64,000 nucleotides of DNA from Pseudanabaena sp. PCC 7367 (GTDB taxonomy: Bacteria; Cyanobacteriota; Cyanobacteriia; Pseudanabaenales; Pseudanabaenaceae): contig NC_019701.1 in assembly GCF_000317065.1 (NCBI RefSeq), positions 1,054,001 through 1,118,000 of the forward strand, read 5' to 3'. Positions 1-64,000 of this stretch are shown here, one piece after another (positions within the stretch are counted from its first letter, which is position 1; the number at the start of each line of letters is the position of its first letter). The position numbers and the translations under genes are program-made. The notes below the pieces were generated by a model. It made no database searches. It was not told where the DNA came from and saw only the letters and a program-made list of their open reading frames with translations.

Positions 1-1161
1 ATCCCATCCGAACCCGCTGCAACCATAGCCGATCGCCAGCAAGCTAATGATTCCGAGCAGAGCAATCCAACCTTAACTCCAGTCGATCGCCCTACCCCAT
101 CCCCCACTCAAACCCAAACCGAACCCGCCTCCGTGATGGTGGCCACCGACAAGCTGAATGCCCTGTTGGCGGAAGTGTCCCATCTGCGTGATGCTCAAAC
201 TAATCTAACCACTCACATCAATGATCTAGAAACTCAGCTAAAGGAGGCAGAAGGTCGATCGATCGATCCATTGGCACTTGATCCATCGTCAGGATCTAAT
301 CAAACAGCCAACCAGTTATTCATGGCAAGATTTGGCCTGCTGATTCTATTGGGTTTACTAATATTAATTCCGGTTGGCATCTATCAATATTTCAAGCTGG
401 TGGAACGGGGACGCGAAAAAGCCGTAATGCTGAAGCTAAGCGCAGTGCCGCAATTATCGGTTTATCGGATTGAAGCAGATGTGCGCGGTCAAAACCTAGA
501 GCTGCGCGGTAAGTTGCCCCAGCGGCATTTACGGGATCTGGCCGAAGAAGTGGCCACGGCTGCGCTACCGGGATATCGCGTTAACAATGAAATTATCACG
601 ATCGATATCCCTGCTGATCCATTACTGGTCAACGAAGAAGCCCAGCGATTGGCGGCGGCTTTTTCAGCGATCGATGGCATGAACATTGAGGCGCAACTCC
701 AGGGGAGCGAAGTGCTTTTAACCGGAACCGCAATCCGCCAGCAAAGCATCAATGCGCTGGTGCCTGCTTTCAATCAGTTGCCGGGGGTGGAACAAATCAC
801 CAATCAGGTGAAATTTACACCACCAGCGATCGCCACCAGGGTCTACTTTGCGTTTGAATCAGCCACAGTTGAGCTAAGGGACATAGATGGCAAGCTAGAA
901 AACGTCAAGCAATTTATGCGCCAAAATCCTACTTTCCGGTTGCGCATTGTTGGCTATGCCAATGCAAATGAATATCTGGCTGAGCAACTAGCTCAGGAAC
1001 GCGCCCAGGCGGTGAAGAATATTCTTGAAGATCGTGGCATCGATCGCCGTAACATGAGCGCGATCGCTGGGGCGGGCAATCCACCAGGGGTAGCAGCAGA
1101 TCAAGAAGATTGGCTGAATCAAGCGGTTTTGTTTGAATTAATTGAACCCGATTCAGAGTAA
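1..1161 (+). CDS. BON/OmpA-domain envelope protein, 5' end outside window
   Basis: The reading frame is open from base 1 to the stop at 1159-1161, so the gene probably begins before the window. In-frame GTG (133) and ATG (136) codons are possible internal starts only. The upstream part encodes a Pro/Thr/Gln-rich stretch. Counting from codon 133, a short coiled coil lies at about 5-40, one membrane helix at 67-87 (FGLLILLGLLILIP), two BON-like segments at about 98-228 and an OmpA C-terminal-like domain at about 237-335 ending in a helix with AQERAQAVKNIL. BON domains are thought to bind membranes and OmpA-C domains usually bind peptidoglycan, so a role linking inner membrane and cell wall is inferred. 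It converges with the next gene with 16 bp between stops. The domain calls are firm; the cellular role is unknown. Confidence 0.8.
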   Translation: MPSEPAATIADRQQANDSEQSNPTLTPVDRPTPSPTQTQTEPASVMVATDKLNALLAEVSHLRDAQTNLTTHINDLETQLKEAEGRSIDPLALDPSSGSNQTANQLFMARFGLLILLGLLILIPVGIYQYFKLVERGREKAVMLKLSAVPQLSVYRIEADVRGQNLELRGKLPQRHLRDLAEEVATAALPGYRVNNEIITIDIPADPLLVNEEAQRLAAAFSAIDGMNIEAQLQGSEVLLTGTAIRQQSINALVPAFNQLPGVEQITNQVKFTPPAIATRVYFAFESATVELRDIDGKLENVKQFMRQNPTFRLRIVGYANANEYLAEQLAQERAQAVKNILEDRGIDRRNMSAIAGAGNPPGVAADQEDWLNQAVLFELIEPDSE

Positions 1162-1177
1162 AAATTGAGAGTACAAA

Positions 1178-3361
1178 CTAACCCTGACAGCGCACTAGAA
1201 ACAAATCAATGGCGATCGCCAACCGATGTAGATCGCACGGTGCTGGTGCAGGCTTGTAACCGAGATTATGTAACTGCGATAGCCGTTGCCAATGCTTGGT
1301 ATATAGATGGCTCACACTCAAATTGGGAAAAGATTGGCGCAATGCCTGGGCAAACTTGAGATCTTCCACGTCTTTTTCGATCGTGGTGGTCAAGGATGCT
1401 CCATTCTCAAAATCACTATAAAAGTAATAGACCATTTGACCAAGGGTGCCCAGGAGCAGAAAGCCATAGATCTGTGAATCGGCCTTGCCATAGCCGCGAA
1501 TAATAATATCGCTAAACTTACTGCAAACCATGTCCCCCAGCGCATAGAAGCGCAGATTAGCCATTGCGGCATCAACCCCATCGATCAATTGCTCCAGGTT
1601 ATTCTGGCTCGATACTTCCTCCGTGCCATCGCTGTGCTCCACATCAGCAGCATTGGCAGCATTGGCAGCATTGGCAGCATTGGCAGCATTAGCTGGATTA
1701 TCATTTAGGTTGATCGCCAGTGGCATTGCTGTTTCCGGCAATTGGTTTAGATCAGAAACATAAAAAGTAGCTGCTTGCCCTGCTAAAATAACCTGCTCAG
1801 AACGGTAGGCTGCAAACTGACGGCTGATGTCAGAGCGTAAGATATCCTGCGCCATCGAGGTGGGGTCAATCTTGACTCGCTCCATAGACAAAGACCAAAT
1901 GTCACCAAAGCGCTGTTGAAAAAATAAGGTGGCCAAATGTGGTTTATATTTTGCCTGAATGCCGATCGCCACATGTGACCGGGTTAGTTCTGCTTGCTGA
2001 TCGCCCCAACTGCTGGATTGAGTCAACTCCATTATCCTGTCTGCTTCATCGGCATCGATCGCCGCAATCGGGGCAGGCGAATCAACCTGGCTAGACAAGG
2101 CCAGAGCTTGCTGTAACTGCTCAGTGGTAAGGCTGGGATGAGCATGAGTAATCTGCCATTGTCCCGCTTGCAATATGCCCTGATAGCGTTGATCGCCAGA
2201 TGAGTTGCCTTGCCGATTGCAAACCGTAATTACCTCCAAACTGGTGCGATCGGGCAGATTTAGTAATAAGTGAGCAAGATGATCAATCCGCTGACTAAAC
2301 GACCACACCGACGACCAGGATAGGCCAACTTGAATTTGATTGGCATGGTTGCTATACACAAAAATCTGATCGATTTGGGTCCACTCAATTTCCACCATTG
2401 TCGCGGTGCTCGGCTCAGGCAGATGGATGTTTAGTAGCAGCTCTATGCCAGCATCACAAAACCAGGCAATGCGCCACAGATGGAGCAGATCGATGATTGG
2501 CAGGCTAACTGGTTGCGGGGCGATCGCGCTTAATTCCCGCCGTTGTGCTGCCGCCAGGAGAGGTAATATAAATTTGCGGGCTTGCTTTTCCGAGCGGGCT
2601 AGTTGAGCGCTTACCTCAGCTTGCAGGGCTGCCTCTTTTGCTTGATCTTGGGCTATTTCCACCTGCCAATCGGGGAAAACTTGATCTAGGCCGATCGCAC
2701 TCAAAAGTCTGGGTAAATTACCTGCTCCCCATTCCAACTCCTCTGCGGTGACTCTCTTCCCCGTCAGGATATCAATCATTGCTTGGCGGTTACCACCATC
2801 ACCCATATGCCAGGTGGCGATCGCATCGGCAATTAATTCTGCCTGCACTTGTAATGCTTCTTGTTGATGGTGCACCCATTTTTTATAGGCGACGATAAAC
2901 GAAGAACTATCGATCGTGTTCCAAAATTCTGGCTCCAGCTCAATTCCCTGGCTTTTGGTATAGGCCAGGAAATCACCGCCATATTTTTCCGCCAGCGCCC
3001 GGATCAATTCTTCATTTTGCAACGATGCCTGATATTGCGGATCTAGTAACGTAAAGTCATGGCAACAACTAAACACCTCTTGCCCCTGCTCAAACAATCG
3101 CATATACCAAAGATGAGCATCGGCAGTGGTAAAGCGTACTGCAATTACCGGGGCTGAATTGGGGGCAGATGGCGCAGTTCGAGATAGGTCTAGCAGGGCT
3201 GCGTCAATCTGATCGCTGGGAGTCTGCCAAGCATCAACTATCTGCCAGATCCACTGATTAGATTGTTGGACGGGGCGATCGGGCTCAAAATTACACAGCG
3301 CCATTGCGAACGACTCAGTGCTTATGCTGCAAGCAGCTATAATATGCATCTTCGTCGCCAT
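1178..3361 (-). CDS. Hypothetical 727-residue protein with NAA repeat
   Basis: I do not recognise the family. The ATG at 3361 is preceded by a good ribosome site (GGAGG about 8 bases upstream). The product is soluble, with no signal peptide or membrane helix, and rich in Gln, Ala and Leu. Residues about 225-275 look helical and charged (QDQAKEAALQAEVSAQLARSEK). Near residue 560 the protein has about five Asn-Ala-Ala repeats encoded by a 9-bp tandem repeat, followed by a Gln/Asn/Ser-rich linker. The last 150 residues look globular again. It stands alone: the OmpA-type gene converges on it and a tRNA lies behind it. Codon use and HIP1 sites match the neighbours, so there is no sign of recent transfer. 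Length and composition make it a real gene; no function is proposed. Confidence 0.75.
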   Translation of the reverse strand: MATKMHIIAACSISTESFAMALCNFEPDRPVQQSNQWIWQIVDAWQTPSDQIDAALLDLSRTAPSAPNSAPVIAVRFTTADAHLWYMRLFEQGQEVFSCCHDFTLLDPQYQASLQNEELIRALAEKYGGDFLAYTKSQGIELEPEFWNTIDSSSFIVAYKKWVHHQQEALQVQAELIADAIATWHMGDGGNRQAMIDILTGKRVTAEELEWGAGNLPRLLSAIGLDQVFPDWQVEIAQDQAKEAALQAEVSAQLARSEKQARKFILPLLAAAQRRELSAIAPQPVSLPIIDLLHLWRIAWFCDAGIELLLNIHLPEPSTATMVEIEWTQIDQIFVYSNHANQIQVGLSWSSVWSFSQRIDHLAHLLLNLPDRTSLEVITVCNRQGNSSGDQRYQGILQAGQWQITHAHPSLTTEQLQQALALSSQVDSPAPIAAIDADEADRIMELTQSSSWGDQQAELTRSHVAIGIQAKYKPHLATLFFQQRFGDIWSLSMERVKIDPTSMAQDILRSDISRQFAAYRSEQVILAGQAATFYVSDLNQLPETAMPLAINLNDNPANAANAANAANAANAADVEHSDGTEEVSSQNNLEQLIDGVDAAMANLRFYALGDMVCSKFSDIIIRGYGKADSQIYGFLLLGTLGQMVYYFYSDFENGASLTTTIEKDVEDLKFAQALRQSFPNLSVSHLYTKHWQRLSQLHNLGYKPAPAPCDLHRLAIAIDLFLVRCQG
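1648..1692. repeat. In-frame 9-bp tandem repeat
   Basis: The unit CAGCATTGG is repeated almost five times head to tail inside the 727-codon gene, giving Asn-Ala-Ala repeats on the minus strand. The unit is a multiple of three, so copy-number change would alter protein length without a frameshift. Confidence 0.9.
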
Positions 3362-3978
3362 TCCTTGCCCTCCAGTTTGTTACGATTTGTCAATTTTACC
3401 GATTCAGCATTGGCAGATTACCATCTAAAATCTCCCAAAGCTAGAGCCCTAAAGACAGTAATACATTTTGGGGTGGCAAACGCATTTTCTTTTATCTTTA
3501 CCTTTCCAATGAGCCAGCTAACCTGATATGCAGCTATTTTCAGATCGCGGCTTTTTAGCTAATTGAGCTACTTGAAATCACAATATGCAAACTAACTAAA
3601 GCAGTGTCAAGAGACTTGCTGGGCGGGAATATCGATCGATTAGCTCCAAATATTGCTGCTTATTAATATCAACCTTGTACAATATCTCGCTTCAGAAAAC
3701 CCTAATCAAGAGAATATCAAGGCTTCAGCATTTTAGTTGTATATCACACTAACTAATCAAGCCGATCGATATATTGAATATCAATGTAGATTGAATATCA
3801 ATGTAGTTGGTATTGGTCTCGGAACCGATGCCACCACATTTTTAGTCAAGAGCGATCGCCATGCTCAAATCCTAGACTCGCTGCTTAAAGTTTGGTGCCA
3901 ATGCCCAGGCTCAGCTCGTTAATACTATGCCTAAATTTACAATTAAGTTGAAAATATAAAGTTGAGAATATAAATAAA
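3362..3978. other. Intergenic region, 617 bp
   Basis: AT-rich DNA between the 727-codon gene and the tRNA. It contains a perfect 17-bp tandem duplication (ATTGAATATCAATGTAG at 3773-3789 and 3790-3806). A short open frame at 3737-3922 has neither a convincing start nor protein-like composition. The promoter of the minus-strand 727-codon gene should lie just above 3361. No RNA gene was recognised. Confidence 0.6.
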
Positions 3979-4048
3979 GCGGATGACGGGAATCGAACCC
4001 GCGACCGAAGCTTGGGAAGCTGCTGTTTTGCCACTAAACTACATCCGC
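3979..4048 (-). tRNA. tRNA-Gly (CCC)
   Basis: Read on the minus strand, the 70-nt sequence folds as a cloverleaf. The acceptor stem GCGGATG/CATCCGC is perfect, the D arm is GTTT-AGTGGCA-AAAC, the anticodon loop is TTCCCAA (anticodon CCC) and the T arm is GCGGG-TTCGATT-CCCGT. The anticodon stem GCAGC/GCTTC has one C-U mismatch. No 3' CCA is encoded. It reads GGG glycine codons. Confidence 0.93.
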
Positions 4049-4490
4049 AATGATTAGAACTTTTGCCAAAGCCTAGATTTTGCCATTTAGCCAGTAATTT
4101 ACTCGCCTGTTTAAAGCCTGTTTAAAGCCTGTTTAGAAATATTAAAACCCGAATCGACCAAATCAACAGAGCTTAACAATATTATAATCCTGGGCGCAGC
4201 CTTAACTATTTTGTGTAGATGGCTTGGTGCGATCGCTTGGGCAAACTTTAAAATAGCGAATATTCCTTGATTCGATGTGCTTGCTCAGTCCAAGGGCAAT
4301 TGATATTGATATTGATATTGATATGGTTGTTTTTTATGCATAGATTGGGGGTAGATAACCAGTTAGTTTGATTCTAAACATTGGTGCAGAAGGATTTACA
4401 GAAAAAGACGTTTGCGCCAGGCTCAATCCAATGGCCAGATATGATTACATCTACAAGACTATCAGTTTTTGAATTATTTAGGTTACAGCT
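4049..4490. other. Intergenic region, 442 bp, with two short tandem repeats
   Basis: Lies between the tRNA and the glycosyltransferase operon. It contains GCCTGTTTAAA repeated nearly three times (4105-4135) and the hexamer ATTGAT repeated four times (4299-4322). The promoters of the tRNA and of the downstream operon should be here, but no convincing -35/-10 pair was identified. Confidence 0.6.
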
Positions 4491-6920
4491 ATGGATGACT
4501 TGAGTGGTGGATTGTCTCAGGCTCGCACTTTGTGGTTAGCGGGAGAATACCAACAGGCGGCAGGTATATATGAACAGGCGATCGCCACCGAACCAGATCA
4601 CCAAACCCACTATTGGCATCTAGGGCTAATGTTGCTGTTGATGGGACAAGAAGCAGAGGCTCAGATGACCTGGTTAATGGCACCAGATTCGTCTGGCGAC
4701 TTAGACTTGCTGGATGATATTAAAAATATTGAAGATAGAGATCTAGAAAGTGAGCAGGAGTCAGAGGCGATCGCCAACCAAACCATTGATAAACAATCAG
4801 ATGCTCAGGCAGGTTTACCGCTCGACCAGATTTTAAACCAGGAATGCGATCGCCAGGTAGAACTGGGCAATCTGCAAATGGCCTGGGTGATTCGGCAATA
4901 TTTACGCGAGTTTTTCCCCGCTGACATCAATAATCTATTGCAGCTTGTGCAACTATCAATCTCGATCGGTAGTTTTCAAAGCAGTGATTTGATCGACCTT
5001 GGTTTGATTGATGCTTTAGCAAGTATTAGTGAAACTCCATCTACATCTGAACCTACAGATAGCGATTTCGATACTGCTCTGGAACCTGCAACCGCTACCG
5101 CAGGATCAACCCCACCAGCGATCGAGCCAGAACTAATCCTGACCACCATGAAAGCAGTGCTGGATTGTGCAATACCAAGCGAAACAGAGTTTGAATTCAC
5201 CGCTGCTGCTGCCAATTACATATATTGTTTCATCCCCCAGGTCAATATCCTTGACCAACTGCGGATTATGGCGGAGAAACTCAACTACACCAGACAGCTT
5301 CCCCATCTAGCTGTGCGGGTTGTCAAAATATGCCTGGCTCTAGAACCTGAGAACGTTGATTCACTGATTTATATTGCCCACACCTATTCCGATGCCCGTG
5401 AGCATAGTGAGGCGATCGCCCATGCCCAACGTGCCTGTGATTTAGCTGAGCGCAACTCATGGAGTCTGGCAATGCAAATTATTGCCCATTACTGCCTCCT
5501 CAAAGTATTAATGATCGCCAGTGGTTATTGGCAGCGGGCAACAGCGACTAATCAAAAGATCCAAGCACTGTGTCAAAGTTTATATACTCTACGTCCTGAG
5601 CTTTCCCGCCGGGATTTGATGCTGTTGCGAACGGTTAATTTTTTCTCGCCCTACTTTGAAGATAAAGCCCGCCCCAATCGCACGATCCAAAATCAATTTT
5701 TACAGTTTTGTCAGGATCAAGCAGAATCTATCTTTCAAGAATTAATCCCAAAATATCGTAATCACCACCAGCAATTGCGACAGCAAAATCAAGCGAGCAA
5801 ACATAATACAAGCAATCGCCCACTTAAAATTGGTTATCTATCAAGCTGTATGCGTCGCCATTCGGTGGGGTGGTTAGCAAGATGGTTATTTCAATACCAT
5901 AACCGCGATCGCTTCGAGATCTATACCTACTTCATCAACTTTCGTCAGACCGATGACAAGTTGCAGACCTGGTATGCGCAAAAATCTGACCAAGCCTATC
6001 GTGGCGGCATAGACGGCAAGGATGATGGAGTGACCCTGGCAAAAAAAATATTTGCTGACCAAGTTGATATTTTAATTGACCTGGATAGTATTACTTCCTA
6101 TGTAGCTCCAGAGGTGCTGTCTCTCAAACCTGCACCAATCCAGGTTTCCTGGTTAGGGCTTGATGCAACTGGCGTGCCAACCGTGGATTACTTTATTGCC
6201 GATCATTATGTCCTACCGGAATATGCCCAGGAATACTACAGCGAGAAAATCTGGCGATTGCCCCATACCTACCTGGCCGTAGAAGGATTTGAAACTAGCG
6301 CTCCAACGTTGAACCGCGATCGCCTCGATATCCCAGCCGATGCAGTGGTGTTCTTAACGGCGCAAACAGGACAAAAACGCCATCCCGATACCACTAGAAT
6401 GCAGTTGCAAATTATTAGCCAGGTGCCTAATAGCTATTTATTGATCAAGGGCATTGCCGATCAAGAATCCATGCAGAATTTATTTAAAAATCTGGCGATC
6501 GAAGCAGGCGTGAGTGAAAATCAACTCAAGTTTTTACCCCTGGTCAAAAATGAAGAGACCCACCGTGCCAACCTGGCGATCGCGGATGTGGTGCTGGATA
6601 CCTACCCCTATAATGGCGCTACCACAACTATGGAAACTCTCTGGATGGGGATTCCGATCGTCACCAGGGTGGGTGAGCAATTTTCGGCGCGCAATAGCTA
6701 TGGCATGATGATCAATGCTGGTATTAATGAAGGGATCGCCTGGTCAGATCAGGAATATATTGAATGGGGGGTCAGGTTGGGCAAGGATGAAAAACTACGT
6801 CAGCAAATTGCCTATAAATTGCGCATGGGTCGCCACAGTGCGCCATTGTGGAATGCGAAGCAGTTTGTGAAAGAGATGGAGGATGCCTATACTCAGATGT
6901 GGCAGGCATATGTTGGCTAA
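4491..6920 (+). CDS. SPINDLY/OGT-family (GT41) glycosyltransferase with TPR region, copy 1
   Basis: 809 residues. The N-terminal half is helical with degenerate TPR units, for example residues 10-60 (AGEYQQAAGIYEQAIATEPD) and about 285-330. From about residue 445 the C-terminal half is a GT41 catalytic region: LKIGYLSSCMRRHSVGWLARWL, then DILIDLD, WLGLDATG, and near residue 710 GATTTMETLWMGIPIVTRVG. GT41 enzymes transfer a sugar, typically GlcNAc, from a UDP-sugar to Ser/Thr of target proteins; TPRs select targets. There is no signal peptide, so action in the cytoplasm is expected. ATG 4491 is the first start, with a weak ribosome site. It is followed 73 bp later by a paralogue of the same design, which suggests tandem duplication. 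Donor and targets are unknown. Confidence 0.88.
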   Translation: MDDLSGGLSQARTLWLAGEYQQAAGIYEQAIATEPDHQTHYWHLGLMLLLMGQEAEAQMTWLMAPDSSGDLDLLDDIKNIEDRDLESEQESEAIANQTIDKQSDAQAGLPLDQILNQECDRQVELGNLQMAWVIRQYLREFFPADINNLLQLVQLSISIGSFQSSDLIDLGLIDALASISETPSTSEPTDSDFDTALEPATATAGSTPPAIEPELILTTMKAVLDCAIPSETEFEFTAAAANYIYCFIPQVNILDQLRIMAEKLNYTRQLPHLAVRVVKICLALEPENVDSLIYIAHTYSDAREHSEAIAHAQRACDLAERNSWSLAMQIIAHYCLLKVLMIASGYWQRATATNQKIQALCQSLYTLRPELSRRDLMLLRTVNFFSPYFEDKARPNRTIQNQFLQFCQDQAESIFQELIPKYRNHHQQLRQQNQASKHNTSNRPLKIGYLSSCMRRHSVGWLARWLFQYHNRDRFEIYTYFINFRQTDDKLQTWYAQKSDQAYRGGIDGKDDGVTLAKKIFADQVDILIDLDSITSYVAPEVLSLKPAPIQVSWLGLDATGVPTVDYFIADHYVLPEYAQEYYSEKIWRLPHTYLAVEGFETSAPTLNRDRLDIPADAVVFLTAQTGQKRHPDTTRMQLQIISQVPNSYLLIKGIADQESMQNLFKNLAIEAGVSENQLKFLPLVKNEETHRANLAIADVVLDTYPYNGATTTMETLWMGIPIVTRVGEQFSARNSYGMMINAGINEGIAWSDQEYIEWGVRLGKDEKLRQQIAYKLRMGRHSAPLWNAKQFVKEMEDAYTQMWQAYVG

Positions 6921-6993
6921 TAGACGCTCTGAGGCGTTATGAGGCACTCTAATCAATGCACAATGGTTACTAATTTTTGTGAGGCAGGCAGGT

Positions 6994-9318
6994 ATGGCAG
7001 TGGATGCTGATTTTTCCTCATCCGATCAATTTACTTCTAATGCAAATCCTGGCGATCGCTGGCAGGCTCAAATTGAGGCTCACAAGGCCAAAAATGAATA
7101 TATGCAAGCGGCTGAGGTTTTAGCAGCGGCGATCGAGGCTGAACCCCAGGTCAAGCATTATTATTGGCAATTGGGATTGATGCAATTGCTGGCCGGAGCT
7201 GAGGAAGATGCCCAGGTGACCTGGATGTTTGCGATCACCAGTGATGACAGCGAAAGCACGGCGAGCGATACCCAGGAGTTGGTGCGGGTACTCAGCCAGG
7301 AAGCGCAACGCCAAGAGCATAAGCAGGAATGGCTGCAAGCGATCCTAGTCAGGCAGTATATTCACCAAATTGATCCTACTGATTTAACTAATCTGTTGGC
7401 ATTAATCCGGCTGAACATCAAGCAGAATGCCCTGGAGCAAGAGTTGCTAACTACAACAACTGAACAGCTTGTGGCGCAATCTCCATCTCAGCAGGGTAAT
7501 CCGCCCCTACTACCTGAACACATTGGCAACCAGATCCTGCATACGCTCAAAGCATTATTGAATTATGTTACGCCCGATCGCCCCATCCTTGACTTTATTA
7601 GTAGTTGCTTGCCTTATTTAAAACTGAATGTAACCGATCGCCAGACTGGTTTATTGCTTTTGCTCCAGGCAAGTGACAAAGTTGGGTTTAGCCTCAAACA
7701 ATTTGCGATCGCCATTACCCTGATTGAATTCTGCTTGGATTTAGCACCAGATAACCTGATTGCCTGGAGTTATCTGGCGCAGTTCCACCAGAATATTGGT
7801 CAATTCGAGCCCGGTTTGGCGGCCGCCAGGACTCAATATGAAAAATCGCAAACCCTGGTCGATCGCCTCAGCGCTAGTCACATGCTCTTGCGGGGATTGT
7901 TGGGAGCAGGAGGTCATTGGCAAGAGGCGCTGCGCACTTTCCAAAACCATCTCAAAATGACCGCTGAATTGGTGGCAGCCCAACCTCAAGACCTAGAGCG
8001 AATTGATGTCACCAGGCTGATGACCACGTCCTTTTTTACCCCTTACATCAAAGACGAGCCAGCCCAAACTCGGCCGCTCCAAAATCAGCTAATGGCATTG
8101 TGTACCGCAAATATTCATCGCTATGCCCAAGCAGCAGTACAGAAGTATGCGACTGGATTTAAGGCTCGCGCTGTAAATGATACTTATCGGCGTAGCGATC
8201 GCCGCCTAAAAATTGGTTATCTCTCCAGTGGCTTTTGGCAGCATTCCGTTGGTTGGTTGGCCAGATGGTTAATCAAAAACCATGACCGCGATCGCTTTGA
8301 TCTGCATGGCTATTTTTTGGATTATCGGCAGGGACAAGACCCATTGCAGGAATGGTATGTCAAACAAATGGATCATTGTTATTTGCAAGGTGTTGATGGG
8401 GAGGGTGATACCTTGACAATTAGTAATCGTATTTTTGCCGACGAAATTGATATCCTGATCGACCTGGACAGCATCACCCTGGATACAACCTGTGAAATCA
8501 TGGCAATGAAACCAGCCCCCCTGCAAGCAACCTGGTTAGGGCTCGATGGATCGGGCTTACCCACGATCGATTATTTTATTGCCGATCACTACTCTTTACC
8601 CGCCGAAGCAGACCAATATTATCAAGAAAAAATCTGGCGCTTACCCCATTCTTTCATTGCGGTGGATGGCTTTGAAGCAGCCGTACCGACAATCCATCGC
8701 CAGGATTTTGGTATTCCAGCAGAAGCGGTAGTTTACCTAACTGCTCAGGTGGGGCTGAAGCGGCATCCCGATACATTGCAACGGCAATTAGAGATTATTA
8801 AGGCAGTGCCCAATAGTTATCTCGCAATCAAAGGGCTAGCTGATAATGCTTCCATGACTAAACTATGCCAGGAGATGGCGGCGGCAATGGAGATCAGTTA
8901 CGATCGGCTGGTATTTTTGCCCCTTTCGGCCACCGAAGCTGAACACCGTGCTAATTTAACGATCGCTGATGTGGTATTAGATACCTATCCCTACAATGGC
9001 GCTACTACCACCCTGGAGACCCTGTGGATGGGGATTCCAATCGTGACCAGGGTGGGCAAACAATTTTCTGCCCGCAATGCCTATTCCCTGATGGTGAATG
9101 CTGGTATCAGTGCTGGTATTGCCTGGAGCGATCGAGAATATGTGGAATGGGGAATACGGCTGGGCAGCGATTTGGCTTTGCGGCAACAGGTCTGCTGGCA
9201 ATTGCGGCAATCGCGCCACAGTCAGCCGCTCTGGGATAGTAAGCAATTTACCCGTGACATGGAAGCCGCTTATATAAACATGTGGCAACAAAAATGGCAG
9301 GGTGACGAAACTAATTAA
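6994..9318 (+). CDS. SPINDLY/OGT-family (GT41) glycosyltransferase with TPR region, copy 2
   Basis: About 774 residues, built like the preceding gene. Helical TPR-like repeats fill the first 390 residues. The catalytic region begins near residue 405 (LKIGYLSSGFWQHSVGWLARWL) and contains DILIDLD, WLGLDGSG and GATTTLETLWMGIPIVTRVG. The C-terminal halves of the two copies are much more alike than the N-terminal halves, suggesting divergence of target selection. I chose ATG 6994 because GAGG at 6981-6984 sits 9 bases upstream; an in-frame GTG at 6979 would add five residues. The next gene starts 6 bp after the stop, so the two are surely co-transcribed. Protein O-glycosylation is known for the family; the role here is inferred. 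Confidence 0.88.
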   Translation: MAVDADFSSSDQFTSNANPGDRWQAQIEAHKAKNEYMQAAEVLAAAIEAEPQVKHYYWQLGLMQLLAGAEEDAQVTWMFAITSDDSESTASDTQELVRVLSQEAQRQEHKQEWLQAILVRQYIHQIDPTDLTNLLALIRLNIKQNALEQELLTTTTEQLVAQSPSQQGNPPLLPEHIGNQILHTLKALLNYVTPDRPILDFISSCLPYLKLNVTDRQTGLLLLLQASDKVGFSLKQFAIAITLIEFCLDLAPDNLIAWSYLAQFHQNIGQFEPGLAAARTQYEKSQTLVDRLSASHMLLRGLLGAGGHWQEALRTFQNHLKMTAELVAAQPQDLERIDVTRLMTTSFFTPYIKDEPAQTRPLQNQLMALCTANIHRYAQAAVQKYATGFKARAVNDTYRRSDRRLKIGYLSSGFWQHSVGWLARWLIKNHDRDRFDLHGYFLDYRQGQDPLQEWYVKQMDHCYLQGVDGEGDTLTISNRIFADEIDILIDLDSITLDTTCEIMAMKPAPLQATWLGLDGSGLPTIDYFIADHYSLPAEADQYYQEKIWRLPHSFIAVDGFEAAVPTIHRQDFGIPAEAVVYLTAQVGLKRHPDTLQRQLEIIKAVPNSYLAIKGLADNASMTKLCQEMAAAMEISYDRLVFLPLSATEAEHRANLTIADVVLDTYPYNGATTTLETLWMGIPIVTRVGKQFSARNAYSLMVNAGISAGIAWSDREYVEWGIRLGSDLALRQQVCWQLRQSRHSQPLWDSKQFTRDMEAAYINMWQQKWQGDETN

Positions 9319-9324
9319 ATCAGC

Positions 9325-10686
9325 ATGACCCTTACTCAAGTTGAATATACTTTTCTTTCACTGCTTGCCCAACGCCAGCTTTATCCAAGCCAGCCACGGG
9401 TACTGGAGCTAGGCGCACAATATTGGTTTGGCGATGTACCGATCGCCAACTTGCAACAGGCAATCGCTATGCAGATAACCGCGCCAGAGCGCCAGCAACA
9501 ATTAAGCGATCGCCTCACTCAGGCATTACATGACCATACCCCCGGCCAGGTATTTGAATTGGTGCAAATTGCCTACCAAATTTTGTTTCAGCCCACCAAA
9601 GTTGTCACCATCGACCGCGATCGCCCTGAGGCAAATGCCCTAGCCTTGGATCTAAATCTACCCCTGGATTTACCGTCGGATCTGGCTCAACCCTTTGATC
9701 TGGTGCTTAATCTCAAAACAGCGGCGCGGGTGTTTAATCTGCATCAGTTTTTTAAGACCTGCCATGAATTAACAGCCCCAGGCGGAGTAATGGTGCAGGC
9801 GATGCCATTGGTTGGCCTGAGCGATCGCCACTTTTTTAATTTCCAGCCCCCGTTCTATTGGCAATTGGCTGCTATTAATAACTACGAAATGCTGGCAGTG
9901 ATGTTTGTGGCGGGCGATCGGTTTATTGAGGTGGTTTCGCCAGCGGGAGTCATGCAATATTGGCAGGATCAACAGGCCACACCAGGGGAGCCACCGATCG
10001 CCAACACGGCTATTTATGCGGCGATGCGCCAGAGCGAAAACCCCAAACCATTCCAACTGCCAACCCTGCCACCGGAGCCGATCGCGCCGCAAGTGATCTG
10101 GCGATTGCCATTGCCTGCTAATGAATCCAGTGCATCCAGTGAACTTAATGATGCGAATAATACCGACGATATTGATGCCAATGCTTTAAATGATTCACAG
10201 CTAGAGTTAGAAACCGCGCCATCAGAGCAGTCTGGGGTGGCAACAAGTTTGGCCACAAGCCTGAATCTAAAGGAATTAAATCTGCTGGTGGCTCCCGATT
10301 GGCGGATGCTGGCAGATTTCCTGGCGGTGGATTTGGCCAAGGTAATTAAACATCTAGCTGAGCATCCCCTCAAAGAGCAACTAACCCTGTTGCTGGTAGA
10401 CAATCTTGCCCCAGAGGCGGCAGAACGCCAGGCCGATCCGGAAACAGTGATCGGTAATGTGATTATGAGCTTGCTGCTTCATGATGGAATAGATGTGCTG
10501 AACCAGGGCCCGACGATCGCGGTGGTCGATCAGCTCACCTCGGCTCAATGGCAGGAATTACAATCGCAGCTAAGTTACTACATCCCGATCGATTGTGAGG
10601 ATGATTTGTTTGTGGGTGAATATGTTGATGCTTGGAATCTAACCAAACTAGATATTGCTGAGCTGACTGAGATGACCGAGAATTAG
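9325..10686 (+). CDS. Methyltransferase-like protein of the glycosyltransferase operon
   Basis: 453 residues. The N-terminal half resembles a class I SAM-dependent methyltransferase: RVLELGAQYWFGD at 24-36, an acidic site in VTIDRDRP near 94, FDLVLNLK near 128 and a post-core strand with TAPGGVMVQAMPLVG near 150. The canonical glycine-rich motif I is degenerate, so SAM binding is not certain. Residues 265-310 are a low-complexity Asn/Asp/Glu/Ser linker. The C-terminal 140 residues form a separate domain starting LNLLVAPDWRMLADFL, a type I associate from memory with cyanobacterial glycosyltransferase proteins. The start lies 6 bp after the second GT41 gene. It may modify or partner the glycosylated product; this is inference from position only. 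Confidence 0.65.
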   Translation: MTLTQVEYTFLSLLAQRQLYPSQPRVLELGAQYWFGDVPIANLQQAIAMQITAPERQQQLSDRLTQALHDHTPGQVFELVQIAYQILFQPTKVVTIDRDRPEANALALDLNLPLDLPSDLAQPFDLVLNLKTAARVFNLHQFFKTCHELTAPGGVMVQAMPLVGLSDRHFFNFQPPFYWQLAAINNYEMLAVMFVAGDRFIEVVSPAGVMQYWQDQQATPGEPPIANTAIYAAMRQSENPKPFQLPTLPPEPIAPQVIWRLPLPANESSASSELNDANNTDDIDANALNDSQLELETAPSEQSGVATSLATSLNLKELNLLVAPDWRMLADFLAVDLAKVIKHLAEHPLKEQLTLLLVDNLAPEAAERQADPETVIGNVIMSLLLHDGIDVLNQGPTIAVVDQLTSAQWQELQSQLSYYIPIDCEDDLFVGEYVDAWNLTKLDIAELTEMTEN

Positions 10687-10733
10687 GCAAAGAATAATTT
10701 GTGCAGGTTCAAGATACATCTTTGGCAATAGCG

Positions 10734-11225
10734 CTAGCCAGTAATTAAGGCATCGATCTCACTGTCATCAACCCCTTGCTGTTTCATATGATGTTCTAGC
10801 TCTTCCACTTCTTTTTGAATGAAGTAGTTAACAAAGGTACGAATCGCCGTGATCGCGGCCAGCTTGCCAATATCAGTCCAGCTTGGTGATACCGCAGTAC
10901 CCACAATATCAGCAGCCAACAGGAATTCAAGGGACAATGCCAGAGCGTGGCCTAGTTCCAATCGCACCGATTCCCGTGGTATTCTGGCAGCCACCCGCCC
11001 CCGATGCATCATCCGACCATGCCGATGATATAACAATCGCTGGAGGGCTTTGACCATGGCGATCGCCACAATGATAATCGCAATACATTCCAAAATGATC
11101 TTGAGGATTGACGCGGTTTGAAATAGTAAAATCTCGGAAAACTGTACCGCTGCTGAGCTATGCTTGCTAACTTCATCACTCGCGCCCAGGAAGGCTAGCA
11201 ATTGGATCGATAGATTGATAAGCAT
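10734..11225 (-). CDS. DUF1622 family membrane protein
   Basis: 163 residues. A membrane helix lies at about 37-60 (SILKIILECIAIIIVAIAMVKAL), with hydrophobic segments at about 95-110 and 118-135. The RLELGHALALSLEFLLAADIVGTAVSPSW and IGKLAAITAIRTFVNYF blocks are typical of DUF1622, a small inner-membrane family of unknown function. The tail is acidic and probably cytoplasmic. The gene converges with the methyltransferase-like gene (47 bp apart) and appears monocistronic. Confidence 0.82.
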   Translation of the reverse strand: MLINLSIQLLAFLGASDEVSKHSSAAVQFSEILLFQTASILKIILECIAIIIVAIAMVKALQRLLYHRHGRMMHRGRVAARIPRESVRLELGHALALSLEFLLAADIVGTAVSPSWTDIGKLAAITAIRTFVNYFIQKEVEELEHHMKQQGVDDSEIDALITG

Positions 11226-11642
11226 AGGTGAATTAATGTGATGTCAGTAATGTCAGTTCGATGGAAAAAGATCGCTATTGTCGCAATCGGATTTTCAGGC
11301 GATCGCCAGTAGACACAGATTAGGGATTACCAAAAACTACCAACCTCAGTTGGTAATCAAATATCTCGAATATCTCGAATATCTCAAATATTAAAGTAGG
11401 GAGCTTTAGTAAAGAACTATCGAGCCAGTCTCACGCCGATGACGAAATATGGTTATATGATCATTTCCAAATAATTGCCAGATAATTATCTGATTGGCTA
11501 ATTTTACGTCTGCTTGTTTATTGCTTATAACCCAGTGCCTGAAATCTTTGCCGTGATTGCCAATACTTTGCTGCAATCATCACATCAATGAATTAGTTGC
11601 AATACTTGGATTCGGGCTTACTTAAGTTTAGTAGCTGAAGAA
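11226..11642. other. Intergenic region, 417 bp
   Basis: Lies between the DUF1622 gene and the 3' end of the histidine kinase gene. It contains AATATCTCG repeated three times (11360-11386, last unit imperfect) and should hold the DUF1622 promoter. Nothing else was recognised. Confidence 0.6.
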
Positions 11643-14600
11643 TTACCGCATACCTACTTGAGGGGCGATCGCCAATGTAAACCAAAAGGTCGTACCCTGT
11701 CCCGCTTCGTTGGCAACGCCAATTTGCCCCCCGTGGGCAGAAATGATCTGGCGGCACAAATATAAACTAAGACTAATGTTGGTGGAATATTTAGAGCGAT
11801 CGGTTTTGGCATAACGCTGAAATAATTTGCCACAATCGGCCATGCCCAGGCCATTATCCTTGATCTCGCAACGTAGCATTGCACCCTGCTCAGTTTCGAT
11901 CGGTTGAGCATCCAGGGTTAGCTCCATCCCAGGTGGATTATGCTTAAGTGAATTGGTAATCAAATTTTCATACACCCGCACAATTTGTCCCATATCCGCA
12001 GCCACACTGGGCAGGTCATCGCTAATCAGGTTATTCAGCTTGGCCTGGTTTTTGCTCAGCAGCGGCTCCAAATCAGCCAGCACCGCCTTGACCAAACAAG
12101 CAATCCCCACTTTGCCGCTCTTTAGTGCCACATTACCGGCTTCCAGGGCATGGGCATCGAGCAATAGGTTCAGCATTTCCAATTGGCGATCGCTACTTTG
12201 CACCATCCGATCGAGAATTTTCAGCGGCAACAAAAGATGGGTGGGGGTTTTGCTAACTGGTTTTGACTCGGTAGGGGATTGAGGTGGCGGTTGAATTGAA
12301 GTTTGGTTTAGAGTGCCCTGGGCTTGATTAACCTGATTAGTGGTGACATTAACGCTGGGCGCAATAGGAACACAACTTTCAGTGCCTTTTTTAATCAAAT
12401 TACGCAGCAACAATAAATTGCCCATAATTGGCGTGCGCAGGTCGTGGGAGACCGCATGGATAAAAAAGTCTTTTACTTCGCTCAATTCTTGGAGTTCGCG
12501 GTAGCGTTGTTCTAGCTCCTCGGTGCGTTCCTGTACCTGTTGTTCTAGGTTGGCATTAAGATCTTGCACCTGGGCATAGAGTTCGGCCTGTTGGATGGCG
12601 ATCGCTACCTGGGTAGCCAACTTTTCGAGAAAATTGACTTCAAATGTATGCCAATGCCGAGTACCAGTACATTGATGTACCCCCAGGATGCCCATCAGTC
12701 GATCGCCCAACAAAATTGGTACAGTTAGCGCCGCTTTAACTTTACTGCGACGGGCAATTTTAGTGCGATTTGGGGATAGGCTTACCTGCGTCAGATCGTC
12801 AATTATCTCCGGCTTGCCACTGCGGAACATAACTTCTACTTCTTTGGTGAGGGCATCATCGGCTACCCAACCCAAGACTGAAGGCCATTCTAAGTCCACC
12901 GACTCAGCAATCACATGGCTTTGATTTTCACCGTTGGCATAGGCAATAAACACCCGATCGGCAGTCATCATCTGGCGTACTTCAGTAACCGCGGTGTGGA
13001 GGATTTGATCCAGGTTCAGGGAGCGGCGAATTTTGAGGGCAATTTCACCGAGCAAACGATCGCGCTCGATCGCCTCCTTGAGACGGGCTTCGGCCAGTTT
13101 GCGATCGGTAATATCATTGGTCATGGCCAGAATGCAAGACTCGCCATTGAATTCGATCAGTTCAGCAGAAAAAAGAGCCAGCATTGGCTCCCCCGACTTG
13201 CGGCAAAATTCATATTCAACATTGCGAACAAAGCCTTTTTCTTGGAGGGTTTGGCGTAGTTGCAATGCTTCGGCAGGATTGTGCCAAATTCCTAGCTCGG
13301 TGGCAGTATGGTTGATTACTTCATCGCGTTGGTAGTTGGTGGTATCCAGAAATGCCTGATTAATCTCAATAAATTTGCCTTCATTAAAGGTGGAAATGGA
13401 GCAAGAGTCAGGGTTAGAACGAAAGGCCTTGGAGAACATTTCTTCCGACAATCGCAGCGCCCGCTCGGCTTCGACCCGCTCGGTGATATCGCGCACAATC
13501 ACAATTACCTGCTCGTCTTGAAATGGCAGCATCCTGGCTTCAAATATTCTGTCGCAGCCCTGGATCGGCAGGTTATATTCATAGCTAACCAGGGCTTGGG
13601 TGGCGATCGTTTCTTGAATAGCCTGGTGAGTTTTCTTGGCGATCTGGGGTGGTAAAAATTCTTCGATTTGGCGATGCATGAATTGCTCTGGTTTCACAAA
13701 TAGCTCCGAAGTGCTGCCAGAGTGATATTCCAGGACTTGACCCGCTGCATCGAGGCGAAATTGCAAATCGGGAAAGGCTTCAAAGATCGCCCGCAGATTG
13801 GAGGTGGTTTGCAGCAGTTGTTCTTCAATCCGTTTGCGATCGCTGATGTCGTTGATAATTGCCAACATGCAATCGCTATTATGCAGGAAAATTATTTCCG
13901 CTGAAATGAGGCAAGCAATTCGATCGCCTGATTTGGTACATAGTTTCGATTCAAAATTTTTGACTGTTCCTTGGGTTTGGAGTTGGTGACGGAGGCGATC
14001 GCCATCTTCAGGATCAACCCAAATGCCCATGCCAACAAGACTCTGATTAACTAACTGATCGCAGCGATAGCCCAACATTTTGGCTGTGGTATCGTTGACT
14101 TCCAGGATTTTCCCCTCCGTCAGGGTCGCAATCACGATCAGGTTGGGGCTGGAATGGAATGATTTAGAAAATTTTTCCTCCGATCGGCGCAAGGCAATCT
14201 CTGCCTGTTTGCGTTCGGTAATGTCGCGCACAATTACCAATACTTCATCCACACCACTAACCACTACCCTTGCTTCATATTCATGGATGGAGTTGTGTTT
14301 TTCGAGCTGATATTCAAATATCTGGGTTTTACCAGTTTGAAAAGCCCGCTCAATTTGCTCCATGCGGCGATCGGCAATTTCCTGGGGCAAGACATCATGG
14401 ACTTTGTGTCCCAGCATTTTACTTGGGGAGATCGCAAAGTCAGAATCGCGGTGCGCCTTAAAATCCAAATAAGTACCATCGCGGCTAATCCTGAACATCA
14501 AATCGGGGATTGCATCCAATAGGGCTAGGGTTCTGGCCTCATTACGCTGGAGCGCCTCTTGCACCCTTCTTTGGGCGGTGGTCTCACGCACAATCGAGGT

Positions 14601-15182
14601 GACCTCATCGCTGCCGCTGGCAACCAGGCGAGCTTCCCAACAACGCAGTTGGCCATTGATTTCCAGTTCATACTCAAAGGTTTGGGTATCACCACTGGCG
14701 ATCGCTAGCTCTAGCATTTCAATGAAGCGATCGGCTAAATGTTCTGGTAGCACCGCATAGATATTGCTGCCAATCAATTGATCTGCCGGTAATGCCAAGT
14801 CGCTTTCTTGTTTAGCCAGCACGTCGGTATAAATACCCTGGCGGTTGAATCGAAATATGAGATCGGGAATTGCATTTAAAAGAGCCCTGCTGCGATGCTG
14901 AGCTTGCTCATTACAATCGGGCTTTTCGCCATTTTGACCACTGTATTCGAGGCGGGTATTATTACTGTAGATGCCAGCGGTTCCAGTTCTGAGGGAGCCA
15001 TATTGATTGGGATCAGCTAAGTGATCTGGTGAATTATCAGGTTCGCAGGAAAGTTGATCGATCGCAGATTGTTCTAGAATTTGCTTGACCTTTTCAAATG
15101 CTGCATCATTAATGCAACAATCTCTGATCGCTTCTAGATGGTGATTTAGAACCCGATTCATCTTTTCCCTCAGATTACTCAT
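11643..15182 (-). CDS. Multi-PAS/GAF sensor histidine kinase
   Basis: 1179 residues with no membrane helix, so probably a cytoplasmic sensor. Five PAS domains start near residues 97, 215, 335, 460 and 583. PAS 1, 2 and 4 share an AIPDLxFR-type opening; 3 and 5 share KxFxSxPxxxxI, so two types are interleaved. A GAF domain follows at about 720-870, then a coiled coil, the HisKA H-box (VSHDLRTPIMGN near 925) and a HATPase domain with NLITNSLKHNPPG and DNGLGMAD. The loop between the two HisKA helices carries an unusual Ser/Thr/Pro/Gln-rich insert of about 45 residues. There is no receiver domain and no response regulator beside it. The signal sensed is unknown; GAF can bind bilins or nucleotides, but no chromophore-binding cysteine could be assigned. 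Confidence 0.9.
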   Translation of the reverse strand: MSNLREKMNRVLNHHLEAIRDCCINDAAFEKVKQILEQSAIDQLSCEPDNSPDHLADPNQYGSLRTGTAGIYSNNTRLEYSGQNGEKPDCNEQAQHRSRALLNAIPDLIFRFNRQGIYTDVLAKQESDLALPADQLIGSNIYAVLPEHLADRFIEMLELAIASGDTQTFEYELEINGQLRCWEARLVASGSDEVTSIVRETTAQRRVQEALQRNEARTLALLDAIPDLMFRISRDGTYLDFKAHRDSDFAISPSKMLGHKVHDVLPQEIADRRMEQIERAFQTGKTQIFEYQLEKHNSIHEYEARVVVSGVDEVLVIVRDITERKQAEIALRRSEEKFSKSFHSSPNLIVIATLTEGKILEVNDTTAKMLGYRCDQLVNQSLVGMGIWVDPEDGDRLRHQLQTQGTVKNFESKLCTKSGDRIACLISAEIIFLHNSDCMLAIINDISDRKRIEEQLLQTTSNLRAIFEAFPDLQFRLDAAGQVLEYHSGSTSELFVKPEQFMHRQIEEFLPPQIAKKTHQAIQETIATQALVSYEYNLPIQGCDRIFEARMLPFQDEQVIVIVRDITERVEAERALRLSEEMFSKAFRSNPDSCSISTFNEGKFIEINQAFLDTTNYQRDEVINHTATELGIWHNPAEALQLRQTLQEKGFVRNVEYEFCRKSGEPMLALFSAELIEFNGESCILAMTNDITDRKLAEARLKEAIERDRLLGEIALKIRRSLNLDQILHTAVTEVRQMMTADRVFIAYANGENQSHVIAESVDLEWPSVLGWVADDALTKEVEVMFRSGKPEIIDDLTQVSLSPNRTKIARRSKVKAALTVPILLGDRLMGILGVHQCTGTRHWHTFEVNFLEKLATQVAIAIQQAELYAQVQDLNANLEQQVQERTEELEQRYRELQELSEVKDFFIHAVSHDLRTPIMGNLLLLRNLIKKGTESCVPIAPSVNVTTNQVNQAQGTLNQTSIQPPPQSPTESKPVSKTPTHLLLPLKILDRMVQSSDRQLEMLNLLLDAHALEAGNVALKSGKVGIACLVKAVLADLEPLLSKNQAKLNNLISDDLPSVAADMGQIVRVYENLITNSLKHNPPGMELTLDAQPIETEQGAMLRCEIKDNGLGMADCGKLFQRYAKTDRSKYSTNISLSLYLCRQIISAHGGQIGVANEAGQGTTFWFTLAIAPQVGMR

Positions 15183-15220
15183 TCCAAAAATTAAACCACT
15201 TTACCGATTTTATTGATTGC

Positions 15221-15236
15221 ATGATCACATGATCAT
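15221..15236. promoter_or_regulatory. Dyad upstream of the histidine kinase gene
   Basis: A perfect inverted repeat, ATGATCA-CA-TGATCAT, lies about 40 bp before the kinase start. It could be an operator, or a chance product of GATC-rich DNA, which is common here. Confidence 0.3.
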
Positions 15237-15432
15237 CGGTTAGCTCAGCCGCGCTCAATTAAGCCAACGATGACGCGGTATGATGCCTCTGGATACCTAG
15301 GCTAGGCCAGGATATAAGGATATACAATACAATCGCCCTGCCCTTATTCTATTAGCTTACCCAAACCATTGGTTTGCACCAAAGCGCATGTATACGTCAC
15401 ATTGTTTTTGATATATTAGGCTTCTTGTTCGG

Positions 15433-15452
15433 AGGAACCTATAGGAACCTAT
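15433..15452 (+). repeat. 10-bp tandem duplication over the ribosome-binding site
   Basis: AGGAACCTAT occurs twice head to tail (15433-15442, 15443-15452); the second copy runs into the ATG at 15451. Each copy offers an AGGA ribosome-binding core, at about 15 and 5 bases from the start respectively. Confidence 0.85.
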
Positions 15453-16713
15453 GTGCTACAAAAAACAAATTTACGATCGCTGGTCTAAATTGACTTTGCT
15501 TTTAGTTGGGGTATCCCTACTTGCTAGTTGTCAAATTCAGTCATCTGGATCTAATAATAGCGAGTCTGACACCTTGTCAACATCACCCATTCCAACGATT
15601 GTGGCACAGGAACAAACGGGGATATTAGAGCGAGTTAAGGCCAGGGGCAAGTTGATCTGCGGCGTTGATGGTGATTTGGTCGGGTTTAGTGAGGTAGACC
15701 AAGATGGCAATTGGCAGGGCTTTAATGTAGATTTTTGTAAGGCGATCGCGGCGGCTGTTTTGGGTGATGGCGAGGCGGTTGAGTTTAAAAGCTTAATGGT
15801 CTCGGAGCGATTTACAGCGATCCAGAATTATGACGTGGATGTGTTGATGCACAATACAACCTGGACGCTCAGTCGTGACACTGAAAATGAGATTATTTTC
15901 TCGCCGCCGATCTTTTATGATGGGCAGGGAATCATGGTTAAGGTCAAATCCGCCAGTGAGGATAACCAGCCTGAGCTAGATTCTGAGCCTGAAACGCAAG
16001 ATATTCAAGATCCAGACGAGTCAAGCGATCCTGTAAGCAATAATAATTCAACTGACCCAGCGGCAGCGCCACCAAATACGCCTGAGCCGCCAGACTATCC
16101 ACCAGCCGATTCAATTACTAGCCTGGTTGATCTAGATGGGATGAGTATTTGCGTGCTGGAAGGGATTGGCCTAGCTCATCTGGATGCAGCGCTACGTGAG
16201 CTGGAGGTGGAGTATTTACCCCTCAGTGCTAATAATGCAGAGCAATTGTTTGCAGATTATGCAGCCGATCAATGTGATGCGGTTTCGATCGAAACTAGTC
16301 AACTGGCAGCTTGGCGCTCAGGACAGCCCTTGGCCGATCGCCACAAAATTCTTAGCCCAGTGATGTCCAAAGAGCCATTTAGTATTGTCACGATTAATAG
16401 TGACGATCGCTGGCATGATGTGGTCAGTTGGGTGATTTATGCCACCTTTTATGCGGAAGAATTGGGCATTAACCAGGAAAACTACGCGATCTTTACGGAC
16501 ACTAGCGATCCAGAAATAGCAAAATTCCTGGGGCTGACCGATGCACTGGGGATTACACTGGGACTAGCTCCCGATTGGACTACGCAGATTTTAGCCTCGG
16601 TTGGTAACTATGCAGATATATATGAACGCAATTTAGCACCATTGGGATGGCCTCGCGGTCTTAACTCTTCCTGGCAAGATGGTGGGTTATTGTATGCTAT
16701 GCCTTTTCGTTGA
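15451..16713 (+). CDS. Amino-acid ABC-type substrate-binding lipoprotein (AapJ/BztA-like), orphan
   Basis: 420 residues. A signal peptide with lipobox LLAS-C (Cys at about 27) predicts a lipid-anchored periplasmic protein. The mature part starts with ILERVKARGKLICGV and continues with GFNVDFCKAIAAAVLGD and VDVLMHNTTWTLSRD, typical of general L-amino-acid binding proteins. A Pro/Asp/Glu/Ser-rich insert of about 55 residues (about 170-225) interrupts the fold before MSICVLEGIG. The C-terminal lobe ends NLAPLGWPRGLNSSWQDGGLLYAMPF, again as in AapJ-type proteins. No permease or ATPase gene lies nearby, so it must serve a transporter encoded elsewhere or have another role. An unusual duplicated ribosome site precedes the start. 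Confidence 0.85.
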   Translation: MCYKKQIYDRWSKLTLLLVGVSLLASCQIQSSGSNNSESDTLSTSPIPTIVAQEQTGILERVKARGKLICGVDGDLVGFSEVDQDGNWQGFNVDFCKAIAAAVLGDGEAVEFKSLMVSERFTAIQNYDVDVLMHNTTWTLSRDTENEIIFSPPIFYDGQGIMVKVKSASEDNQPELDSEPETQDIQDPDESSDPVSNNNSTDPAAAPPNTPEPPDYPPADSITSLVDLDGMSICVLEGIGLAHLDAALRELEVEYLPLSANNAEQLFADYAADQCDAVSIETSQLAAWRSGQPLADRHKILSPVMSKEPFSIVTINSDDRWHDVVSWVIYATFYAEELGINQENYAIFTDTSDPEIAKFLGLTDALGITLGLAPDWTTQILASVGNYADIYERNLAPLGWPRGLNSSWQDGGLLYAMPFR

Positions 16714-16971
16714 TTTTAATATTTGCTATGCTAATGCGGTGGCAGCCTGTGGATATTTATGCCAAAAGTCAGCAGTACCTGCAAACGCGGGATTAACTAC
16801 ACAATTGCTTAGGGTTTGGAACCATAATCAAATGTAGTTGCTTGTAGGAGCCGCAGCAGTATAGATTGGCATAAAGACGGCAAATTTAGTGTTTTCCATA
16901 ATCAGGAATACATTTCAGGAAAACGTGCAATAAGACTGGTTTCTATTCTTTTTAATTGGGGGAAGAAACCA

Positions 16972-17283
16972 ATGGTGTTTTCGTTTTCGGTCAAGGTAAT
17001 CAAATCGTCGGGGAAGATCGCTATTTCTGAATCTCAAAAATTCAGACAGCAGATTAAAAATGTGGTTGAGACTAAGCCTAATGTTTTAGTGATCGACCTA
17101 AAAGAAGTAACTTTCCTCGATAGCATTGGCTTGGGGGTGCTGGTATTTGCTTTGAATACAATGCGAGCACTTGGCAATAGGCTGGTATTGCTGGCTCCCA
17201 GTGAGGCGGTGCGATTGACCCTGGATGTTAGTAATATGACTAGCATGTTTCAAATCTATGATGATTACGAAGATTTGAAGTAG
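16972..17283 (+). CDS. STAS-domain anti-sigma factor antagonist-like protein
   Basis: 103 residues, a single STAS domain. VLVIDLKEVTFLDSIGLGVLV at about 38-58 contains the serine (about S51) that is phosphorylated in SpoIIAA/RsbV-type proteins, followed by ALGNRLVLLAPSEAVRLTLDVSNM, the usual second half. A GGGGGAAG ribosome site stands before ATG 16972. Members switch partner proteins (anti-sigma kinases, antiporters, chemotaxis-like complexes) by reversible phosphorylation. No RsbW-type kinase or PP2C phosphatase gene is adjacent, so its partner is unknown. It appears monocistronic. Confidence 0.87.
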   Translation: MVFSFSVKVIKSSGKIAISESQKFRQQIKNVVETKPNVLVIDLKEVTFLDSIGLGVLVFALNTMRALGNRLVLLAPSEAVRLTLDVSNMTSMFQIYDDYEDLK

Positions 17284-17670
17284 CTAGCAAACAATTTACT
17301 CACAAGTATTAATTATTAATATTTAGTTGGCAATATTCTAAATATTTAAGAATTATTCAATAAGTATTTAATAGGTTAACCGTTAACATTGGACGGCTAG
17401 CCTGTTATTTTGCTGCGCACAATTATTAACTGTTGCTTTACTAATTTAAATATGCGGAATTGCTGGGTGATCTGGGTAATATTTAATTAGCTAATCGATC
17501 GGCAAAGTGCCCATCACAATTGGCGTGATCTACCCATATCTGCATTAACAAGCCATTCTGGCAAAAAGACTATTTCATAGCATCAAATACATAACATCAA
17601 AGGGCTATGGCCGATCGCCTTGCTCAAATAATGCATCGGCCAACATTGCCAAAAGAGCTAGAGACTTAAC
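17284..17670. other. Intergenic region, 387 bp
   Basis: AT-rich DNA between the convergent STAS and gghA genes. No gene, tRNA or clear terminator hairpin was seen. Confidence 0.55.
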
Positions 17671-20271
17671 TTACTCAAACTCCGCCGCATTGGTTTGATC
17701 TGGTTTACGAACCAACAGCAAGCCCTGGCTATCTTTGAGTTGAAAGCGACGTAAGCTCTTGGCGGTATTTTCTACCTCCAGCCCAGGCGAAGCGATCGCC
17801 AATTGCCATTTGTTCAGGTCAAGCTGTAGCCAATCGCCCAGGGTAATTGTCGTTTCTGCGCCGCCCATATGCGCTACCATCGCCACCTTATCGGCCGCAT
17901 CATCGGGGTTGCTGCGGACACCATAAAAAATGGTGCGATCGTCGCCACTAATTTTGTTGAAGCGATCGAGATTGGATAGGTTATTTAGCAGCCAGGGGCG
18001 TTGATGACGGAACTGTCGTAGTTGCAGGTTGAACTCAGCCTGGATCGGCTCAGCCCTGTCAAGGTAGCGGTGGACATTGCAAACTTCGTAGCAATCCTCC
18101 ATAAACTTGATTGAAAACTCCTTGAGCTGAGTGATATCTAGTTCTTTCAGAAACTTGATCATGCCGGGACGATTGAGTTCTTTGAGGGAGTCGATCTCAC
18201 AGGTGGCCACCTCATCACCAAGGCAGCGTTGACAGGCTCGCACCACCTCGTTGAGATTATAATCACTCTCAGTCATGGCATCCTGGAGCGATTGGCCAAA
18301 TTCCCGCAATTGATCTAAATTGGCAAAACCCAGTTCCTTGAGCTGACTAAAAATATGATCGCGCTGGTAAAGTTCTTCGTCTACCTGCCAATATAAAAAG
18401 CCCATTTCCTCAGAAACCACCTTGACCCCATAGCGTTCGTCAGTATTGCGGAAAAACATCCAGGGGGCATGCATGGTGGCATTGATAAAGTCCATCGGCA
18501 AACCTGGACTAAAGCCATAGACCCAGAGGGTGACAGCATGATTATCGTAGGCATTATCGAGGACTTCGGGTAGGGTCTCGCCCAGATTCCAATTAATTTC
18601 CTTTTTAGGATCGACCTGACTACCACGCCTAATGGTGTCATGATTGGCACAGCCAGTAATCCAGCGATCGCCTTGATACATTACCTCGCATACCCGTCGC
18701 CACTTACTTTCCCAAAAACCAGCTAAGGTGGGCGTATTGTGGGCAAAAATCAAGGGCCCCCATTGAAACGCATCGGGCATTAATTCAATCATGTCCCGAT
18801 AGGTGGAAGTCTCTTCCCAGCCTTCTTCCGGCCAAGGGCGACCATCTTCAAAAACGGTGAACATCAAGCGCTCATAGCCACAGATGTTTTGCACCACATC
18901 CGCCATTGCCAGTAAATAAACATTATCTTGCTCGACTCGACCGGTGAGGGGATTGAAAAAGCGGAAATCCTGCGCGCCATCAATCCGAATGCCATCACAG
19001 CCAGTATTGATTTTGCGGCGTTGCATTTCTAGCAGAATGGCGCGGACAGTTGGTTGCTGGTGGTTGAGATCCTGGCCATACATATTTGGCCCCTTTAGGA
19101 ATTGACGATTGATCAACTCTTCGGCTTGATTGTCCGCATGACCATAGACAATGTCATAAATTAATTGCACTGGCCCAGTGGCAAAGTTGTGGAGCGTGGC
19201 GATGAGATCAATCAACTCATCGGGGCGCAGGGTTGCCATCACGGCCGGGTTGATCGCTGAAGCGGCTAAGCCAGGGATATCATAGCCCCAGTCCTCGGTA
19301 TTCGGTTTATATAACTTGAATTGAATTGTGGCCTCGCCTTCGGATACGCCCATTTCAGTCAGGGCAAAGAAGTTACTTTCCTGGGCATGTTCACTGCGGT
19401 ATTCGATCGTCGGTTCGATCGGCAATAGTTGCACCGCATCATAGCCAACGTAGTTTTGTTCCGCGGCAGTGAGCGGTTCACCAGCGGCCAACTTAGCGGA
19501 AATACCCTGAAATAGCTGGTTCAGACCTTCTAGCGATCCAGCTTCGGTGGCAGTACCTACATGGATTTGCAGAATGTTAACTGGAGCCGGTACACGCGGT
19601 AGTGTGACCTGAGTGGTGGCTGGACTGGATTTTGCCGTGCCCAAGGTAGCAGCAGCACTGATGTGAGTTTGCGATGGGGTTACTGGTTCTGATGGTGTGG
19701 ATTCTGATGCGGCGGGGACGATCGAGGTTTGGCGAAAATAATCCAAATCAGCCCGTTCTTGATGCATTGCCTCAATATCGTAGAGTTCAGCGGGGCCAAA
19801 TACACCATAGGGCAGGGAATAGGCAACCACATCCCTGATTGTGCGCAACGTGTCCATGTTGTCGAGATAGCGCAGCCAGTAGAATGATCCGGCTTGGTCT
19901 CTGCGGCCTGGTACGAGGCCATCAATTACGCCCCAGAGATATTCGCCCTGCTGGCGCAATCGCAGCCGTGAACAGACAAAGCTAGCTTCTTGTTCGATCG
20001 CCCGAAAGTCAATCTTACTGATCGGCGTGAGAATTTCTAAATAAATATCCCTGGGTAGCATTACATCTGCTAGCAGTTCCGGAGTCCAAAAGCCAATTTC
20101 AGTTTTACCATCGGGGCGATAGTGAGCACCCAGCCTGGTTGCCAGCTTTTGCGCCTTTTCCAGATATGTAGCGTTCGATTGCTCAACCTCGGCTGCCCAA
20201 TCCAGTAATGCTTGGGTTTCCGCTTCGTCGAGAGCAATATTGCGGGATGCCTTGCTAACCAATGTAGTCAC
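17671..20271 (-). CDS. gghA: Glucosylglycerol hydrolase
   Basis: 866 residues, matching cyanobacterial GghA (slr1670 type), which hydrolyses glucosylglycerol to glucose and glycerol when salt stress falls. The GH13-like catalytic core is visible: GCDGIRIDGAQDF (nucleophile Asp near 427), FTVFEDGRPWPEEG (acid/base Glu near 473) and GCANHDTIRRG (third Asp near 544). A Ser/Thr/Pro-rich linker lies at about 185-225, before the barrel. There is no signal peptide, so it is cytoplasmic. The start is GTG at 20271 with no obvious ribosome site; no better start was seen. It is transcribed divergently from the HAD-ggpS operon across a 680-bp gap, so synthesis and breakdown of the osmolyte could be controlled from one intergenic region. 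Assignment rests on overall sequence character and the GG neighbourhood. Confidence 0.88.
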   Translation of the reverse strand: MTTLVSKASRNIALDEAETQALLDWAAEVEQSNATYLEKAQKLATRLGAHYRPDGKTEIGFWTPELLADVMLPRDIYLEILTPISKIDFRAIEQEASFVCSRLRLRQQGEYLWGVIDGLVPGRRDQAGSFYWLRYLDNMDTLRTIRDVVAYSLPYGVFGPAELYDIEAMHQERADLDYFRQTSIVPAASESTPSEPVTPSQTHISAAATLGTAKSSPATTQVTLPRVPAPVNILQIHVGTATEAGSLEGLNQLFQGISAKLAAGEPLTAAEQNYVGYDAVQLLPIEPTIEYRSEHAQESNFFALTEMGVSEGEATIQFKLYKPNTEDWGYDIPGLAASAINPAVMATLRPDELIDLIATLHNFATGPVQLIYDIVYGHADNQAEELINRQFLKGPNMYGQDLNHQQPTVRAILLEMQRRKINTGCDGIRIDGAQDFRFFNPLTGRVEQDNVYLLAMADVVQNICGYERLMFTVFEDGRPWPEEGWEETSTYRDMIELMPDAFQWGPLIFAHNTPTLAGFWESKWRRVCEVMYQGDRWITGCANHDTIRRGSQVDPKKEINWNLGETLPEVLDNAYDNHAVTLWVYGFSPGLPMDFINATMHAPWMFFRNTDERYGVKVVSEEMGFLYWQVDEELYQRDHIFSQLKELGFANLDQLREFGQSLQDAMTESDYNLNEVVRACQRCLGDEVATCEIDSLKELNRPGMIKFLKELDITQLKEFSIKFMEDCYEVCNVHRYLDRAEPIQAEFNLQLRQFRHQRPWLLNNLSNLDRFNKISGDDRTIFYGVRSNPDDAADKVAMVAHMGGAETTITLGDWLQLDLNKWQLAIASPGLEVENTAKSLRRFQLKDSQGLLLVRKPDQTNAAEFE

Positions 20272-20951
20272 GATTTTTTAATAACCTTGATGCCTTCTAA
20301 TATTTACTGTGGATTTGCGGATTTACTGTTGATTTATTGGGAAGTGATCGCCAGCACAGGTTTACGATGAGCGCCATTGCCCTGCTGTTTTATGGCTATA
20401 AACCATGATTGTAGCTGTGTTTTAGCTGTGTTATTGATAATTTGATTGCTGCCTTATATTGATGCTCTATTAAGCTATTAAGTTAAGTATCAAAAGAGAT
20501 GCCTTTCCAACAATCAAAATCTATGAGTTCAATTTAACTTGTATGTCATGGCACAATTAACCTAACAATACCCAGCTAATAGGATCTAGCTAAAAATTTA
20601 AAAGTAGGATCAGTCTTTTAATTCATAATTGTAGCTAGTGTAACCTGCGATCGATCGAGATTTGAGTTAATCTCGATTCAATGACCGGATATCTTGAGTT
20701 AGGACAGATTGCTCATGCAAAACTGCCAAAAAGTAATATTTGACCAGCAATCATGAATTACATTGTTATTTCAATGTCCAAATACTGTCCAAATACTTAG
20801 ATAAGTATTTATTGACCTCGGTTGCCTGATGTATTTAGCTTTACTTATGTTAACGTTGGGTAAACCTCTATTTATGTCTATTTGACGAGGGCAATGGGGC
20901 TCGCAATCTGGGAGATTAGTAACTATTAGACATTGTAAAGTTAATCAACCA
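20272..20951. other. Divergent regulatory region of the GG cluster, 680 bp
   Basis: Separates gghA (minus) from the biosynthetic operon (plus). The part from 20760 to 20817 is dense in structure: dyad ACATTG-N6-CAATGT (20760-20777), the tandem 11-mer TGTCCAAATAC (20775-20785, 20786-20796), a perfect dyad at 20791-20810 and then TTGACC. The rest is AT-rich without recognised genes. Confidence 0.6.
20791..20817 (+). promoter_or_regulatory. Palindrome and -35-like box upstream of GG biosynthesis operon
   Basis: AAATACTTA-GA-TAAGTATTT is a perfect inverted repeat (20791-20810), followed at once by TTGACC (20812-20817), a good -35 match. The best -10 candidate, TAGCTT 18 bp further on, is weak. 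The start codon lies at 20952. Repressor or activator binding here is inferred. Confidence 0.4.
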
Positions 20952-21680
20952 ATGAACTCTGACTATTCCCTAATTCTCGCTACAGACCTAGATGGTACTT
21001 TCTTAGGTGGTTCGGCTGAACAGAAAGCTGAATTTTACCAATATGTGCAGTCCAACCGCGATCGGATATTACTGGTATTTGTAACGGGTCGTGACCTCGA
21101 TTTTATTGATGGCCTGTGCCAAGACCCAAGTTTTCCAGCGCCTGACTACATTATTGGCGATGTTGGCACCACGATCGTAAATTGGCCAAGTCGCCAGCCC
21201 CTTGATGCGGTGCAAGACTGGGTCGCTAATACCTGGGGTCAGGCTAACGATCGAGTTAAAGAAATGATGGCGAATGAGCCTGGGATTGAGTTGCAACCAG
21301 TAATGGGGCCATATCGAGTTTCTTACTTTTACAAGCCCGACCAATTGCAACAAAGTACAGTCCAGAAAGTGATTGATGCTGGATTTGATTGCATTCTGTC
21401 GGCTGACCTGTACCTGGATGTAATGCCCAAGGGAATTTCCAAAGGGCCCACCCTACTCAGGTTTATTGAAGCTTTGTCTCTGAGTGCTGAAGATGTAATT
21501 CCCGCTGGCGATACCCTCAATGATTTGTCGCTGTTTGAAACTGGCCTAAAGGGGATCGCGGTAGGTAATGCTGAACCCAAGCTAGTCGATCGAATTAAGG
21601 ATATGGAGAATGTCTATCATAGCTCTCATCCTGGTGTGGCGGGGATTTGGGATGGTTTGAAAACCTACGGCAAACATTAG
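20952..21680 (+). CDS. HAD-IIB phosphatase of sucrose-phosphatase type, probable GG-phosphate phosphatase
   Basis: 242 residues with all HAD motifs: ATDLDGTF (Asp 12 nucleophile, Asp 14), VFVTGRDLDF (motif II Thr), the Lys in MPKGISKGPTLLRF, and PAGDTLNDLSLF (motif IV). The fold and length match the sucrose-phosphate phosphatase (S6PP) group. It is followed 86 bp later by ggpS, and no sucrose-phosphate synthase is nearby, so the likely substrate is glucosylglycerol-phosphate. It is unrelated in sequence to StpA/GgpP, the usual cyanobacterial enzyme for that step. Bacterial GgpPS fusion enzymes also carry a HAD phosphatase in front of the synthase, which supports the idea. Sucrose-phosphate remains an alternative substrate. 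Confidence 0.75.
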   Translation: MNSDYSLILATDLDGTFLGGSAEQKAEFYQYVQSNRDRILLVFVTGRDLDFIDGLCQDPSFPAPDYIIGDVGTTIVNWPSRQPLDAVQDWVANTWGQANDRVKEMMANEPGIELQPVMGPYRVSYFYKPDQLQQSTVQKVIDAGFDCILSADLYLDVMPKGISKGPTLLRFIEALSLSAEDVIPAGDTLNDLSLFETGLKGIAVGNAEPKLVDRIKDMENVYHSSHPGVAGIWDGLKTYGKH

Positions 21681-21696
21681 TAGGTCATGCATAGCC

Positions 21697-21720
21697 ACTG
21701 ATAATCAAACTGATAATCAA
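21697..21720. repeat. 12-bp tandem duplication upstream of ggpS
   Basis: ACTGATAATCAA occurs twice head to tail in the short gap between the phosphatase and ggpS genes. Confidence 0.85.
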
Positions 21721-21766
21721 TCGGTAGATACTCAGTAGACACGTAAATATTTTAGGAGATTAAGGT

Positions 21767-23311
21767 ATGAAGTCCTCATTGGTAATTCTCTACCATCGGC
21801 AACCCTATGACGAAGTGATCAATGAGCATGGCATGGTGCAGTTCCGGGAAAAGAAAAGTCCCAATGGGATTGTGCCTACACTCAAAAGTTTCTTTGCCAG
21901 CGTCGATCGCGGTACCTGGATCGCCTGGAAGGAGGTGACCCAAGAACAAAAAAGCGGCTTTGAAGAGCGAGTAGTGGTTGAGCCAGATGCTAACTATAGT
22001 GTGAGGCGATTGCCACTCACAGCCGAGCAAGTGAAGCATTTTTATCACATTACGTCTAAAGAAGCCTTCTGGCCAATCTTGCACTCCTTTCCCTATCACT
22101 TTACATCTGAGTCATCGGATTGGGAAAATTTCAAGATTATTAACTTCCTATTTGCTAGTGCCGCCTGCGAGGAAGCTGCTGATGATGCGGTGATCTGGGT
22201 ACATGACTACAATTTGTGGTTAGCGCCGCTCTTTATTAGGCAGCAAAAGCCCGATGCCAGGATCGCCTTTTTCCATCACACCCCCTTCCCTGCACCGGAT
22301 ATTTTCAATATTTTGCCCTGGCGAGAATCGATCATTGATAGTCTCCTCTGCTGTGATATCTGTGGTTTCCATATACCTCGCTATGCGGAAAACTTTGTTG
22401 CCACGGCTCGCAGTCTCAGAGAAATTGAAATATTGAAGCGCGAGCCAGTACCTGCATATATGAGCAAGCGGGGGATGGCTTTGTCAGAGCCAGAAGTAAC
22501 CTTGCAAATTAAGCATCAAGATCAGGTTGTGAACGTGGACTCGGTGCCAGTGGGGACTAATCCGCAGCAAATTTTCACCCGCCTTCAACAGCAAGAAGCC
22601 CAGGAGCAAATTGAACGGATCAAGCAAGATTATGATGGTCAAAAATTGATTATTTCTGCCGGTCGGATTGATTATGTTAAGGGCAATCGGGAGTTACTAG
22701 AATGCTACGAGCGCCTATTAGATCGCCGCCCTGATCTGCACTCAAAGGTTTCTTTAATTCTGATTTGTGCTAGCCCAGCCCAGGGGATGCAGATTTATAA
22801 AACAGCGCAAGAGCAGATTGAACAACTGGTTGGTAAGATCAATGGCCGCTTTAACCAGCTCGATTGGAGCCCGATCAAGCTCTTTACCAAGCCAGTACCG
22901 TTTGCAGAGTTAGTCTGTTTATTTAAGGTGGCAGACATCTGCTGGACTACGCCGCTGCGTGATGGTTTGAATCTGGTCTGCAAGGAATATGTGGTAGCCC
23001 ACGAAGGACAAGATGGGGTGTTAATTCTGTCTGAGTTTGTCGGTGCAGCGGTTGAGCTACCCGATGCCCTGCTCACCAATACCTATTCCACCGATAACAT
23101 GGATCAAACCCTCGAAATTGCGCTATCAATGCCAGTAGCAGAGCAACAGGCACGGATGACCAAGATGTACGACACTGTCACCAAATATGATGTGAAGCAT
23201 TGGGCCGATCATTTGTTTGACATGTTCAAGCAAATTATGCCCGAGATCCAGGCTTGTTCATTACCTGGCTCTGGATCTGGACATGATGAAAAAGAAGCAA
23301 TTCTCTCGTAA
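21767..23311 (+). CDS. ggpS: Glucosylglycerol-phosphate synthase
   Basis: 514 residues, GT20 family (trehalose-phosphate-synthase fold), slightly longer than typical GgpS of about 500. It joins the glucosyl group of ADP-glucose to glycerol-3-phosphate, the committed step of GG synthesis. Visible signatures are IWVHDYNLWLAPLF, FFHHTPFPAPDIFNILPW, SAGRIDYVKGN with the Arg and Lys that bind the sugar nucleotide, and TTPLRDGLNLVCKEYV. The N-terminus (SSLVILYHRQPYDE and KSPNGIVPTLKSFF) is that of GgpS rather than OtsA. TAGGAG 9 bases before ATG 21767 is a good ribosome site. It probably shares a transcript with the phosphatase gene. In known systems GgpS is inhibited by nucleic acid binding and released by salt. 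Confidence 0.93.
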   Translation: MKSSLVILYHRQPYDEVINEHGMVQFREKKSPNGIVPTLKSFFASVDRGTWIAWKEVTQEQKSGFEERVVVEPDANYSVRRLPLTAEQVKHFYHITSKEAFWPILHSFPYHFTSESSDWENFKIINFLFASAACEEAADDAVIWVHDYNLWLAPLFIRQQKPDARIAFFHHTPFPAPDIFNILPWRESIIDSLLCCDICGFHIPRYAENFVATARSLREIEILKREPVPAYMSKRGMALSEPEVTLQIKHQDQVVNVDSVPVGTNPQQIFTRLQQQEAQEQIERIKQDYDGQKLIISAGRIDYVKGNRELLECYERLLDRRPDLHSKVSLILICASPAQGMQIYKTAQEQIEQLVGKINGRFNQLDWSPIKLFTKPVPFAELVCLFKVADICWTTPLRDGLNLVCKEYVVAHEGQDGVLILSEFVGAAVELPDALLTNTYSTDNMDQTLEIALSMPVAEQQARMTKMYDTVTKYDVKHWADHLFDMFKQIMPEIQACSLPGSGSGHDEKEAILS

Positions 23312-23434
23312 TTATTAACTATGGCGATCGCCACCTGATTTAACCGCATCTAAGTAACTACCGCAGTAATTAATGAATAAAAATATGCAAAATATGCCAA
23401 GTTAACTTTCATTGGAATACTTTGTTTATACGTT

Positions 23435-23462
23435 TAGCACTTATATCAATCTATAGGTGCTA
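23435..23462. promoter_or_regulatory. Dyad upstream of glpD
   Basis: TAGCACTTATA and TATAGGTGCTA form an inverted repeat with 11-bp arms, one mismatch and a 6-bp spacer. It is 60 bp before glpD. It is not followed by a T-run, so an operator is more likely than a terminator. Confidence 0.4.
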
Positions 23463-23522
23463 ATCATGCTAGCAGTATGGCAGTAGTATAGTTACATCAA
23501 GATATAGTGGAGCTGAGGTAAT

Positions 23523-25217
23523 ATGCGGGATTTTCAAGCAATCCAAGGTCAGACTTATGATCTGATTGTGATTGGTGGTGGAATTAATGGTGCAGCGGTG
23601 GCTAGGGATGCGGCTCTGCGTGGCCTGAAGCCAATTTTGATCGAGAAAGGTGACTTTAGCGGTGCTACCTCTAGCTGGTCAACGCGATTGGTGCATGGCG
23701 GGCTGCGCTATTTGGAATATTTTGAGTTTGCACTGGTGCGCGAATCCCTGCATGAGCGGGAAATTCTGCTAAGAACTGCGCCCCATTTGGTTCGGCCATT
23801 AATGTTAACCGTGCCGGTTTATGCGGGGCGATCGCGGCGATTTTGGAAAATCCGCGCCGGGATGCTGCTCTATGACATTTTTAGCTTTGATAAAACCCTG
23901 CCAGCCCACCGCATCTTACCTGGCCAAAAATTCAGACAATTGTTCCGCCATATGGACCCAGAGAACCTGGTGGGCGGGGCACAATATTATGATGCTCAGG
24001 CGGTCTATGCGGAGCGGATTTGCTTAGAGAATATATTATCGGCGCAGGCTGCTGGTGCGGTGGCGCTAAATTATGTGCAAGTTACTCAATTAGAGCGCAA
24101 CGATCGCCAGATTAGCAAAGTAGTCTGCCGCGATCGGATTACTAAAACTGAATTTGCGATCGATGTGAGCCCCAATGCCGTCGTAATCAATACCTCTGGC
24201 CCCTGGGTTGATCAGGTCTGTCAGCTTGGCCACAGGGGCGATCAAGATCAACCGATCGGCTCAACCAAGCGGATTGGTGGCACCAAAGGCAGTCATATTG
24301 TGGTCGATCGTTTTCCTGGCGCACCGGATAGTGCGTTGTATGTGGAGGCCAAGACCGATGGCCGGCCTTTCTTCATTGTGCCCTGGCTCAATCGGGTGCT
24401 AGTGGGGACTACGGATATTCCTTTTAATGGCAACTTAGAGGCGATCAAAGCCAGCAATGACGAAATCGATTATCTAATTACGGAAACCAATAACATTATT
24501 CCTTCGGCACAGCTAACCCGCCAGGATGTGAAGTTTACCTACTCTGGGGTGCGCCCATTGCCCAATGAGGAAGGTAAAAAGCCAGGTAGTATTACCCGCA
24601 AGCATATTCTGTACGATCATCGCCAGGAAGGGGTAGATAATATGATTTCACTGGTGGGTGGTAAGCTCACCACGTTCCGGCATGTGGGTGAAGAATTGGT
24701 GGATGCGGCCTATCGCAAAATGGGCAAAGCAGTACCTGCCTGTCCTACCCTGACCAAACCTTTACCAGGGGCGATCTTTCCCAATGATGAGCGGATTCAA
24801 AAAGCGGTGCAGGACTATCGCCACCAGTTACCGATCGCCACGATCGATCATCTGTTCAACATCTACGGTGCTAGGGCAATGGAAGTGCTAGCGCTCATCG
24901 ATCAAGAGCCCGAATTAGCCGAGCCCTTGGGCGATCGCCTGCCGGATATCAAAGCCCAGGTGTTGTTTGCAGTGGAAGCAGAAATGGCCCATACAATTAC
25001 CGATATTGTGCGCCGCCGCACCACGCTGGCAATGCAAGCCAACTATGGCCTGGATGTGCTGCCAGTAATTTCTGAGGTGCTGCAAAAATATTGCAATCGC
25101 CCTGAGCATAAATGCGATCGGGAAATAGAAGACTTTTACGAATATATGCGCGATAACTGTATTCCCGATTATCAACTAGAGCAACCAGAGTTAGCGCAAA
25201 AGTTCATGTTGACCTGA
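23523..25217 (+). CDS. glpD: FAD-dependent glycerol-3-phosphate dehydrogenase
   Basis: 564 residues. It oxidises glycerol-3-phosphate to DHAP, passing electrons to quinone at the membrane. The N-terminal dinucleotide fold is DLIVIGGGINGAAVARDAALRG (about 12-33), followed by TSSWSTRLVHGGLRYLE, a GlpD hallmark, and RPLPNEEGKKPGSITRKHIL in the substrate domain. The C-terminal cap domain (about 400-530) includes DIVRRRTTLAM. The start is ATG 23523, with GAGCTGAGG just upstream. In this cluster it would clear glycerol-3-phosphate derived from GG breakdown, opposing GpsA. A dyad lies 60 bp upstream, so it may have its own control. Confidence 0.94.
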   Translation: MRDFQAIQGQTYDLIVIGGGINGAAVARDAALRGLKPILIEKGDFSGATSSWSTRLVHGGLRYLEYFEFALVRESLHEREILLRTAPHLVRPLMLTVPVYAGRSRRFWKIRAGMLLYDIFSFDKTLPAHRILPGQKFRQLFRHMDPENLVGGAQYYDAQAVYAERICLENILSAQAAGAVALNYVQVTQLERNDRQISKVVCRDRITKTEFAIDVSPNAVVINTSGPWVDQVCQLGHRGDQDQPIGSTKRIGGTKGSHIVVDRFPGAPDSALYVEAKTDGRPFFIVPWLNRVLVGTTDIPFNGNLEAIKASNDEIDYLITETNNIIPSAQLTRQDVKFTYSGVRPLPNEEGKKPGSITRKHILYDHRQEGVDNMISLVGGKLTTFRHVGEELVDAAYRKMGKAVPACPTLTKPLPGAIFPNDERIQKAVQDYRHQLPIATIDHLFNIYGARAMEVLALIDQEPELAEPLGDRLPDIKAQVLFAVEAEMAHTITDIVRRRTTLAMQANYGLDVLPVISEVLQKYCNRPEHKCDREIEDFYEYMRDNCIPDYQLEQPELAQKFMLT

Positions 25218-25334
25218 TGTCTAAACAAGGTCATGACATAATTAAGCCATTGTTATGGGTGTTATGGGCTTGTTTCTAGATCTCAACCAGTCTCAACTAG
25301 ATCTACTTAAAAATTTTGCCCTATTTCTATTGTC

Positions 25335-25366
25335 AAACATTTTGTTAAACATTTTGTTAAACATTT
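25335..25366. repeat. 12-bp tandem repeat upstream of gpsA
   Basis: AAACATTTTGTT is repeated 2.7 times between glpD and gpsA, ending about 37 bp before the gpsA start. Confidence 0.85.
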
Positions 25367-25403
25367 CTGATATTTCTAAACTATCCAATTCAAAGCAACT
25401 GTT

Positions 25404-26444
25404 ATGGTAAGTAACCTGACTCAATCACTAGCTACCTCCCAGGAGAAGGCTAGCAAAAATGATCAAGCTCAGTCGATTGCTGGAGACGGCAATAATAACT
25501 CGATTGCCCAAAAGCAGATCACGATTATCGGCGCAGGGGCATGGGGGAGTGCGCTGGCAGATCTGGCTCAACATAATAATCACAAAGTAAAACTGTGGTC
25601 ACGCAGCAGTGAAGAAACTTTGGCAGAGGCGATCGCAGATGCGGAAGTGATCCTGTCGGCGATCTCGATGAAAGGGGTAGCTGAAACTGTTGATAAACTC
25701 AAAGCGATCGGCATCCCCGCCCAAACAATTATTATTACGGCCACCAAGGGTCTAGATCCGGCTACTACCCGTACGCCTTCTAAAATTTGGCAAGCAGCTT
25801 TTCCCGATCATCCGGTAGTGGTTCTGTCCGGGCCGAATTTATCCAAAGAAATTGAACAGGGCTTGCCGGCGGCAACGGTGGTGGCTGGGATCGATGCAGT
25901 GGCCACAGAAACGGCACAGGTTATTTTTGCCTCCGATCGATTTCGGGTCTATACCAGTAATGACCCAATTGGCACTGAGCTAGGCGGTACGCTCAAGAAT
26001 GTAATTGCGATCGCCACTGGGGTTTGCGATGGCTTGAATTTGGGTACTAATGCTAAGTCGGCCTTAATTACCCGCGCTCTGCCGGAGATCATTCGGATTG
26101 GGAGCCAATTGGGAGCGCAGCCGGAAACATTTTTTGGCCTGTCGGGGATGGGCGATCTGCTGGCCACCTGTAGTAGTCCGCTTAGCCGGAATTATCGGGT
26201 TGGGTTTGGCTTGGCACAGGGCAAAAGCCTGGAGCAAATTTTGGCGGAAATTAAAAGCACCGCCGAGGGTGTAAATACCGCAAAAGTGCTGGTGCATCTG
26301 GCTAATAATGAAAGAATCCCGATCCCGATTTCCCGCCAGGTCTATCGCTTGCTGAAGGGTAAAATCACCCCCCAAGAGGCAGTTGAAACATTGATGGAAC
26401 GCGATCTCAAACCAGAATTCTGCGATCTGTTTGAGGAAGAGTAG
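25404..26444 (+). CDS. gpsA: NAD(P)-dependent glycerol-3-phosphate dehydrogenase
   Basis: 346 residues. It reduces DHAP to glycerol-3-phosphate, supplying both lipids and, here, GgpS. The Rossmann motif ITIIGAGAWGSALADLA begins only near residue 40; the first 36 residues are a polar Ser/Gln/Asn-rich extension not usual in GpsA. Other signatures are VVVLSGPNLSKEI, GTLKNVIAIATGVCDGL (catalytic Lys region), FGLSGMGDLLATCSSPLSRNYRVG and STAEGVNTAKV. Position inside the GG cluster implies a dedicated role in osmolyte synthesis; whether the chromosome has a second gpsA cannot be seen. The N-terminal extension could mean a downstream start, but no good ATG lies near residue 36. Confidence 0.93.
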   Translation: MVSNLTQSLATSQEKASKNDQAQSIAGDGNNNSIAQKQITIIGAGAWGSALADLAQHNNHKVKLWSRSSEETLAEAIADAEVILSAISMKGVAETVDKLKAIGIPAQTIIITATKGLDPATTRTPSKIWQAAFPDHPVVVLSGPNLSKEIEQGLPAATVVAGIDAVATETAQVIFASDRFRVYTSNDPIGTELGGTLKNVIAIATGVCDGLNLGTNAKSALITRALPEIIRIGSQLGAQPETFFGLSGMGDLLATCSSPLSRNYRVGFGLAQGKSLEQILAEIKSTAEGVNTAKVLVHLANNERIPIPISRQVYRLLKGKITPQEAVETLMERDLKPEFCDLFEEE

Positions 26445-26788
26445 CACTGCGATCGGTTAGTGACATTACCTCTACGATTCATGTTAAGTAGTTTGTTACC
26501 CATACTCTGGTGGAGCAGCTTAACTAGGGCTAGGTCTATTTGCAACTGGTTATGCAGCAAAAATTTGTAATTACACCGCATTTATGATTAGTGCTACTAA
26601 TGATTTGGCTGTCAAATTATTGGTATAGTTTATTAATTGGCCTTGAAGTCCAAGTCTAATAGTCATAAGGTTTAGCAACTTAGCACCAATTCGGAAAATG
26701 ATGCTATGAAGCTTTAGGTCTGATAGATGACTGAGATTCAAAAAGCTATGTCTAAAAAATATGTCCAACAAGAGTAAGGGGAGGTGAA
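26445..26788. other. Intergenic region, 344 bp
   Basis: Lies between gpsA and the MFS gene. It holds an imperfect dyad (AATGATTTG-N5-CAAATTATT, 26599-26621) and, at its 3' end, a strong ribosome site (GGGGAGGTGA). A separate promoter for the transporter is likely; no gene was seen. Confidence 0.5.
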
Positions 26789-28189
26789 ATGCCCAAAGAG
26801 CGCCTGAGTTTTTGGCAACTCTGGAATATGAGTTTTGGTTTTCTGGGAATCCAGTTTGGCTGGGGTTTGCAGATGGCCAACGTTAGCTCCATTTTTGAGT
26901 ACCTAGGAGCAGATGCCGACGAAATACCGATCCTCTGGTTAGCAGCACCGCTGACGGGGTTACTAGTACAGCCAATCATTGGCAAGATGAGTGATAATAC
27001 CTGGGGGCCGCTGGGCAGACGCAGACCATATTTTCTGGTGGGGGCAATCCTGGCTTCGATCGCCCTGGTGCTAATGCCGCGATCGTCAACTTTGTGGATG
27101 GCAGCCGGATTATTGTGGATTCTTGATACCTCCGCCAATGTCAGTATGGAGCCATTTCGGGCTTTTGTGGGCGATCTTCTCCCCCAAGAGCAACGTACCA
27201 AGGGGTTTGCAATGCAGAGCCTGCTAATTGGCCTAGGCACGGTTACGGCGGCCGCATTTCCCTGGTTTTTGAATAATATTGTTGGCATTTCCGGTGAAAC
27301 CTCGGCCAGCCATGCGATCCCCGCCACGATCGAAATTTCTTTCTATGTCGGTGCGGCGATGTTTTTGGGTACGGTGCTGTGGACAGTATTTACCACCAAA
27401 GAATACCCGCCGGAAGACATGGAGGCGTTTGAACAACAAAAACAAGAGCAGAGCGGTATTGGCGGTACTTTGCAGGAAATATATCAAGCGCTGCGGGAAA
27501 TGCCAGTCCGAATGAGGCGTTTGGCCTGGGTGCAGGTATTTACCTGGCTGGGGTTATATTGCTTCTTTTTATACTTTCCGCCCGCCGTGGCACGGAATAT
27601 TTTTGGCGCCACAAGCCAAACCTCGCCCCTCTACAGCGATGGGATCGAGTGGGCTGGGATTTGCATCGCGGTATATAACACAGTTTGCTTGATTTTCTCC
27701 CTGCTCCTGCCAGTGCTGGTCAAAGAGACTAATCGCAAAATTGCCCACATTATCTGCTTATTGTGTGGTGCAGTGGGTTTAATTTCGCTGATTTTTATTC
27801 ACGATCGCTACCTCCTACTTGTGCCCATGGTGGGAATTGGGATCGCCTGGTCGAGTATTCTGGCCTTGCCCTATGCGATGCTGGTGGGTGCGTTGCCGGA
27901 CGATCGCGGTGGCCTGTATATGGGTATTTTTAACTTTTTTATTGTGTTGCCGGAAGTATTTGTATCGCTGGGCTTGGGCTGGGTGATGCATAATTTCTTA
28001 GGTAACAATCGCCTCTATGCAGTAGTTCTGGGCGGCTTGTTTTTGATTGTGGCGGCGATCGCGGCGTTGCGGCTGGAAGTGGTGCCTTTTGCTGGCAATG
28101 ATCCCCTACAGCCTGGCATGATTGGTGCAGAGCAATTTACGGATGGGGATGCTGATGGCATAGAACAGGAACCCCAGTCGATCGCTTAA
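26789..28189 (+). CDS. MFS permease of the GPH/SLC45-like sugar carrier type
   Basis: 466 residues with about 12 membrane helices. The N-terminal half carries FGWGLQMANVSSIFEYLGA, PLTGLLVQPIIGKMSDNTW and GRRRPYFLVGAILA, the loop 2-3 signature of sucrose/maltose-type carriers (SLC45 and plant SUT relatives). A conserved Asp/Asn helix, LLWILDTSANVSMEPFRAFVGDLLP, follows. Known relatives move sucrose, maltose or similar disaccharides with protons. Sitting between gpsA and glpK, it is a good candidate for uptake, recapture or release of glucosylglycerol or sucrose. The Ggt ABC transporter that normally retrieves GG is not in the window. GGAGGTG lies directly before ATG 26789. Substrate assignment is inference. 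Confidence 0.85.
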   Translation: MPKERLSFWQLWNMSFGFLGIQFGWGLQMANVSSIFEYLGADADEIPILWLAAPLTGLLVQPIIGKMSDNTWGPLGRRRPYFLVGAILASIALVLMPRSSTLWMAAGLLWILDTSANVSMEPFRAFVGDLLPQEQRTKGFAMQSLLIGLGTVTAAAFPWFLNNIVGISGETSASHAIPATIEISFYVGAAMFLGTVLWTVFTTKEYPPEDMEAFEQQKQEQSGIGGTLQEIYQALREMPVRMRRLAWVQVFTWLGLYCFFLYFPPAVARNIFGATSQTSPLYSDGIEWAGICIAVYNTVCLIFSLLLPVLVKETNRKIAHIICLLCGAVGLISLIFIHDRYLLLVPMVGIGIAWSSILALPYAMLVGALPDDRGGLYMGIFNFFIVLPEVFVSLGLGWVMHNFLGNNRLYAVVLGGLFLIVAAIAALRLEVVPFAGNDPLQPGMIGAEQFTDGDADGIEQEPQSIA

Positions 28190-28576
28190 GTTGCCCTTAC
28201 ACCTAAACCTCTATACCTAAGTATTACATTTGCATTACAGAATATAAAGATAATTTGCTTAAGTTTTAGTTGCCAGAATATTTAAAGATAGATTAATTAA
28301 ACTAGACCAGAGCAATAGAATTACTCGAAACTTCTCCTGTTGGCGATCGAGTGGGTTTGATCTGACTAAGCCTGGGTGATCATGTCAAACTTGATTTGGG
28401 ATATTTTAAGAATAGATTTTAAAATTATTTGAAATATCAAACCCAGGTAAATAACCTTAATAAAAAGCTCACAACCAATGTTCCTTAAGGATTGCCCATG
28501 TAGGTAGCGATTATACTTTGGTATAAGTTTCGTTGTTTAAATAAATAAGAACTGAAGATTAGAGATTTAATTTACT
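28190..28576. other. Intergenic region upstream of glpK, 387 bp
   Basis: AT-rich. It includes the dyad TTATAC-TTTG-GTATAA (28511-28526) about 50 bp before glpK. A separate glpK promoter is likely; no gene or RNA was recognised. Confidence 0.5.
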
Positions 28577-30088
28577 ATGACCGATCATAAATATGTATTA
28601 GCGCTTGACCTTGGTACTACGGGCAATCGCGCCATTTTGTTTGACAAAAACGGTAATGTGTTTGCTCAGGAATATAAGGAATTAACTCAACATTATCCAC
28701 AGCCCGGTTGGTTGGAGCATGACCCGATCGAGATCTGGCAAGGTGTGCTGCGTTGTATGCAAAGGGTGGTTAAAAATAATGGTGTTAACGCTGAGGAAAT
28801 CGCCGCGATCGGCCTGACCGTGCAGCGCGAAACCTGCTTACTGTGGGATAAAAATACTGGCGAGCCCCTGCATAATGCAATTGTCTGGCAAGATCGACGC
28901 ACCGCGCCCATGTGTAAAGAACTGGCAGCGGCGGGACATGCTGCTGATATCCGCGATCGCACTGGTCTGGTCTTAGACGCTTATTTTTCGGCTACCAAAC
29001 TGGCCTGGTTATTAAACTGGGTAAAAGAGCATAAACCGGAGGTCGATTTAGAGCAGGTGCAGGCAGGAACCGTTGATACCTGGGTGTTGTGGAATCTAAC
29101 CAAAGGAGTACATGCCACCGATCATAGTAATGCTAGCCGCACCATGCTGATGAATCTGGGAACAGAACAGTGGGATTATAGTTTGCTGGAGCTGTTTAAT
29201 ATTCCGCCTCGAATCATGCCTAAAATCCAGCCCAGTATGAGCTTGTTTGGCCAGATTGATGCGGAGTTTTTAGGTGCAGCGATCCCGGTTATGGCAATCT
29301 TTGGCGATCAACAGGCTTCACTGTTTGCCCACGGTGGCGATCAACCTGGCATGTTGAAATGCACCTATGGCACTGGCTGCTTTTTGATCTCGCAAATGGG
29401 GCATGAAATTGGTGGTAAATCCAGCCCTGAATTGCTGGCAACGGTGGCCTGGAGCCAGTCACAACCCGATGGCAGCATGAAAGTTAATTATGCAGTGGAA
29501 GGGGCAATGTTCACTACTGGTGCATGTATTCAATGGCTGCGGGATGGAATTCAGTTAATTAAATCTGCACCTGAGACCGAGGCAATGTGTAATCAGGTGG
29601 AAAGTACCAATGGGGTCTATTTTGTGCCCGCATTAAGTGGCCTTGGTGCGCCCCATTGGGATATGAATGCCCGTGGTGCTTTTTTGGGGATCACTGGCGG
29701 CGTAAAGCGAGAACACATGGTCAGGTCGGTGTTGGAGTCGATCGCCTACCAGGTGAAAGAGGTGGTTAACTCCATGAATAAAAACTCCAGTAGCCCAGTT
29801 TCCTATTTAAAAGTAGATGGTGGCGCAAGCCAGAATAATTTCTTGATGCAGTTCCAGGCTGATGCGCTGGGGATTCCGGTGGAGCGTCCGGTGATTCTGG
29901 ATGCCACGGCTCAGGGGGCGGCGTTTGGCGCTGGCTTAGCGGCTGGCTTTTGGGATAGCTACGCGGAGCTGATCAAGGCTAGAAAAGTCGATCGGGTGTT
30001 TGAACCGGGTGCAGGCCAAACCTATGTAGAGGCCAACTTCCCCACCTGGCAAAAGGCGGTGGCACGGGCTAAGAATTGGATTGAATAA
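28577..30088 (+). CDS. glpK: Glycerol kinase
   Basis: 503 residues, FGGY family, normal length. It phosphorylates glycerol with ATP. Signatures: ALDLGTTGNRAILFD at the start (phosphate-binding loop), HYPQPGWLEHDPIEIW, NAIVWQDRRTAPMC (glycerol-binding Trp-Gln-Asp-Arg), GDQQASLFAHGGDQPGMLKCTYGTG and VDGGASQNNFLMQFQAD. Glycerol released from GG by GghA is its expected substrate in this setting; its product feeds GlpD or GgpS. A rho-independent terminator follows about 65 bp after the stop, marking the end of the GG cluster. Confidence 0.95.
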   Translation: MTDHKYVLALDLGTTGNRAILFDKNGNVFAQEYKELTQHYPQPGWLEHDPIEIWQGVLRCMQRVVKNNGVNAEEIAAIGLTVQRETCLLWDKNTGEPLHNAIVWQDRRTAPMCKELAAAGHAADIRDRTGLVLDAYFSATKLAWLLNWVKEHKPEVDLEQVQAGTVDTWVLWNLTKGVHATDHSNASRTMLMNLGTEQWDYSLLELFNIPPRIMPKIQPSMSLFGQIDAEFLGAAIPVMAIFGDQQASLFAHGGDQPGMLKCTYGTGCFLISQMGHEIGGKSSPELLATVAWSQSQPDGSMKVNYAVEGAMFTTGACIQWLRDGIQLIKSAPETEAMCNQVESTNGVYFVPALSGLGAPHWDMNARGAFLGITGGVKREHMVRSVLESIAYQVKEVVNSMNKNSSSPVSYLKVDGGASQNNFLMQFQADALGIPVERPVILDATAQGAAFGAGLAAGFWDSYAELIKARKVDRVFEPGAGQTYVEANFPTWQKAVARAKNWIE

Positions 30089-30546
30089 GCATAGAGACTG
30101 CCGTTCATCAATTCATTCAATATCAATGTCAATAAAATTCATCAATAACAACAAACCCCCTGACCGGTAAAAAGTTGGGGGTTTTTATTGATTGATATCT
30201 TGACGACTTGACGATTAACGCAGCATAAATACATCAATACATAAGTTTGAGCAATAACAAAACGATCGCTAGATCAGCAACATGGGCTTGAAGCGATCGC
30301 CAGTAACAACAAGTTGCGGATTGCAAAGGTACGCTTAACTCAAGGTACGCGAATAGGATGTAGAGCTTAAATCAAGATTTTTGCAGAAGAAATAATATTT
30401 CTGTGCTTAATAAATATCTGAATAAATAAATAAATCTAGTCTAATAAAAGCCTAGTAAAGTTACTTAAAAAATCTTCTCTTAATGCCCCCTTAATGCCAA
30501 ACCCCCGTTCAAAACTTTTTGTTAATTCAATTAATTATTAACTCAA
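30089..30546. other. Intergenic region, 458 bp
   Basis: Contains the glpK terminator and then AT-rich DNA up to the convergent DUF1830 gene. No further gene was recognised. Confidence 0.55.
30153..30186 (+). terminator. Rho-independent terminator after glpK
   Basis: AAACCCCC (30153-30160) pairs with GGGGGTTT (30177-30184) around a 16-nt loop. The T-run is GTTTTTATT. It lies 65 bp after the glpK stop. Confidence 0.8.
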
Positions 30547-30864
30547 TTAACCGACTGAGGGGAGCAATACCTGGCGATCGGCAAGCTTTTCAACTTTCCT
30601 ATCTGTGTTTAGAAATCTATTAACTGGCTGAAAAGTTTTTGCTAGCTCCAAGCAGGAAAGCGTATCCACCCTTAACGTGCTGGTTAAATCAGCATTGTAG
30701 ATTTCCAGGAAGGCATCAGCATGAGCGGTAAAATCTACAGTTTGGCCAGGGTAAACTGTTTTTTCAAAATATGAAGATGCAGGTGAAGAGATGCGAACTA
30801 TCTGTAAACTTTTGTGTACGTTGGTATAGCTGCAATCTAACGTTTCATGACATTTGTTAACCAT
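30547..30864 (-). CDS. DUF1830 family protein
   Basis: 105 residues. The block LDCSYTNVHKSLQIVRISSPASSYFEKTVYPGQTVDFTAHADAFLEIYN is the pattern of DUF1830, a small cyanobacterial family of unknown function (C-Y-N near the start, then E-K/R-V-x-x-PGQ). No signal peptide or membrane helix. It converges with glpK across the terminator region and appears to be a single-gene unit. Confidence 0.78.
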   Translation of the reverse strand: MVNKCHETLDCSYTNVHKSLQIVRISSPASSYFEKTVYPGQTVDFTAHADAFLEIYNADLTSTLRVDTLSCLELAKTFQPVNRFLNTDRKVEKLADRQVLLPSVG

Positions 30865-31105
30865 AATTTAATGATCCCGGTGGTGTGTGAAAGCTCGGTA
30901 ACGGCGTGATCCCAGTGTATATATAGGGCGGGGATCGCTCCGTTACGTAGGGCACATATTTATGTTTTCTTTATAATTTATCAGCCCTATTATAGAGTTG
31001 CATTTATATTGAAACAATTATGAAATGATTATCCGTTTGCTTAGTAATATGTAGCTTTAAACTAGCTTCAGCTAATTGATCCCCGTTTGGATTTGATGTA
31101 TTCAT

Positions 31106-31789
31106 CTATCTCCGCCTGGCAGTGGGGCTTGCTGGGGTTTGGCGATTGATTAAATACTTAGTTAAGTCGATAAATGCATCTCGACGTAGATAGGGGTATT
31201 CACTCACCCATACGTTAACTTGAGGCAAAAATATATCGGTGGTGGTCTTAGCGATCCGATTGAAGCTGGGATCATTTGCAAATAGGAGCATACAGGCCAT
31301 TTGCTTACGCTTGATCCGTTTATATTCCCGCCGCATTGGTACTCTAACGGTGGTGGTAAAGCCAGAGCGATCGCCCACCTCAAGATTCAAAAATGTTTCG
31401 GTATTGTGGACAATTTCCAAACGCCCCCGATCGCTAAAACTCTCCTGCTGTGAGAGCACCTCTTCGGAAACATAAATATCTAAGACCCGCGCCTGCCAAA
31501 AGCCACAGAAGCTATATTTTCTGAGTTTGGAGTTGCGAATACCAGCAATCGCCACTGGAGCCATCATCCAATACAACCCACCCAAGCCAGCGCAGATAAA
31601 CATGATCGGCCCCCAATTGGTGTCAGGGGTGCGGCTATAGAGCAGTGAAAAAACAATCAGCAGCGCAACAGAAATCAATACCCGTCGAAAGGCATCCTGA
31701 CTTGATCCCCAGTAATACTGATATTGATCCGAAGTAGGCATAGATGGGATCAGTTCATTGAATTTTTGGGGTTTCAGGGGGGTAATCAT
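31106..31789 (-). CDS. Conserved cyanobacterial membrane protein
   Basis: 227 residues with two adjacent membrane helices at about 33-51 (RVLISVALLIVFSLLYS) and 58-83. A cytoplasmic or periplasmic beta-rich region of 140 residues follows (ARVLDIYVSEEVLSQQE, LEVGDRSGFTTTVRVPM). The start LKPQKFNELIPSMPTSDQYQYYWG matches a family often labelled phosphate ABC transporter permease in cyanobacterial genomes. The sequence has only two helices and no permease motif, so I do not adopt that name. It stands alone, with no ribosome site obvious at ATG 31789. Function unknown. Confidence 0.72.
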   Translation of the reverse strand: MITPLKPQKFNELIPSMPTSDQYQYYWGSSQDAFRRVLISVALLIVFSLLYSRTPDTNWGPIMFICAGLGGLYWMMAPVAIAGIRNSKLRKYSFCGFWQARVLDIYVSEEVLSQQESFSDRGRLEIVHNTETFLNLEVGDRSGFTTTVRVPMRREYKRIKRKQMACMLLFANDPSFNRIAKTTTDIFLPQVNVWVSEYPYLRRDAFIDLTKYLINRQTPASPTARRR

Positions 31790-32263
31790 GATTTTGCTAC
31801 TGGGTCGAAGAAGTCGGTAATAGCCAATTGATGCGATAAATGAACCAAATATATTGGCCGTGCTTGGGGCTGGCGTTGATAGCTCTAGCTAATTTCAGGC
31901 TTGTATTAATTATGGCCGATCCTTTAACTAGCTATTTATTACTCATATGGATTAAAGTCTACTGTGACGCGATCGGTGTGCCAAGTGCTGCTAGGTTGAA
32001 TTTTGACGTGGGAGTTTTACGATCAGGGATAAACACTAACCATAAATAGCTGATTAACCAGAACGGCATAAAACGGCATAAATTTAAAGGTGAGGGATTA
32101 TTGACAAGCCAAATTGTCTAATCGATCGCTCCTAGAGTCAGATCCAGCGCGATTTTTGTGATTGACTACTAACTGTTATCTATATAAATAAAAGGTAGAC
32201 AGATTTGTTAGGGTAGAAACAAGAGACGGTGAAACCCACAATCGATCCATCCATAGGGGAAAC
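31790..32263. other. Intergenic region, 474 bp
   Basis: Divergent gap. A 69-codon open frame (31840-32049) with a hydrophobic middle was considered but has no ribosome site or recognisable homology. The promoters of the flanking divergent genes should lie here. Confidence 0.5.
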
Positions 32264-32476
32264 ATGGAAGCAAGTGATTTTATTAGCTATTTATGCACCA
32301 TCTCGAAGCTAGATCCTGACAAGTTCAAGGTCAAATTTGTCGAGCAGCATACGGTGCGGGTCGATTGTGTTAACTATCAGGCTGCCCAATATGCCTGGAA
32401 ATATCGCCGTTTGCTTTCGCCAGCGCAGATCCAGGTCTATGTAAATAATCAGTTATTTGCAGAAAAGCTCAACTAA
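32264..32476 (+). CDS. Small hypothetical protein, 70 residues
   Basis: A compact, charged, non-membrane protein (MEASDFISYLCTISKLD and VRVDCVNYQAAQYAWKYRRLL). ATG 32264 is preceded by GGGGAAAC, an acceptable ribosome site, and the codon use (including HIP1-free but typical usage) looks coding. The family is not recognised. The length and balanced composition resemble small conserved cyanobacterial proteins. It is flanked by the membrane-protein gene (divergent) and the TPR gene (convergent). Confidence 0.55.
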   Translation: MEASDFISYLCTISKLDPDKFKVKFVEQHTVRVDCVNYQAAQYAWKYRRLLSPAQIQVYVNNQLFAEKLN

Positions 32477-32600
32477 GCTCGATTACTTTCGTTAGGGCTC
32501 ATCTTTGATTAAACTAATTGCATTGCACTAATTGCATTGAATTGGCCTTAATCTGGAAGTCCAGGGCGACAACCTCTAGATTGATTCTATGGTTCTTGGT

Positions 32601-33539
32601 TTATTGTTCACCATTGGTGGTCTCTGGCGACGTGGATTCAGACGCAGATTCAGACGCAGATTCAGTAGACTCGCTACTATCATTACTCTCAGCACTCTCA
32701 GTATTGTTCTCAGTGCCTTCAGTAATCGAACTAGGCGCGGACGCTAGCTGATTAATCCGATCCTTAAGCTGGGCTGGGGCTTTGGCGGCAGCATCAGCAA
32801 ACAAAGTTTGAGCCTCATTCTCGTTGCCAAGCGATCGCTGGATCTGGGCTCGACCAACCAAGGGTCTAAAGTCTTGATCATCGATCGTGTCGATTTTGTC
32901 GTAGCTAGTTAGAGCTTCTTCGTAGCGCCCCTGGGTGCGATATAGTTCGCCTAAGATCCACAACACCGTAGCCGTATCAACTGTGCCTGGCTCGATCTTA
33001 TTGGCGGTTTCCGCCGTAGTCAGGGTATCCTTGAGCACACCGATCGCAGCTTCAGGGCGTTCGTCCTCTAGCTCCAATTCAACCAGATTACTGAGGGCTT
33101 CCACATTACCCGGTTTTGTGGTTAATATAGTACGATATTCATTAACCGCCGCATCCCGCTTGTCTATTTGCATGTAGGTTCGAGCCAAGATTAAGCGATA
33201 GCCAGGTTCATCGGGGTTAATTTCGGCCAGGGTTTGCAATGGGCCGATCGCACCTTCAAAATCCCCAAGTTGCGATCGTAGCTCCACCAAGCCTCGCAGG
33301 GCAGTCTGGTTCTTGGGCTCACGCTCCAGGACGGCCTCATAACCTTCAATTTGCTTTCTGGTTGTTTCCTCGCGGGTAGTAGCTTCAGGACTATTTTGGT
33401 TGGCCTGGTCATGACTAGGCGTAAAAATTGCACCAATCATGGGAGCCAAAGAGATGCCAAGGAAAGACATGGTAACGATAATTAATACACCATTGATAAT
33501 CCATCGTTTAGCTGAACGTTTTTGTGTCACGGTAACCAC
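32601..33539 (-). CDS. Membrane-anchored TPR protein
   Basis: 312 residues. One membrane helix at about 14-37 (IINGVLIIVTMSFLGISLAPMIGAIF) anchors the protein. Five or so TPR units follow from about 65 to 265 (YEAVLEREPKNQTALRGLVELRSQLGDFEGAI is split over the first). A Ser/Glu/Thr-rich acidic tail of about 45 residues closes it, encoded by short 12-bp repeats around 32636-32670. TPRs mediate protein contacts; several anchored TPR proteins assist photosystem assembly, but nothing specific points to that here. The start is GTG 33539; a second GTG at 33530 with GGTGG just before it is an alternative. Confidence 0.82.
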   Translation of the reverse strand: MVTVTQKRSAKRWIINGVLIIVTMSFLGISLAPMIGAIFTPSHDQANQNSPEATTREETTRKQIEGYEAVLEREPKNQTALRGLVELRSQLGDFEGAIGPLQTLAEINPDEPGYRLILARTYMQIDKRDAAVNEYRTILTTKPGNVEALSNLVELELEDERPEAAIGVLKDTLTTAETANKIEPGTVDTATVLWILGELYRTQGRYEEALTSYDKIDTIDDQDFRPLVGRAQIQRSLGNENEAQTLFADAAAKAPAQLKDRINQLASAPSSITEGTENNTESAESNDSSESTESASESASESTSPETTNGEQ

Positions 33540-34533
33540 CCAAATTTACTACTAATGAAACTAGGCCAATAAATTGTTGATAAGAATAAAAATATTAAAA
33601 ACTAAGTTTATGCTGCTTAACTTTAATAATTACTTTTCTAATGTTTTAGATGTTTTTAACGCTATAGGTACGATTTTTATTACGGGATCGACCTGATTTG
33701 AGATTCATAACCTAGGCCACACATAACCTGGGCCACAAAGTTTAAAGGTTTTAAGCAAGTATGCGATCGCCTGCATGATACAACCAATCTCTCGAATTAG
33801 CTCAATTCAATGTCCAAAATTGAATCATATAGATAAACATTATAGACATTTGGTAATAATGCCCATTTTGGCTCAGGGCGAGTCAGCTTTGATTTGATTT
33901 ATTTGATTTAATTTGCCCAGATTGCTGGTTGACCAGGCTGATTTGCCCAGATTGCTGGTTGACCAGGCTGATTTGGTTAGCTAGAGTCAACAGCCCGATC
34001 GCTCTAATTAAGCGAATGGAACTAAACATCTAATCAAATCGATCCAGATAGTCAATATCAATAGTTAGAGCCAAATATATGTTAACCAATTAAAACTAAT
34101 TAAGACTATGCCTGGTAATTGACCAACCTGAATACGAGGAATTATGGCCGAGCACAGGTGCCTAACCGACTGGATCGTCACTGATCACAATTTTCATGGT
34201 TAACTATTAGCTCTTTGTGCTTGTCCAAAATCACTAATTGCAACTGATGAGATTGATTAGACTGAATTTAATTATTGGCGATCGGCAATGAGATCTATCC
34301 CCAAAGTGGGCTCTACCTATGCTTGCTACTATGTCCACAGGCGCGTTCCAAAAATTATCGCTTGACCTAAATTTTTTATAACCGGGGTTACCAAATTGGG
34401 CAAATCTAAATTAACCCTTGACTTAGCAATGGTTGAGCCGCTAGTTTAGCAGCTTTGTAAGCAACGATTGAAAATCCAAAATTTTCCATAATTTCGATAA
34501 TTTAGAAATAAGGCAACCGGGAGCAACACCCCT
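33540..34533. other. Intergenic region upstream of the gyrase-type gene, 994 bp
   Basis: Long AT-rich gap between divergent genes. It contains a 16-bp imperfect tandem duplication (33706-33737, CATAACCTRGGCCACA) and a perfect 30-bp tandem duplication (33911-33970). No gene or RNA was recognised; regulatory DNA for one or both neighbours is likely. Confidence 0.6.
33911..33970. repeat. Perfect 30-bp tandem duplication with internal dyads
   Basis: Bases 33911-33940 are repeated exactly at 33941-33970. Each unit contains the inverted repeat CTGGT-TG-ACCAG (33925-33936 and 33955-33966), so two identical dyads sit 30 bp apart, close to three helical turns. Confidence 0.9.
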
Positions 34534-37065
34534 ATGGCAAAGCGGTCAAAACAATTGAATCTCCTCGCTTCGGAAGCACCCCAAGGACAGATTATCCCTA
34601 CATCTTTGTACTCAGAGATGCAGCAATCCTACCTTGAGTATGCAATGAGCGTAATTGTGGGGCGGGCTTTGCCAGATGTGCGCGATGGCCTCAAGCCAGT
34701 GCATCGGCGGATCATTTTTGCCATGCATGAGCTGGGACTGGTGCCCGATCGCCCCTACCGCAAATGTGCCAGGGTGGTCGGTGATGTGTTGGGTAAATAC
34801 CATCCCCACGGCGATCAATCGGTCTATGATGCGCTGGTGCGATTGGTGCAGGATTTTTCCAGTCGTTATCCACTGTTGGCGGGGCATGGCAACTTTGGCT
34901 CGGTAGACAATGACCCAGCGGCGGCAATGCGCTACACTGAATGCCGTTTAGCCCCGGTTGGCCATGAAGCCCTGCTCAGCAACATCAACGAAGACGTAAT
35001 TGATTTTACCGATAACTTTGATGGCTCCCAGCAGGAACCGCTGGTTTTGCCAGCCCAGTTGCCCATGCTGTTGCTCAATGGTGCAGCGGGGATCGCAGTG
35101 GGGATGGCCACTAATATTCCGCCCCATAACCTCTCTGAAGTGGTGGATGGTTTGATTGCCCTGATCGATCGCCCCCATTTGGCTGATGCTGAATTATTTA
35201 AACTAATCCCTGGCCCTGATTTTCCCACCGGTGGCTTGATTATTGAGAATGCTGGTATCCATGATGCCTACACCAAAGGTCGAGGTAGCATTACGATCCG
35301 GGGCATCGCCAGCGTTGAGACAGTGCGCGGTAAGGGCAGGCGATCGCGGGTGGCGATTATTGTAACCGAGTTGCCCTATCAGGTGAATAAGGCGGCCTGG
35401 ATCGAAAAGATCGCCGATCTGGCCAATAACAACAAGCTAGATGGCATTTCTGATATTCGGGACGAAAGCGATCGCACCGGGATGCGAGTGGTAATCGAGC
35501 TCAAAAAAGAAGTCAATCCAGAGGTGATGCTAGAGCAGTTATATCGCCAGACTGCTTTGCAGATGAACTTTGGCGCAATCATGCTGGCGCTGAGTGGTTC
35601 CCAGCCCAAGCAAATGCCCCTGCGGGATATTTTGCAAGAATTTATTAGTTTCCGCGAAGAAACCCTCACCCGTCGCTATCGCTATGAACTGAATCAGGCT
35701 CAGGATCGCCTGCATATTGTTGAAGGGCTGGTTACGGTTCTAGCCGCGATCGATGAAGTAATTCAAATTATTCGCACCAGTGCCGACACTGCAACTGCCA
35801 AAGCGAGTTTAGCCGATCGCTATGCGCTTTCGGATACCCAAACCAGCGCGATTCTGGCGATGCCGTTGCGCCGCTTGACCGGAATGGAGCAACAAAATCT
35901 GCATGATGAAATGGTTGAATTGGGCGAGACGATCGCCAAACTGTCAGTTTTACTGGGCGATCGCCATGAGTTGCTCAAAAGCCTCAAAAAAGATTTGCGT
36001 CAACTCAAGAAAAAACATGGTGATGAGCGGCGAACCCGGATTATATCCCTGGCGGATGTGGCTAATAATGGTCATGGTGATGATGGTGAGCCAGAGTTGA
36101 GTTTATCCGGCATGTTGGAGTTGCCACCGGAAGATGCCTTAGTCCAGCTCAATCATAAGGGCTATATCAAACGGCTTGATCCCGATAGCCGATCGGCCAA
36201 AACAGCAATGTCCCAGGCTAGCGCCGATGATCTGCCGATCGCCACCTATCAAACCCGCACCGATGAAGATTTAATTGTGCTGACCGCTGAGGCCAAAGCT
36301 TTTACTCTGCCGGTGAGTGATATTCCGCTCAGTCGCACTGCTCGCAGCAAGGGCACGCCATTAATTACATTGCTGCCAGATGCAGTGGATCAAATTGTGA
36401 CTCAATTGGCCTGGGATCGCCAAGCCGAAACCGATGCCAGCCTGGTAATGTTGACCAAGCAAGCCAAAATTAAGCGATCGCCTCTGACCGAATTTAGTGG
36501 TATTAATTCCCGTGGTTTGATTGCAGCCAAGCTCAAGGACAAAGATGCGCTCTTCTGGGCTGAGGTGCTCGGCCAAGATCAGCAAATGGCGATCGCTACC
36601 AGTGGTGGTCGGGTGTTGCGATTGATGACCGATGAAGAACAAATTCCTACCCTTTCGCGCACCGCGATCGGCAATCAGGCCATGCGCCTCGGTCGGGCTG
36701 AATCGTTGGCTGGGGTGGCGGCGTTTAATTTGGAAACTACTCCTGAGTTGCTGCTGATCACCGCCAAAGGATACGCCAAACGGGTCAGAGCCAGTTCGAT
36801 CCGCCTTGCCACCAGGGGCAACATTGGCACTCAGGCGATCTCCTACAAAGTTAAAGGTGACTCGCTAATCGCAATTATGGCGATCGCCACTGAAACTGAG
36901 ATGGCTGTTACTTTATTAGTGAGTGGTGCGGGCGATAACCCAGAGACTAGATTGGTGCAAATTGAGCTGGCTAAAATTCCGCTGGAACCAGCCAATGGCC
37001 AGGGCAAGGCGATCGCTAAGCTGGCCAAGGATGAACATGTGGCTCAGGTCGCACTTTTAGGCTAG
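34534..37065 (+). CDS. DNA gyrase / topoisomerase IV subunit A
   Basis: 843 residues. The type IIA topoisomerase A-subunit cuts and rejoins DNA. The winged-helix region holds [34 protein letters not shown] and the catalytic tyrosine in [10 protein letters not shown] (about Tyr 134). The tower and coiled-coil region is at about 230-500 and the C-terminal beta-pinwheel from about 525. The canonical GyrA box (QRRGGKG-like) expected near residue 545-565 is not present; [18 protein letters not shown] stands in its place. Later blades ([36 protein letters not shown]) are intact. Loss of the box is typical of ParC-type or divergent paralogues, so whether this is the gyrase that supercoils DNA is open. 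No gyrB/parE lies nearby. Confidence 0.88.
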
Positions 37066-37478
37066 GGGTCTAGCTATTCAAACGGGGTGACCAATAGCTT
37101 AGCTTGTGAATGAGAGCTATACACCACTCTGTGCTCAAAGTTTGAATTTGAGGGAGTCTTTAACAACCTCCAAATCGCTATGACTCAAATTATTACAACT
37201 ATCACAGGAAAATCCCATTGCGGCTTTAGCGATCGTTTCTCATCGATCTATATAGTTTGCAATGGTAGTTGATCTAGCTTTCGGTAAAGCAACCAAACGA
37301 TCGTTATGTTTGCCAAAGAGGTTTCTTGAAGCCGCACCAGATTACCTCGGCCAAAAAACTAAACCGATCGCCCACTCCCCTATAGCAAAAGCCAAGCAAG
37401 CGATCGGTGATCCAACTGTGATCCAAACTAAAGCATCACCTAAGCAATGCAGCTAACTGATCTATAACTAATAACTAG
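37066..37478. other. Intergenic region, 413 bp
   Basis: Convergent gap between the topoisomerase gene and the RTX gene. A 64-codon open frame at 37262-37456 has no ribosome site and is not supported. No clear terminator hairpin was found. Confidence 0.5.
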
Positions 37479-39515
37479 CTAGACAAAGCTAATATCTGCG
37501 CCACTGAAGTTGGCCGCCAGGAAGTTATCCAAAAGAGCCACGATCGTTTCGGTGCCATCATAGCCTGCAACACCATTCTCGATGTAGACGATCGCATCGC
37601 CAAGAAGAGTATCGGCATTAATCTCACCAGCCGCATTGCCAAAGGCAGTACCGATCGATGAATCAATCTGGAGCAGATCAATATTGTCTTCAAAAAGACG
37701 AATCACATCTGAGCTGTTGGGATTAGTGGTCAGTTCACCTAAATTGCTGTAGATAAACAAATCAGAGCCACCATTGCCATTCAGATCATCGCTACCCAGA
37801 CCGCCTTCGAGGGTGTCATTACCCAGGCCACCAAGCAAAATATCGCCGCCATTATCACCCATCAGCATGTCGTTGCCATTATTACCAACCAGCGAATCAA
37901 CACCACCGCCACCGGATAGATCATCATTGCCGGCCTGGCCAGCGATCCGCTCGTTTGCACCACCAAAGATACTGTTGAAGGTGAAATCAGTGGCATCGGG
38001 GGCATCGTTATCATCAATATTAACGGTTGCTGCTACGCCAGCAGGCACATAATTCACGCCATCAACCACCGAAACAACCACACTTTCAGCGGGAGTTTCG
38101 CCCGTGTTAATATCATCGATCGGCTCCACCGCAATATCCACAAAGGTTTGACCATCAGGGATTGTAACTGTGGTATCAATCGTGTCATAGTCAGCGCCAT
38201 TGGTTGCCGTACCATCAATTTGCAAGGTCACTTCCAGATCGCCGTTGGTGCCGCCAGTGCGGGTAACGCGGAAAGTACCAGTGCTTTGGGGAGGATTGCC
38301 AGATTCTGCTGCGACATCATCGATCGCCGTGACGCTCACTGTAAATTCTTCATCATCAAGAATTTCAACCGTAGCCGCATCATCACTGCCATCAACGTTA
38401 TAGCTAGCATCTTCTTCCAGGGCGATCGAAACAGTTTCGGTGCCTTCCACCAGAGCATCATCGATCGGCTCAACGGTAACATCTACCGATGATTCACCTG
38501 CCGGAACAATAATTGTCGTAATTTCGGTATAGTCAGTGCCATTAACTGCCGTACCACCGATCGTAAAACTAACCTCTAGCGGATCGGTAGTATCACCTGT
38601 CCGAGTAACCGTAAAGGTAGCATTATCAGCGCCTTCGGTGGCCGTATCATCTGTAGCAGTGATTGAGACCACGGGAGTAGGATCACTACCACCACTGGAA
38701 CCACCACTGTCAGTGCCACCATCAGTGCCACTATCAGTGCCACCGTCAGTAAAGCCATTGGTGCCGCCATCTGTACCACCGTCAGTGCCGCCATCTGTGC
38801 CACTACCGCCATCGGTGCCACTATCTGTACCACCGCCAGAACCGCCGTCAGTGCCGCTACCACTGCCATCAATGCGTGGGTCTTGTCCGGGGGGAAAGAT
38901 TTCCTTCGGTACCCGTGCTACTTCAAAATCTTCGATCGACAAACCACCAGTAAAGCCCTGCAACACCGCCAGTCTTTCGCCCGTATCCATTGCCGTGATC
39001 ACGGTATCACCATTGATCTCATCAAAGATCAAATTATTAAAGGCATCATTGAGGACTACATCCAGGTTACTCTCTGGGTCTAAATCAGTAATCAACCAGA
39101 TTTCATCAGTACCCCTACGGAAATCAGTGATTACATCGGCTTCCTGGATCGTGCTGCCACCAGTGCCATCACCGATCGCAAAGGCATCAATGCCATCGCC
39201 ACCAGTTAATGTATCGGCACCGCGATCGCCAAACAAGACATCATCACCCAAATTACCAAAAATCAAATCATTGCCCTGGCCGCCAAAGGCAGTATCGTTA
39301 CCCTGACCACCAAAGAGAGTATCTTCCCCCTTATTACCATTGATGCAGTCGTTGCCTGTGTTGCCATTGATGTTGTCATTGCCATCAAAGCCACGCACCG
39401 TGTCTAGTCCATTGAACCCACGAATACAATCGGCATCACCGCCACCGTCAATAAAATCGTTGTCGGCACCACCATCAATAAAGTTGAAGCTATTTGCTAG
39501 TTCGCCAGTTGCCAT
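37479..39515 (-). CDS. RTX/Calx-beta calcium-binding protein, probably secreted
   Basis: 678 residues, very acidic and Gly-rich, no N-terminal signal peptide. Domains in order: RTX nonapeptide repeats at about 12-115 (GGQGNDTAFGGQGNDLIFG), a non-repeat segment to 212, a Gly/Thr/Asp/Ser linker at about 215-275, two Calx-beta domains at about 280-395 and 395-510 (DDTATEGADNATFTVTRTG; VSFTIGGTAVNGTDYT), and a second RTX block at about 525-600 (GNDTLEGGLGSDDLNGNGG) with a C-terminal tail. Both domain types bind calcium. Such proteins usually leave by type I secretion through a C-terminal signal and act at the cell surface in adhesion or S-layer-like roles. No secretion genes lie next to it. Confidence 0.9.
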   Translation of the reverse strand: MATGELANSFNFIDGGADNDFIDGGGDADCIRGFNGLDTVRGFDGNDNINGNTGNDCINGNKGEDTLFGGQGNDTAFGGQGNDLIFGNLGDDVLFGDRGADTLTGGDGIDAFAIGDGTGGSTIQEADVITDFRRGTDEIWLITDLDPESNLDVVLNDAFNNLIFDEINGDTVITAMDTGERLAVLQGFTGGLSIEDFEVARVPKEIFPPGQDPRIDGSGSGTDGGSGGGTDSGTDGGSGTDGGTDGGTDGGTNGFTDGGTDSGTDGGTDSGGSSGGSDPTPVVSITATDDTATEGADNATFTVTRTGDTTDPLEVSFTIGGTAVNGTDYTEITTIIVPAGESSVDVTVEPIDDALVEGTETVSIALEEDASYNVDGSDDAATVEILDDEEFTVSVTAIDDVAAESGNPPQSTGTFRVTRTGGTNGDLEVTLQIDGTATNGADYDTIDTTVTIPDGQTFVDIAVEPIDDINTGETPAESVVVSVVDGVNYVPAGVAATVNIDDNDAPDATDFTFNSIFGGANERIAGQAGNDDLSGGGGVDSLVGNNGNDMLMGDNGGDILLGGLGNDTLEGGLGSDDLNGNGGSDLFIYSNLGELTTNPNSSDVIRLFEDNIDLLQIDSSIGTAFGNAAGEINADTLLGDAIVYIENGVAGYDGTETIVALLDNFLAANFSGADISFV
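38700..38870. repeat. Coding repeat for the GTDGG-type linker
   Basis: Degenerate 12-15-bp units (plus-strand core CACCGTCAGTGCC and variants) encode the Gly-Thr-Asp-Gly-Gly linker of the RTX protein on the minus strand. Units are in frame, so slippage would change linker length only. Confidence 0.75.
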
Positions 39516-40455
39516 CTTTCCAAATCCCCTATGTAGATTAATACGTCATTAATACGTTAAGTAAATATCGAGTAAATATCTGCCGATATCTTCAAGCACT
39601 GTTACTAATTAAACCTCACGCCTGCACCCATGACACTAATTGCAACCTTGTAAAACCGAACATGGTAACAAGAGAATTCAGAAGCTCAGCCGTTGATTTG
39701 CCACCGAGACAAGCGATTTAATTATTAAATAAAACCCAGCATGATTAATCTAAACTAATTTAGACACAGCATGAGCACAGTGCTGGTTAAAACTCCCCCT
39801 GCGATAACTCTAGTGATTCGGTAACTTAACCGCTAGAATCGCCAGTTAAAATCTGCAAGGCTACTTGCACAAAACAGATTAAGTTATGCAAAGCCCTTTT
39901 GCTATGTATCCATCTAAGTAGGCTAGCTGAGATAAGCAAGCTACAGCATTAACAATTCATGCGGTTGTTGCTACAAGTTTCAGAACGTATTATTACCTAA
40001 ACCTGCGGATCAGTGGTGATTTGGTGTATTGTGCCGATCGCCACGCCATAACTGAGCCAAGTGGGTTAGATTTGCCAGTGCGGATGCAATAAAAATTCAA
40101 GGGATTACAGCATATCTAATCCTAAGCAGGTAAAAGCTCTCTGAATATGGATTTACAGCATTCAATTGGTTTGATGATTCGAGGATTAGGAATCGCCTTA
40201 ATCAATCAAAACTAAACGATCGCTATCAATTTTTAGAACTACACTGCGAAATACTAACTATTTAGCGATCGCCCCTGCAATCAGATCTAGCTAGAGATGG
40301 TTACTGATGCTGGTCGTTAACTTACAATAAGTATAATTAAGTAACCTAAAGACAGGGCTTAAGTGCAACTTGGTAGAGCTGCTGCTAGCCACTTAAATTC
40401 TTTCCATCTTATTCAATCTTAAAGACAAAAACAGTTATTTCAATTTGCTACATAT
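39516..40455. other. Divergent intergenic region, 940 bp
   Basis: Separates the RTX gene (minus) from the methyltransferase gene (plus). AT-rich with an interrupted dyad around 39807-39836 (TCTAG-N5-CGGT-N6-ACCG-CTAGA) and AGCAC-A-GTGCT near 39774. No coding frame or structural RNA was recognised; both promoters should be here. Confidence 0.5.
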
Positions 40456-41592
40456 ATGCTGGATATTTTCACTAAATTAGCTTATCAAGCATTTCAAGAA
40501 AGTAAGGGTTACTTTGGTCTAGCCCACAAGACGATCGCCACGCAGGTGATGCAAACGGTCTATCCAGATCTAACTAACCGTGATCAGTCGCTTTCACCTA
40601 AATCGATCGTGGAGCTGCAAAAGCGCAAAGCAGTTTTATTCGATCGTGACTTGCAAGATGCTGAACGGGGCATATATCCAGTCGAGATTTTGTTTGATAA
40701 CGCCTGGGATGATTTCTTTTTCTATTACCCACTGGTTTGCTTGGATTCGCCCAGGATCTGGGAGCGACGGCGCAACAATCAAAATCAAGAATTTCCCGCC
40801 AATATTAATACCGACGGCTATCCTAAGTATTACCTCCAAAATTTCCACCATCAAACCGATGGCTACCTCAGTGATTGGTCGGCTAACCTCTACGATCTAC
40901 AGGTGGATATTTTGTTTAATGGTACGGCGGATGCGATGCGGCGACGCATTTTGGCTCCCTTAGTGGATGGCCTGAAGCGGTTTGCTGACGATGTACCTGC
41001 CCATCAAACCAGAATTTTGGATGTAGCTTGTGGTACGGGGCGCACCCTCAAGTTTGTGCGATCGGCGCTGCCCCAGGCTTCTTTGTTTGGTTGCGATCTC
41101 TCTGCGGCTTATTTGCGCAAGGCGAATCAAATGCTGAGTAAGGAGCCAGGTTTGTTGCCACAGTTATTGCAGGCCAACGGCGAAGATTTGCCCTATGTGG
41201 ATAATTATTTCCATGCGGTGGTGAGTGTATTTTTGTTCCACGAACTGCCAGGGCAGGCCAGACAAAATGTAATTAATGAATGCTTCCGGGTGGTGCAACC
41301 AGGCGGCCAGTTGATTATTTGCGATTCAATTCAGCTCAGCGACTCACCGGAACTAGAGGCGATGATGGCTGGCTTCTTCAAGAACTTCCATGAGCCCTAT
41401 TACCGTGAGTATATTCACGATGATATTGGTCAACGCCTCACTGATGCTGGGTTTGAAGATGTGAGCATGGAGACCTGTTTCTTTAGTAATTACTGGGTGG
41501 CGCAGAAACCAATTGAACCAATTGAACCAATCGAGGTAAAGCAAGCCAGGGACAATGCTGGTTTGTCGAAAGAATTGGTGGGTTCAGTATAG
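40456..41592 (+). CDS. Class I SAM-dependent methyltransferase
   Basis: 378 residues. The C-terminal half is a Methyltransf_11/25-type domain: motif I ILDVACGTGRTLKFV at about 187-201, FGCDLSAAYLRKA (acidic ribose contact), ANGEDLPYVDNYFHAVVSVFLFHELP and VVQPGGQLIICDSIQ. The N-terminal 180 residues are helical, include a predicted DNAWDDFFFYYPLVCLDSPRIWERR block and are conserved in plant and cyanobacterial relatives from memory. Near the C-terminus a 9-bp duplication gives repeated Pro-Ile-Glu. No neighbour suggests a substrate; small-molecule or lipid/quinone-like substrates are typical of the fold. Confidence 0.85.
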   Translation: MLDIFTKLAYQAFQESKGYFGLAHKTIATQVMQTVYPDLTNRDQSLSPKSIVELQKRKAVLFDRDLQDAERGIYPVEILFDNAWDDFFFYYPLVCLDSPRIWERRRNNQNQEFPANINTDGYPKYYLQNFHHQTDGYLSDWSANLYDLQVDILFNGTADAMRRRILAPLVDGLKRFADDVPAHQTRILDVACGTGRTLKFVRSALPQASLFGCDLSAAYLRKANQMLSKEPGLLPQLLQANGEDLPYVDNYFHAVVSVFLFHELPGQARQNVINECFRVVQPGGQLIICDSIQLSDSPELEAMMAGFFKNFHEPYYREYIHDDIGQRLTDAGFEDVSMETCFFSNYWVAQKPIEPIEPIEVKQARDNAGLSKELVGSV

Positions 41593-41666
41593 ATAGTGAT
41601 CGCGCTTTAATCTCTAGTATCTCTATGATCCAGGGCAGGCAAGATCCTTGATGATTTGATCGAGGG

Positions 41667-42329
41667 TTACTGGCTAATTAAATTTTGCATGATCGTCTCG
41701 TGATCGGTTTGAGTTTCGATCATTTTTTCCACCGATTTCAAGCGATCGGGCAGGCCAATCACAAAGCGATTGCAATCTGAGCCGATCGACTCACCGGATA
41801 TCTGTTCAGCCAGCAGCTCTCTGCCCGTGAGGCGGCTAAAGAAAGAAGTGAGAATACCAGCTTCGAGGTAGCAACTGGGTCGATCGGGGGTTACCTCAAG
41901 CTGCTTGGCATAGGGGGAGTTGTAGGTTTTGACTACAATGAAGCCTTTGTTTTGGTAAGTGGGATCAAATTCTAGCTTGCCCCAGCCGTGGGTTTTCCAG
42001 CATTCCTTCAGGCACTGCACAAAAGTAAGCATGTCCATTTCGGCGATCGCCATGTCGTAGTATTCGGAGATCGACTCACTAAAGCGAACATAGAAATTTT
42101 TACCCCACCAGGTGCCGCAATTAAATAACACCAATCGTGCCGCCTGTCCGGTCTCTTTTTCCAGCCCCTTATACAAAGAAGTAATCAGGGTGTCGGGGAT
42201 GGCAAGGAGGCGATCGCCCCGGCGATTTTCTAGCAAACCCAGTTCTAAATCACCACGCACATAAGCGTTGTAATCAAAGTAATTACCGGGCACATAGGTA
42301 TCTTGTAGGAGGCTAGCAACGGAGATCAT
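41667..42329 (-). CDS. V4R-domain protein, Slr0147-like (PAP operon)
   Basis: 220 residues. The C-terminal part has the V4R (4-vinyl reductase) fold pattern: SCYLEAGILTSFFSRLTGRELLAEQISGESIGSDCNRFVIGL at about 150-192 (shown as a feature, not a contiguous motif of known function). V4R domains bind small hydrophobic ligands. Fewer cysteines are kept than in the second V4R protein of this cluster. It is the last of four minus-strand genes whose order (V4R, short protein, globin-like, V4R) matches slr0144-slr0147 of Synechocystis 6803, an operon linked to photosystem II assembly. GAGGAA lies 6 bases before ATG 42329. The assignment by gene order is strong; the molecular role is unknown. Confidence 0.8.
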   Translation of the reverse strand: MISVASLLQDTYVPGNYFDYNAYVRGDLELGLLENRRGDRLLAIPDTLITSLYKGLEKETGQAARLVLFNCGTWWGKNFYVRFSESISEYYDMAIAEMDMLTFVQCLKECWKTHGWGKLEFDPTYQNKGFIVVKTYNSPYAKQLEVTPDRPSCYLEAGILTSFFSRLTGRELLAEQISGESIGSDCNRFVIGLPDRLKSVEKMIETQTDHETIMQNLISQ

Positions 42330-42367
42330 GATTGTTCCTCAACCAAACAATGGATAAAGTGAATAAA

Positions 42368-42826
42368 TTAATAAATTAAAGTAACCTGTGCCGCCGTAAT
42401 CAATGGTTGCATCAGAGCCAGTTGGTCGGCATTTAGCTCCTGGCGTAACACCTGATTCAAATTTTTATAGAGCGAATCATTCACCTTCCGCATACTTGGC
42501 TGTGACATCACTTGCTCTAGCCAGCCGAGTAATCGCTCCTTTAAAAAGCCCTCATCATTCAGCAACATCCCCATCGCGCAATAGCGCATTACCAGGGCCA
42601 GGTTTCTGATCCCCTTTTCAATGTTTGGGGTTTCATCACTGGGCAAATCCTCAACCACCCGATCGGCCACCGCTTGCATAATCGGAATTTCCCGATCGCG
42701 CAATTGTCTATATAGCTGCAACCTGGTTGGCAAAGACTGCACATAGCGATCGAGGGCATCTAGTTCATTTGCCTTCAAATAGCGTTCTTGCGCCCGATCG
42801 ATTAATTCTTTTACTTTGGCATCCAT
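42368..42826 (-). CDS. Phycobiliprotein-like (globin-fold) protein, Slr0146-like
   Basis: 152 residues, all-helical. The central block GIRNLALVMRYCAMGMLLND followed by FLKERLLGWLEQ lines up with the phycobiliprotein core CLRDLDYYLRYxTYAxLAGD and LDERVLNGL. The chromophore-attaching cysteine is Gly here, so bilin is probably not bound there. The start was set at ATG 42826; a TTG two codons earlier is possible. It sits 38 bp upstream of the V4R gene and belongs to the PAP-like set. A scaffold or carrier role in photosystem or pigment-protein assembly is inferred. Confidence 0.75.
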   Translation of the reverse strand: MDAKVKELIDRAQERYLKANELDALDRYVQSLPTRLQLYRQLRDREIPIMQAVADRVVEDLPSDETPNIEKGIRNLALVMRYCAMGMLLNDEGFLKERLLGWLEQVMSQPSMRKVNDSLYKNLNQVLRQELNADQLALMQPLITAAQVTLIY

Positions 42827-43070
42827 GATCAAATTAAGAGTTTATATGTAGATCTTTAACATTCAGGCATTGGCTAAATTATTAATTTAAAAATGCTTCA
42901 ATGTTTTGCATCAATAGCGATCAAAAGCTAGATTAAGAATTAGTAGCTTAAGCTCAGAATTGGTAAGGCCAATTAATTGGTCAATTAGCCTCGATCGCCA
43001 AGCCCGATGATCACGACCCAATCTAGCTGTGCTTAATGTACTTAATGTGCTTAGCTAACCAGTTTCTAAC

Positions 43071-43400
43071 CTAGAAAAACTGGGAAATGTCATCCAAGAA
43101 ATCATCCAAAGTATCACTCCTGTCTTCCGGCGAGCCAATGTTATCAGTTGTGGCCTGTGGCACTGCACCAATTTCACCCACCCCAGACCAGGGAATCGCC
43201 GCAAAGTATTTTTGGACTGGTAATTCCATGCTCAAGGTAGTAACAACATTAAGAGCTGGACTGCCATCCTGTTGTTGAGTTACCGCCGCTACGGCGATCG
43301 GCATATTCTCCCAATTGACCGCTTTCCAGAAGCTCAGCACAGTTTGGTCTTGCCACCCATCTGCCATATTAGCTGCCGCACTATTCGCCGTCATAACCAT
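43071..43400 (-). CDS. Short PAP-operon protein, Slr0145-like by position
   Basis: 109 residues. It contains VLSFWKAVNWENMPI, a run conserved in this position in cyanobacteria from memory, and an acidic tail (SDTLDDFLDDISQFF). No membrane helix. Its ATG overlaps the upstream stop as TAATG, so translation is coupled to the V4R gene. I do not recognise a fold. Function is inferred only from its place in the slr0144-slr0147-like gene order. Confidence 0.7.
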   Translation of the reverse strand: MVMTANSAAANMADGWQDQTVLSFWKAVNWENMPIAVAAVTQQQDGSPALNVVTTLSMELPVQKYFAAIPWSGVGEIGAVPQATTDNIGSPEDRSDTLDDFLDDISQFF

Positions 43401-44080
43401 TATTTCAATAGCTCTCCATTGCGCAGACGGGATTCAATATCTCGGCTTGTCGCTCCTTCGTTCATCCAAAAAGAAGCCGCATCAATGCGATCGTGGCCAC
43501 CCAACAAGAACTTACAGAAGTTTTCACCCATTGAATAGCACTGAATCTCGATGCATTCCAGTTGTTTTTTGACCAGCGAGCTAAAGAAGCCAGAAAACAA
43601 ACCCGCATAAATATGACAAACCGGCTTACCCACATCCCCCAGGGTACGTGCCACGGCTGAGTCATAGATGCTAATGAACATAAACCCCTGACGGCGATCG
43701 CTCATATCAATATTCCAGCGTCCCCAGCCCTGGGAAGTAAATGGCCACCACCAGGTTTCCAGCAAGAAAGACAGGTTGGTCTGGCGAATACCGCGATTGA
43801 ACTCTTTCTCAAACCATTGCTCAAAAAACTCGGCATCCTGCCTGCCCCACTCACAGCCGATCGTATACATCACCGCTGCCGAAGCCTCACCCACTTCTTC
43901 TTCTAAGCCCTCTTGCAAACCAATAATGAAATCTTCGCTGGTGAAAATATTGCGTAAGCCATTCCAGTCTCTAATTAAGCCTTGCTCTGGATCGGGCTTA
44001 AAAAAGTCCTCCAGACTATAGTGATTATGTCGTCTCAGACTTTCTAGATTATTAGTGGGTTTCTCGGTAGCCGCGACCAT
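43400..44080 (-). CDS. V4R-domain protein, Slr0144-like (PAP operon)
   Basis: 226 residues. The V4R domain is at about 140-205, with PVCHIYAGLFSGFFSSLVKK and LECIEIQCYSMGENFCKFLLGG; the cysteine pattern (C-x2-Y then C-x4-C-x6-C) is typical of V4R proteins. The N-terminal part holds LEDFFKPDPEQGLIRDWNG. CAGGAG lies about 10 bases before ATG 44080. It is the first gene of the minus-strand cluster and overlaps the next gene by one base. In Synechocystis 6803 the corresponding gene begins the photosystem II assembly operon; V4R domains may bind pigment intermediates, which is inference. Confidence 0.83.
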   Translation of the reverse strand: MVAATEKPTNNLESLRRHNHYSLEDFFKPDPEQGLIRDWNGLRNIFTSEDFIIGLQEGLEEEVGEASAAVMYTIGCEWGRQDAEFFEQWFEKEFNRGIRQTNLSFLLETWWWPFTSQGWGRWNIDMSDRRQGFMFISIYDSAVARTLGDVGKPVCHIYAGLFSGFFSSLVKKQLECIEIQCYSMGENFCKFLLGGHDRIDAASFWMNEGATSRDIESRLRNGELLK

Positions 44081-44922
44081 GTTACTTCATACTCCTGTAA
44101 TTTATGACTTAATAACTTACTTAACTACTTACTTAACTTAAATATACAAATATTTTTAAATCACCCGTCTGATCGGTTTGCACTACCCCATCTCTGGAGT
44201 CAGGCTATTTGATATAGTTTGATAACCACCAAAAGGAAAGTTTAGGGCTTTATTTATGTAATAGTATGTTCAAAAAATGTATGTTCAAAAAATAAATATT
44301 TCTTTGCTGTTAAAAATTGGATTTTAAATTGATTAAATTGATTAATTAGTTAGCTAACCCAGCCAAGTAAATAAAGTTTTTGATTTTATCGATCGCTTAA
44401 ATGCAAAACCAAATTGCCAGAATTCAATAACTTGCCCTAACTAAGCATTAGTCCCTTAATCTTAATACTCTATACTCTGCTCTATTTAGCTTAATATAAT
44501 GCCTAGACTCAAATAGTATGCATGAATTAAGAAATTAAGATCGGTAGTTTAGGAAGCGAGAAAGCAATAAACCCAATTGACGAAGATTTAGGTGATCGCC
44601 TTAAACAAGAAAATTGCTCTATATCTAAATTACCCAGAATTAAACTATCCAAACCAAACTACCCAAACTACTAAGTATGCTTAAGCAAATAGAAAAATAA
44701 GCAAATAGTAATTAAACAATTTAAAAGCATTTTGAACCGAATTGGATATTCGACACATTAACTAGGTCAAAAGTAGGAGATCAGCAGATTAGGTACGATC
44801 GATATGTAGCCAGACTCCCCTATCCTACTCAAAACTAATATTCTGACAGGTATCCCCCCATCCAGCAGATGTGGCATAAGTAGACCATAATTGCCTTCCA
44901 GCCACATAAAAAATTTTAGCAA
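44081..44922. other. Intergenic region, 842 bp
   Basis: AT-rich gap between the ferredoxin gene and the V4R gene. It holds the 15-bp tandem duplication GTATGTTCAAAAAAT (44264-44293) and the palindrome GTTAGCTAAC (44349-44358). No coding frame was found; it separates what is a single operon in some cyanobacteria. Confidence 0.55.
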
Positions 44923-45405
44923 TCAAGCTTCTGAGGTGTTGGCCATCTGTTCAGAAACGCGGAAATTAGTATCGCCTAGTTGCCTAACCACCGATCGAGT
45001 GATCAACTGGCCAACTTCTACTAGGGTTTGCCCCGTAATCGGACTCAGTAATGGTCTTTCACAACGCCTGCCAATCAGCGCCTCAATATCTTCGATCGAC
45101 TGGACATAGGTACCAACCGGCATTTCCACCACAATCCCTTCCGCCATTACCTTGGCCTGACAGGCAAGGCGAGAATTTGGTTTACAGGTGGTAATGACTT
45201 CCAATGATCTTTGTTCACGCCGTCCCATCGGGCTGAGCGATTCCATCCCTTCCATAATATAGACATGGCAGGTGGCACACATCCCCCGCCCTCCACATTC
45301 TTTCAGAATGGAAAGATCATCACGGATTAACCCCGACAAAAGCGCACCGTTAGTGGCTACTTCTGCTTCCTCAGCGATCGGTTCGATCTGAATTCGTTTT
45401 GCCAT
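44923..45405 (-). CDS. [2Fe-2S] ferredoxin, Slr0148 (Fed5)-like
   Basis: 160 residues. The cluster ligands are C37-x5-C43-x2-C46 and C82, in KECGGRGMCATCHVY and NSRLACQ. The CX5CX2C spacing resembles adrenodoxin-type ferredoxins, not plant-type PetF (CX4CX2C). A C-terminal extension of about 60 residues (SIEDIEALIGRRCERPLL) follows the ferredoxin fold. In Synechocystis the equivalent gene is part of the slr0144-slr0152 operon; here it is 0.84 kb away on the same strand. Partner reductases are unknown; a redox role in assembly is inferred. Confidence 0.85.
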   Translation of the reverse strand: MAKRIQIEPIAEEAEVATNGALLSGLIRDDLSILKECGGRGMCATCHVYIMEGMESLSPMGRREQRSLEVITTCKPNSRLACQAKVMAEGIVVEMPVGTYVQSIEDIEALIGRRCERPLLSPITGQTLVEVGQLITRSVVRQLGDTNFRVSEQMANTSEA

Positions 45406-45705
45406 TGTTTCAACGTTTTAAGGTTAATTATTGATGCTAACCAGTCCCTAAACATCAGTCTAGCTCAATTGCTTTAGGAAAATTATTATTTAGCCACCGG
45501 ATTTTGATAAAAACCTATCTGCAATTATAAACATGGCTTAATTGAGCTAATAAATATCAATTAAGTAAACTTGCTCTATTCTTTAGTGCAGATCTGTGAC
45601 GCTCAACTAATTTCAATATGATCGATCAAAATTCAGGCAAATTATATGAAATAGAGGTTTAAGTGACTACCAGAATTTGGTTGGCTAGTAGTGTATCTGC
45701 CAGGA

Positions 45706-46038
45706 TTAAGCATTTGGATCGTAAGTAGCATCGCCAAATGCCAACAGCAGATAGAAAATCACAGACAGAAAAATCATACCGATCGCAAACCATACCCCTT
45801 TACCGAATTTGCGGGCAATGTCCAGGGTAATCATGACCACAATCACCAAATTGACGAATGGGATCAGTAGCAGCAAAAACCACCATCCAGGTCTACCTGC
45901 GATCTGAATAATTTGATAGACATTCCAAAATGGGATGATTGAATACCAGCCTGGTCGACCAGCCTTCTGAAAAATAACCCACCATGCGATCAGCGAAACA
46001 ATCCCAACGATCAGGCCAATTGTTTGTTCAGCATCCAT
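45706..46038 (-). CDS. DUF5684-type membrane protein
   Basis: 110 residues with three membrane helices (about 7-25, 52-72 and 85-102). The repeated KAGRPGWYSIIPFWNVYQII and IAGRPGWWFLLLLIPFVN patterns are those of DUF5684, a small integral-membrane family of unknown role sometimes fused to signal peptidase-like domains. ATG 46038 follows AAGAAA. It lies alone between the ferredoxin and trpE genes on the same strand. Confidence 0.75.
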   Translation of the reverse strand: MDAEQTIGLIVGIVSLIAWWVIFQKAGRPGWYSIIPFWNVYQIIQIAGRPGWWFLLLLIPFVNLVIVVMITLDIARKFGKGVWFAIGMIFLSVIFYLLLAFGDATYDPNA

Positions 46039-46282
46039 TTTCTTAGTTTTCCCATATACGAATATGTGGTTATTTTCTCATTACATGAGCCATATTATTA
46101 CTAAGCTTGATTTATTAACTTCGACTAGAAAAGCTGATTAACGCAAGAGCCCAGGAAGAGCCCAAGATGAGTAGCATTTGAGCTAGATATCTCTACCCGC
46201 CCTGATCGACCAATTTGAGTACATTAAATATATGGATCTGGACAAGGAACCGATCGAAAATAGCTATTTAGGATATTGCCGA

Positions 46283-47875
46283 CTAGGCCAAGCAGCGAAT
46301 CGATTCCAGCATCCCCCTGGCCTTGTTCAGTGTCTCTTGATATTCCCGTTCTGGGTCTGAATCCGCCACCACTCCTGCACCAGCCTGGACACTAACCACG
46401 CCATTTTGAGCGATCATGGTACGAATTGTGATCGCGGTGTTGAGCTGACCATCAAAGTCATAATAACCATACGCGCCTGCATAGGCACCACGCCGATCGC
46501 CTTCTAGTTCATGGATAATCTCCATCGCTCTAATTTTGGGTGCGCCGCTGACGGTTCCGGCCGGGAAGCAGGCTTGCAAAAGATTCCACACCGTTTTGTG
46601 ATCTTGCAAATTACCCACCACATTGCTGACAATGTGCATCACATGGGAATAACGCTCGATTACCATCAATTCATCCACCACCACCGTGCCACTCTGGCAG
46701 ACCCGCCCCAGGTCATTGCGCCCCAGATCCACCAGCATCACATGCTCCGCCACCTCCTTGGGATCGGCCAGTAAATCCTTGGCATAGGCATCATCTTCCG
46801 CCACTGTTTTGCCCCGTGGTCTGGTGCCAGCGATCGGCCTGAGCACAGCCTTAGTAATCTGCTCATTTTTGGGATCTTTGTCGGCACGTACCATCACTTC
46901 GGGACTAGAGCCAATTAATTGCCAATCACCAAAATTAATATAGGCCATGTAGGGCGAAGGATTAATTAGCCGTAGCGATCGATAGAGATTAAAGGGATCG
47001 CCGCCAAACGGTGTAGATAGCCGTTGGGAAAGCACCACCTGGAAAATATCCCCCGCTTTGATATATTCCTTGGCTTTGCTAACTGACGCGCAGAAGTCAT
47101 CATGGTCAATATTACTGGTGAATTCCAGCGGTGGTTGCTGAGCCGGATCAACCCAATTGATCGCTGTTTTTTGCCGATCGAGCGGTGTGCGTAGCTTCCC
47201 AACCAGAGTTTTCACCCGATCGCAAGCATCTGTGTAGGCCAACTCAGGATCATTTTGATCGCGCAAATCCGCATAGGCGATCACCCAGATTTTGCGGGTC
47301 ACCTGGTCAAAAATTAGTAGACTGTCTACCTGCATCCACAGACCATCGGGCAAGTTGTCATAGCTACCGACGGCAGGATCAGACGTATTAACCAGAGGTT
47401 CTGTAGTGGTTTCAGCATCATGATCAGGATTTGTGGCAAAACCATATTCCTGGGCGGCATAAACTGGCACCCTTGGCTCGATCCATTTAATTAGTTCATA
47501 GCCCCAGAAACCCACCAAACCACTAATACTGGCAGGCAGTTGCGGCAGCTTAACCGGATGTATGGTGGCAAGACTGGTAGCAAGATGCTCGAAGGGATTG
47601 CCAATCAGGTTGTGGCGATCGCCATTCCGAAAAGTTTGCACGATCCGATCGCCCCTGGCTTCCAGCGTCCAGAGCGGATCGCACCCCAACAGGCTATAGC
47701 GACCCAAAACACCGCTTTCCACTGATTCTAATAAAAAGCCATATTTTCTACCCTGACAAACGTGATACCAGGCGGCCACTGGGGTATCCAGGTCGGCTAC
47801 TAATTCTTGGTAAACGGGCACAAAATTACCCTGCTGAGCAAGCTGACAAAACTGGGAGTAGTCTGGGAATGGCAT
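46283..47875 (-). CDS. trpE: Anthranilate synthase component I
   Basis: 530 residues, normal length. With TrpG it converts chorismate and glutamine-derived ammonia to anthranilate, the first step of tryptophan synthesis. The feedback-binding LLES motif (GFLLESVESG near 46) is intact. The chorismate-binding domain shows AGDIFQVVLSQR, INPSPYMAYINFGDWQLIGSSPE, RPIAGTRPRG, LVDLGRNDLGRVC and CFPAGTVSGAPKIRAMEII. It follows psaD on the same strand, as in several cyanobacteria (slr0737-slr0738), but the gap here is 548 bp. Confidence 0.96.
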   Translation of the reverse strand: MPFPDYSQFCQLAQQGNFVPVYQELVADLDTPVAAWYHVCQGRKYGFLLESVESGVLGRYSLLGCDPLWTLEARGDRIVQTFRNGDRHNLIGNPFEHLATSLATIHPVKLPQLPASISGLVGFWGYELIKWIEPRVPVYAAQEYGFATNPDHDAETTTEPLVNTSDPAVGSYDNLPDGLWMQVDSLLIFDQVTRKIWVIAYADLRDQNDPELAYTDACDRVKTLVGKLRTPLDRQKTAINWVDPAQQPPLEFTSNIDHDDFCASVSKAKEYIKAGDIFQVVLSQRLSTPFGGDPFNLYRSLRLINPSPYMAYINFGDWQLIGSSPEVMVRADKDPKNEQITKAVLRPIAGTRPRGKTVAEDDAYAKDLLADPKEVAEHVMLVDLGRNDLGRVCQSGTVVVDELMVIERYSHVMHIVSNVVGNLQDHKTVWNLLQACFPAGTVSGAPKIRAMEIIHELEGDRRGAYAGAYGYYDFDGQLNTAITIRTMIAQNGVVSVQAGAGVVADSDPEREYQETLNKARGMLESIRCLA

Positions 47876-48423
47876 AGATTGCTTAAAGAGGCTTAAGAAT
47901 GCTTAAAGCTAAAAATATAGAAGCCAGAGGCTAATCTGACTTCTATCTATTTTGAATCAAGTTGTAAATTAATATGCAAAAATTTAAGGCTTGATCTGAC
48001 CTAATTTTTGCAGTTCGCTGCTAGTTGCTAAAAATATGGCAAAGCGATCGCTAACAGCAATGGCTTCATACTTTTTATCTAACGATTTACTTGCGGTTTG
48101 GGCAACTAATACGATCGCATTTGGCTCAGGCGTAATTGATCGAGATAGCTCGATCGGGCAAAATTTCAGGTTAAGTCAGATAATAAATAAAATGATAACT
48201 AAGTAACCTGAATAGCTGATCTAATTAACTGCAAATTTTAGTTGCAAATGCATCCTGACAAGCTATTTTTACCACTACGCTGATTGAATCAAATTCGATC
48301 TCAAATTCGATCGATTGCCCAAAGAGCGATCGTTAAAATCAAAGGTACTAAGCCGCAACTAGGCCGATCGCCGCACTATTTTTTAACACTAATCAATGAT
48401 AGTTAAATGCTTAACGAAGGCAT
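47876..48423. other. Intergenic region psaD-trpE, 548 bp
   Basis: AT-rich. A weak stem (TAAATGC/GCATTTA) follows the psaD stop. No leader peptide rich in Trp codons was noticed upstream of trpE. No other gene was recognised. Confidence 0.5.
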
Positions 48424-48870
48424 TTAGACATCATGGGTTGCATTATCAGTAAACTTGACCGAGATGGGGTTAGGATTGTCGCCAATCTTGCGCATCTTGG
48501 TGCCAACCTGTTCTCTACCTTCGTTGACCCGCTCAGGGAACACGCCGTCTTTGGGATGCAGATGAACAGTATCACCATTGGGGAACTCACGGGAGATCCT
48601 GTAATCGGTGATCTTGAACTTTCTTAGTTGCGTACCCAAGGCCAGGGCTTGTTCTTTTTTAGCAAAGGACAAGATGTTTGCTCCGGCGTGCATGGTGGCA
48701 GCGCCAGCGGTAGGCATCTCGAATACCTGTTCTTTTTTACTAGTCCAGGTAATCAGATACTTTTCTTCGGTACTTGCAGAACCGAGGAGTCCACCTGTGC
48801 TTCCGCCCCATACTGGGACTTTGGCTTCAGGGGGTGCTTCTTGCTGAACTTCTTGTGTTTCTTCCGACAT
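48424..48870 (-). CDS. psaD: Photosystem I subunit II
   Basis: 148 residues. PsaD sits on the stromal/cytoplasmic side of photosystem I and docks ferredoxin. The protein is clear from [74 protein letters not shown] and the closing [12 protein letters not shown]. The N-terminal acidic tail ([15 protein letters not shown]) is slightly longer than average. TCTGGAGAAA gives a good ribosome site before ATG 48870. It is a single gene with trpE downstream. Confidence 0.98.
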
Positions 48871-49099
48871 CTATATTTCTCCAGAGAAACGCCGTTTATT
48901 ATCTTTGGGTTCAAGATATCACTCTGGGGGGCGTGGAAAGTTAGTTAGCTAATATAACTTAATCTTCCTTTACTTAAATCTTCTTTACAAAACATTTTTT
49001 TGCTGATGACTCTGACTTTATGGCGCGGCAGCTAGAATCCAGGCGATCGCTTGCCGCAAATCTCCTTCTATGGTCTGGGAAACTTAAAATCTTCAGAAA

Positions 49100-50923
49100 T
49101 TATGGCTCTGCCGCCTTCTGCGCAGGCAAATAGCGCCCATTGCCATTAGCCTCAGACTTAGCCACCCGATCGACCAGGGGGATCACATCCGCCGCCGGCT
49201 TATCGGGATTGTTAGCAACAGCACTACGATCGTCATCATGCTCAGATTGATCAGCAGATAGGTCGCCATTCAATTGCTCTGGTTGCTCCTGCTCGTGATC
49301 AACTAGCGGCAACTGATCAGGCAAATACCTGTCGATCGTACTTAAAATCTGATCCGCCTTGATCGGCTTATTAATATATTCACTGGTACGCACGCACCGG
49401 GCATGGATGCGATCGATGATGCCACGATTGCTAGTCAGCATCACCACGGGCAGGTTCTTAAACCCAGGTAGCTTGCGCAATTGGCTACAAACCTGGAATC
49501 CAGTTGCCCCTGGCATAATTAAATCTAGAAAAATTAAGCTGGGCGGCTCGGCTCGCAAAGTGGCGATCGCCTTGAGCGGATCTTCAATATACACAAACCG
49601 ATAGCCAGCCTTGGTAATGATGTCTCGCATCAGCAAACCGATCGCCCTGCTGTCATCAATGCAGGCAATTAAGGGTGGTTGTTGCTGGCCAGGTTGAATT
49701 TCTTGGGAAGATGAATCTAGTTCTACTTCATCGGGATCCAGAAAAGCAATTTTTAATTCCTGGAACTTAGAAGCATTGGCAGCTTTACGGCGTTGATGCC
49801 AGCGATTCTGTTGATCGTTCATCTTCTCTCGTTGATGTATGGATAACTTGCGCTTAGCCGAAAACTTCGCGGTTGGATGCTTAGGAATAGCTTCTCTTTT
49901 GGGCTCAGGGGTAGCTACTATTTCCGGGGCAGCCTTAATTTCCAATTCGATCGCCTTGGGTTTAGCTGGCTCTGGCTGTTGGGCGACGACAGGAGGACTG
50001 GCCACTGCGACTGGTTCTGATTTTTGGGGTTGCTCTAATTGCTTAGTGGGCATAGATTCCTGCGGTTCAGGTGCTGGCTTAGTTTTAGCTTGTGGCGATC
50101 GACTTACCTGGCTAGGATCATCTTCAACTTCTACCAATTCAATCCAACCACGCCGGATATAGGGCAGTAGGGACTTGCTAATCCGCAGTAAATCTTTCTT
50201 CATCAAACAGGCCAGATCGCGGAGGCTGCGATCGCCATTGAAGCCCTTGCAAAAGCTGCGATATACCTGCTCGGAGGTATGCTGCTTAACCTTGTCTTGA
50301 GCCCGTAATAGTGGCGCATGATTAGGGTTGCACAGCCCCAATTTTGCGGCTTGCCATTCCTGCCATTTTTGATCGGCGGCGGCAAAGATCGGTGACGGCT
50401 GCCATACCAGGCCAGTTAATGGCGTATTCTCGATCGGCCAGAGAAAATTTGCACCGGCATATACAGTTTGATAGAGGGTAGTTTCCTGGGTCTCCTGCTG
50501 CAAAATATCAAAACACACTTCGGCAATGCTGGCTTCGATTATTTGTTGGATTGGCTTCAGCGCCACCAGCTTTTTTTGCAACAGTAATTGCAGTAAGTAA
50601 TAGTCCCAGTAGGTTTCATGGCCAGCAGTATCAAGCGATCGACGATCGGCCAAATTCAATTGTGGTACAAACCGAACCAGATTCCGACGCGATCGGCGAT
50701 ATACATCCTTACCGCCAGTGGCCCAAACAATCCGCCCCTTGGCAAAAAATATACTCCACTTGCAATCCTGCAAAGAACTGTGGACATCAAGTCTGCCGCT
50801 GAAGAACTTTTGGCCGTGACGCAGTAAATGGTACCCCAGGCTATCAAGCTCGCCCCGACGCGATCGTAGCAATTCAGAAACATCCGGCGTGGAATGGGAA
50901 TTCCGGGCTTTGTCGCTTATCAC
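49100..50923 (-). CDS. PatA-type response regulator
   Basis: 607 residues. The N-terminal half (about 10-270) is a PATAN-type domain: LDSLGYHLLRHGQKFFSGRLDV, WSIFFAKGRIVWATGG and the LLQLLLQKKLVALKPIQQ region. A Pro/Gln/Ala-rich linker (about 275-400) precedes a receiver domain at about 418-535 with ACIDDSRAIG (acidic pocket), FLDLIMPGATGF (phosphorylated Asp) and SEYINKPIKA (Lys). An acidic tail of about 70 residues ends it. Relatives act in phototaxis and heterocyst patterning (PixG, PilG, PatA). No chemotaxis-like genes flank it. The start is GTG 50923, with GGGGAA upstream. Confidence 0.88.
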   Translation of the reverse strand: MISDKARNSHSTPDVSELLRSRRGELDSLGYHLLRHGQKFFSGRLDVHSSLQDCKWSIFFAKGRIVWATGGKDVYRRSRRNLVRFVPQLNLADRRSLDTAGHETYWDYYLLQLLLQKKLVALKPIQQIIEASIAEVCFDILQQETQETTLYQTVYAGANFLWPIENTPLTGLVWQPSPIFAAADQKWQEWQAAKLGLCNPNHAPLLRAQDKVKQHTSEQVYRSFCKGFNGDRSLRDLACLMKKDLLRISKSLLPYIRRGWIELVEVEDDPSQVSRSPQAKTKPAPEPQESMPTKQLEQPQKSEPVAVASPPVVAQQPEPAKPKAIELEIKAAPEIVATPEPKREAIPKHPTAKFSAKRKLSIHQREKMNDQQNRWHQRRKAANASKFQELKIAFLDPDEVELDSSSQEIQPGQQQPPLIACIDDSRAIGLLMRDIITKAGYRFVYIEDPLKAIATLRAEPPSLIFLDLIMPGATGFQVCSQLRKLPGFKNLPVVMLTSNRGIIDRIHARCVRTSEYINKPIKADQILSTIDRYLPDQLPLVDHEQEQPEQLNGDLSADQSEHDDDRSAVANNPDKPAADVIPLVDRVAKSEANGNGRYLPAQKAAEP

Positions 50924-51290
50924 AATCTTTATTCCCCAGCACAGTCTTAGGCTTGGATACTAACAAATGCTGGAGAAGTATGAAATCGGCAATATAGCTG
51001 AATTACAGCAATTTGCGACCTTGTCCTAGGCCAGACGATCGCTCTGGCGTGATTAAGCTAGATTTTGAGGGCTAGCTTTCATTTATGCCTCAACTGTTGC
51101 TAGCTCGATCATACATTCGTACATTGCTTATCACTAGTTGGTGATTCTGCGTAGTAATTGCTGGGGTTGAGCAAAAGAATTGTTATAGCCAAACAAATGC
51201 AAAAATATTTCTGTGACAAATAGAAGGATTGATATAAATGCATGAACCAATTCCTAGTTGCCCATTGGCTGCTCGCTCAAGAACTACTAG
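50924..51290. other. Intergenic region, 367 bp
   Basis: Between the PatA-type gene and the transferase gene, both on the minus strand. AT-rich, no recognised gene. Confidence 0.5.
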
Positions 51291-52541
51291 TTAATTGCGA
51301 TTGGACTGATCAAATTTATTATCAAAGTTATTACCCTTGCCCTCTTCGATCGCCTTTTTTTCTTGATTCTGACCAAATTCAGGCGCTAATGATTCAATCG
51401 ATTCAGGGGAGCAGGTTTCTGGTTGATGATCATAATTATGCTTGCTGCCAAGTTTACGATCGGCCAGGTGGCGCTGTTTGGCCTGCCGTCTAATCCTGAC
51501 GATTACCTGATAGGAAGCGATCGCCATAATTACTGTTGTCACCGCCGCATAGGTGCCCCCCGCTGGCATCCCGGAAAAAGCTAGCGCCAGACTGCCCACC
51601 CACAAAGTCAAGGCATAAATATAAATTACGGTGCGCCGTTTTGATAAACCTGCCCGTACCAGGCGATGATGCAAATGGTGTTTGCCCGCGCCCATCAACG
51701 ACTCACCCCGCCGCAATCGCTCCAGCAACACCGCAGAGCCATCCAGGATCGGCACCGCCAGAATAATATAGGGCAAAATTACCGCTACCGTGGTAACACT
51801 TTTCACCAACCCCAGCACACTTACCCCAGCCAGGGTAAAGCCTAGATAATAGGCTCCCCCATCACCCATAAATATTTCCGCCGCACTGGTGAATTTAAAG
51901 TTGTAGCGCAAGAAACCCAGACACCCACCCGCCAGAGCCGCCGCGATCAAAGCAGCAGCAGGCTGATCCATAAATAAACTGGCAATTAAAATCACCGCCG
52001 CCGCGATCGCACTCACACCAGCAGCCAATCCATCCAAGCCATCGATCCAGTTAATTGCATTCGGCATCCCGGCCAGCCACAACACCGTAATCGGCAAACT
52101 CAACCAGCCGAGATTAATTACCCCAATAAAAGGGATCGTAATAAAATCAATGCTCACCCCCACCTGCCAGGCGACCGCCGCGATCGCAAGCTGAAGCACC
52201 AAGCGAAACCCAGCGGAAAGATTAAAAATATCATCGGCCAAGCCCACCAGAAAGAAAGCTAGGCCACCGATGGTTACGCCCCAGATTTCGTAGTCTTGCT
52301 CCCTGGGCAACACACCAAACCAACCAAATTCCCAGGCCAGCAAAAGCGCCACCAATGAACCCAGAAAGATCGATACGCCGCCCAATCGCACCACCGGCGC
52401 ACTATGCATTTTGCGATCGTTAGGGCGATCGACTACCCCAGCCCGTAGCCCCAAACGACGCACGATCGGAACCGTGCACCAGACCACCAGGGTTGATACA
52501 CCAAACACAACTAAATATGGAATTGCAGATCCCTGCACCAT
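51291..52541 (-). CDS. MraY/WecA-family polyprenyl-phosphate sugar-1-phosphate transferase
   Basis: 416 residues with about ten membrane helices. It should transfer a sugar-1-phosphate, probably GlcNAc-1-P, from UDP-sugar to a polyprenyl phosphate to start surface glycan synthesis. Signatures: DRPNDRKMHSAPVVRLGGVSIF, GLADDIF (Mg-binding Asp pair), NAINWIDGLDGLAAG, AEIFMGDGGAYYLGF and the basic loop GKHHLHHRLVRAG. WecA-like rather than MraY-like motifs and no mur neighbours favour lipid-linked polysaccharide or O-antigen initiation. A hydrophilic C-terminal tail of about 70 residues is Gln/Glu/Asn-rich. It lies downstream of glyA with 243 bp between. Confidence 0.88.
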   Translation of the reverse strand: MVQGSAIPYLVVFGVSTLVVWCTVPIVRRLGLRAGVVDRPNDRKMHSAPVVRLGGVSIFLGSLVALLLAWEFGWFGVLPREQDYEIWGVTIGGLAFFLVGLADDIFNLSAGFRLVLQLAIAAVAWQVGVSIDFITIPFIGVINLGWLSLPITVLWLAGMPNAINWIDGLDGLAAGVSAIAAAVILIASLFMDQPAAALIAAALAGGCLGFLRYNFKFTSAAEIFMGDGGAYYLGFTLAGVSVLGLVKSVTTVAVILPYIILAVPILDGSAVLLERLRRGESLMGAGKHHLHHRLVRAGLSKRRTVIYIYALTLWVGSLALAFSGMPAGGTYAAVTTVIMAIASYQVIVRIRRQAKQRHLADRKLGSKHNYDHQPETCSPESIESLAPEFGQNQEKKAIEEGKGNNFDNKFDQSNRN

Positions 52542-52784
52542 TAGAAAACGATTGAGCCCTACTTACATCTCCGTTTGCCAGCATATCAGCAATCACTGAG
52601 CTATCAATCGGCTAAGCGATCCAAATTCGCTGCTTTGTTGCGATGCATGGCAATTAAATGCCCAAGCCCAGATCATACCTAATCACGGCTACCTAAAAGC
52701 CGCGCCAAACGGGTTTAACTGGATCGAATCAATAATCGAATAAATATAAATATAAATATTAAGGTCAATGAGCAGCTTCTTGGG

Positions 52785-54074
52785 TTAGGCAAATGTCGGC
52801 ACCTTCTGATCCGTGCCCGCATACAAGTTTTCATAGAGCGGAAAGCGCTCACAGAGAGCAGCTACGCGCTGTTGGCATTGTGCTTTAATCGACTCGTCTT
52901 CTGGGTTAAGCAGGCGATCGGCAATAATATTGGCGATTTCCTTGAATTCCTCGGTGCCCATACCCCTGGTGGTCATGGCTGGTGAACCCAAACGCAAGCC
53001 ACTGGTCACAAACGGGGATTCCGGATCAAAGGGAACAGTGTTTTTATTGGCCGTAATTTGCACATCACTAACCAAGCGATCGGCAATTTTGCCAGTCATA
53101 CCAATGCTGCGCAGATCCACCAGGATCAAATGGTTGTCGGTGCCATCGGAAACCAGTTTGAAGCCGCGTTCCTGGAGGCGAGTGCCCATTGCCTGAGCAT
53201 TGGCGATCACCTGGGCGGAATAATCCTTGAATTCCGGTTGCAGTGCTTCCCCGAATGCCACCGCCTTCGCTGCGATCACATGCTCAAGGGGGCCACCCTG
53301 TGAACCAGGAAATACACCCTTATCAAATTTCTTGCCCAGATCTGGATCGCGGGTGAGAATAAGGCCACCGCGAGGGCCGCGCAGGGTTTTATGGGTGGTG
53401 GTGGTGACCACATCACAGATCGGCACTGGATTGGGATGATTGCCCGTGGCGACCAATCCGGCAATGTGGGCAATGTCTGCCATTAAGTAGGCACCCACCT
53501 GATCGGCGATCGCCCTGAACCTGTCAAAGTCGATTTTGCGCGGATAGGCCGAATAACCACAGATGATCATTTTGGGCTTGTGCTCCAGCGCCAGGGCACG
53601 TACCTGCTCAAAATCGATCTGCTCGGTTTGCTGGTTTACGCCATACTGCACCACCTTGAACCACTTGCCGGAAACATTCACCGGAGAGCCGTGGGTGAGG
53701 TGGCCACCGTGGGACAAATCCATGCCCATGATTGTATCGCCTGGTTTCAGTAGCGCCAGAAAAACCGCAAAGTTGGCCTGGGCACCGGAGTGGGGTTGCA
53801 CGTTGGCATGGGCAGCGCCGAAGATTTGCTTAGCCCGATCGATCGCCAAAGACTCTACTTCATCGATGAATTCACAGCCGCCGTAGTAGCGTTTGCCCGG
53901 TAGACCTTCGGCATATTTATTGGTTAGCACCGACCCTTGAGCTGCCATCACAGCGGGGGAAGCAAAGTTTTCACTGGCGATCAACTCGATGTGGGTGCGT
54001 TGTCTGCCCAGCTCTCGGCCCAGCATTTGGGCAACTTGTGGATCGCTTTGGGCTAAGGATGAAATGAAGGCCAC
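52785..54074 (-). CDS. glyA: Serine hydroxymethyltransferase
   Basis: 429 residues. PLP enzyme that interconverts serine and glycine and loads one-carbon units on tetrahydrofolate. Signatures: [53 protein letters not shown] and [16 protein letters not shown] with the PLP lysine. The start is GTG 54074 with GGGAG about 7 bases upstream. No glycine riboswitch was recognised in the leader, but AAGCTT-containing dyads lie 70-100 bp upstream. Confidence 0.96.
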
Positions 54075-54470
54075 GGCAAATCTCCCGATTGAATACTTTA
54101 TTAACTAGAACTAATTAGAATTACCTAGTCTACCTAAGCTTACTCAAGCTTATTCAGTTTAACTAAGCTTGATCATGACCAATAGTTGTTGGTGTGGTTT
54201 GCAGCTTGACGCTGTGTGTCAATCCTGCTCGAATATGCTAGCACGCTTAACTACAACCTTGGTAAGTGGTAATTTTTAAAGTTGCGATCAGGGCTAAAAT
54301 CCTGAATCTAGTTAGCTTTTCTTGCTCAAACTTATGGGTCTGCTAAGGTTAAAGAGAATGATAGTTAGACTTTTTGAATTTTTTTGCTTAAGGTTGCTGA
54401 TTATTGCTCAAGATCACAGGTTATTAAAAATTTCGATCGCCCCTGATATCTTTCCAAGCGGCTCCAGCAC
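54075..54470. other. Divergent intergenic region, 396 bp
   Basis: Separates glyA (minus) from the Uma2 gene (plus). It contains the glyA-side dyad at 54144-54172; otherwise AT-rich with nothing recognised. Confidence 0.5.
54144..54172. promoter_or_regulatory. Dyad upstream of glyA
   Basis: TCAAGCTTA (54144-54152) and TAAGCTTGA (54164-54172) form a perfect inverted repeat with an 11-bp spacer. A further TAAGCTTA lies at 54135. Operator or chance; 70 bp before glyA. Confidence 0.3.
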
Positions 54471-55049
54471 ATGACGATCGCCCCTACCAAAACCTATACT
54501 GCGGCTGAATATTTGACCCTGGAAACCGAATCAGAAATTCGGAATGAATATCGTGATGGTGAAATTATACCTATGACCGGTGGCACACCTGCCCATAACC
54601 AAATCGCGGGGGCATTGTTGGTGATTCTAAAATTAGCGCTGAAGGGTCAGCCATATCAGGTATTTATCGCCGATCAAAGGTTACATATTCCCGATCGCAA
54701 TATTTATACTTATCCCGATCTAATGGTTACGGCTCAGCCTCTACAACTACAAACGGGGCGCAATGATACGGTGATTAATCCCGTGGCGATCGCGGAGGTT
54801 TTATCGGACTCAACCAAAAATTACGATCGCACGGATAAGTTTGCTGCCTATCGATCGATCGCCTCATTTCAGGAATATTTGCTGATCGATCAATACCAAC
54901 CCCATGTGGAGCACTACAGTAAGCAGGGCAATCGGGAGTGGCTGTTCAGAGAGTATGACAGCGTTAGTGATCAATTGCTGATGCGATCGATTCAGGTTGA
55001 AGTATCGCTAGCAGAGTTATATGAAGGAATTGAGTTTGCAAGTAATTAA
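54471..55049 (+). CDS. Uma2 family (DUF820) restriction-like endonuclease
   Basis: 192 residues. Typical PD-(D/E)xK-like pattern of Uma2: YTAAEYLTLETESEIRNEYRDGEII, YPDLMVTAQP and AIAEVLSDSTKNYDRTDKFAAYRSIASFQEYLLIDQ. This family is greatly expanded in cyanobacteria and its function is unsettled; some members may derive from mobile elements. It is alone, with no ribosome site better than weak at ATG 54471. It converges with the phosphohexomutase gene. Confidence 0.87.
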   Translation: MTIAPTKTYTAAEYLTLETESEIRNEYRDGEIIPMTGGTPAHNQIAGALLVILKLALKGQPYQVFIADQRLHIPDRNIYTYPDLMVTAQPLQLQTGRNDTVINPVAIAEVLSDSTKNYDRTDKFAAYRSIASFQEYLLIDQYQPHVEHYSKQGNREWLFREYDSVSDQLLMRSIQVEVSLAELYEGIEFASN

Positions 55050-55115
55050 TTAAGCCGCTTCGATCATTCAAGTATTGGAATAAGGTTATGGATCGCCAGG
55101 AATTTATCGATCGCC

Positions 55116-56621
55116 TTAAAACTTTTCCACCCAATCGCTAATCCAACTCAAAGTCTCTTGCACTAACTCCATCGTGGCCGCCTCGCAATAGAGCCGCAAC
55201 ACAGGCTCCGTCCCACTAAACCTTACCAGCAACCAGCTTTGATCCGCCAATCGAAACTTAAACCCATCCCGACTATCGATCGCCACCACCTTACGCCCCG
55301 CCACTTCGTCCAGGGGATTAGCGCTGAGGTAGGCCATTAGCTTGTCCTTGATCTCCAGGCTGGACAGGCGTTTATCGATTCGATCGTACTCAGAATGATA
55401 ATCAGTCTTGTCGCGCAAATTCTGATAGAGATCGCTGAGATCTTGTTTGGCCGTAGCGATCGCTTCCAGCACATACAGCGCCGACAGCAGCGCGTCACGT
55501 TCGGGGATATGATTGCCATAACCCACGCCACCGGATTCCTCGCCGCCGATCATTGGTGGATTGCCCTGCGCCTTTAGCTCTAGCATTCGCTCCGCAATAT
55601 ATTTATAGCCCACCGGGGTTTCATAGGTAGGCAGATCATAGAGTGCCGCCACCCTGGGCATGAGATCAGCGCCGCTGATCGTTTTGATCAATTCGCCACT
55701 AAAACCACGATTTTGCGCCAGATGGGAAATTAAAATTGGGATCAATATCTGTGTGCTCAGGAAATTGCCCGCACTATCAACCGCCGCGATCCGATCGGCA
55801 TCGCCATCAAATACCAAGCCCACGGACAATTTTTCGGGGTTTTGGCGATGGAATTCTTTGATTTGCGCTAGCAATCGCTCCATATAACGGGGCAATGGTT
55901 CCGGTGCGCCACCACCAAACAACGGATCAGCGATGGTATTTAATTCATGAATACTGCCACTTGCCCCAGATTTCTCGCCCACCTGCAAAATCCGCTCCAG
56001 GCCAGTCGCTGCCGCCCCATGCATCACATCCGCAAAAACAGTTAATTCCCCACTGCGGATTTGCTCGCGGATTAAATCAATATCAACCTTGGTGCGCAAT
56101 GCAGCACAATAGCTCTGCCAGGGATCGAATGAGGTAATTTTTCCAGGCGATCGCTGCTCTGGTTGGGGGAACTTAGCCGGATTATTAACTCTTGCTTCCA
56201 CCTGCTTAGTCAATTCTGGCGCAACCGAACCACCAAACGCCCCTTTGATTTTCAAGCCCGAATAGATCGCCGGATTGTGGCTAGCCGTAATCACCAGGGC
56301 TCCCAGTGCTTTTTGCTCAAAGGCTGCCCAGCTAAATGCGGGTGTGGGTGCATAACCATTGGCAAGCAACACATCAAACCCTGCCTGTGAGACGGCATCA
56401 GCTACACTTTGGGCAAACTCTGGCGACAGAAACCGCCGATCGTAACCGACAATAATTAAATTAGGCTGTGCTGATTGATCGCCAAAGGTCTCGGCCATGA
56501 CTTGAGCGGCAACGGGAGCCACCAGGGCGAGGCGATCGAAGGTAAATTCAGCGGCGATCACGCCACGCCAACCATCAGTGCCAAAGCGGATCGGTGGGGT
56601 TAGGGTTTGTTCTTCAGGCAT
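55116..56621 (-). CDS. Phosphoglucomutase/phosphomannomutase
   Basis: 501 residues, alpha-D-phosphohexomutase superfamily. Signatures in order: RFGTDGWRGVIA near 12, VITASHNPAIYSG with the phosphoserine near 115, VFDGDADRIAAVD for magnesium, MIGGEESGGVGYGNHIPERD for sugar binding, and LVRFSGTEPVLRLYCE for phosphate binding. It interconverts hexose 6- and 1-phosphates and could feed ADP-glucose, and therefore GG synthesis, or surface sugars. Glucose or mannose preference cannot be told from sequence. Single gene, divergent from the kinase. Confidence 0.92.
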   Translation of the reverse strand: MPEEQTLTPPIRFGTDGWRGVIAAEFTFDRLALVAPVAAQVMAETFGDQSAQPNLIIVGYDRRFLSPEFAQSVADAVSQAGFDVLLANGYAPTPAFSWAAFEQKALGALVITASHNPAIYSGLKIKGAFGGSVAPELTKQVEARVNNPAKFPQPEQRSPGKITSFDPWQSYCAALRTKVDIDLIREQIRSGELTVFADVMHGAAATGLERILQVGEKSGASGSIHELNTIADPLFGGGAPEPLPRYMERLLAQIKEFHRQNPEKLSVGLVFDGDADRIAAVDSAGNFLSTQILIPILISHLAQNRGFSGELIKTISGADLMPRVAALYDLPTYETPVGYKYIAERMLELKAQGNPPMIGGEESGGVGYGNHIPERDALLSALYVLEAIATAKQDLSDLYQNLRDKTDYHSEYDRIDKRLSSLEIKDKLMAYLSANPLDEVAGRKVVAIDSRDGFKFRLADQSWLLVRFSGTEPVLRLYCEAATMELVQETLSWISDWVEKF

Positions 56622-57218
56622 ATTTTCAGGGGTGGGGGTTAGCTAAAGTTGCGATCGATGGCGAGAGTTTTTAATCAGTTGATTTGCGGCCTAATTCTGA
56701 ATCAATCAAGGGCTGGCAAGAAGTCCAAATTTTGAACAGCAATATGATTTCGGTCGATATTTGATGATGGGCGCAAGAAGTTGTAATCAGTCTAATATCA
56801 ACTCCGGATCAACAGGACTAATATTAATACCAATTCAAGCAAACAATGGTGATGGCAAACAACTAAAGAATTGAGGTATTGCTGAACAAGTAAGGACTGG
56901 GGAAATAGTTAAATATCTACAACCCAGACAAGCTCGGCTACGAATTTTAAATTGATTGTCAATTATCCTTACTACTGCATAACTATCAGAACTGAGGGGG
57001 CGATCGCCATTAAGTCTGGATCAGGATGTGGCGTTATGAATCATGGCCTGAGGCAATTATTTGGATCGATTGAAATCAAAAGAAATAAAAATTACCACAA
57101 GTGGTATCCCCGCCATAGCGCTTAGATCAAGCCACAGCAAGACATTTTGCCTGAACCGCGATCGTGGGTATATTAAAATTAGCTAAGGTATTAATATTAT
57201 TTAGTTGCTCAAACCACC
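56622..57218. other. Divergent intergenic region, 597 bp
   Basis: Holds the promoters of the phosphohexomutase (minus) and kinase (plus) genes. A small perfect dyad, TACCAC-AA-GTGGTA (57093-57106), lies 113 bp before the kinase start. No gene was recognised. Confidence 0.5.
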
Positions 57219-59048
57219 ATGTCAGCAAAAATACTGCGCGGTCACTACAAAATCCTAAAGCCCCTGGGCAGTGGTGGTTTTGGTAAAACTTTCTTAGCCG
57301 CAGATACTGACCTACCTGGCAATCCCACCTGTGTGGTCAAAATGCTCAAACCGATGACGGGTGAGCCAGTGGTGATCAAAACGGCGCAGCGATTATTTAA
57401 TAAAGAAGCAGAAATCCTTTATAAGCTTGGTAATCATGATCAGATTCCGCGTCTGATGGCTCACTTCGAGCAAAGTAATCGATTTTTTCTGGTGCAAGAG
57501 TATGTGGAGGGTAAAGGCTTAAATCGGCTACTTACGCCCGGTCGGCAATTTCCCCAGAAAGTGGTTTTAGACTTACTCCAAGATCTTTTGCAAGTGCTGG
57601 ATTTTGTGCATGGACAACAGGTGATCCACCGTGACATTAAGCCAGCGAATTTGATTATGCGTGATAGCGATCGCAAAATTGTGCTGATCGACTTTGGCGC
57701 AGTTAAGGAGATGAGTGGCCTGACGATGATGGATTCGGGCAAAACTAATATCACCATCACGATCGGTACGCCGGGATACATGCCCTCGGAGCAATTGGCA
57801 GGTAAACCACGCTATTGCAGCGATCTCTATGCTTTGGGAATGGTGGCGTTGCAAGCCCTGACCGGATGCGATCCAGGGGAGTTGCCCGAAGATGCTAAGA
57901 CGGCTGAGATCAAATGGCGCGATCGCCTTGGCGAAAACTACTGCCATCCCATGCTGGCGGCAATTCTGGATAAAATGGTGCGCTATGACTTTCGCAATCG
58001 CTATCAATCGGCCGCAGAAATTTTAGTTTCCCTCGATGAAATTCAAAATAATGTGCTGGCTAGCAAGTCCTTTGGAGCTGAAGCCAATATTGCCGAAGAC
58101 CTAGCAGAAGGGGAAACCATTGTTACTGGCAATCAGGGCTTGGTTGGCAATACTGGTAGCTCCCCAGCGGGGCAAGATCATGAAGCCACAGTTGTGCATA
58201 ATTCCACTGCCAAGCAATATTCCAGGACAACTCAGGCCAATCCCAGCGTGCCGACTCAGACCAATCACCCTAGTCAATCATCACCTCGCCGCGTTGCCAC
58301 CACGATTTACACCAATCGAAAATCAGTTAGCAGAGCAAAGTCTAAGCCAAAAAAATCTGCCAACCTGCTGGGCTGGGGCATGGGTGCGTTTGCTTTAGTG
58401 GGTCTTGGTGGTTTGGGGACATTTTGGTTAATGCGATCGCCCGAACCAATTTTGCAATCAAGCGTGCAACCTAATCCCCCCTCTACCGCTACTACTGAGA
58501 CAACGCCAACCGCACCAGCCCAAACTGCGCCCGTAAGCACTACCACCCCGCCCCCTGCTGCAAATAATCCCAGCAAGCCAGAGCCAGCCACCACACCCCA
58601 ACCCACTACTCAACCACAACAACCTATCCAGGTCACAGTTCAGGAAACGAATAATCCGCCTGCGGCTCCAGTTCAATCAGCGCCTGCACCAATCCAGACA
58701 ACTGCGCCTGTGACTGCTCCACCACAACCGACTCAACCACAGCAGGTAGCCGCCACCACGCCTCAACAACCTCAGCCAAGTCAACAATCGGCAAACCCCT
58801 TACTGACTGTGAATATCAATGTACTTGGCCCACCGCAAATTGAATCGATGGTTGCTTCCTTTGGTCCCCAGAAGGCGGTTGAGTTCATAGAGCAGGCGAT
58901 CGATCAAAATCCCAATAGTTGGAAACTATATATGGCAAAGGGCAAGTTCCTGAGTCAGTTAGGCAGACATGCAGAGGCCAAAGCAGCGCAAGATAAAGCA
59001 ATTTCTCTTGGTGCACCTCCGGTTCCTACTCGCCCAGGAAGTCGTTAA
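57219..59048 (+). CDS. Membrane-anchored Ser/Thr protein kinase
   Basis: 609 residues. Bacterial Hanks-type kinase domain at about 9-270: GSGGFGKTF (17-25), ATP-binding Lys 41, HRDIKPANL (137-145), DFG (158-160) and GTPGYMPSEQL. A membrane helix at about 385-407 (LGWGMGAFALVGLGGLGTFWLM) separates it from a Pro/Thr/Gln-rich, presumably periplasmic, stalk (about 410-530). A small C-terminal helical domain with one TPR-like unit follows (SWKLYMAKGKFLSQLGRHAEAKAAQDKAI is split over it). Catalytic residues are all present, so it should be active. The architecture suggests sensing outside the membrane; the target is unknown. It is not adjacent to the PAP genes, so equating it with SpkG (slr0152) is not justified. 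Confidence 0.9.
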   Translation: MSAKILRGHYKILKPLGSGGFGKTFLAADTDLPGNPTCVVKMLKPMTGEPVVIKTAQRLFNKEAEILYKLGNHDQIPRLMAHFEQSNRFFLVQEYVEGKGLNRLLTPGRQFPQKVVLDLLQDLLQVLDFVHGQQVIHRDIKPANLIMRDSDRKIVLIDFGAVKEMSGLTMMDSGKTNITITIGTPGYMPSEQLAGKPRYCSDLYALGMVALQALTGCDPGELPEDAKTAEIKWRDRLGENYCHPMLAAILDKMVRYDFRNRYQSAAEILVSLDEIQNNVLASKSFGAEANIAEDLAEGETIVTGNQGLVGNTGSSPAGQDHEATVVHNSTAKQYSRTTQANPSVPTQTNHPSQSSPRRVATTIYTNRKSVSRAKSKPKKSANLLGWGMGAFALVGLGGLGTFWLMRSPEPILQSSVQPNPPSTATTETTPTAPAQTAPVSTTTPPPAANNPSKPEPATTPQPTTQPQQPIQVTVQETNNPPAAPVQSAPAPIQTTAPVTAPPQPTQPQQVAATTPQQPQPSQQSANPLLTVNINVLGPPQIESMVASFGPQKAVEFIEQAIDQNPNSWKLYMAKGKFLSQLGRHAEAKAAQDKAISLGAPPVPTRPGSR

Positions 59049-59335
59049 CCTCGATCGAGTTTACCGGCACTGAAGATTAATTGCCTGTTCTTGATGATTA
59101 ATTAATTAGCTGGTCAGGGCTTGTCCCGATCGCAATTGCTTATTATCGACTTATCGACATAATTAAGGCTTGGTCGATCGACATCTGGATCTTGATCGCA
59201 GCGCTTGGCTTGTGTTTTATGGACAAGGACTTAATAATCACACGCCTGGATTATGGTTCAATGGTCGAGCTAGCTAGATCACAATTGTGATTAATATTTT
59301 TACTGGCGATCGCAAGTCATCCATTCTCATTTTTT

Positions 59336-60070
59336 ATGTCTATAGAAAATCCTAATCCTAATCTTCGCGTTGATGGCCGCAGCCATGACCAACTCCGGCC
59401 AGTGGAATTCCAATTGGGGTTTGTGGAAACGCCCGCCGGATCGGTACTGGCAAAATTTGGTAAAACCCACTTGCTTTGTACCGTCTCGATCGAACCAGGT
59501 GTGCCCAGATTCTTGACTGACAGTGGCCAAGGTTGGCTGACCGCAGAATATCGCTTGATGCCCGGTTCCACCAGTCCGCGTCATGGTCGAGAACTAATGA
59601 AGCTATCGGGGCGCACCCAGGAAATTCAACGTTTGATCGGACGCAGTTTACGGGCAGCAATGGATCTAACTAAAATTCCTGACTACACAATCACGGTGGA
59701 TGTGGATGTGTTACAAGCAGACGCTGGCACTCGCACTGGCGGCATCACAGCGGGGTATGTGGCGCTCAAAGCAGCGATCGATAAGCTGATCCAACAGGGC
59801 ACGATCGCCAACTCACCAATCAAACAAGCGATCGCGGCGGTTTCGGTTGGCATCGTTGCTGGTCAACCCTACCTGGATTTGAACTATCCAGAAGATTCAA
59901 CCGCTGAGGTGGATTTGAATGTGGTGATGTCTGGTGGGATGCAAATTATCGAATTGCAGGGTACTGCTGAGGCAGGTGACTTTAGCCGCACCCAGCTAAA
60001 TCAAATGCTGGATCTGGCTGAAAAAGGGATCGGTCAGTTGTTGCCAGCCCAGGTAAATGCTTTTGTTTAA
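59336..60070 (+). CDS. rph: Ribonuclease PH
   Basis: 244 residues. Phosphate-dependent 3'-5' exoribonuclease that trims tRNA 3' ends. Signatures: [66 protein letters not shown] and [19 protein letters not shown]-like [18 protein letters not shown] with the phosphate-binding and catalytic residues. The start ATG 59336 follows a T-rich leader with no ribosome site. It is 287 bp after the kinase gene and probably has its own promoter. Confidence 0.95.
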
Positions 60071-60424
60071 TTGGCAATCACATCCAGCCACCGCGAATGA
60101 TAATATGCAAAATAGCTGCTAGTCCATTTTGCTGGTTTTGCTAAGGTATTATTGCCAACCCTAATTCCAGGGGCAAATTATTAGCACCATGCCCAATAAT
60201 TGTAATTACCAGTTTTGACATGAAATATAGTTACTCATGGTTACTGCAATATCAGACACATTTTTAGGATGCATGGAAAAGCAGGGGAAGGGCAGAAAAG
60301 GATCGCTTCCCCAGTGATTGTAAAGTGATTGTAATTAGTAATTAATGCGTAAAACTAGCTAATAGGCGACGAATAGCCAGTAATTGGTTGCGTTGTGGCG
60401 TACTTTTGATGAAGGAGGAATACT
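60071..60424. other. Intergenic region, 354 bp
   Basis: Between rph and the FKBP gene. Contains the strong FKBP ribosome site at its end; otherwise AT-rich, nothing recognised. Confidence 0.5.
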
Positions 60425-60976
60425 TTGAAAGGAATTTTAATTAGCTTTGGGATTACGGCGATCGCAGTCTTGGTTTTGATCTTAGTGCAGTTGAATGATG
60501 GTAGAACTGCCGCGATCGCAGCAGAGCCAGCCAAGGCTGATAACATAGGAGTTGTTTCCGAAGTTGCGGAAGCTGCTGAAAATATTTCTAGTGATATCAA
60601 TATGATTGCTGCAGACGAAGGATCTGATAACCCCAAAATTGTAACCACTGAGTCTGGTCTTAAGTATCGTGAACTTAAGGTTGGCGGCGGTGCACAGCCC
60701 AAAGAAGGGCAAACCGTAGTAGTACATTACATTGGCACCCTGGAAGATGGCACCAAGTTCGATAGCTCCCGCGATCGTAACTTCCCCTTTAAGTTCAAGC
60801 TTGGTAAAGGTGAAGTAATCAAAGGCTGGGATGAAGGCTTGGCTAGTATGCGCGTAGGCGGTCGCCGTGAATTGATCATCCCACCGGAGTTGGGCTATGG
60901 CTCTCGCGGTGCTGGTGGTGTGATTCCTCCTAATGCCACCCTCATTTTTGACGTTGAGCTGTTACGTGTTTCTTAG
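60425..60976 (+). CDS. FKBP-type peptidyl-prolyl isomerase, exported or membrane-anchored
   Basis: 183 residues. An N-terminal hydrophobic segment (about 3-22, [20 protein letters not shown]) is a signal or anchor, so the FKBP domain (about 80-183) should lie in the periplasm or lumen. Domain signatures: [57 protein letters not shown] and [14 protein letters not shown]. It catalyses cis-trans isomerisation of prolyl bonds in folding. The start is TTG at 60425, set by GGAGG at 60414-60418 six bases upstream; the nearby ATG is out of frame and soon stops. A rho-independent terminator follows. Confidence 0.93.
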
Positions 60977-61039
60977 GGCTAATGCTGATTGCTCCGATTA
61001 GGCAAATTCAGCGATCGGCTTAATTAATTAAGCAAGCAA

Positions 61040-61085
61040 AGTCAGTCACTTAAGCATTTTAGTGGCTGATTATTTTTCTTTTTAG
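61040..61085 (+). terminator. Rho-independent terminator after the FKBP gene
   Basis: AGTCAGTCACT (61040-61050) pairs with AGTGGCTGATT (61061-61071, two G-T pairs) around a 10-nt loop, followed by ATTTTTCTTTTT. It could also serve the convergent pentapeptide gene. Confidence 0.75.
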
Positions 61086-61136
61086 TTTAATCAAATTAGT
61101 TTAATCAAAAATATTTAGCTTCATCAAAAACAACTG

Positions 61137-62180
61137 CTAGCTACTCAAAGGCTTGATATAACGAGCCACACCAGCACCGATCGCCCCAAGTTCCGTTAAA
61201 TAGGCGATCGTTTCTTCCGATAAACCAGTACAGAGGTTGAAATGGGCATTGTTTAGTTTAACTGCACTAAAGATCGCCCCGGTGGCATCCACTAATTCAA
61301 AGTTAAGGTTACTGAGGCTGGCAGCATGGAAGTTCGCCCCCTTTAAGCAGGCTTGTCCTAAAACCACCCCTTCCAGGCTACTATCGCGGAAATCCGCACC
61401 CCACAATTCTGCCTTGGATAGATCCGATCTACTAATTTTTGCCCCCTGAAACTTCGCCACCCTCAATATGGCTTGAATAAAACTAGAATCAGAAATCTCT
61501 GCACTATTCAGGTTGGCACCGCGCAAATTAGCATGTTCCAGATTAGTTTGATTTAGCTTTGCTTCGCTGAGATCTGCACCTCTGAGATTGGCGTGGGAAA
61601 GGATCGCCTCACTGAGATCGGCCTTGCTCAAATTACTACCCTTGAGGTGGGCATAGCTGAGGTCCGTGCCGCGCAGTTTGGCTCCCCACAAATTAATGCC
61701 ACTTAAGTTAACCTCACTGAGGTCTGCGCCATTGAGATCCGCACCCCAAATATTTACCTGATCTAGATTGGCTTTAGCTAGGCAGGCTTGGGAAAGGTTG
61801 GCTCCGGCTAGGTCTGCACCAGTTAAATCCGCACCACTTAAGTCGGCCTGATAGAGCTGAGCACCACTAAACCGACCACCAATCAATTTTGCATTGGTAA
61901 ACTTCGCGCCATGTAAGCTAGCAAAACTAAAGGTGGTTTCATCCAGCAGAATCGCATTACTAAAGTTAGCGCCATTTAAATTAGAGCCCTTGAAGATCGC
62001 CCCGGTCAGATCTTGACCACTGAGATCAATGCCACTGAGCTCTGCGTCTGCAAAGAAACGCTCACCGGCGGCATAGAGTTTAAGCAGATTATCAGCTTTT
62101 AATTGGGCTTTTTGCGAATCAGTTGCTTCCTGGGCATCGCTAGCGATCGCCTCATCCATAACAGCTTGTGCAATACTCAT
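61137..62180 (-). CDS. Pentapeptide-repeat protein
   Basis: 347 residues. After a helical N-terminus of about 45 residues, nearly the whole protein is A(D/N)LxX pentapeptide repeats (for example NLNGANFSNAIL, DLSGADLTGADLAGANL, ADLSEAKLNQTNLEHANLRG), which fold as a right-handed quadrilateral beta-helix. A short C-terminal helix region (GLSEETIAYLTELGA) caps it. Such proteins are very common in cyanobacteria; known roles range from DNA mimicry against gyrase to thylakoid functions, and none can be chosen here. It converges with the FKBP gene. Confidence 0.9.
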   Translation of the reverse strand: MSIAQAVMDEAIASDAQEATDSQKAQLKADNLLKLYAAGERFFADAELSGIDLSGQDLTGAIFKGSNLNGANFSNAILLDETTFSFASLHGAKFTNAKLIGGRFSGAQLYQADLSGADLTGADLAGANLSQACLAKANLDQVNIWGADLNGADLSEVNLSGINLWGAKLRGTDLSYAHLKGSNLSKADLSEAILSHANLRGADLSEAKLNQTNLEHANLRGANLNSAEISDSSFIQAILRVAKFQGAKISRSDLSKAELWGADFRDSSLEGVVLGQACLKGANFHAASLSNLNFELVDATGAIFSAVKLNNAHFNLCTGLSEETIAYLTELGAIGAGVARYIKPLSS

Positions 62181-62614
62181 TAGTGATTATATTAACAGCG
62201 ATAAACATCTAGCCTCTGGCAAATTTTTAGTTGAGTGCGGTTTGCGGTTGGATTAGACAGTGATGTTAATTATGAGCTTGACTTTAGGCTGACACATGGT
62301 TATTGACTTTGATGACTTTAAAAAAAATTTATTGTTGCGATCGCTTCTGCAAGGCTTAAATAGGCCTTTTGCCAGAGCTAATCTAGCAACGGGGAAATGC
62401 GAATGCCGTCACTCCAACTTACTAACACTTAGCTTAGCTTGATTCCCTTCCCCCCTGCTTATTTATACTAGTTTTGAATCCCTCATGATCTGGTTTTCGT
62501 CCAGCTACATTGTTGACGGTGAACTCACCATCACTAAGGCGATGCGATTAGATTATAAATGTCAACTAATCGCCATCAACTCACCAGATTAATTGTCGTC
62601 TAAAAATACTCAAA
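62181..62614. other. Intergenic region, 434 bp
   Basis: Between the pentapeptide gene and the tRNA fragment. A short open frame of about 49 codons starting near 62297 has no ribosome site and is not supported. Promoter of the pentapeptide gene is expected just above 62180. Confidence 0.5.
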
Positions 62615-62672
62615 GCGGATGAAGAGATTCGAACTCTCGACATTCTCCTTGGCAAGGAGACGCTCTACCACT
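62615..62672 (-). other. 3' fragment of tRNA-Gly(GCC), probable attachment site
   Basis: Read on the minus strand, the sequence from the D loop (AGTGGTAGAGC) through the anticodon arm TCTCC-TTGCCAA-GGAGA (anticodon GCC) and T arm to the 3' acceptor CATCCGC is that of tRNA-Gly(GCC). The 5' acceptor strand and the D-stem 5' half are missing: the upstream bases do not pair with CATCCGC. A 3' tRNA fragment next to a tyrosine integrase is the expected product of site-specific integration at a tRNA gene, with the intact copy at the other end of the element. Confidence 0.8.
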
Positions 62673-62674
62673 AT

Positions 62675-62700
62675 GCTCTCAGGGCTGCGCCCTTTCGAGC
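62675..62700. repeat. Inverted repeat between tRNA fragment and integrase gene
   Basis: GCTC-TC-AGGGC-TGC-GCCCT-TTC-GAGC forms a two-part stem. It lies 3 bp past the tRNA fragment and about 100 bp before the integrase start. It could belong to the integration site or act as a terminator; no T-run follows on the plus strand. Confidence 0.5.
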
Positions 62701-62796
62701 AGGGGGATACATAGCTTTTTAGTTACCCGAATAATCGTAGCAAATCCTACCCAAATCAGCCAATTTCTACCCTTATTGGTACGGAATTGGTACGGG

Positions 62797-63939
62797 ATGA
62801 AACCTCCGAAAGGCAGTGTAGCTATAGAGAACAGGGATAATCGCATACGTTTACGCTGGAGTTTTAACGGTGAGCGCTATTGTTTATCACTTGGATTAAA
62901 CTATACTCAAATAAATCTTAAAGCCGCTCAACAAGTTGCTAACCAGATTGAGCTAGACATACTAAGTGGAAACTTTGATTTATCTCTAAACAAGTATAAG
63001 CCCGCAAAGATAAGTTTTGCTAATAAATCAAAGCTTTCTAAAAATCCAAATCTCTTAGAGGTTTGGGATGTATGGGTTAATAGCCTTAAATTAACATCCA
63101 GGACTAAAAACAGGCATTACATGCAAATTAGAGGCCTGATTCGTAAGGCAAACCCAAAGCTAAAAGATCCCAAGTGGTTTACCAAAATTGATACCTTATC
63201 GCCAGAGATCTGGAATTCAAGGCTAAGTTACTTAAGTTCATGCCTGGATTGGTGTATTGATAAAGGATATGCAGCAGAGAACCCATACAAAGGACTTAAG
63301 CGCAGAAAATCAGCCACCAAAGCAGCTAAACCTTTCACCAAACAAGAGATCAACTCAATTATTCTGGCCTTCAGGACTGACCAATTCTGCCCCCAATCAT
63401 CAAGCTATAAGCATAGCTACTATGCAGACTATGTTGAATTTTTATTTCTAACTGGTTGTAGGCCTGCTGAGGCGATCGGGCTCCAGCGCAAGCATATTGA
63501 CCTTGAGCGCAATGAGATAGTCATATGCTCAGTATTGGCTAGAGGTGATAATGGCGAAACTAGCTCTAATAAACGAGTCCGCAAAGAGACTAAAACAGGC
63601 AATATCCGCTACTTGACTATGACTGAGCGATTAAGACAAATCATGGAATCAAGGTGCGCCGATCTACAGCCCGATTGCCTTGTTTTTAGGTCACCTAAGG
63701 GCTTAGCGATCAATGACAATAATTTTACTCGTAGACAATGGAAACCAGTTCTAGAGGGGTTAGGCATTGAGTATCGGAAGCCATACACAACCAGGCATAC
63801 TATGGCCTCGATCGCAATTGAACAGGGCATACCCTTAACGGGGGTAGCATATTTACTTGGCCATAAAGATACAACAATGGTTATGCGTACCTACGGCCAT
63901 ATGATTAACCGTCCCAGCTTGCCTGAGATAGATATTTAG
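62797..63939 (+). CDS. Tyrosine-type site-specific integrase
   Basis: 380 residues from ATG 62797 (a TTG at 62776 would add seven). The N-terminus (SVAIENRDNRIRLRWSFNGERYCLSLGL) is an arm-type DNA-binding domain, followed by a core-binding domain at about 85-175 and the catalytic domain. Catalytic residues: Arg 222 (TGCRPAEA), Lys 266 (KTGNIRYL), Arg 333 in YTTRHTMAS where Tyr replaces the usual first His of HxxR, His 356 (LGHK) and the nucleophile Tyr 366 (RTYGH). All are in place, so it should be active. It reads away from the tRNA-Gly fragment, as expected for the first gene of an integrated island or prophage that runs past the right edge of the window. Confidence 0.9.
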   Translation: MKPPKGSVAIENRDNRIRLRWSFNGERYCLSLGLNYTQINLKAAQQVANQIELDILSGNFDLSLNKYKPAKISFANKSKLSKNPNLLEVWDVWVNSLKLTSRTKNRHYMQIRGLIRKANPKLKDPKWFTKIDTLSPEIWNSRLSYLSSCLDWCIDKGYAAENPYKGLKRRKSATKAAKPFTKQEINSIILAFRTDQFCPQSSSYKHSYYADYVEFLFLTGCRPAEAIGLQRKHIDLERNEIVICSVLARGDNGETSSNKRVRKETKTGNIRYLTMTERLRQIMESRCADLQPDCLVFRSPKGLAINDNNFTRRQWKPVLEGLGIEYRKPYTTRHTMASIAIEQGIPLTGVAYLLGHKDTTMVMRTYGHMINRPSLPEIDI

Positions 63940-64000
63940 TATTGATATTTTTGGGATTTGTGATCTAAACAAGAATCAAACCAGCACATAGTAGACTCAG

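Follow-up and report, generated by a model that had tools for sequence, protein, structure and literature searches.

The window, a 64,000-nucleotide stretch of Pseudanabaena sp. PCC 7367 DNA, carries immediately upstream of ggpS a gene (20952–21680, + strand) for a HAD-IIB phosphatase of an S6PP-like subfamily. We propose that this putative glucosylglycerol-3-phosphate phosphatase carries out step two in the making of glucosylglycerol (GG) as a non-orthologous stand-in for StpA, a reading drawn from sequence comparison to which we give a probability of roughly 85%. The replacement of StpA, already suggested in an earlier note on this DNA, is supported because the genome has no StpA, canonical sucrose-phosphate phosphatase (SPP) or sucrose-phosphate synthase (SPS) over cut-off, because the HAD and StpA are exactly complementary among 52 ggpS-bearing genomes (the HAD adjoins ggpS in 3/3 of those lacking StpA), and because the HAD-ggpS linkage is conserved in two phyla.

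The HAD open reading frame starts with ATG and encodes 242 residues. It matches the Pfam family S6PP (PF05116) at 156.9–157.5 bits (cut-off 20.3) over residues 6–240, which is nearly its full length, and the StpA family PF09506 is absent among its Pfam matches. Against the curated SPP model TIGR01485 it reaches 74.6 bits (equivalog cut-off 183.65), and against TIGR02471, the phosphatase-like domain of SPS, 88.3 bits (cut-off 209.75); since both scores fall below the cut-offs, the protein is by its profile matches S6PP-like, yet no canonical SPP. The earlier description of the gene ahead of ggpS as S6PP-like rather than of the StpA type therefore holds (PF05116 157.5 bits, no PF09506, a gap of 86 bp). 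Alignment over the four HAD motifs revealed an intact active site, with D12, D14, T45, K164, D187 and D191 all kept. We take D12 as the nucleophile, D14 as the acid/base, T45 and K164 as the further motif residues, and D187/D191 as the holders of Mg2+. An AlphaFold2 model, built from a five-sequence alignment and of moderate quality (mean pLDDT 76.6, pTM 0.75), is closest in the PDB to Synechocystis SPP (1s2o; Foldseek E 8.5e-18, TM 0.78, 21% identity), followed by other HAD-like hydrolases, with mannosyl-3-phosphoglycerate phosphatases lower down. A PDB search by sequence likewise put 1s2o on top (4.4e-14). The modelled fold is consistent with a phosphatase acting on a phosphorylated glycoside and does not by itself tell the substrate.

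The downstream ggpS (21767–23311, +) encodes a GT20-type glucosylglycerol-phosphate synthase (TIGR02398, 746.9 bits; curated cut-off 569) and starts 86 bp past the HAD stop codon. The scan listed no terminator-like site between the two genes, which may be co-transcribed; promoter and terminator scans gave fewer matches than in shuffled sequence and are uninformative on operon structure. Divergent from the HAD gene lies a gene for a glucosylglycerol hydrolase-like protein (17671–20271, −; PF14872 GHL5, 1472.7 bits), presumably GghA. This name fits because the Fig. 6 legend of PMC6753628 shows ggpS and gghA co-located, together with glpD, glpK and gpsA. In the window, profile scans placed glpD, for an FAD-type glycerol-3-phosphate dehydrogenase, at 23523–25217 (+) and gpsA, for an NAD(P)H glycerol-3-phosphate dehydrogenase that would provide the glycerol 3-phosphate acceptor, at 25404–26444 (+), and the glycerol kinase gene glpK follows at 28577–30088 (+; TIGR01311, 646.9 bits, cut-off 590). 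Between them, an MFS transporter resembling GPH sucrose symporters (26789–28189, +; TIGR01301, 133.6 bits, under the cut-off of 511) is a possible glucosylglycerol carrier. A gene 65% identical to it lies in the GG cluster of the related genome G585 (L116:10062-11447). In addition, an open reading frame of 1179 residues near the GG cluster (11643–15182) appears, by eye, to combine several sensor repeats of the PAS type with a GAF-like segment and an end like that of histidine kinases.

In the proposed pathway, GpsA would form glycerol 3-phosphate, and GgpS would couple it to ADP-glucose to yield GG-3-phosphate. The HAD-IIB enzyme would then take off the phosphate by the aspartyl-phosphate mechanism usual in the HAD superfamily, using D12, D14, T45, K164 and the Mg2+ bound at D187/D191. 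It would thus fill the place of StpA, a protein of another family with HAD-like motifs.

The genome of the strain itself comprises two contigs and is listed as 100% complete. The search for an stpA gene elsewhere in this complete genome, which the earlier note had called for, found no PF09506 match, and this miss is informative because the same model detects StpA in 75 of 386 cyanobacterial genomes. The observation that no SPS gene adjoins the pair was confirmed among the window neighbours scanned and extends to the whole genome, where no SPS exceeds the cut-off (best match 211.7 bits against 576). The best SPS match is an 826-residue frame (L081, G000:C2:435921-437393), perhaps a sucrose synthase. 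PF05116 matches the window protein and two weak homologues (41.8 and 28.4 bits), and the genome holds no canonical SPP over cut-off; with neither SPS nor canonical SPP, therefore, no sucrose-6-phosphate route is visible.

Counting TIGR02398 matches at E 1e-180 or better, ggpS occurs in 52 of the 386 genomes. StpA accompanies it in 49, including G215, where StpA is in two pieces, one with a stop. The remaining three are the present genome (G000), G027 and G159, of the families f1, f8 and f12; all are listed as 99–100% complete, and nothing in them reaches E 0.001 with PF09506. The HAD lies immediately upstream of ggpS in each of these three StpA-less ggpS genomes of the 386, compared to 6 of the 49 StpA-bearing genomes (G118, G002, G066, G207, G135 and G298) in which it lies beside ggpS (Fisher p = 0.0038, uncorrected for kinship). 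By the complementarity argument the HAD is not needed in these six, since StpA is present there. Among the stretches compared, most of them short, StpA lies near ggpS only in G119. In G298, an IscB RNA-guided endonuclease gene (L095:9638-10909; NF040563, 478.8 bits) splits the HAD-ggpS pair, which is contiguous in three congeners. A search of 39 relatives found no ggpS in the 23 other genomes of the strain's own family and found two more ggpS genomes, G585 and G591, both with StpA and no HAD near ggpS.

Membership of the HAD family was set at over 160 bits to the window protein. Twenty-four genomes contain a member at 161.9 bits or more, and the next match, at only 81.4 bits, is a G027 protein that is a canonical SPP. 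Half of them (12/24) lack ggpS, with no TIGR02398 match at E 1e-20. Three others, G181, G330 and G370 of family f20, combine ggpS, StpA and a distant HAD located elsewhere. The f20 clade (L104-L107, L109) is distant from the window protein (36% and 39% identity in the two members measured) and unlinked to ggpS; in L104, the HAD gene sits between an HrpB-type helicase gene and an exonuclease VII gene. In G103 (L094:7782-14779, matched by L110 of G048), a HAD 61% identical to the window protein is clustered with an alpha-amylase-like enzyme, a transketolase-like protein, a PLOD-type glycosyltransferase and a canonical SPP. In G262 (L096:10439-12214), G157 (L099:8384-10240) and G255 (L100:8577-10298), all of one genus, the HAD is followed directly by gpsA with no ggpS relative, an arrangement that could be either a GG operon remnant or a glycerol-forming pair.

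Scanning GTDB genomes added four loci. Okeania hirsuta has the order HAD-ggpS-gpsA and a Microcoleaceae MAG the order HAD-ggpS-glpD-gpsA; Okeania SIO2C9 has the HAD and gpsA together with the remnant of a deleted ggpS, and Okeania SIO3B5 has the HAD without ggpS. No StpA was found in these four assemblies, whose completeness is not given. The HAD is thus kept in two of three Okeania genomes despite a lost or remnant ggpS, and therefore the family can act elsewhere or the loss is recent. In the Okeania MAG loci concerned, L016:1347-1806 and L014:6001-6738, ggpS was lost by internal deletion or wholly and the HAD frame is still open. Among the three Okeania HADs, dN/dS is 0.10 between SIO3B5 and O. 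hirsuta, whereas SIO2C9 gives 0.19 with either of them; this hints at slight relaxation, on too few changes to carry weight.

A plasmid search with ggpS returned 14 records. Five have 44–55% identity, three of them from Dinoroseobacter shibae; the other nine have 30–32%, and those annotated are named trehalose-phosphate synthases. All three distinct GgpS-like plasmid records examined carry an unbroken gpsA-HAD-ggpS: Tistrella mobilis pTM3, Dinoroseobacter shibae pDSHI02 and Falsirhodobacter algicola, with HADs 54%, 40% and 43% identical to the window protein, respectively.

Phylogenetic analysis was based on 35 HAD rows rooted on SPP; left out of 39 were the two weak homologues of the own genome, the Okeania SIO2C9 sequence and that of G048, which is identical to G103. 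The HAD family splits at 100/99 from SPP and from the C-terminal domain of an SPS. A single 21-row clade (98/96) takes in all 14 HADs that adjoin ggpS; it is a clade whose deepest branches, a Rhodobacterales pair and Tistrella, are ggpS-linked, whereas seven unlinked rows are nested inside it and the f20 clade lies outside. Because of these linked deepest branches and nested unlinked rows, ggpS linkage looks ancestral and the unlinked HADs look like losses, the f20 clade excepted. HAD-adjacency requires six changes on a 59-row ggpS tree, compared to a shuffled mean of 12.8. Six residues (G15, D70, T74, R122, G144 and L189) are fixed in the ggpS-linked HADs and differ from six SPPs, with the catalytic residues all kept. 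When four fused HADs (see below) were added, they grouped as a separate clade, basal in the HAD family (100/98) and still apart from SPP (100/99). Of the comparisons proposed in the earlier note, the tree set the HAD apart from SPP, and profile comparison (hhalign, 1.7%) set it apart from StpA. The trees did not recover a single clade uniting every GT20-linked HAD and the unlinked ones derived from them to the exclusion of f20, but such a clade was not rejected either (AU p 0.072).

Two identities for the protein were discarded along the way: that of a canonical SPP, by the TIGR01485 score under cut-off and the 100/99 tree split, and that of StpA, by the missing PF09506 match and profile relation. 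A looser version of the former, an SPP lying beside ggpS by chance, would agree with S6PP as the top Pfam family, with 1s2o as the closest solved structure, and with a canonical SPP over cut-off in only one (G027) of the 12 genomes searched in which the HAD lies close to ggpS, be it intact or a remnant. We regard it as very improbable, given a protein that stays under both sucrose cut-offs, belongs to a clade of its own with fixed sequence differences, occurs in a genome with no SPS over cut-off and is linked to ggpS. Moreover, G103 and G027 have canonical SPPs besides the HAD; in G027, whose canonical SPP scores 302 bits, the HAD is therefore not needed for that function. Least credible is an StpA diverged past the Pfam model with the HAD as an accessory enzyme; six genomes do carry both enzymes, but full-length StpA matches in the other ggpS genomes score about 490 bits or more, and StpA would have to have slipped below E 0.001 in three nearly or fully complete genomes.

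HAD-IIB phosphatases are often promiscuous, and the window protein might instead be a general sugar-phosphate or glycerol-3-phosphate phosphatase with its main role elsewhere, another phosphatase completing GG. The HAD-gpsA pairs without ggpS, the 12 genomes with a family member and no ggpS relative, which also speak against a role in GG synthesis only, and the retention in Okeania after ggpS loss all point this way. However, the unlinked HADs, f20 excepted, nest in the ggpS-linked clade as expected from later ggpS loss, the HAD is strictly present where StpA is missing, and hydrolysis of glycerol 3-phosphate would presumably drain the substrate of GgpS. We consider this explanation unlikely, if slightly less so than that of a chance SPP, and retain a GG-phosphate phosphatase as the reading for the window protein. 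That every family member is such an enzyme was dropped, as members without ggpS exist. These members, including the HAD-gpsA pairs that three genomes of a single genus carry, show that the family taken together either reaches beyond GG synthesis or has persisted after its loss.

The earlier note had also suggested that the pair is the unfused form of the arrangement in bacterial GgpPS fusions. Searched with the Tistrella HAD, plasmids gave 11 records, five of them from actinomycetes, and including Streptomyces NBC_01006 and a Sulfitobacter record (27.6%). All four actinomycete records examined of the five (loci L136-L139) encode in a single frame a HAD followed by a GT20-like part. The Kitasatospora (744 residues) and Streptomyces NBC_01001 (703 residues) proteins, as annotated, match both PF05116 and PF00982; those of Streptomyces BHT-5-2 and Embleya are single open reading frames of uncertain start, and the ggpS query matches the second part of the BHT-5-2 protein. 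For the two GT20 parts scanned, the best NCBIfam model is TIGR02398 at 323.7 and 291.6 bits, under the cut-off of 569, and their product is possibly another phosphorylated glycoside. GgpPS itself was not found in viral contigs, and plasmids yielded only unfused alphaproteobacterial pairs and these actinomycete fusions; a search of 217 Nostocaceae-type genomes (the G019 family) gave none at E 1e-125, with a model that matched no control either. The suggestion thus finds indirect support: related phosphatases are fused to GT20 in the same order, but the two scanned GT20 parts fall below the GgpS cut-off. Through the actinomycete fusions, the window pair may indirectly be seen as the unfused counterpart of the fusion arrangement. 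More tentatively, and with the odds against it, the HAD-GgpS module might be the older GG unit, which alphaproteobacteria share and to which the actinomycete fusions are related, with StpA a later cyanobacterial replacement; G118, four genomes of genus g3 and G135, which carry both enzymes, would then be caught mid-replacement.

Passages in PMC6753628 report separate ggpS and ggpP genes in all GG-accumulating cyanobacteria investigated, and fusions in some heterotrophs; PMC10873239 repeats the rule where it treats this point, with Nostoc ellipsosporum NOK as the exception. According to its Fig. 6 legend, the compatible-solute survey in PMC6753628 sought ggpP by BLAST with Synechocystis GgpP. 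The evolutionary analysis in PMC11505929 scores the GG pathway as partial in 10 strains, and PMC3826126 describes hexosylglycerol from strains in which no GG genes are annotated. In the literature searched, with most subscription papers outside its scope, no description of an S6PP-like GG-phosphate phosphatase beside ggpS stood out. If such an enzyme performs the GG-phosphate step, some of the partial-pathway strains may in fact make GG with a complete pathway, which could alter how ancestral GG synthesis and habitat are reconstructed; if the HAD-GgpS module is indeed the older unit, surveys relying on StpA only would miscall some GG producers. For GG engineering, the HAD also offers a phosphatase encoded by a short gene of its own, and together with StpA it presents a clear-cut example of non-orthologous gene displacement that can be tested directly.

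Compared to known systems, the window protein shares with SPP (TIGR01485; 1s2o) the fold and HAD-IIB type, SPP being its best PDB match by both sequence and structure; however, it is only 26–30% identical to the four SPPs measured, differs at the fixed residues and forms a separate clade. With StpA/GgpP (PF09506) of Synechocystis it would share the step after GgpS, and all 12 StpA sequences compared keep the HAD-like motifs DLDGV and GDT unchanged, whereas StpA has about 420 residues against 242, and hhalign profile comparison finds no relation (probability 1.7%). The actinomycete fusions on Kitasatospora, Streptomyces and Embleya plasmids resemble the window pair in placing the HAD before GT20, and their N-terminal phosphatase has G15, D70, R122, G144 and L189 of the window family; they differ in their 31–34% identity to the window HAD and in the two scanned GT20 parts under the GgpS cut-off. 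Finally, in the GgpPS fusions of Azotobacter, Marinobacter and Stenotrophomonas, as outlined in a passage of PMC10873239, the phosphatase likewise precedes the GT20 synthase, whereas in the window the two are encoded by separate genes.

Follow-up and report, generated by a model that had tools for sequence, protein, structure and literature searches.

The window analysed here is a stretch of 64,000 nucleotides (C2:1054001-1118000) from the 4.89 Mb, two-contig genome of Pseudanabaena sp. PCC 7367. Near its right edge it displays a tRNA fragment, a short tandem repeat and a tyrosine integrase gene. The features that delimit the locus are given below, L011 position 1 being C2:1116001.

Window 61137-62180, minus strand: left chromosomal flank, a pentapeptide-repeat protein gene outside the element.
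Window 62608-62672, minus strand: left attachment-site core, a perfect 65-bp direct repeat of C2:1135070-1135134 (L011:19070-19134), from a genome search with the fragment.
Window 62614-62672, minus strand: displaced 3' fragment of tRNA-Gly(GCC), tRNA positions 72 to 14, from the Rfam tRNA match and alignment to the intact tRNA.
Window 62775-62795 (L011:775-795), plus strand: left copy of the 21-bp tandem repeat ATTGGTACGGAATTGGTACGG, a presumed integrase arm-binding pair that ends one base before the integrase ATG.
Window 62797-63939 (L011:797-1939), plus strand: tyrosine integrase, 380 aa, with Arm-DNA-bind_2 and Phage_integrase domains, reading into the element.
L011:19027-19047, same orientation as the left copy: right copy of ATTGGTACGGAATTGGTACGG, beside the right core.
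C2:1135076-1135147, minus strand: intact tRNA-Gly(GCC) holding the right core copy.

The sequence-only reading had placed a piece of tRNA-Gly(GCC) beside an intact integrase gene pointing into unseen sequence, and both parts were borne out. The Rfam tRNA model matches window 62622-62677 on the minus strand with 39.5 bits (gathering score 29), and the fragment corresponds to the intact tRNA from position 72 to position 14; ARAGORN reports no complete tRNA there. The integrase frame is open to 63939, and its start was set at the ATG at 62797, conserved in the family, in preference to an upstream TTG at 62776. Box II of the enzyme reads Y-T-T-R instead of the usual H-x-x-R and is invariant in ten aligned relatives. 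In IMG/VR the integrase family was found on one contig only. A cyano_het_sRNA match inside the gene was dismissed, with a score of 19.8 against a gathering score of 35.7.

The same reading had predicted a full minus-strand tRNA-Gly(GCC) and a repeat of a core of roughly 58 bp within about 200 kb to the right. Both were found 18.46 kb away on the same strand, the core being a perfect 65-bp repeat that consists of 59 tRNA positions and 6 bp past the tRNA 3' end. The two core copies, 18,462 bp apart, agree at 100% over the 65 bp, an identity far beyond chance, and the genome search returned no second complete tRNA-Gly(GCC) besides the one at C2:1135076-1135147. When the flanks were joined in silico with the interval removed, one complete tRNA-Gly(GCC) resulted; with the repeat at the far end, this makes the fragment one end of a tRNA-inserted element, as had been proposed. 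At the right end, the tRNA 5' end and its upstream region are host DNA adjoining ribH, and in G004 and G035, two relatives that lack an integrase of this family at that place, ribH likewise adjoins the 5' end of a tRNA-Gly(GCC) gene that is uninterrupted. The earlier reading would have been undermined by the same fragment in genomes without an insertion, and none of the 57 relatives searched had it as a full match without one. A shorter fragment (tRNA-Gly(GCC) positions 26-72, 96% identical) lies at a contig end in another genus (G013:C8:112-158, L184) and is noted as putative evidence that this tRNA gene was hit by a further insertion or keeps the remnant of one.

We observed a tandem 11-bp repeat (ATTGGTACGG twice) just inside each end; the rest of the element has no copy of it. 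A sister element at tRNA-Pro, described below, has a different pair, TGGCAAGAAAACTGGCAAGAT, with one copy at either end and none at any other place within it. In the six Pseudanabaena elements that were delimited, TTGGTAC-type pairs are likewise confined to the two ends; in some of them one copy is a variant or one unit lacks an exact match to the word. The distance from the far pair to the anticodon centre, calculated by one formula, is exactly 64 bp in 5/5 measured Pseudanabaena elements, which occupy three tRNA genes, and 66-67 bp in the window element. Upstream of the integrase, 55/76 loci of the wider family have a repeat with a period of 10-13 (p <= 0.05 against shuffles), mostly 11-12 among the significant ones. 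Such a period is in keeping with one turn of the helix and with the presence of an Arm-DNA-bind_2 domain in the integrase. By their position, exclusivity and conservation, the 11-bp pairs are presumably integrase arm-binding sites.

The integrative element between the core copies, 18,462 bp in length, contains the following genes besides the integrase.

L011:2095-2931, plus strand: ORF of unknown kind, 278 aa.
L011:3175-5400, plus strand: VapE-type replication protein.
L011:5969-9382, minus strand: HsdR.
L011:9421-10614, minus strand: HsdS.
L011:10611-12095, minus strand: HsdM.
L011:12292-15312, minus strand: UvrD/helicase-IV-like protein.
L011:16280-16981, plus strand: ORF of unknown kind, 233 aa (orf233).
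L011:17110-17979, plus strand: ArdC-like protein with a peptidase M78 motif.
L011:18184-18438, plus strand: Rho_N-domain ORF, 84 aa.
L011:18517-18987, plus strand: ORF of 156 aa (orf156).

HsdR, HsdM and HsdS together form a complete type I restriction-modification operon (L011 5969-12095, minus strand). The adjoining UvrD/helicase-IV-like protein matches phage and homing endonuclease families over about residues 405-470. We considered orf156 as a general marker of tRNA ends and dropped it, as its relatives elsewhere have no tRNA or fragment nearby.

The same chromosome carries a second element of this kind.

C2:3985402-4017422 (L013, L078, L159): sister integrative element, about 32 kb, in tRNA-Pro(GGG).
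C2:3985555-3986709: sister integrase, 60% identical to the window integrase, beside a tRNA-Pro 3' fragment.

Its 47-bp core recurs at C2:4017376-4017422 within the intact tRNA-Pro(GGG), and its cargo comprises TonB, FecCD, TonB-dependent receptor and MFS genes (iron uptake, transporters); an IS21-like transposase pair is also present. A right-end module of orf233, ArdC, Rho_N and orf156, distal to the integrase, is common to both elements (L011:16280-18987; C2:4014547-4017249). Since the module is 91-99% identical at the amino-acid level though the integrases are 60% identical, its presence suggests an exchange between the tRNA-Gly and tRNA-Pro elements. Noncoding sequences, 73-78% identical, lie at the backbone/cargo boundaries of both elements (L011:5884-6055, L011:15407-15941, C2:3993250-3993504, C2:4013825-4014363) and might promote cargo exchange.

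Altogether, we hold with high confidence that the 18,462-bp element was inserted into tRNA-Gly(GCC) by its own tyrosine integrase, through recombination within the anticodon arm that rebuilt the tRNA. It is a tRNA-targeted tyrosine-integrase genomic island, bounded by the tRNA and a displaced fragment in the same orientation, with the integrase between them, and its removal restores the gene. No virion structural gene such as a prophage would carry was recognised among the scanned ORFs with Pfam or PHROGs. That the island is now stranded, with good attachment sites kept and the ability to excise lost, is possible though doubtful: no excisionase was recognised in the element and some relatives have decayed fragments or frame-broken integrases, whereas here the two core copies match perfectly, the integrase frame is unbroken and retains its conserved residues, and the left and right arm pairs do not differ. 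It is unlikely that the element is a PICI-like phage satellite dependent on a helper phage for packaging, even though an integrase and a VapE-type primase/helicase in less than 20 kb are satellite-like and phage DNA helicase/primase families are among the matches of the replication protein, along with IMG/VR contigs (32-37%). Pfam and PHROGs scans gave no match to packaging-interference, terminase, capsid-size or AlpA-like proteins among the scanned ORFs, four of which are of (nearly) unknown function, and the sister element, with its iron-uptake and transporter genes, is about 32 kb long. ArdC-like anti-restriction proteins are often found on plasmids and conjugative elements, and the ORF at L011:17110-17979 could thus point to an integrative mobilizable element that conjugates via a helper. 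We regard this as quite unlikely, given that the main ORFs of the element have no relaxase or type IV secretion domain; the same result sets it apart from an integrative conjugative element. A chance or unrelated tRNA pseudogene with the integrase as an unlinked neighbour has next to no probability, tRNA pseudogenes existing in general and nothing more speaking for it, against the 65-bp identity at the far end with strand and order unchanged, the tRNA genes or fragments beside most related integrases, and the complete tRNA-Gly(GCC) given by the joined flanks.

For insertion by the element's own integrase, the sequence shows the route. Positions 14 to 72 of the tRNA and a further 6 bp came in with the attP of the element; on insertion the tRNA gene was made whole again at the right end, keeping the host's own promoter, and the old 3' half was left at the left end beside the integrase. 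The enzyme presumably binds core sites in the anticodon arm and the paired 11-bp arm sites inside each end. Reversal should release an 18.5-kb circle, leaving an intact tRNA gene, and the circle may replicate briefly via the VapE-type protein. We infer that the element is mobile; what the host gains from it is probably the restriction of phages, provided by the type I restriction-modification cargo.

A search of named genomes for relatives of the integrase returned 73 loci, nearly all cyanobacterial. For most of the integrases, a tRNA gene or tRNA fragment is found no more than about 450 bp away, and four configurations were distinguished. In configuration A, which accounts for most rows, the integrase is on the 3' side with the intact tRNA adjoining; these rows are mostly classed by position alone, a distal fragment having been seen within the 10 kb covered for three only. 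In configuration B the integrase is on the 5' side with the 3' fragment adjoining (window, sister, L066, L068, L089, L122, L124, L134, L136, L138), and three such loci have an intact tRNA-Thr at the far end. The fragment and not the intact gene adjoins the window integrase because the integrase sits on the 5' side of the tRNA. Configuration C, seen in Pseudanabaena and Stenomitos, has the integrase on the 5' side with the intact tRNA adjoining; what is repeated there is either the 5' half of the tRNA together with 40-85 bp of upstream sequence or the entire tRNA, again with sequence upstream of it. Since upstream sequence is part of the block, the copy that now precedes the tRNA is the one brought by the element. 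In configuration D the integrase is on the 3' side with a 5' fragment adjoining (L140, L143). The shared blocks (14-72, 23-72, 24-72, 26-72 and 29-76, together with 5' blocks that end at 45-47) have about positions 29-45 in common, which maps the predicted crossover to the anticodon arm, as for an anticodon-loop (A-site) integrase.

Two loci show further arrangements. Within 330 bp upstream of the L051 integrase (G002:C3) lie, in order, an intact tRNA-Asp, an arm-like pair, an inverted tRNA 5' half and another arm-like pair, an order that resembles an attP junction kept next to a target that is still intact. Three copies of the tRNA-Val(TAC) 3' part in one locus (L072:3763-3817, 3918-3972, 13365-13419) suggest that this gene was the site of insertion more than once.

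When 69 integrases were placed in a maximum-likelihood tree, the window fell in a well-supported 20-row clade that also holds every C and D row and the majority of the B rows. The tree requires at least three changes of the carried half and five of the integrase side; the doubtful configurations of L051 and L137 inflate the side count, which may be three. The window integrase and a Pseudanabaena tRNA-Gly integrase (L046) are 60% identical and occupy the same tRNA gene with opposite halves carried. We think it probable that this clade, fixed on the anticodon arm, repeatedly switched tRNA orientation and supplied half, some elements bringing a new tRNA promoter, with the window and Pseudanabaena tRNA-Gly elements showing opposite states at the same gene. 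A switch of carried half inside one close integrase clade is a more notable result than the element itself.

The element is of a familiar kind and is a further example of it. As in the Islander islands (PMC4383910), it has an intact tRNA at one end, a displaced 3' fragment at the other, a tyrosine integrase between them and a crossover in the anticodon region; among the 3919 islands of that collection, the fragment is a 3' one in 3760 and a 5' one in 159, and the site is anticodon-centred in 2083. The window element has the fragment beside the integrase and the intact tRNA at the far end, whereas most relatives here have the intact gene beside the integrase. With the Pseudanabaena elements at tRNA-Val and tRNA-Gly(GCC) (L069 to L074) it shares an integrase 60-62% identical, the ATTGGTACGG arm pair at both ends and the side of the tRNA; those elements differ in carrying the tRNA 5' half with 40-85 bp of the upstream promoter region, or the whole gene, and in having the intact tRNA beside the integrase. 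The pTN3-like archaeal integrases (PMC8371274) also restore a recombinant tRNA gene and use the 5' half, like the Pseudanabaena relatives, whereas the window element uses the 3' half. An essential tRNA gene that relies on a mobile-element promoter is seldom encountered in bacteria (reviewed in PMC8371274). As judged from sequence, the window tRNA keeps its host 5' end and upstream region, and the relatives of configuration C are exceptions to the bacterial rule.

A restriction system is carried here by a presumably mobile element with precise bounds, in a cyanobacterial family that branched early, and the attachment sites, arm sites and integrase of the element are defined sharply enough for direct tests. 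The wider clade forms a natural series on how integrases come to use another target or the opposite orientation at the symmetric anticodon arm; it also bears on the fate of an essential tRNA gene placed under a mobile-element promoter.
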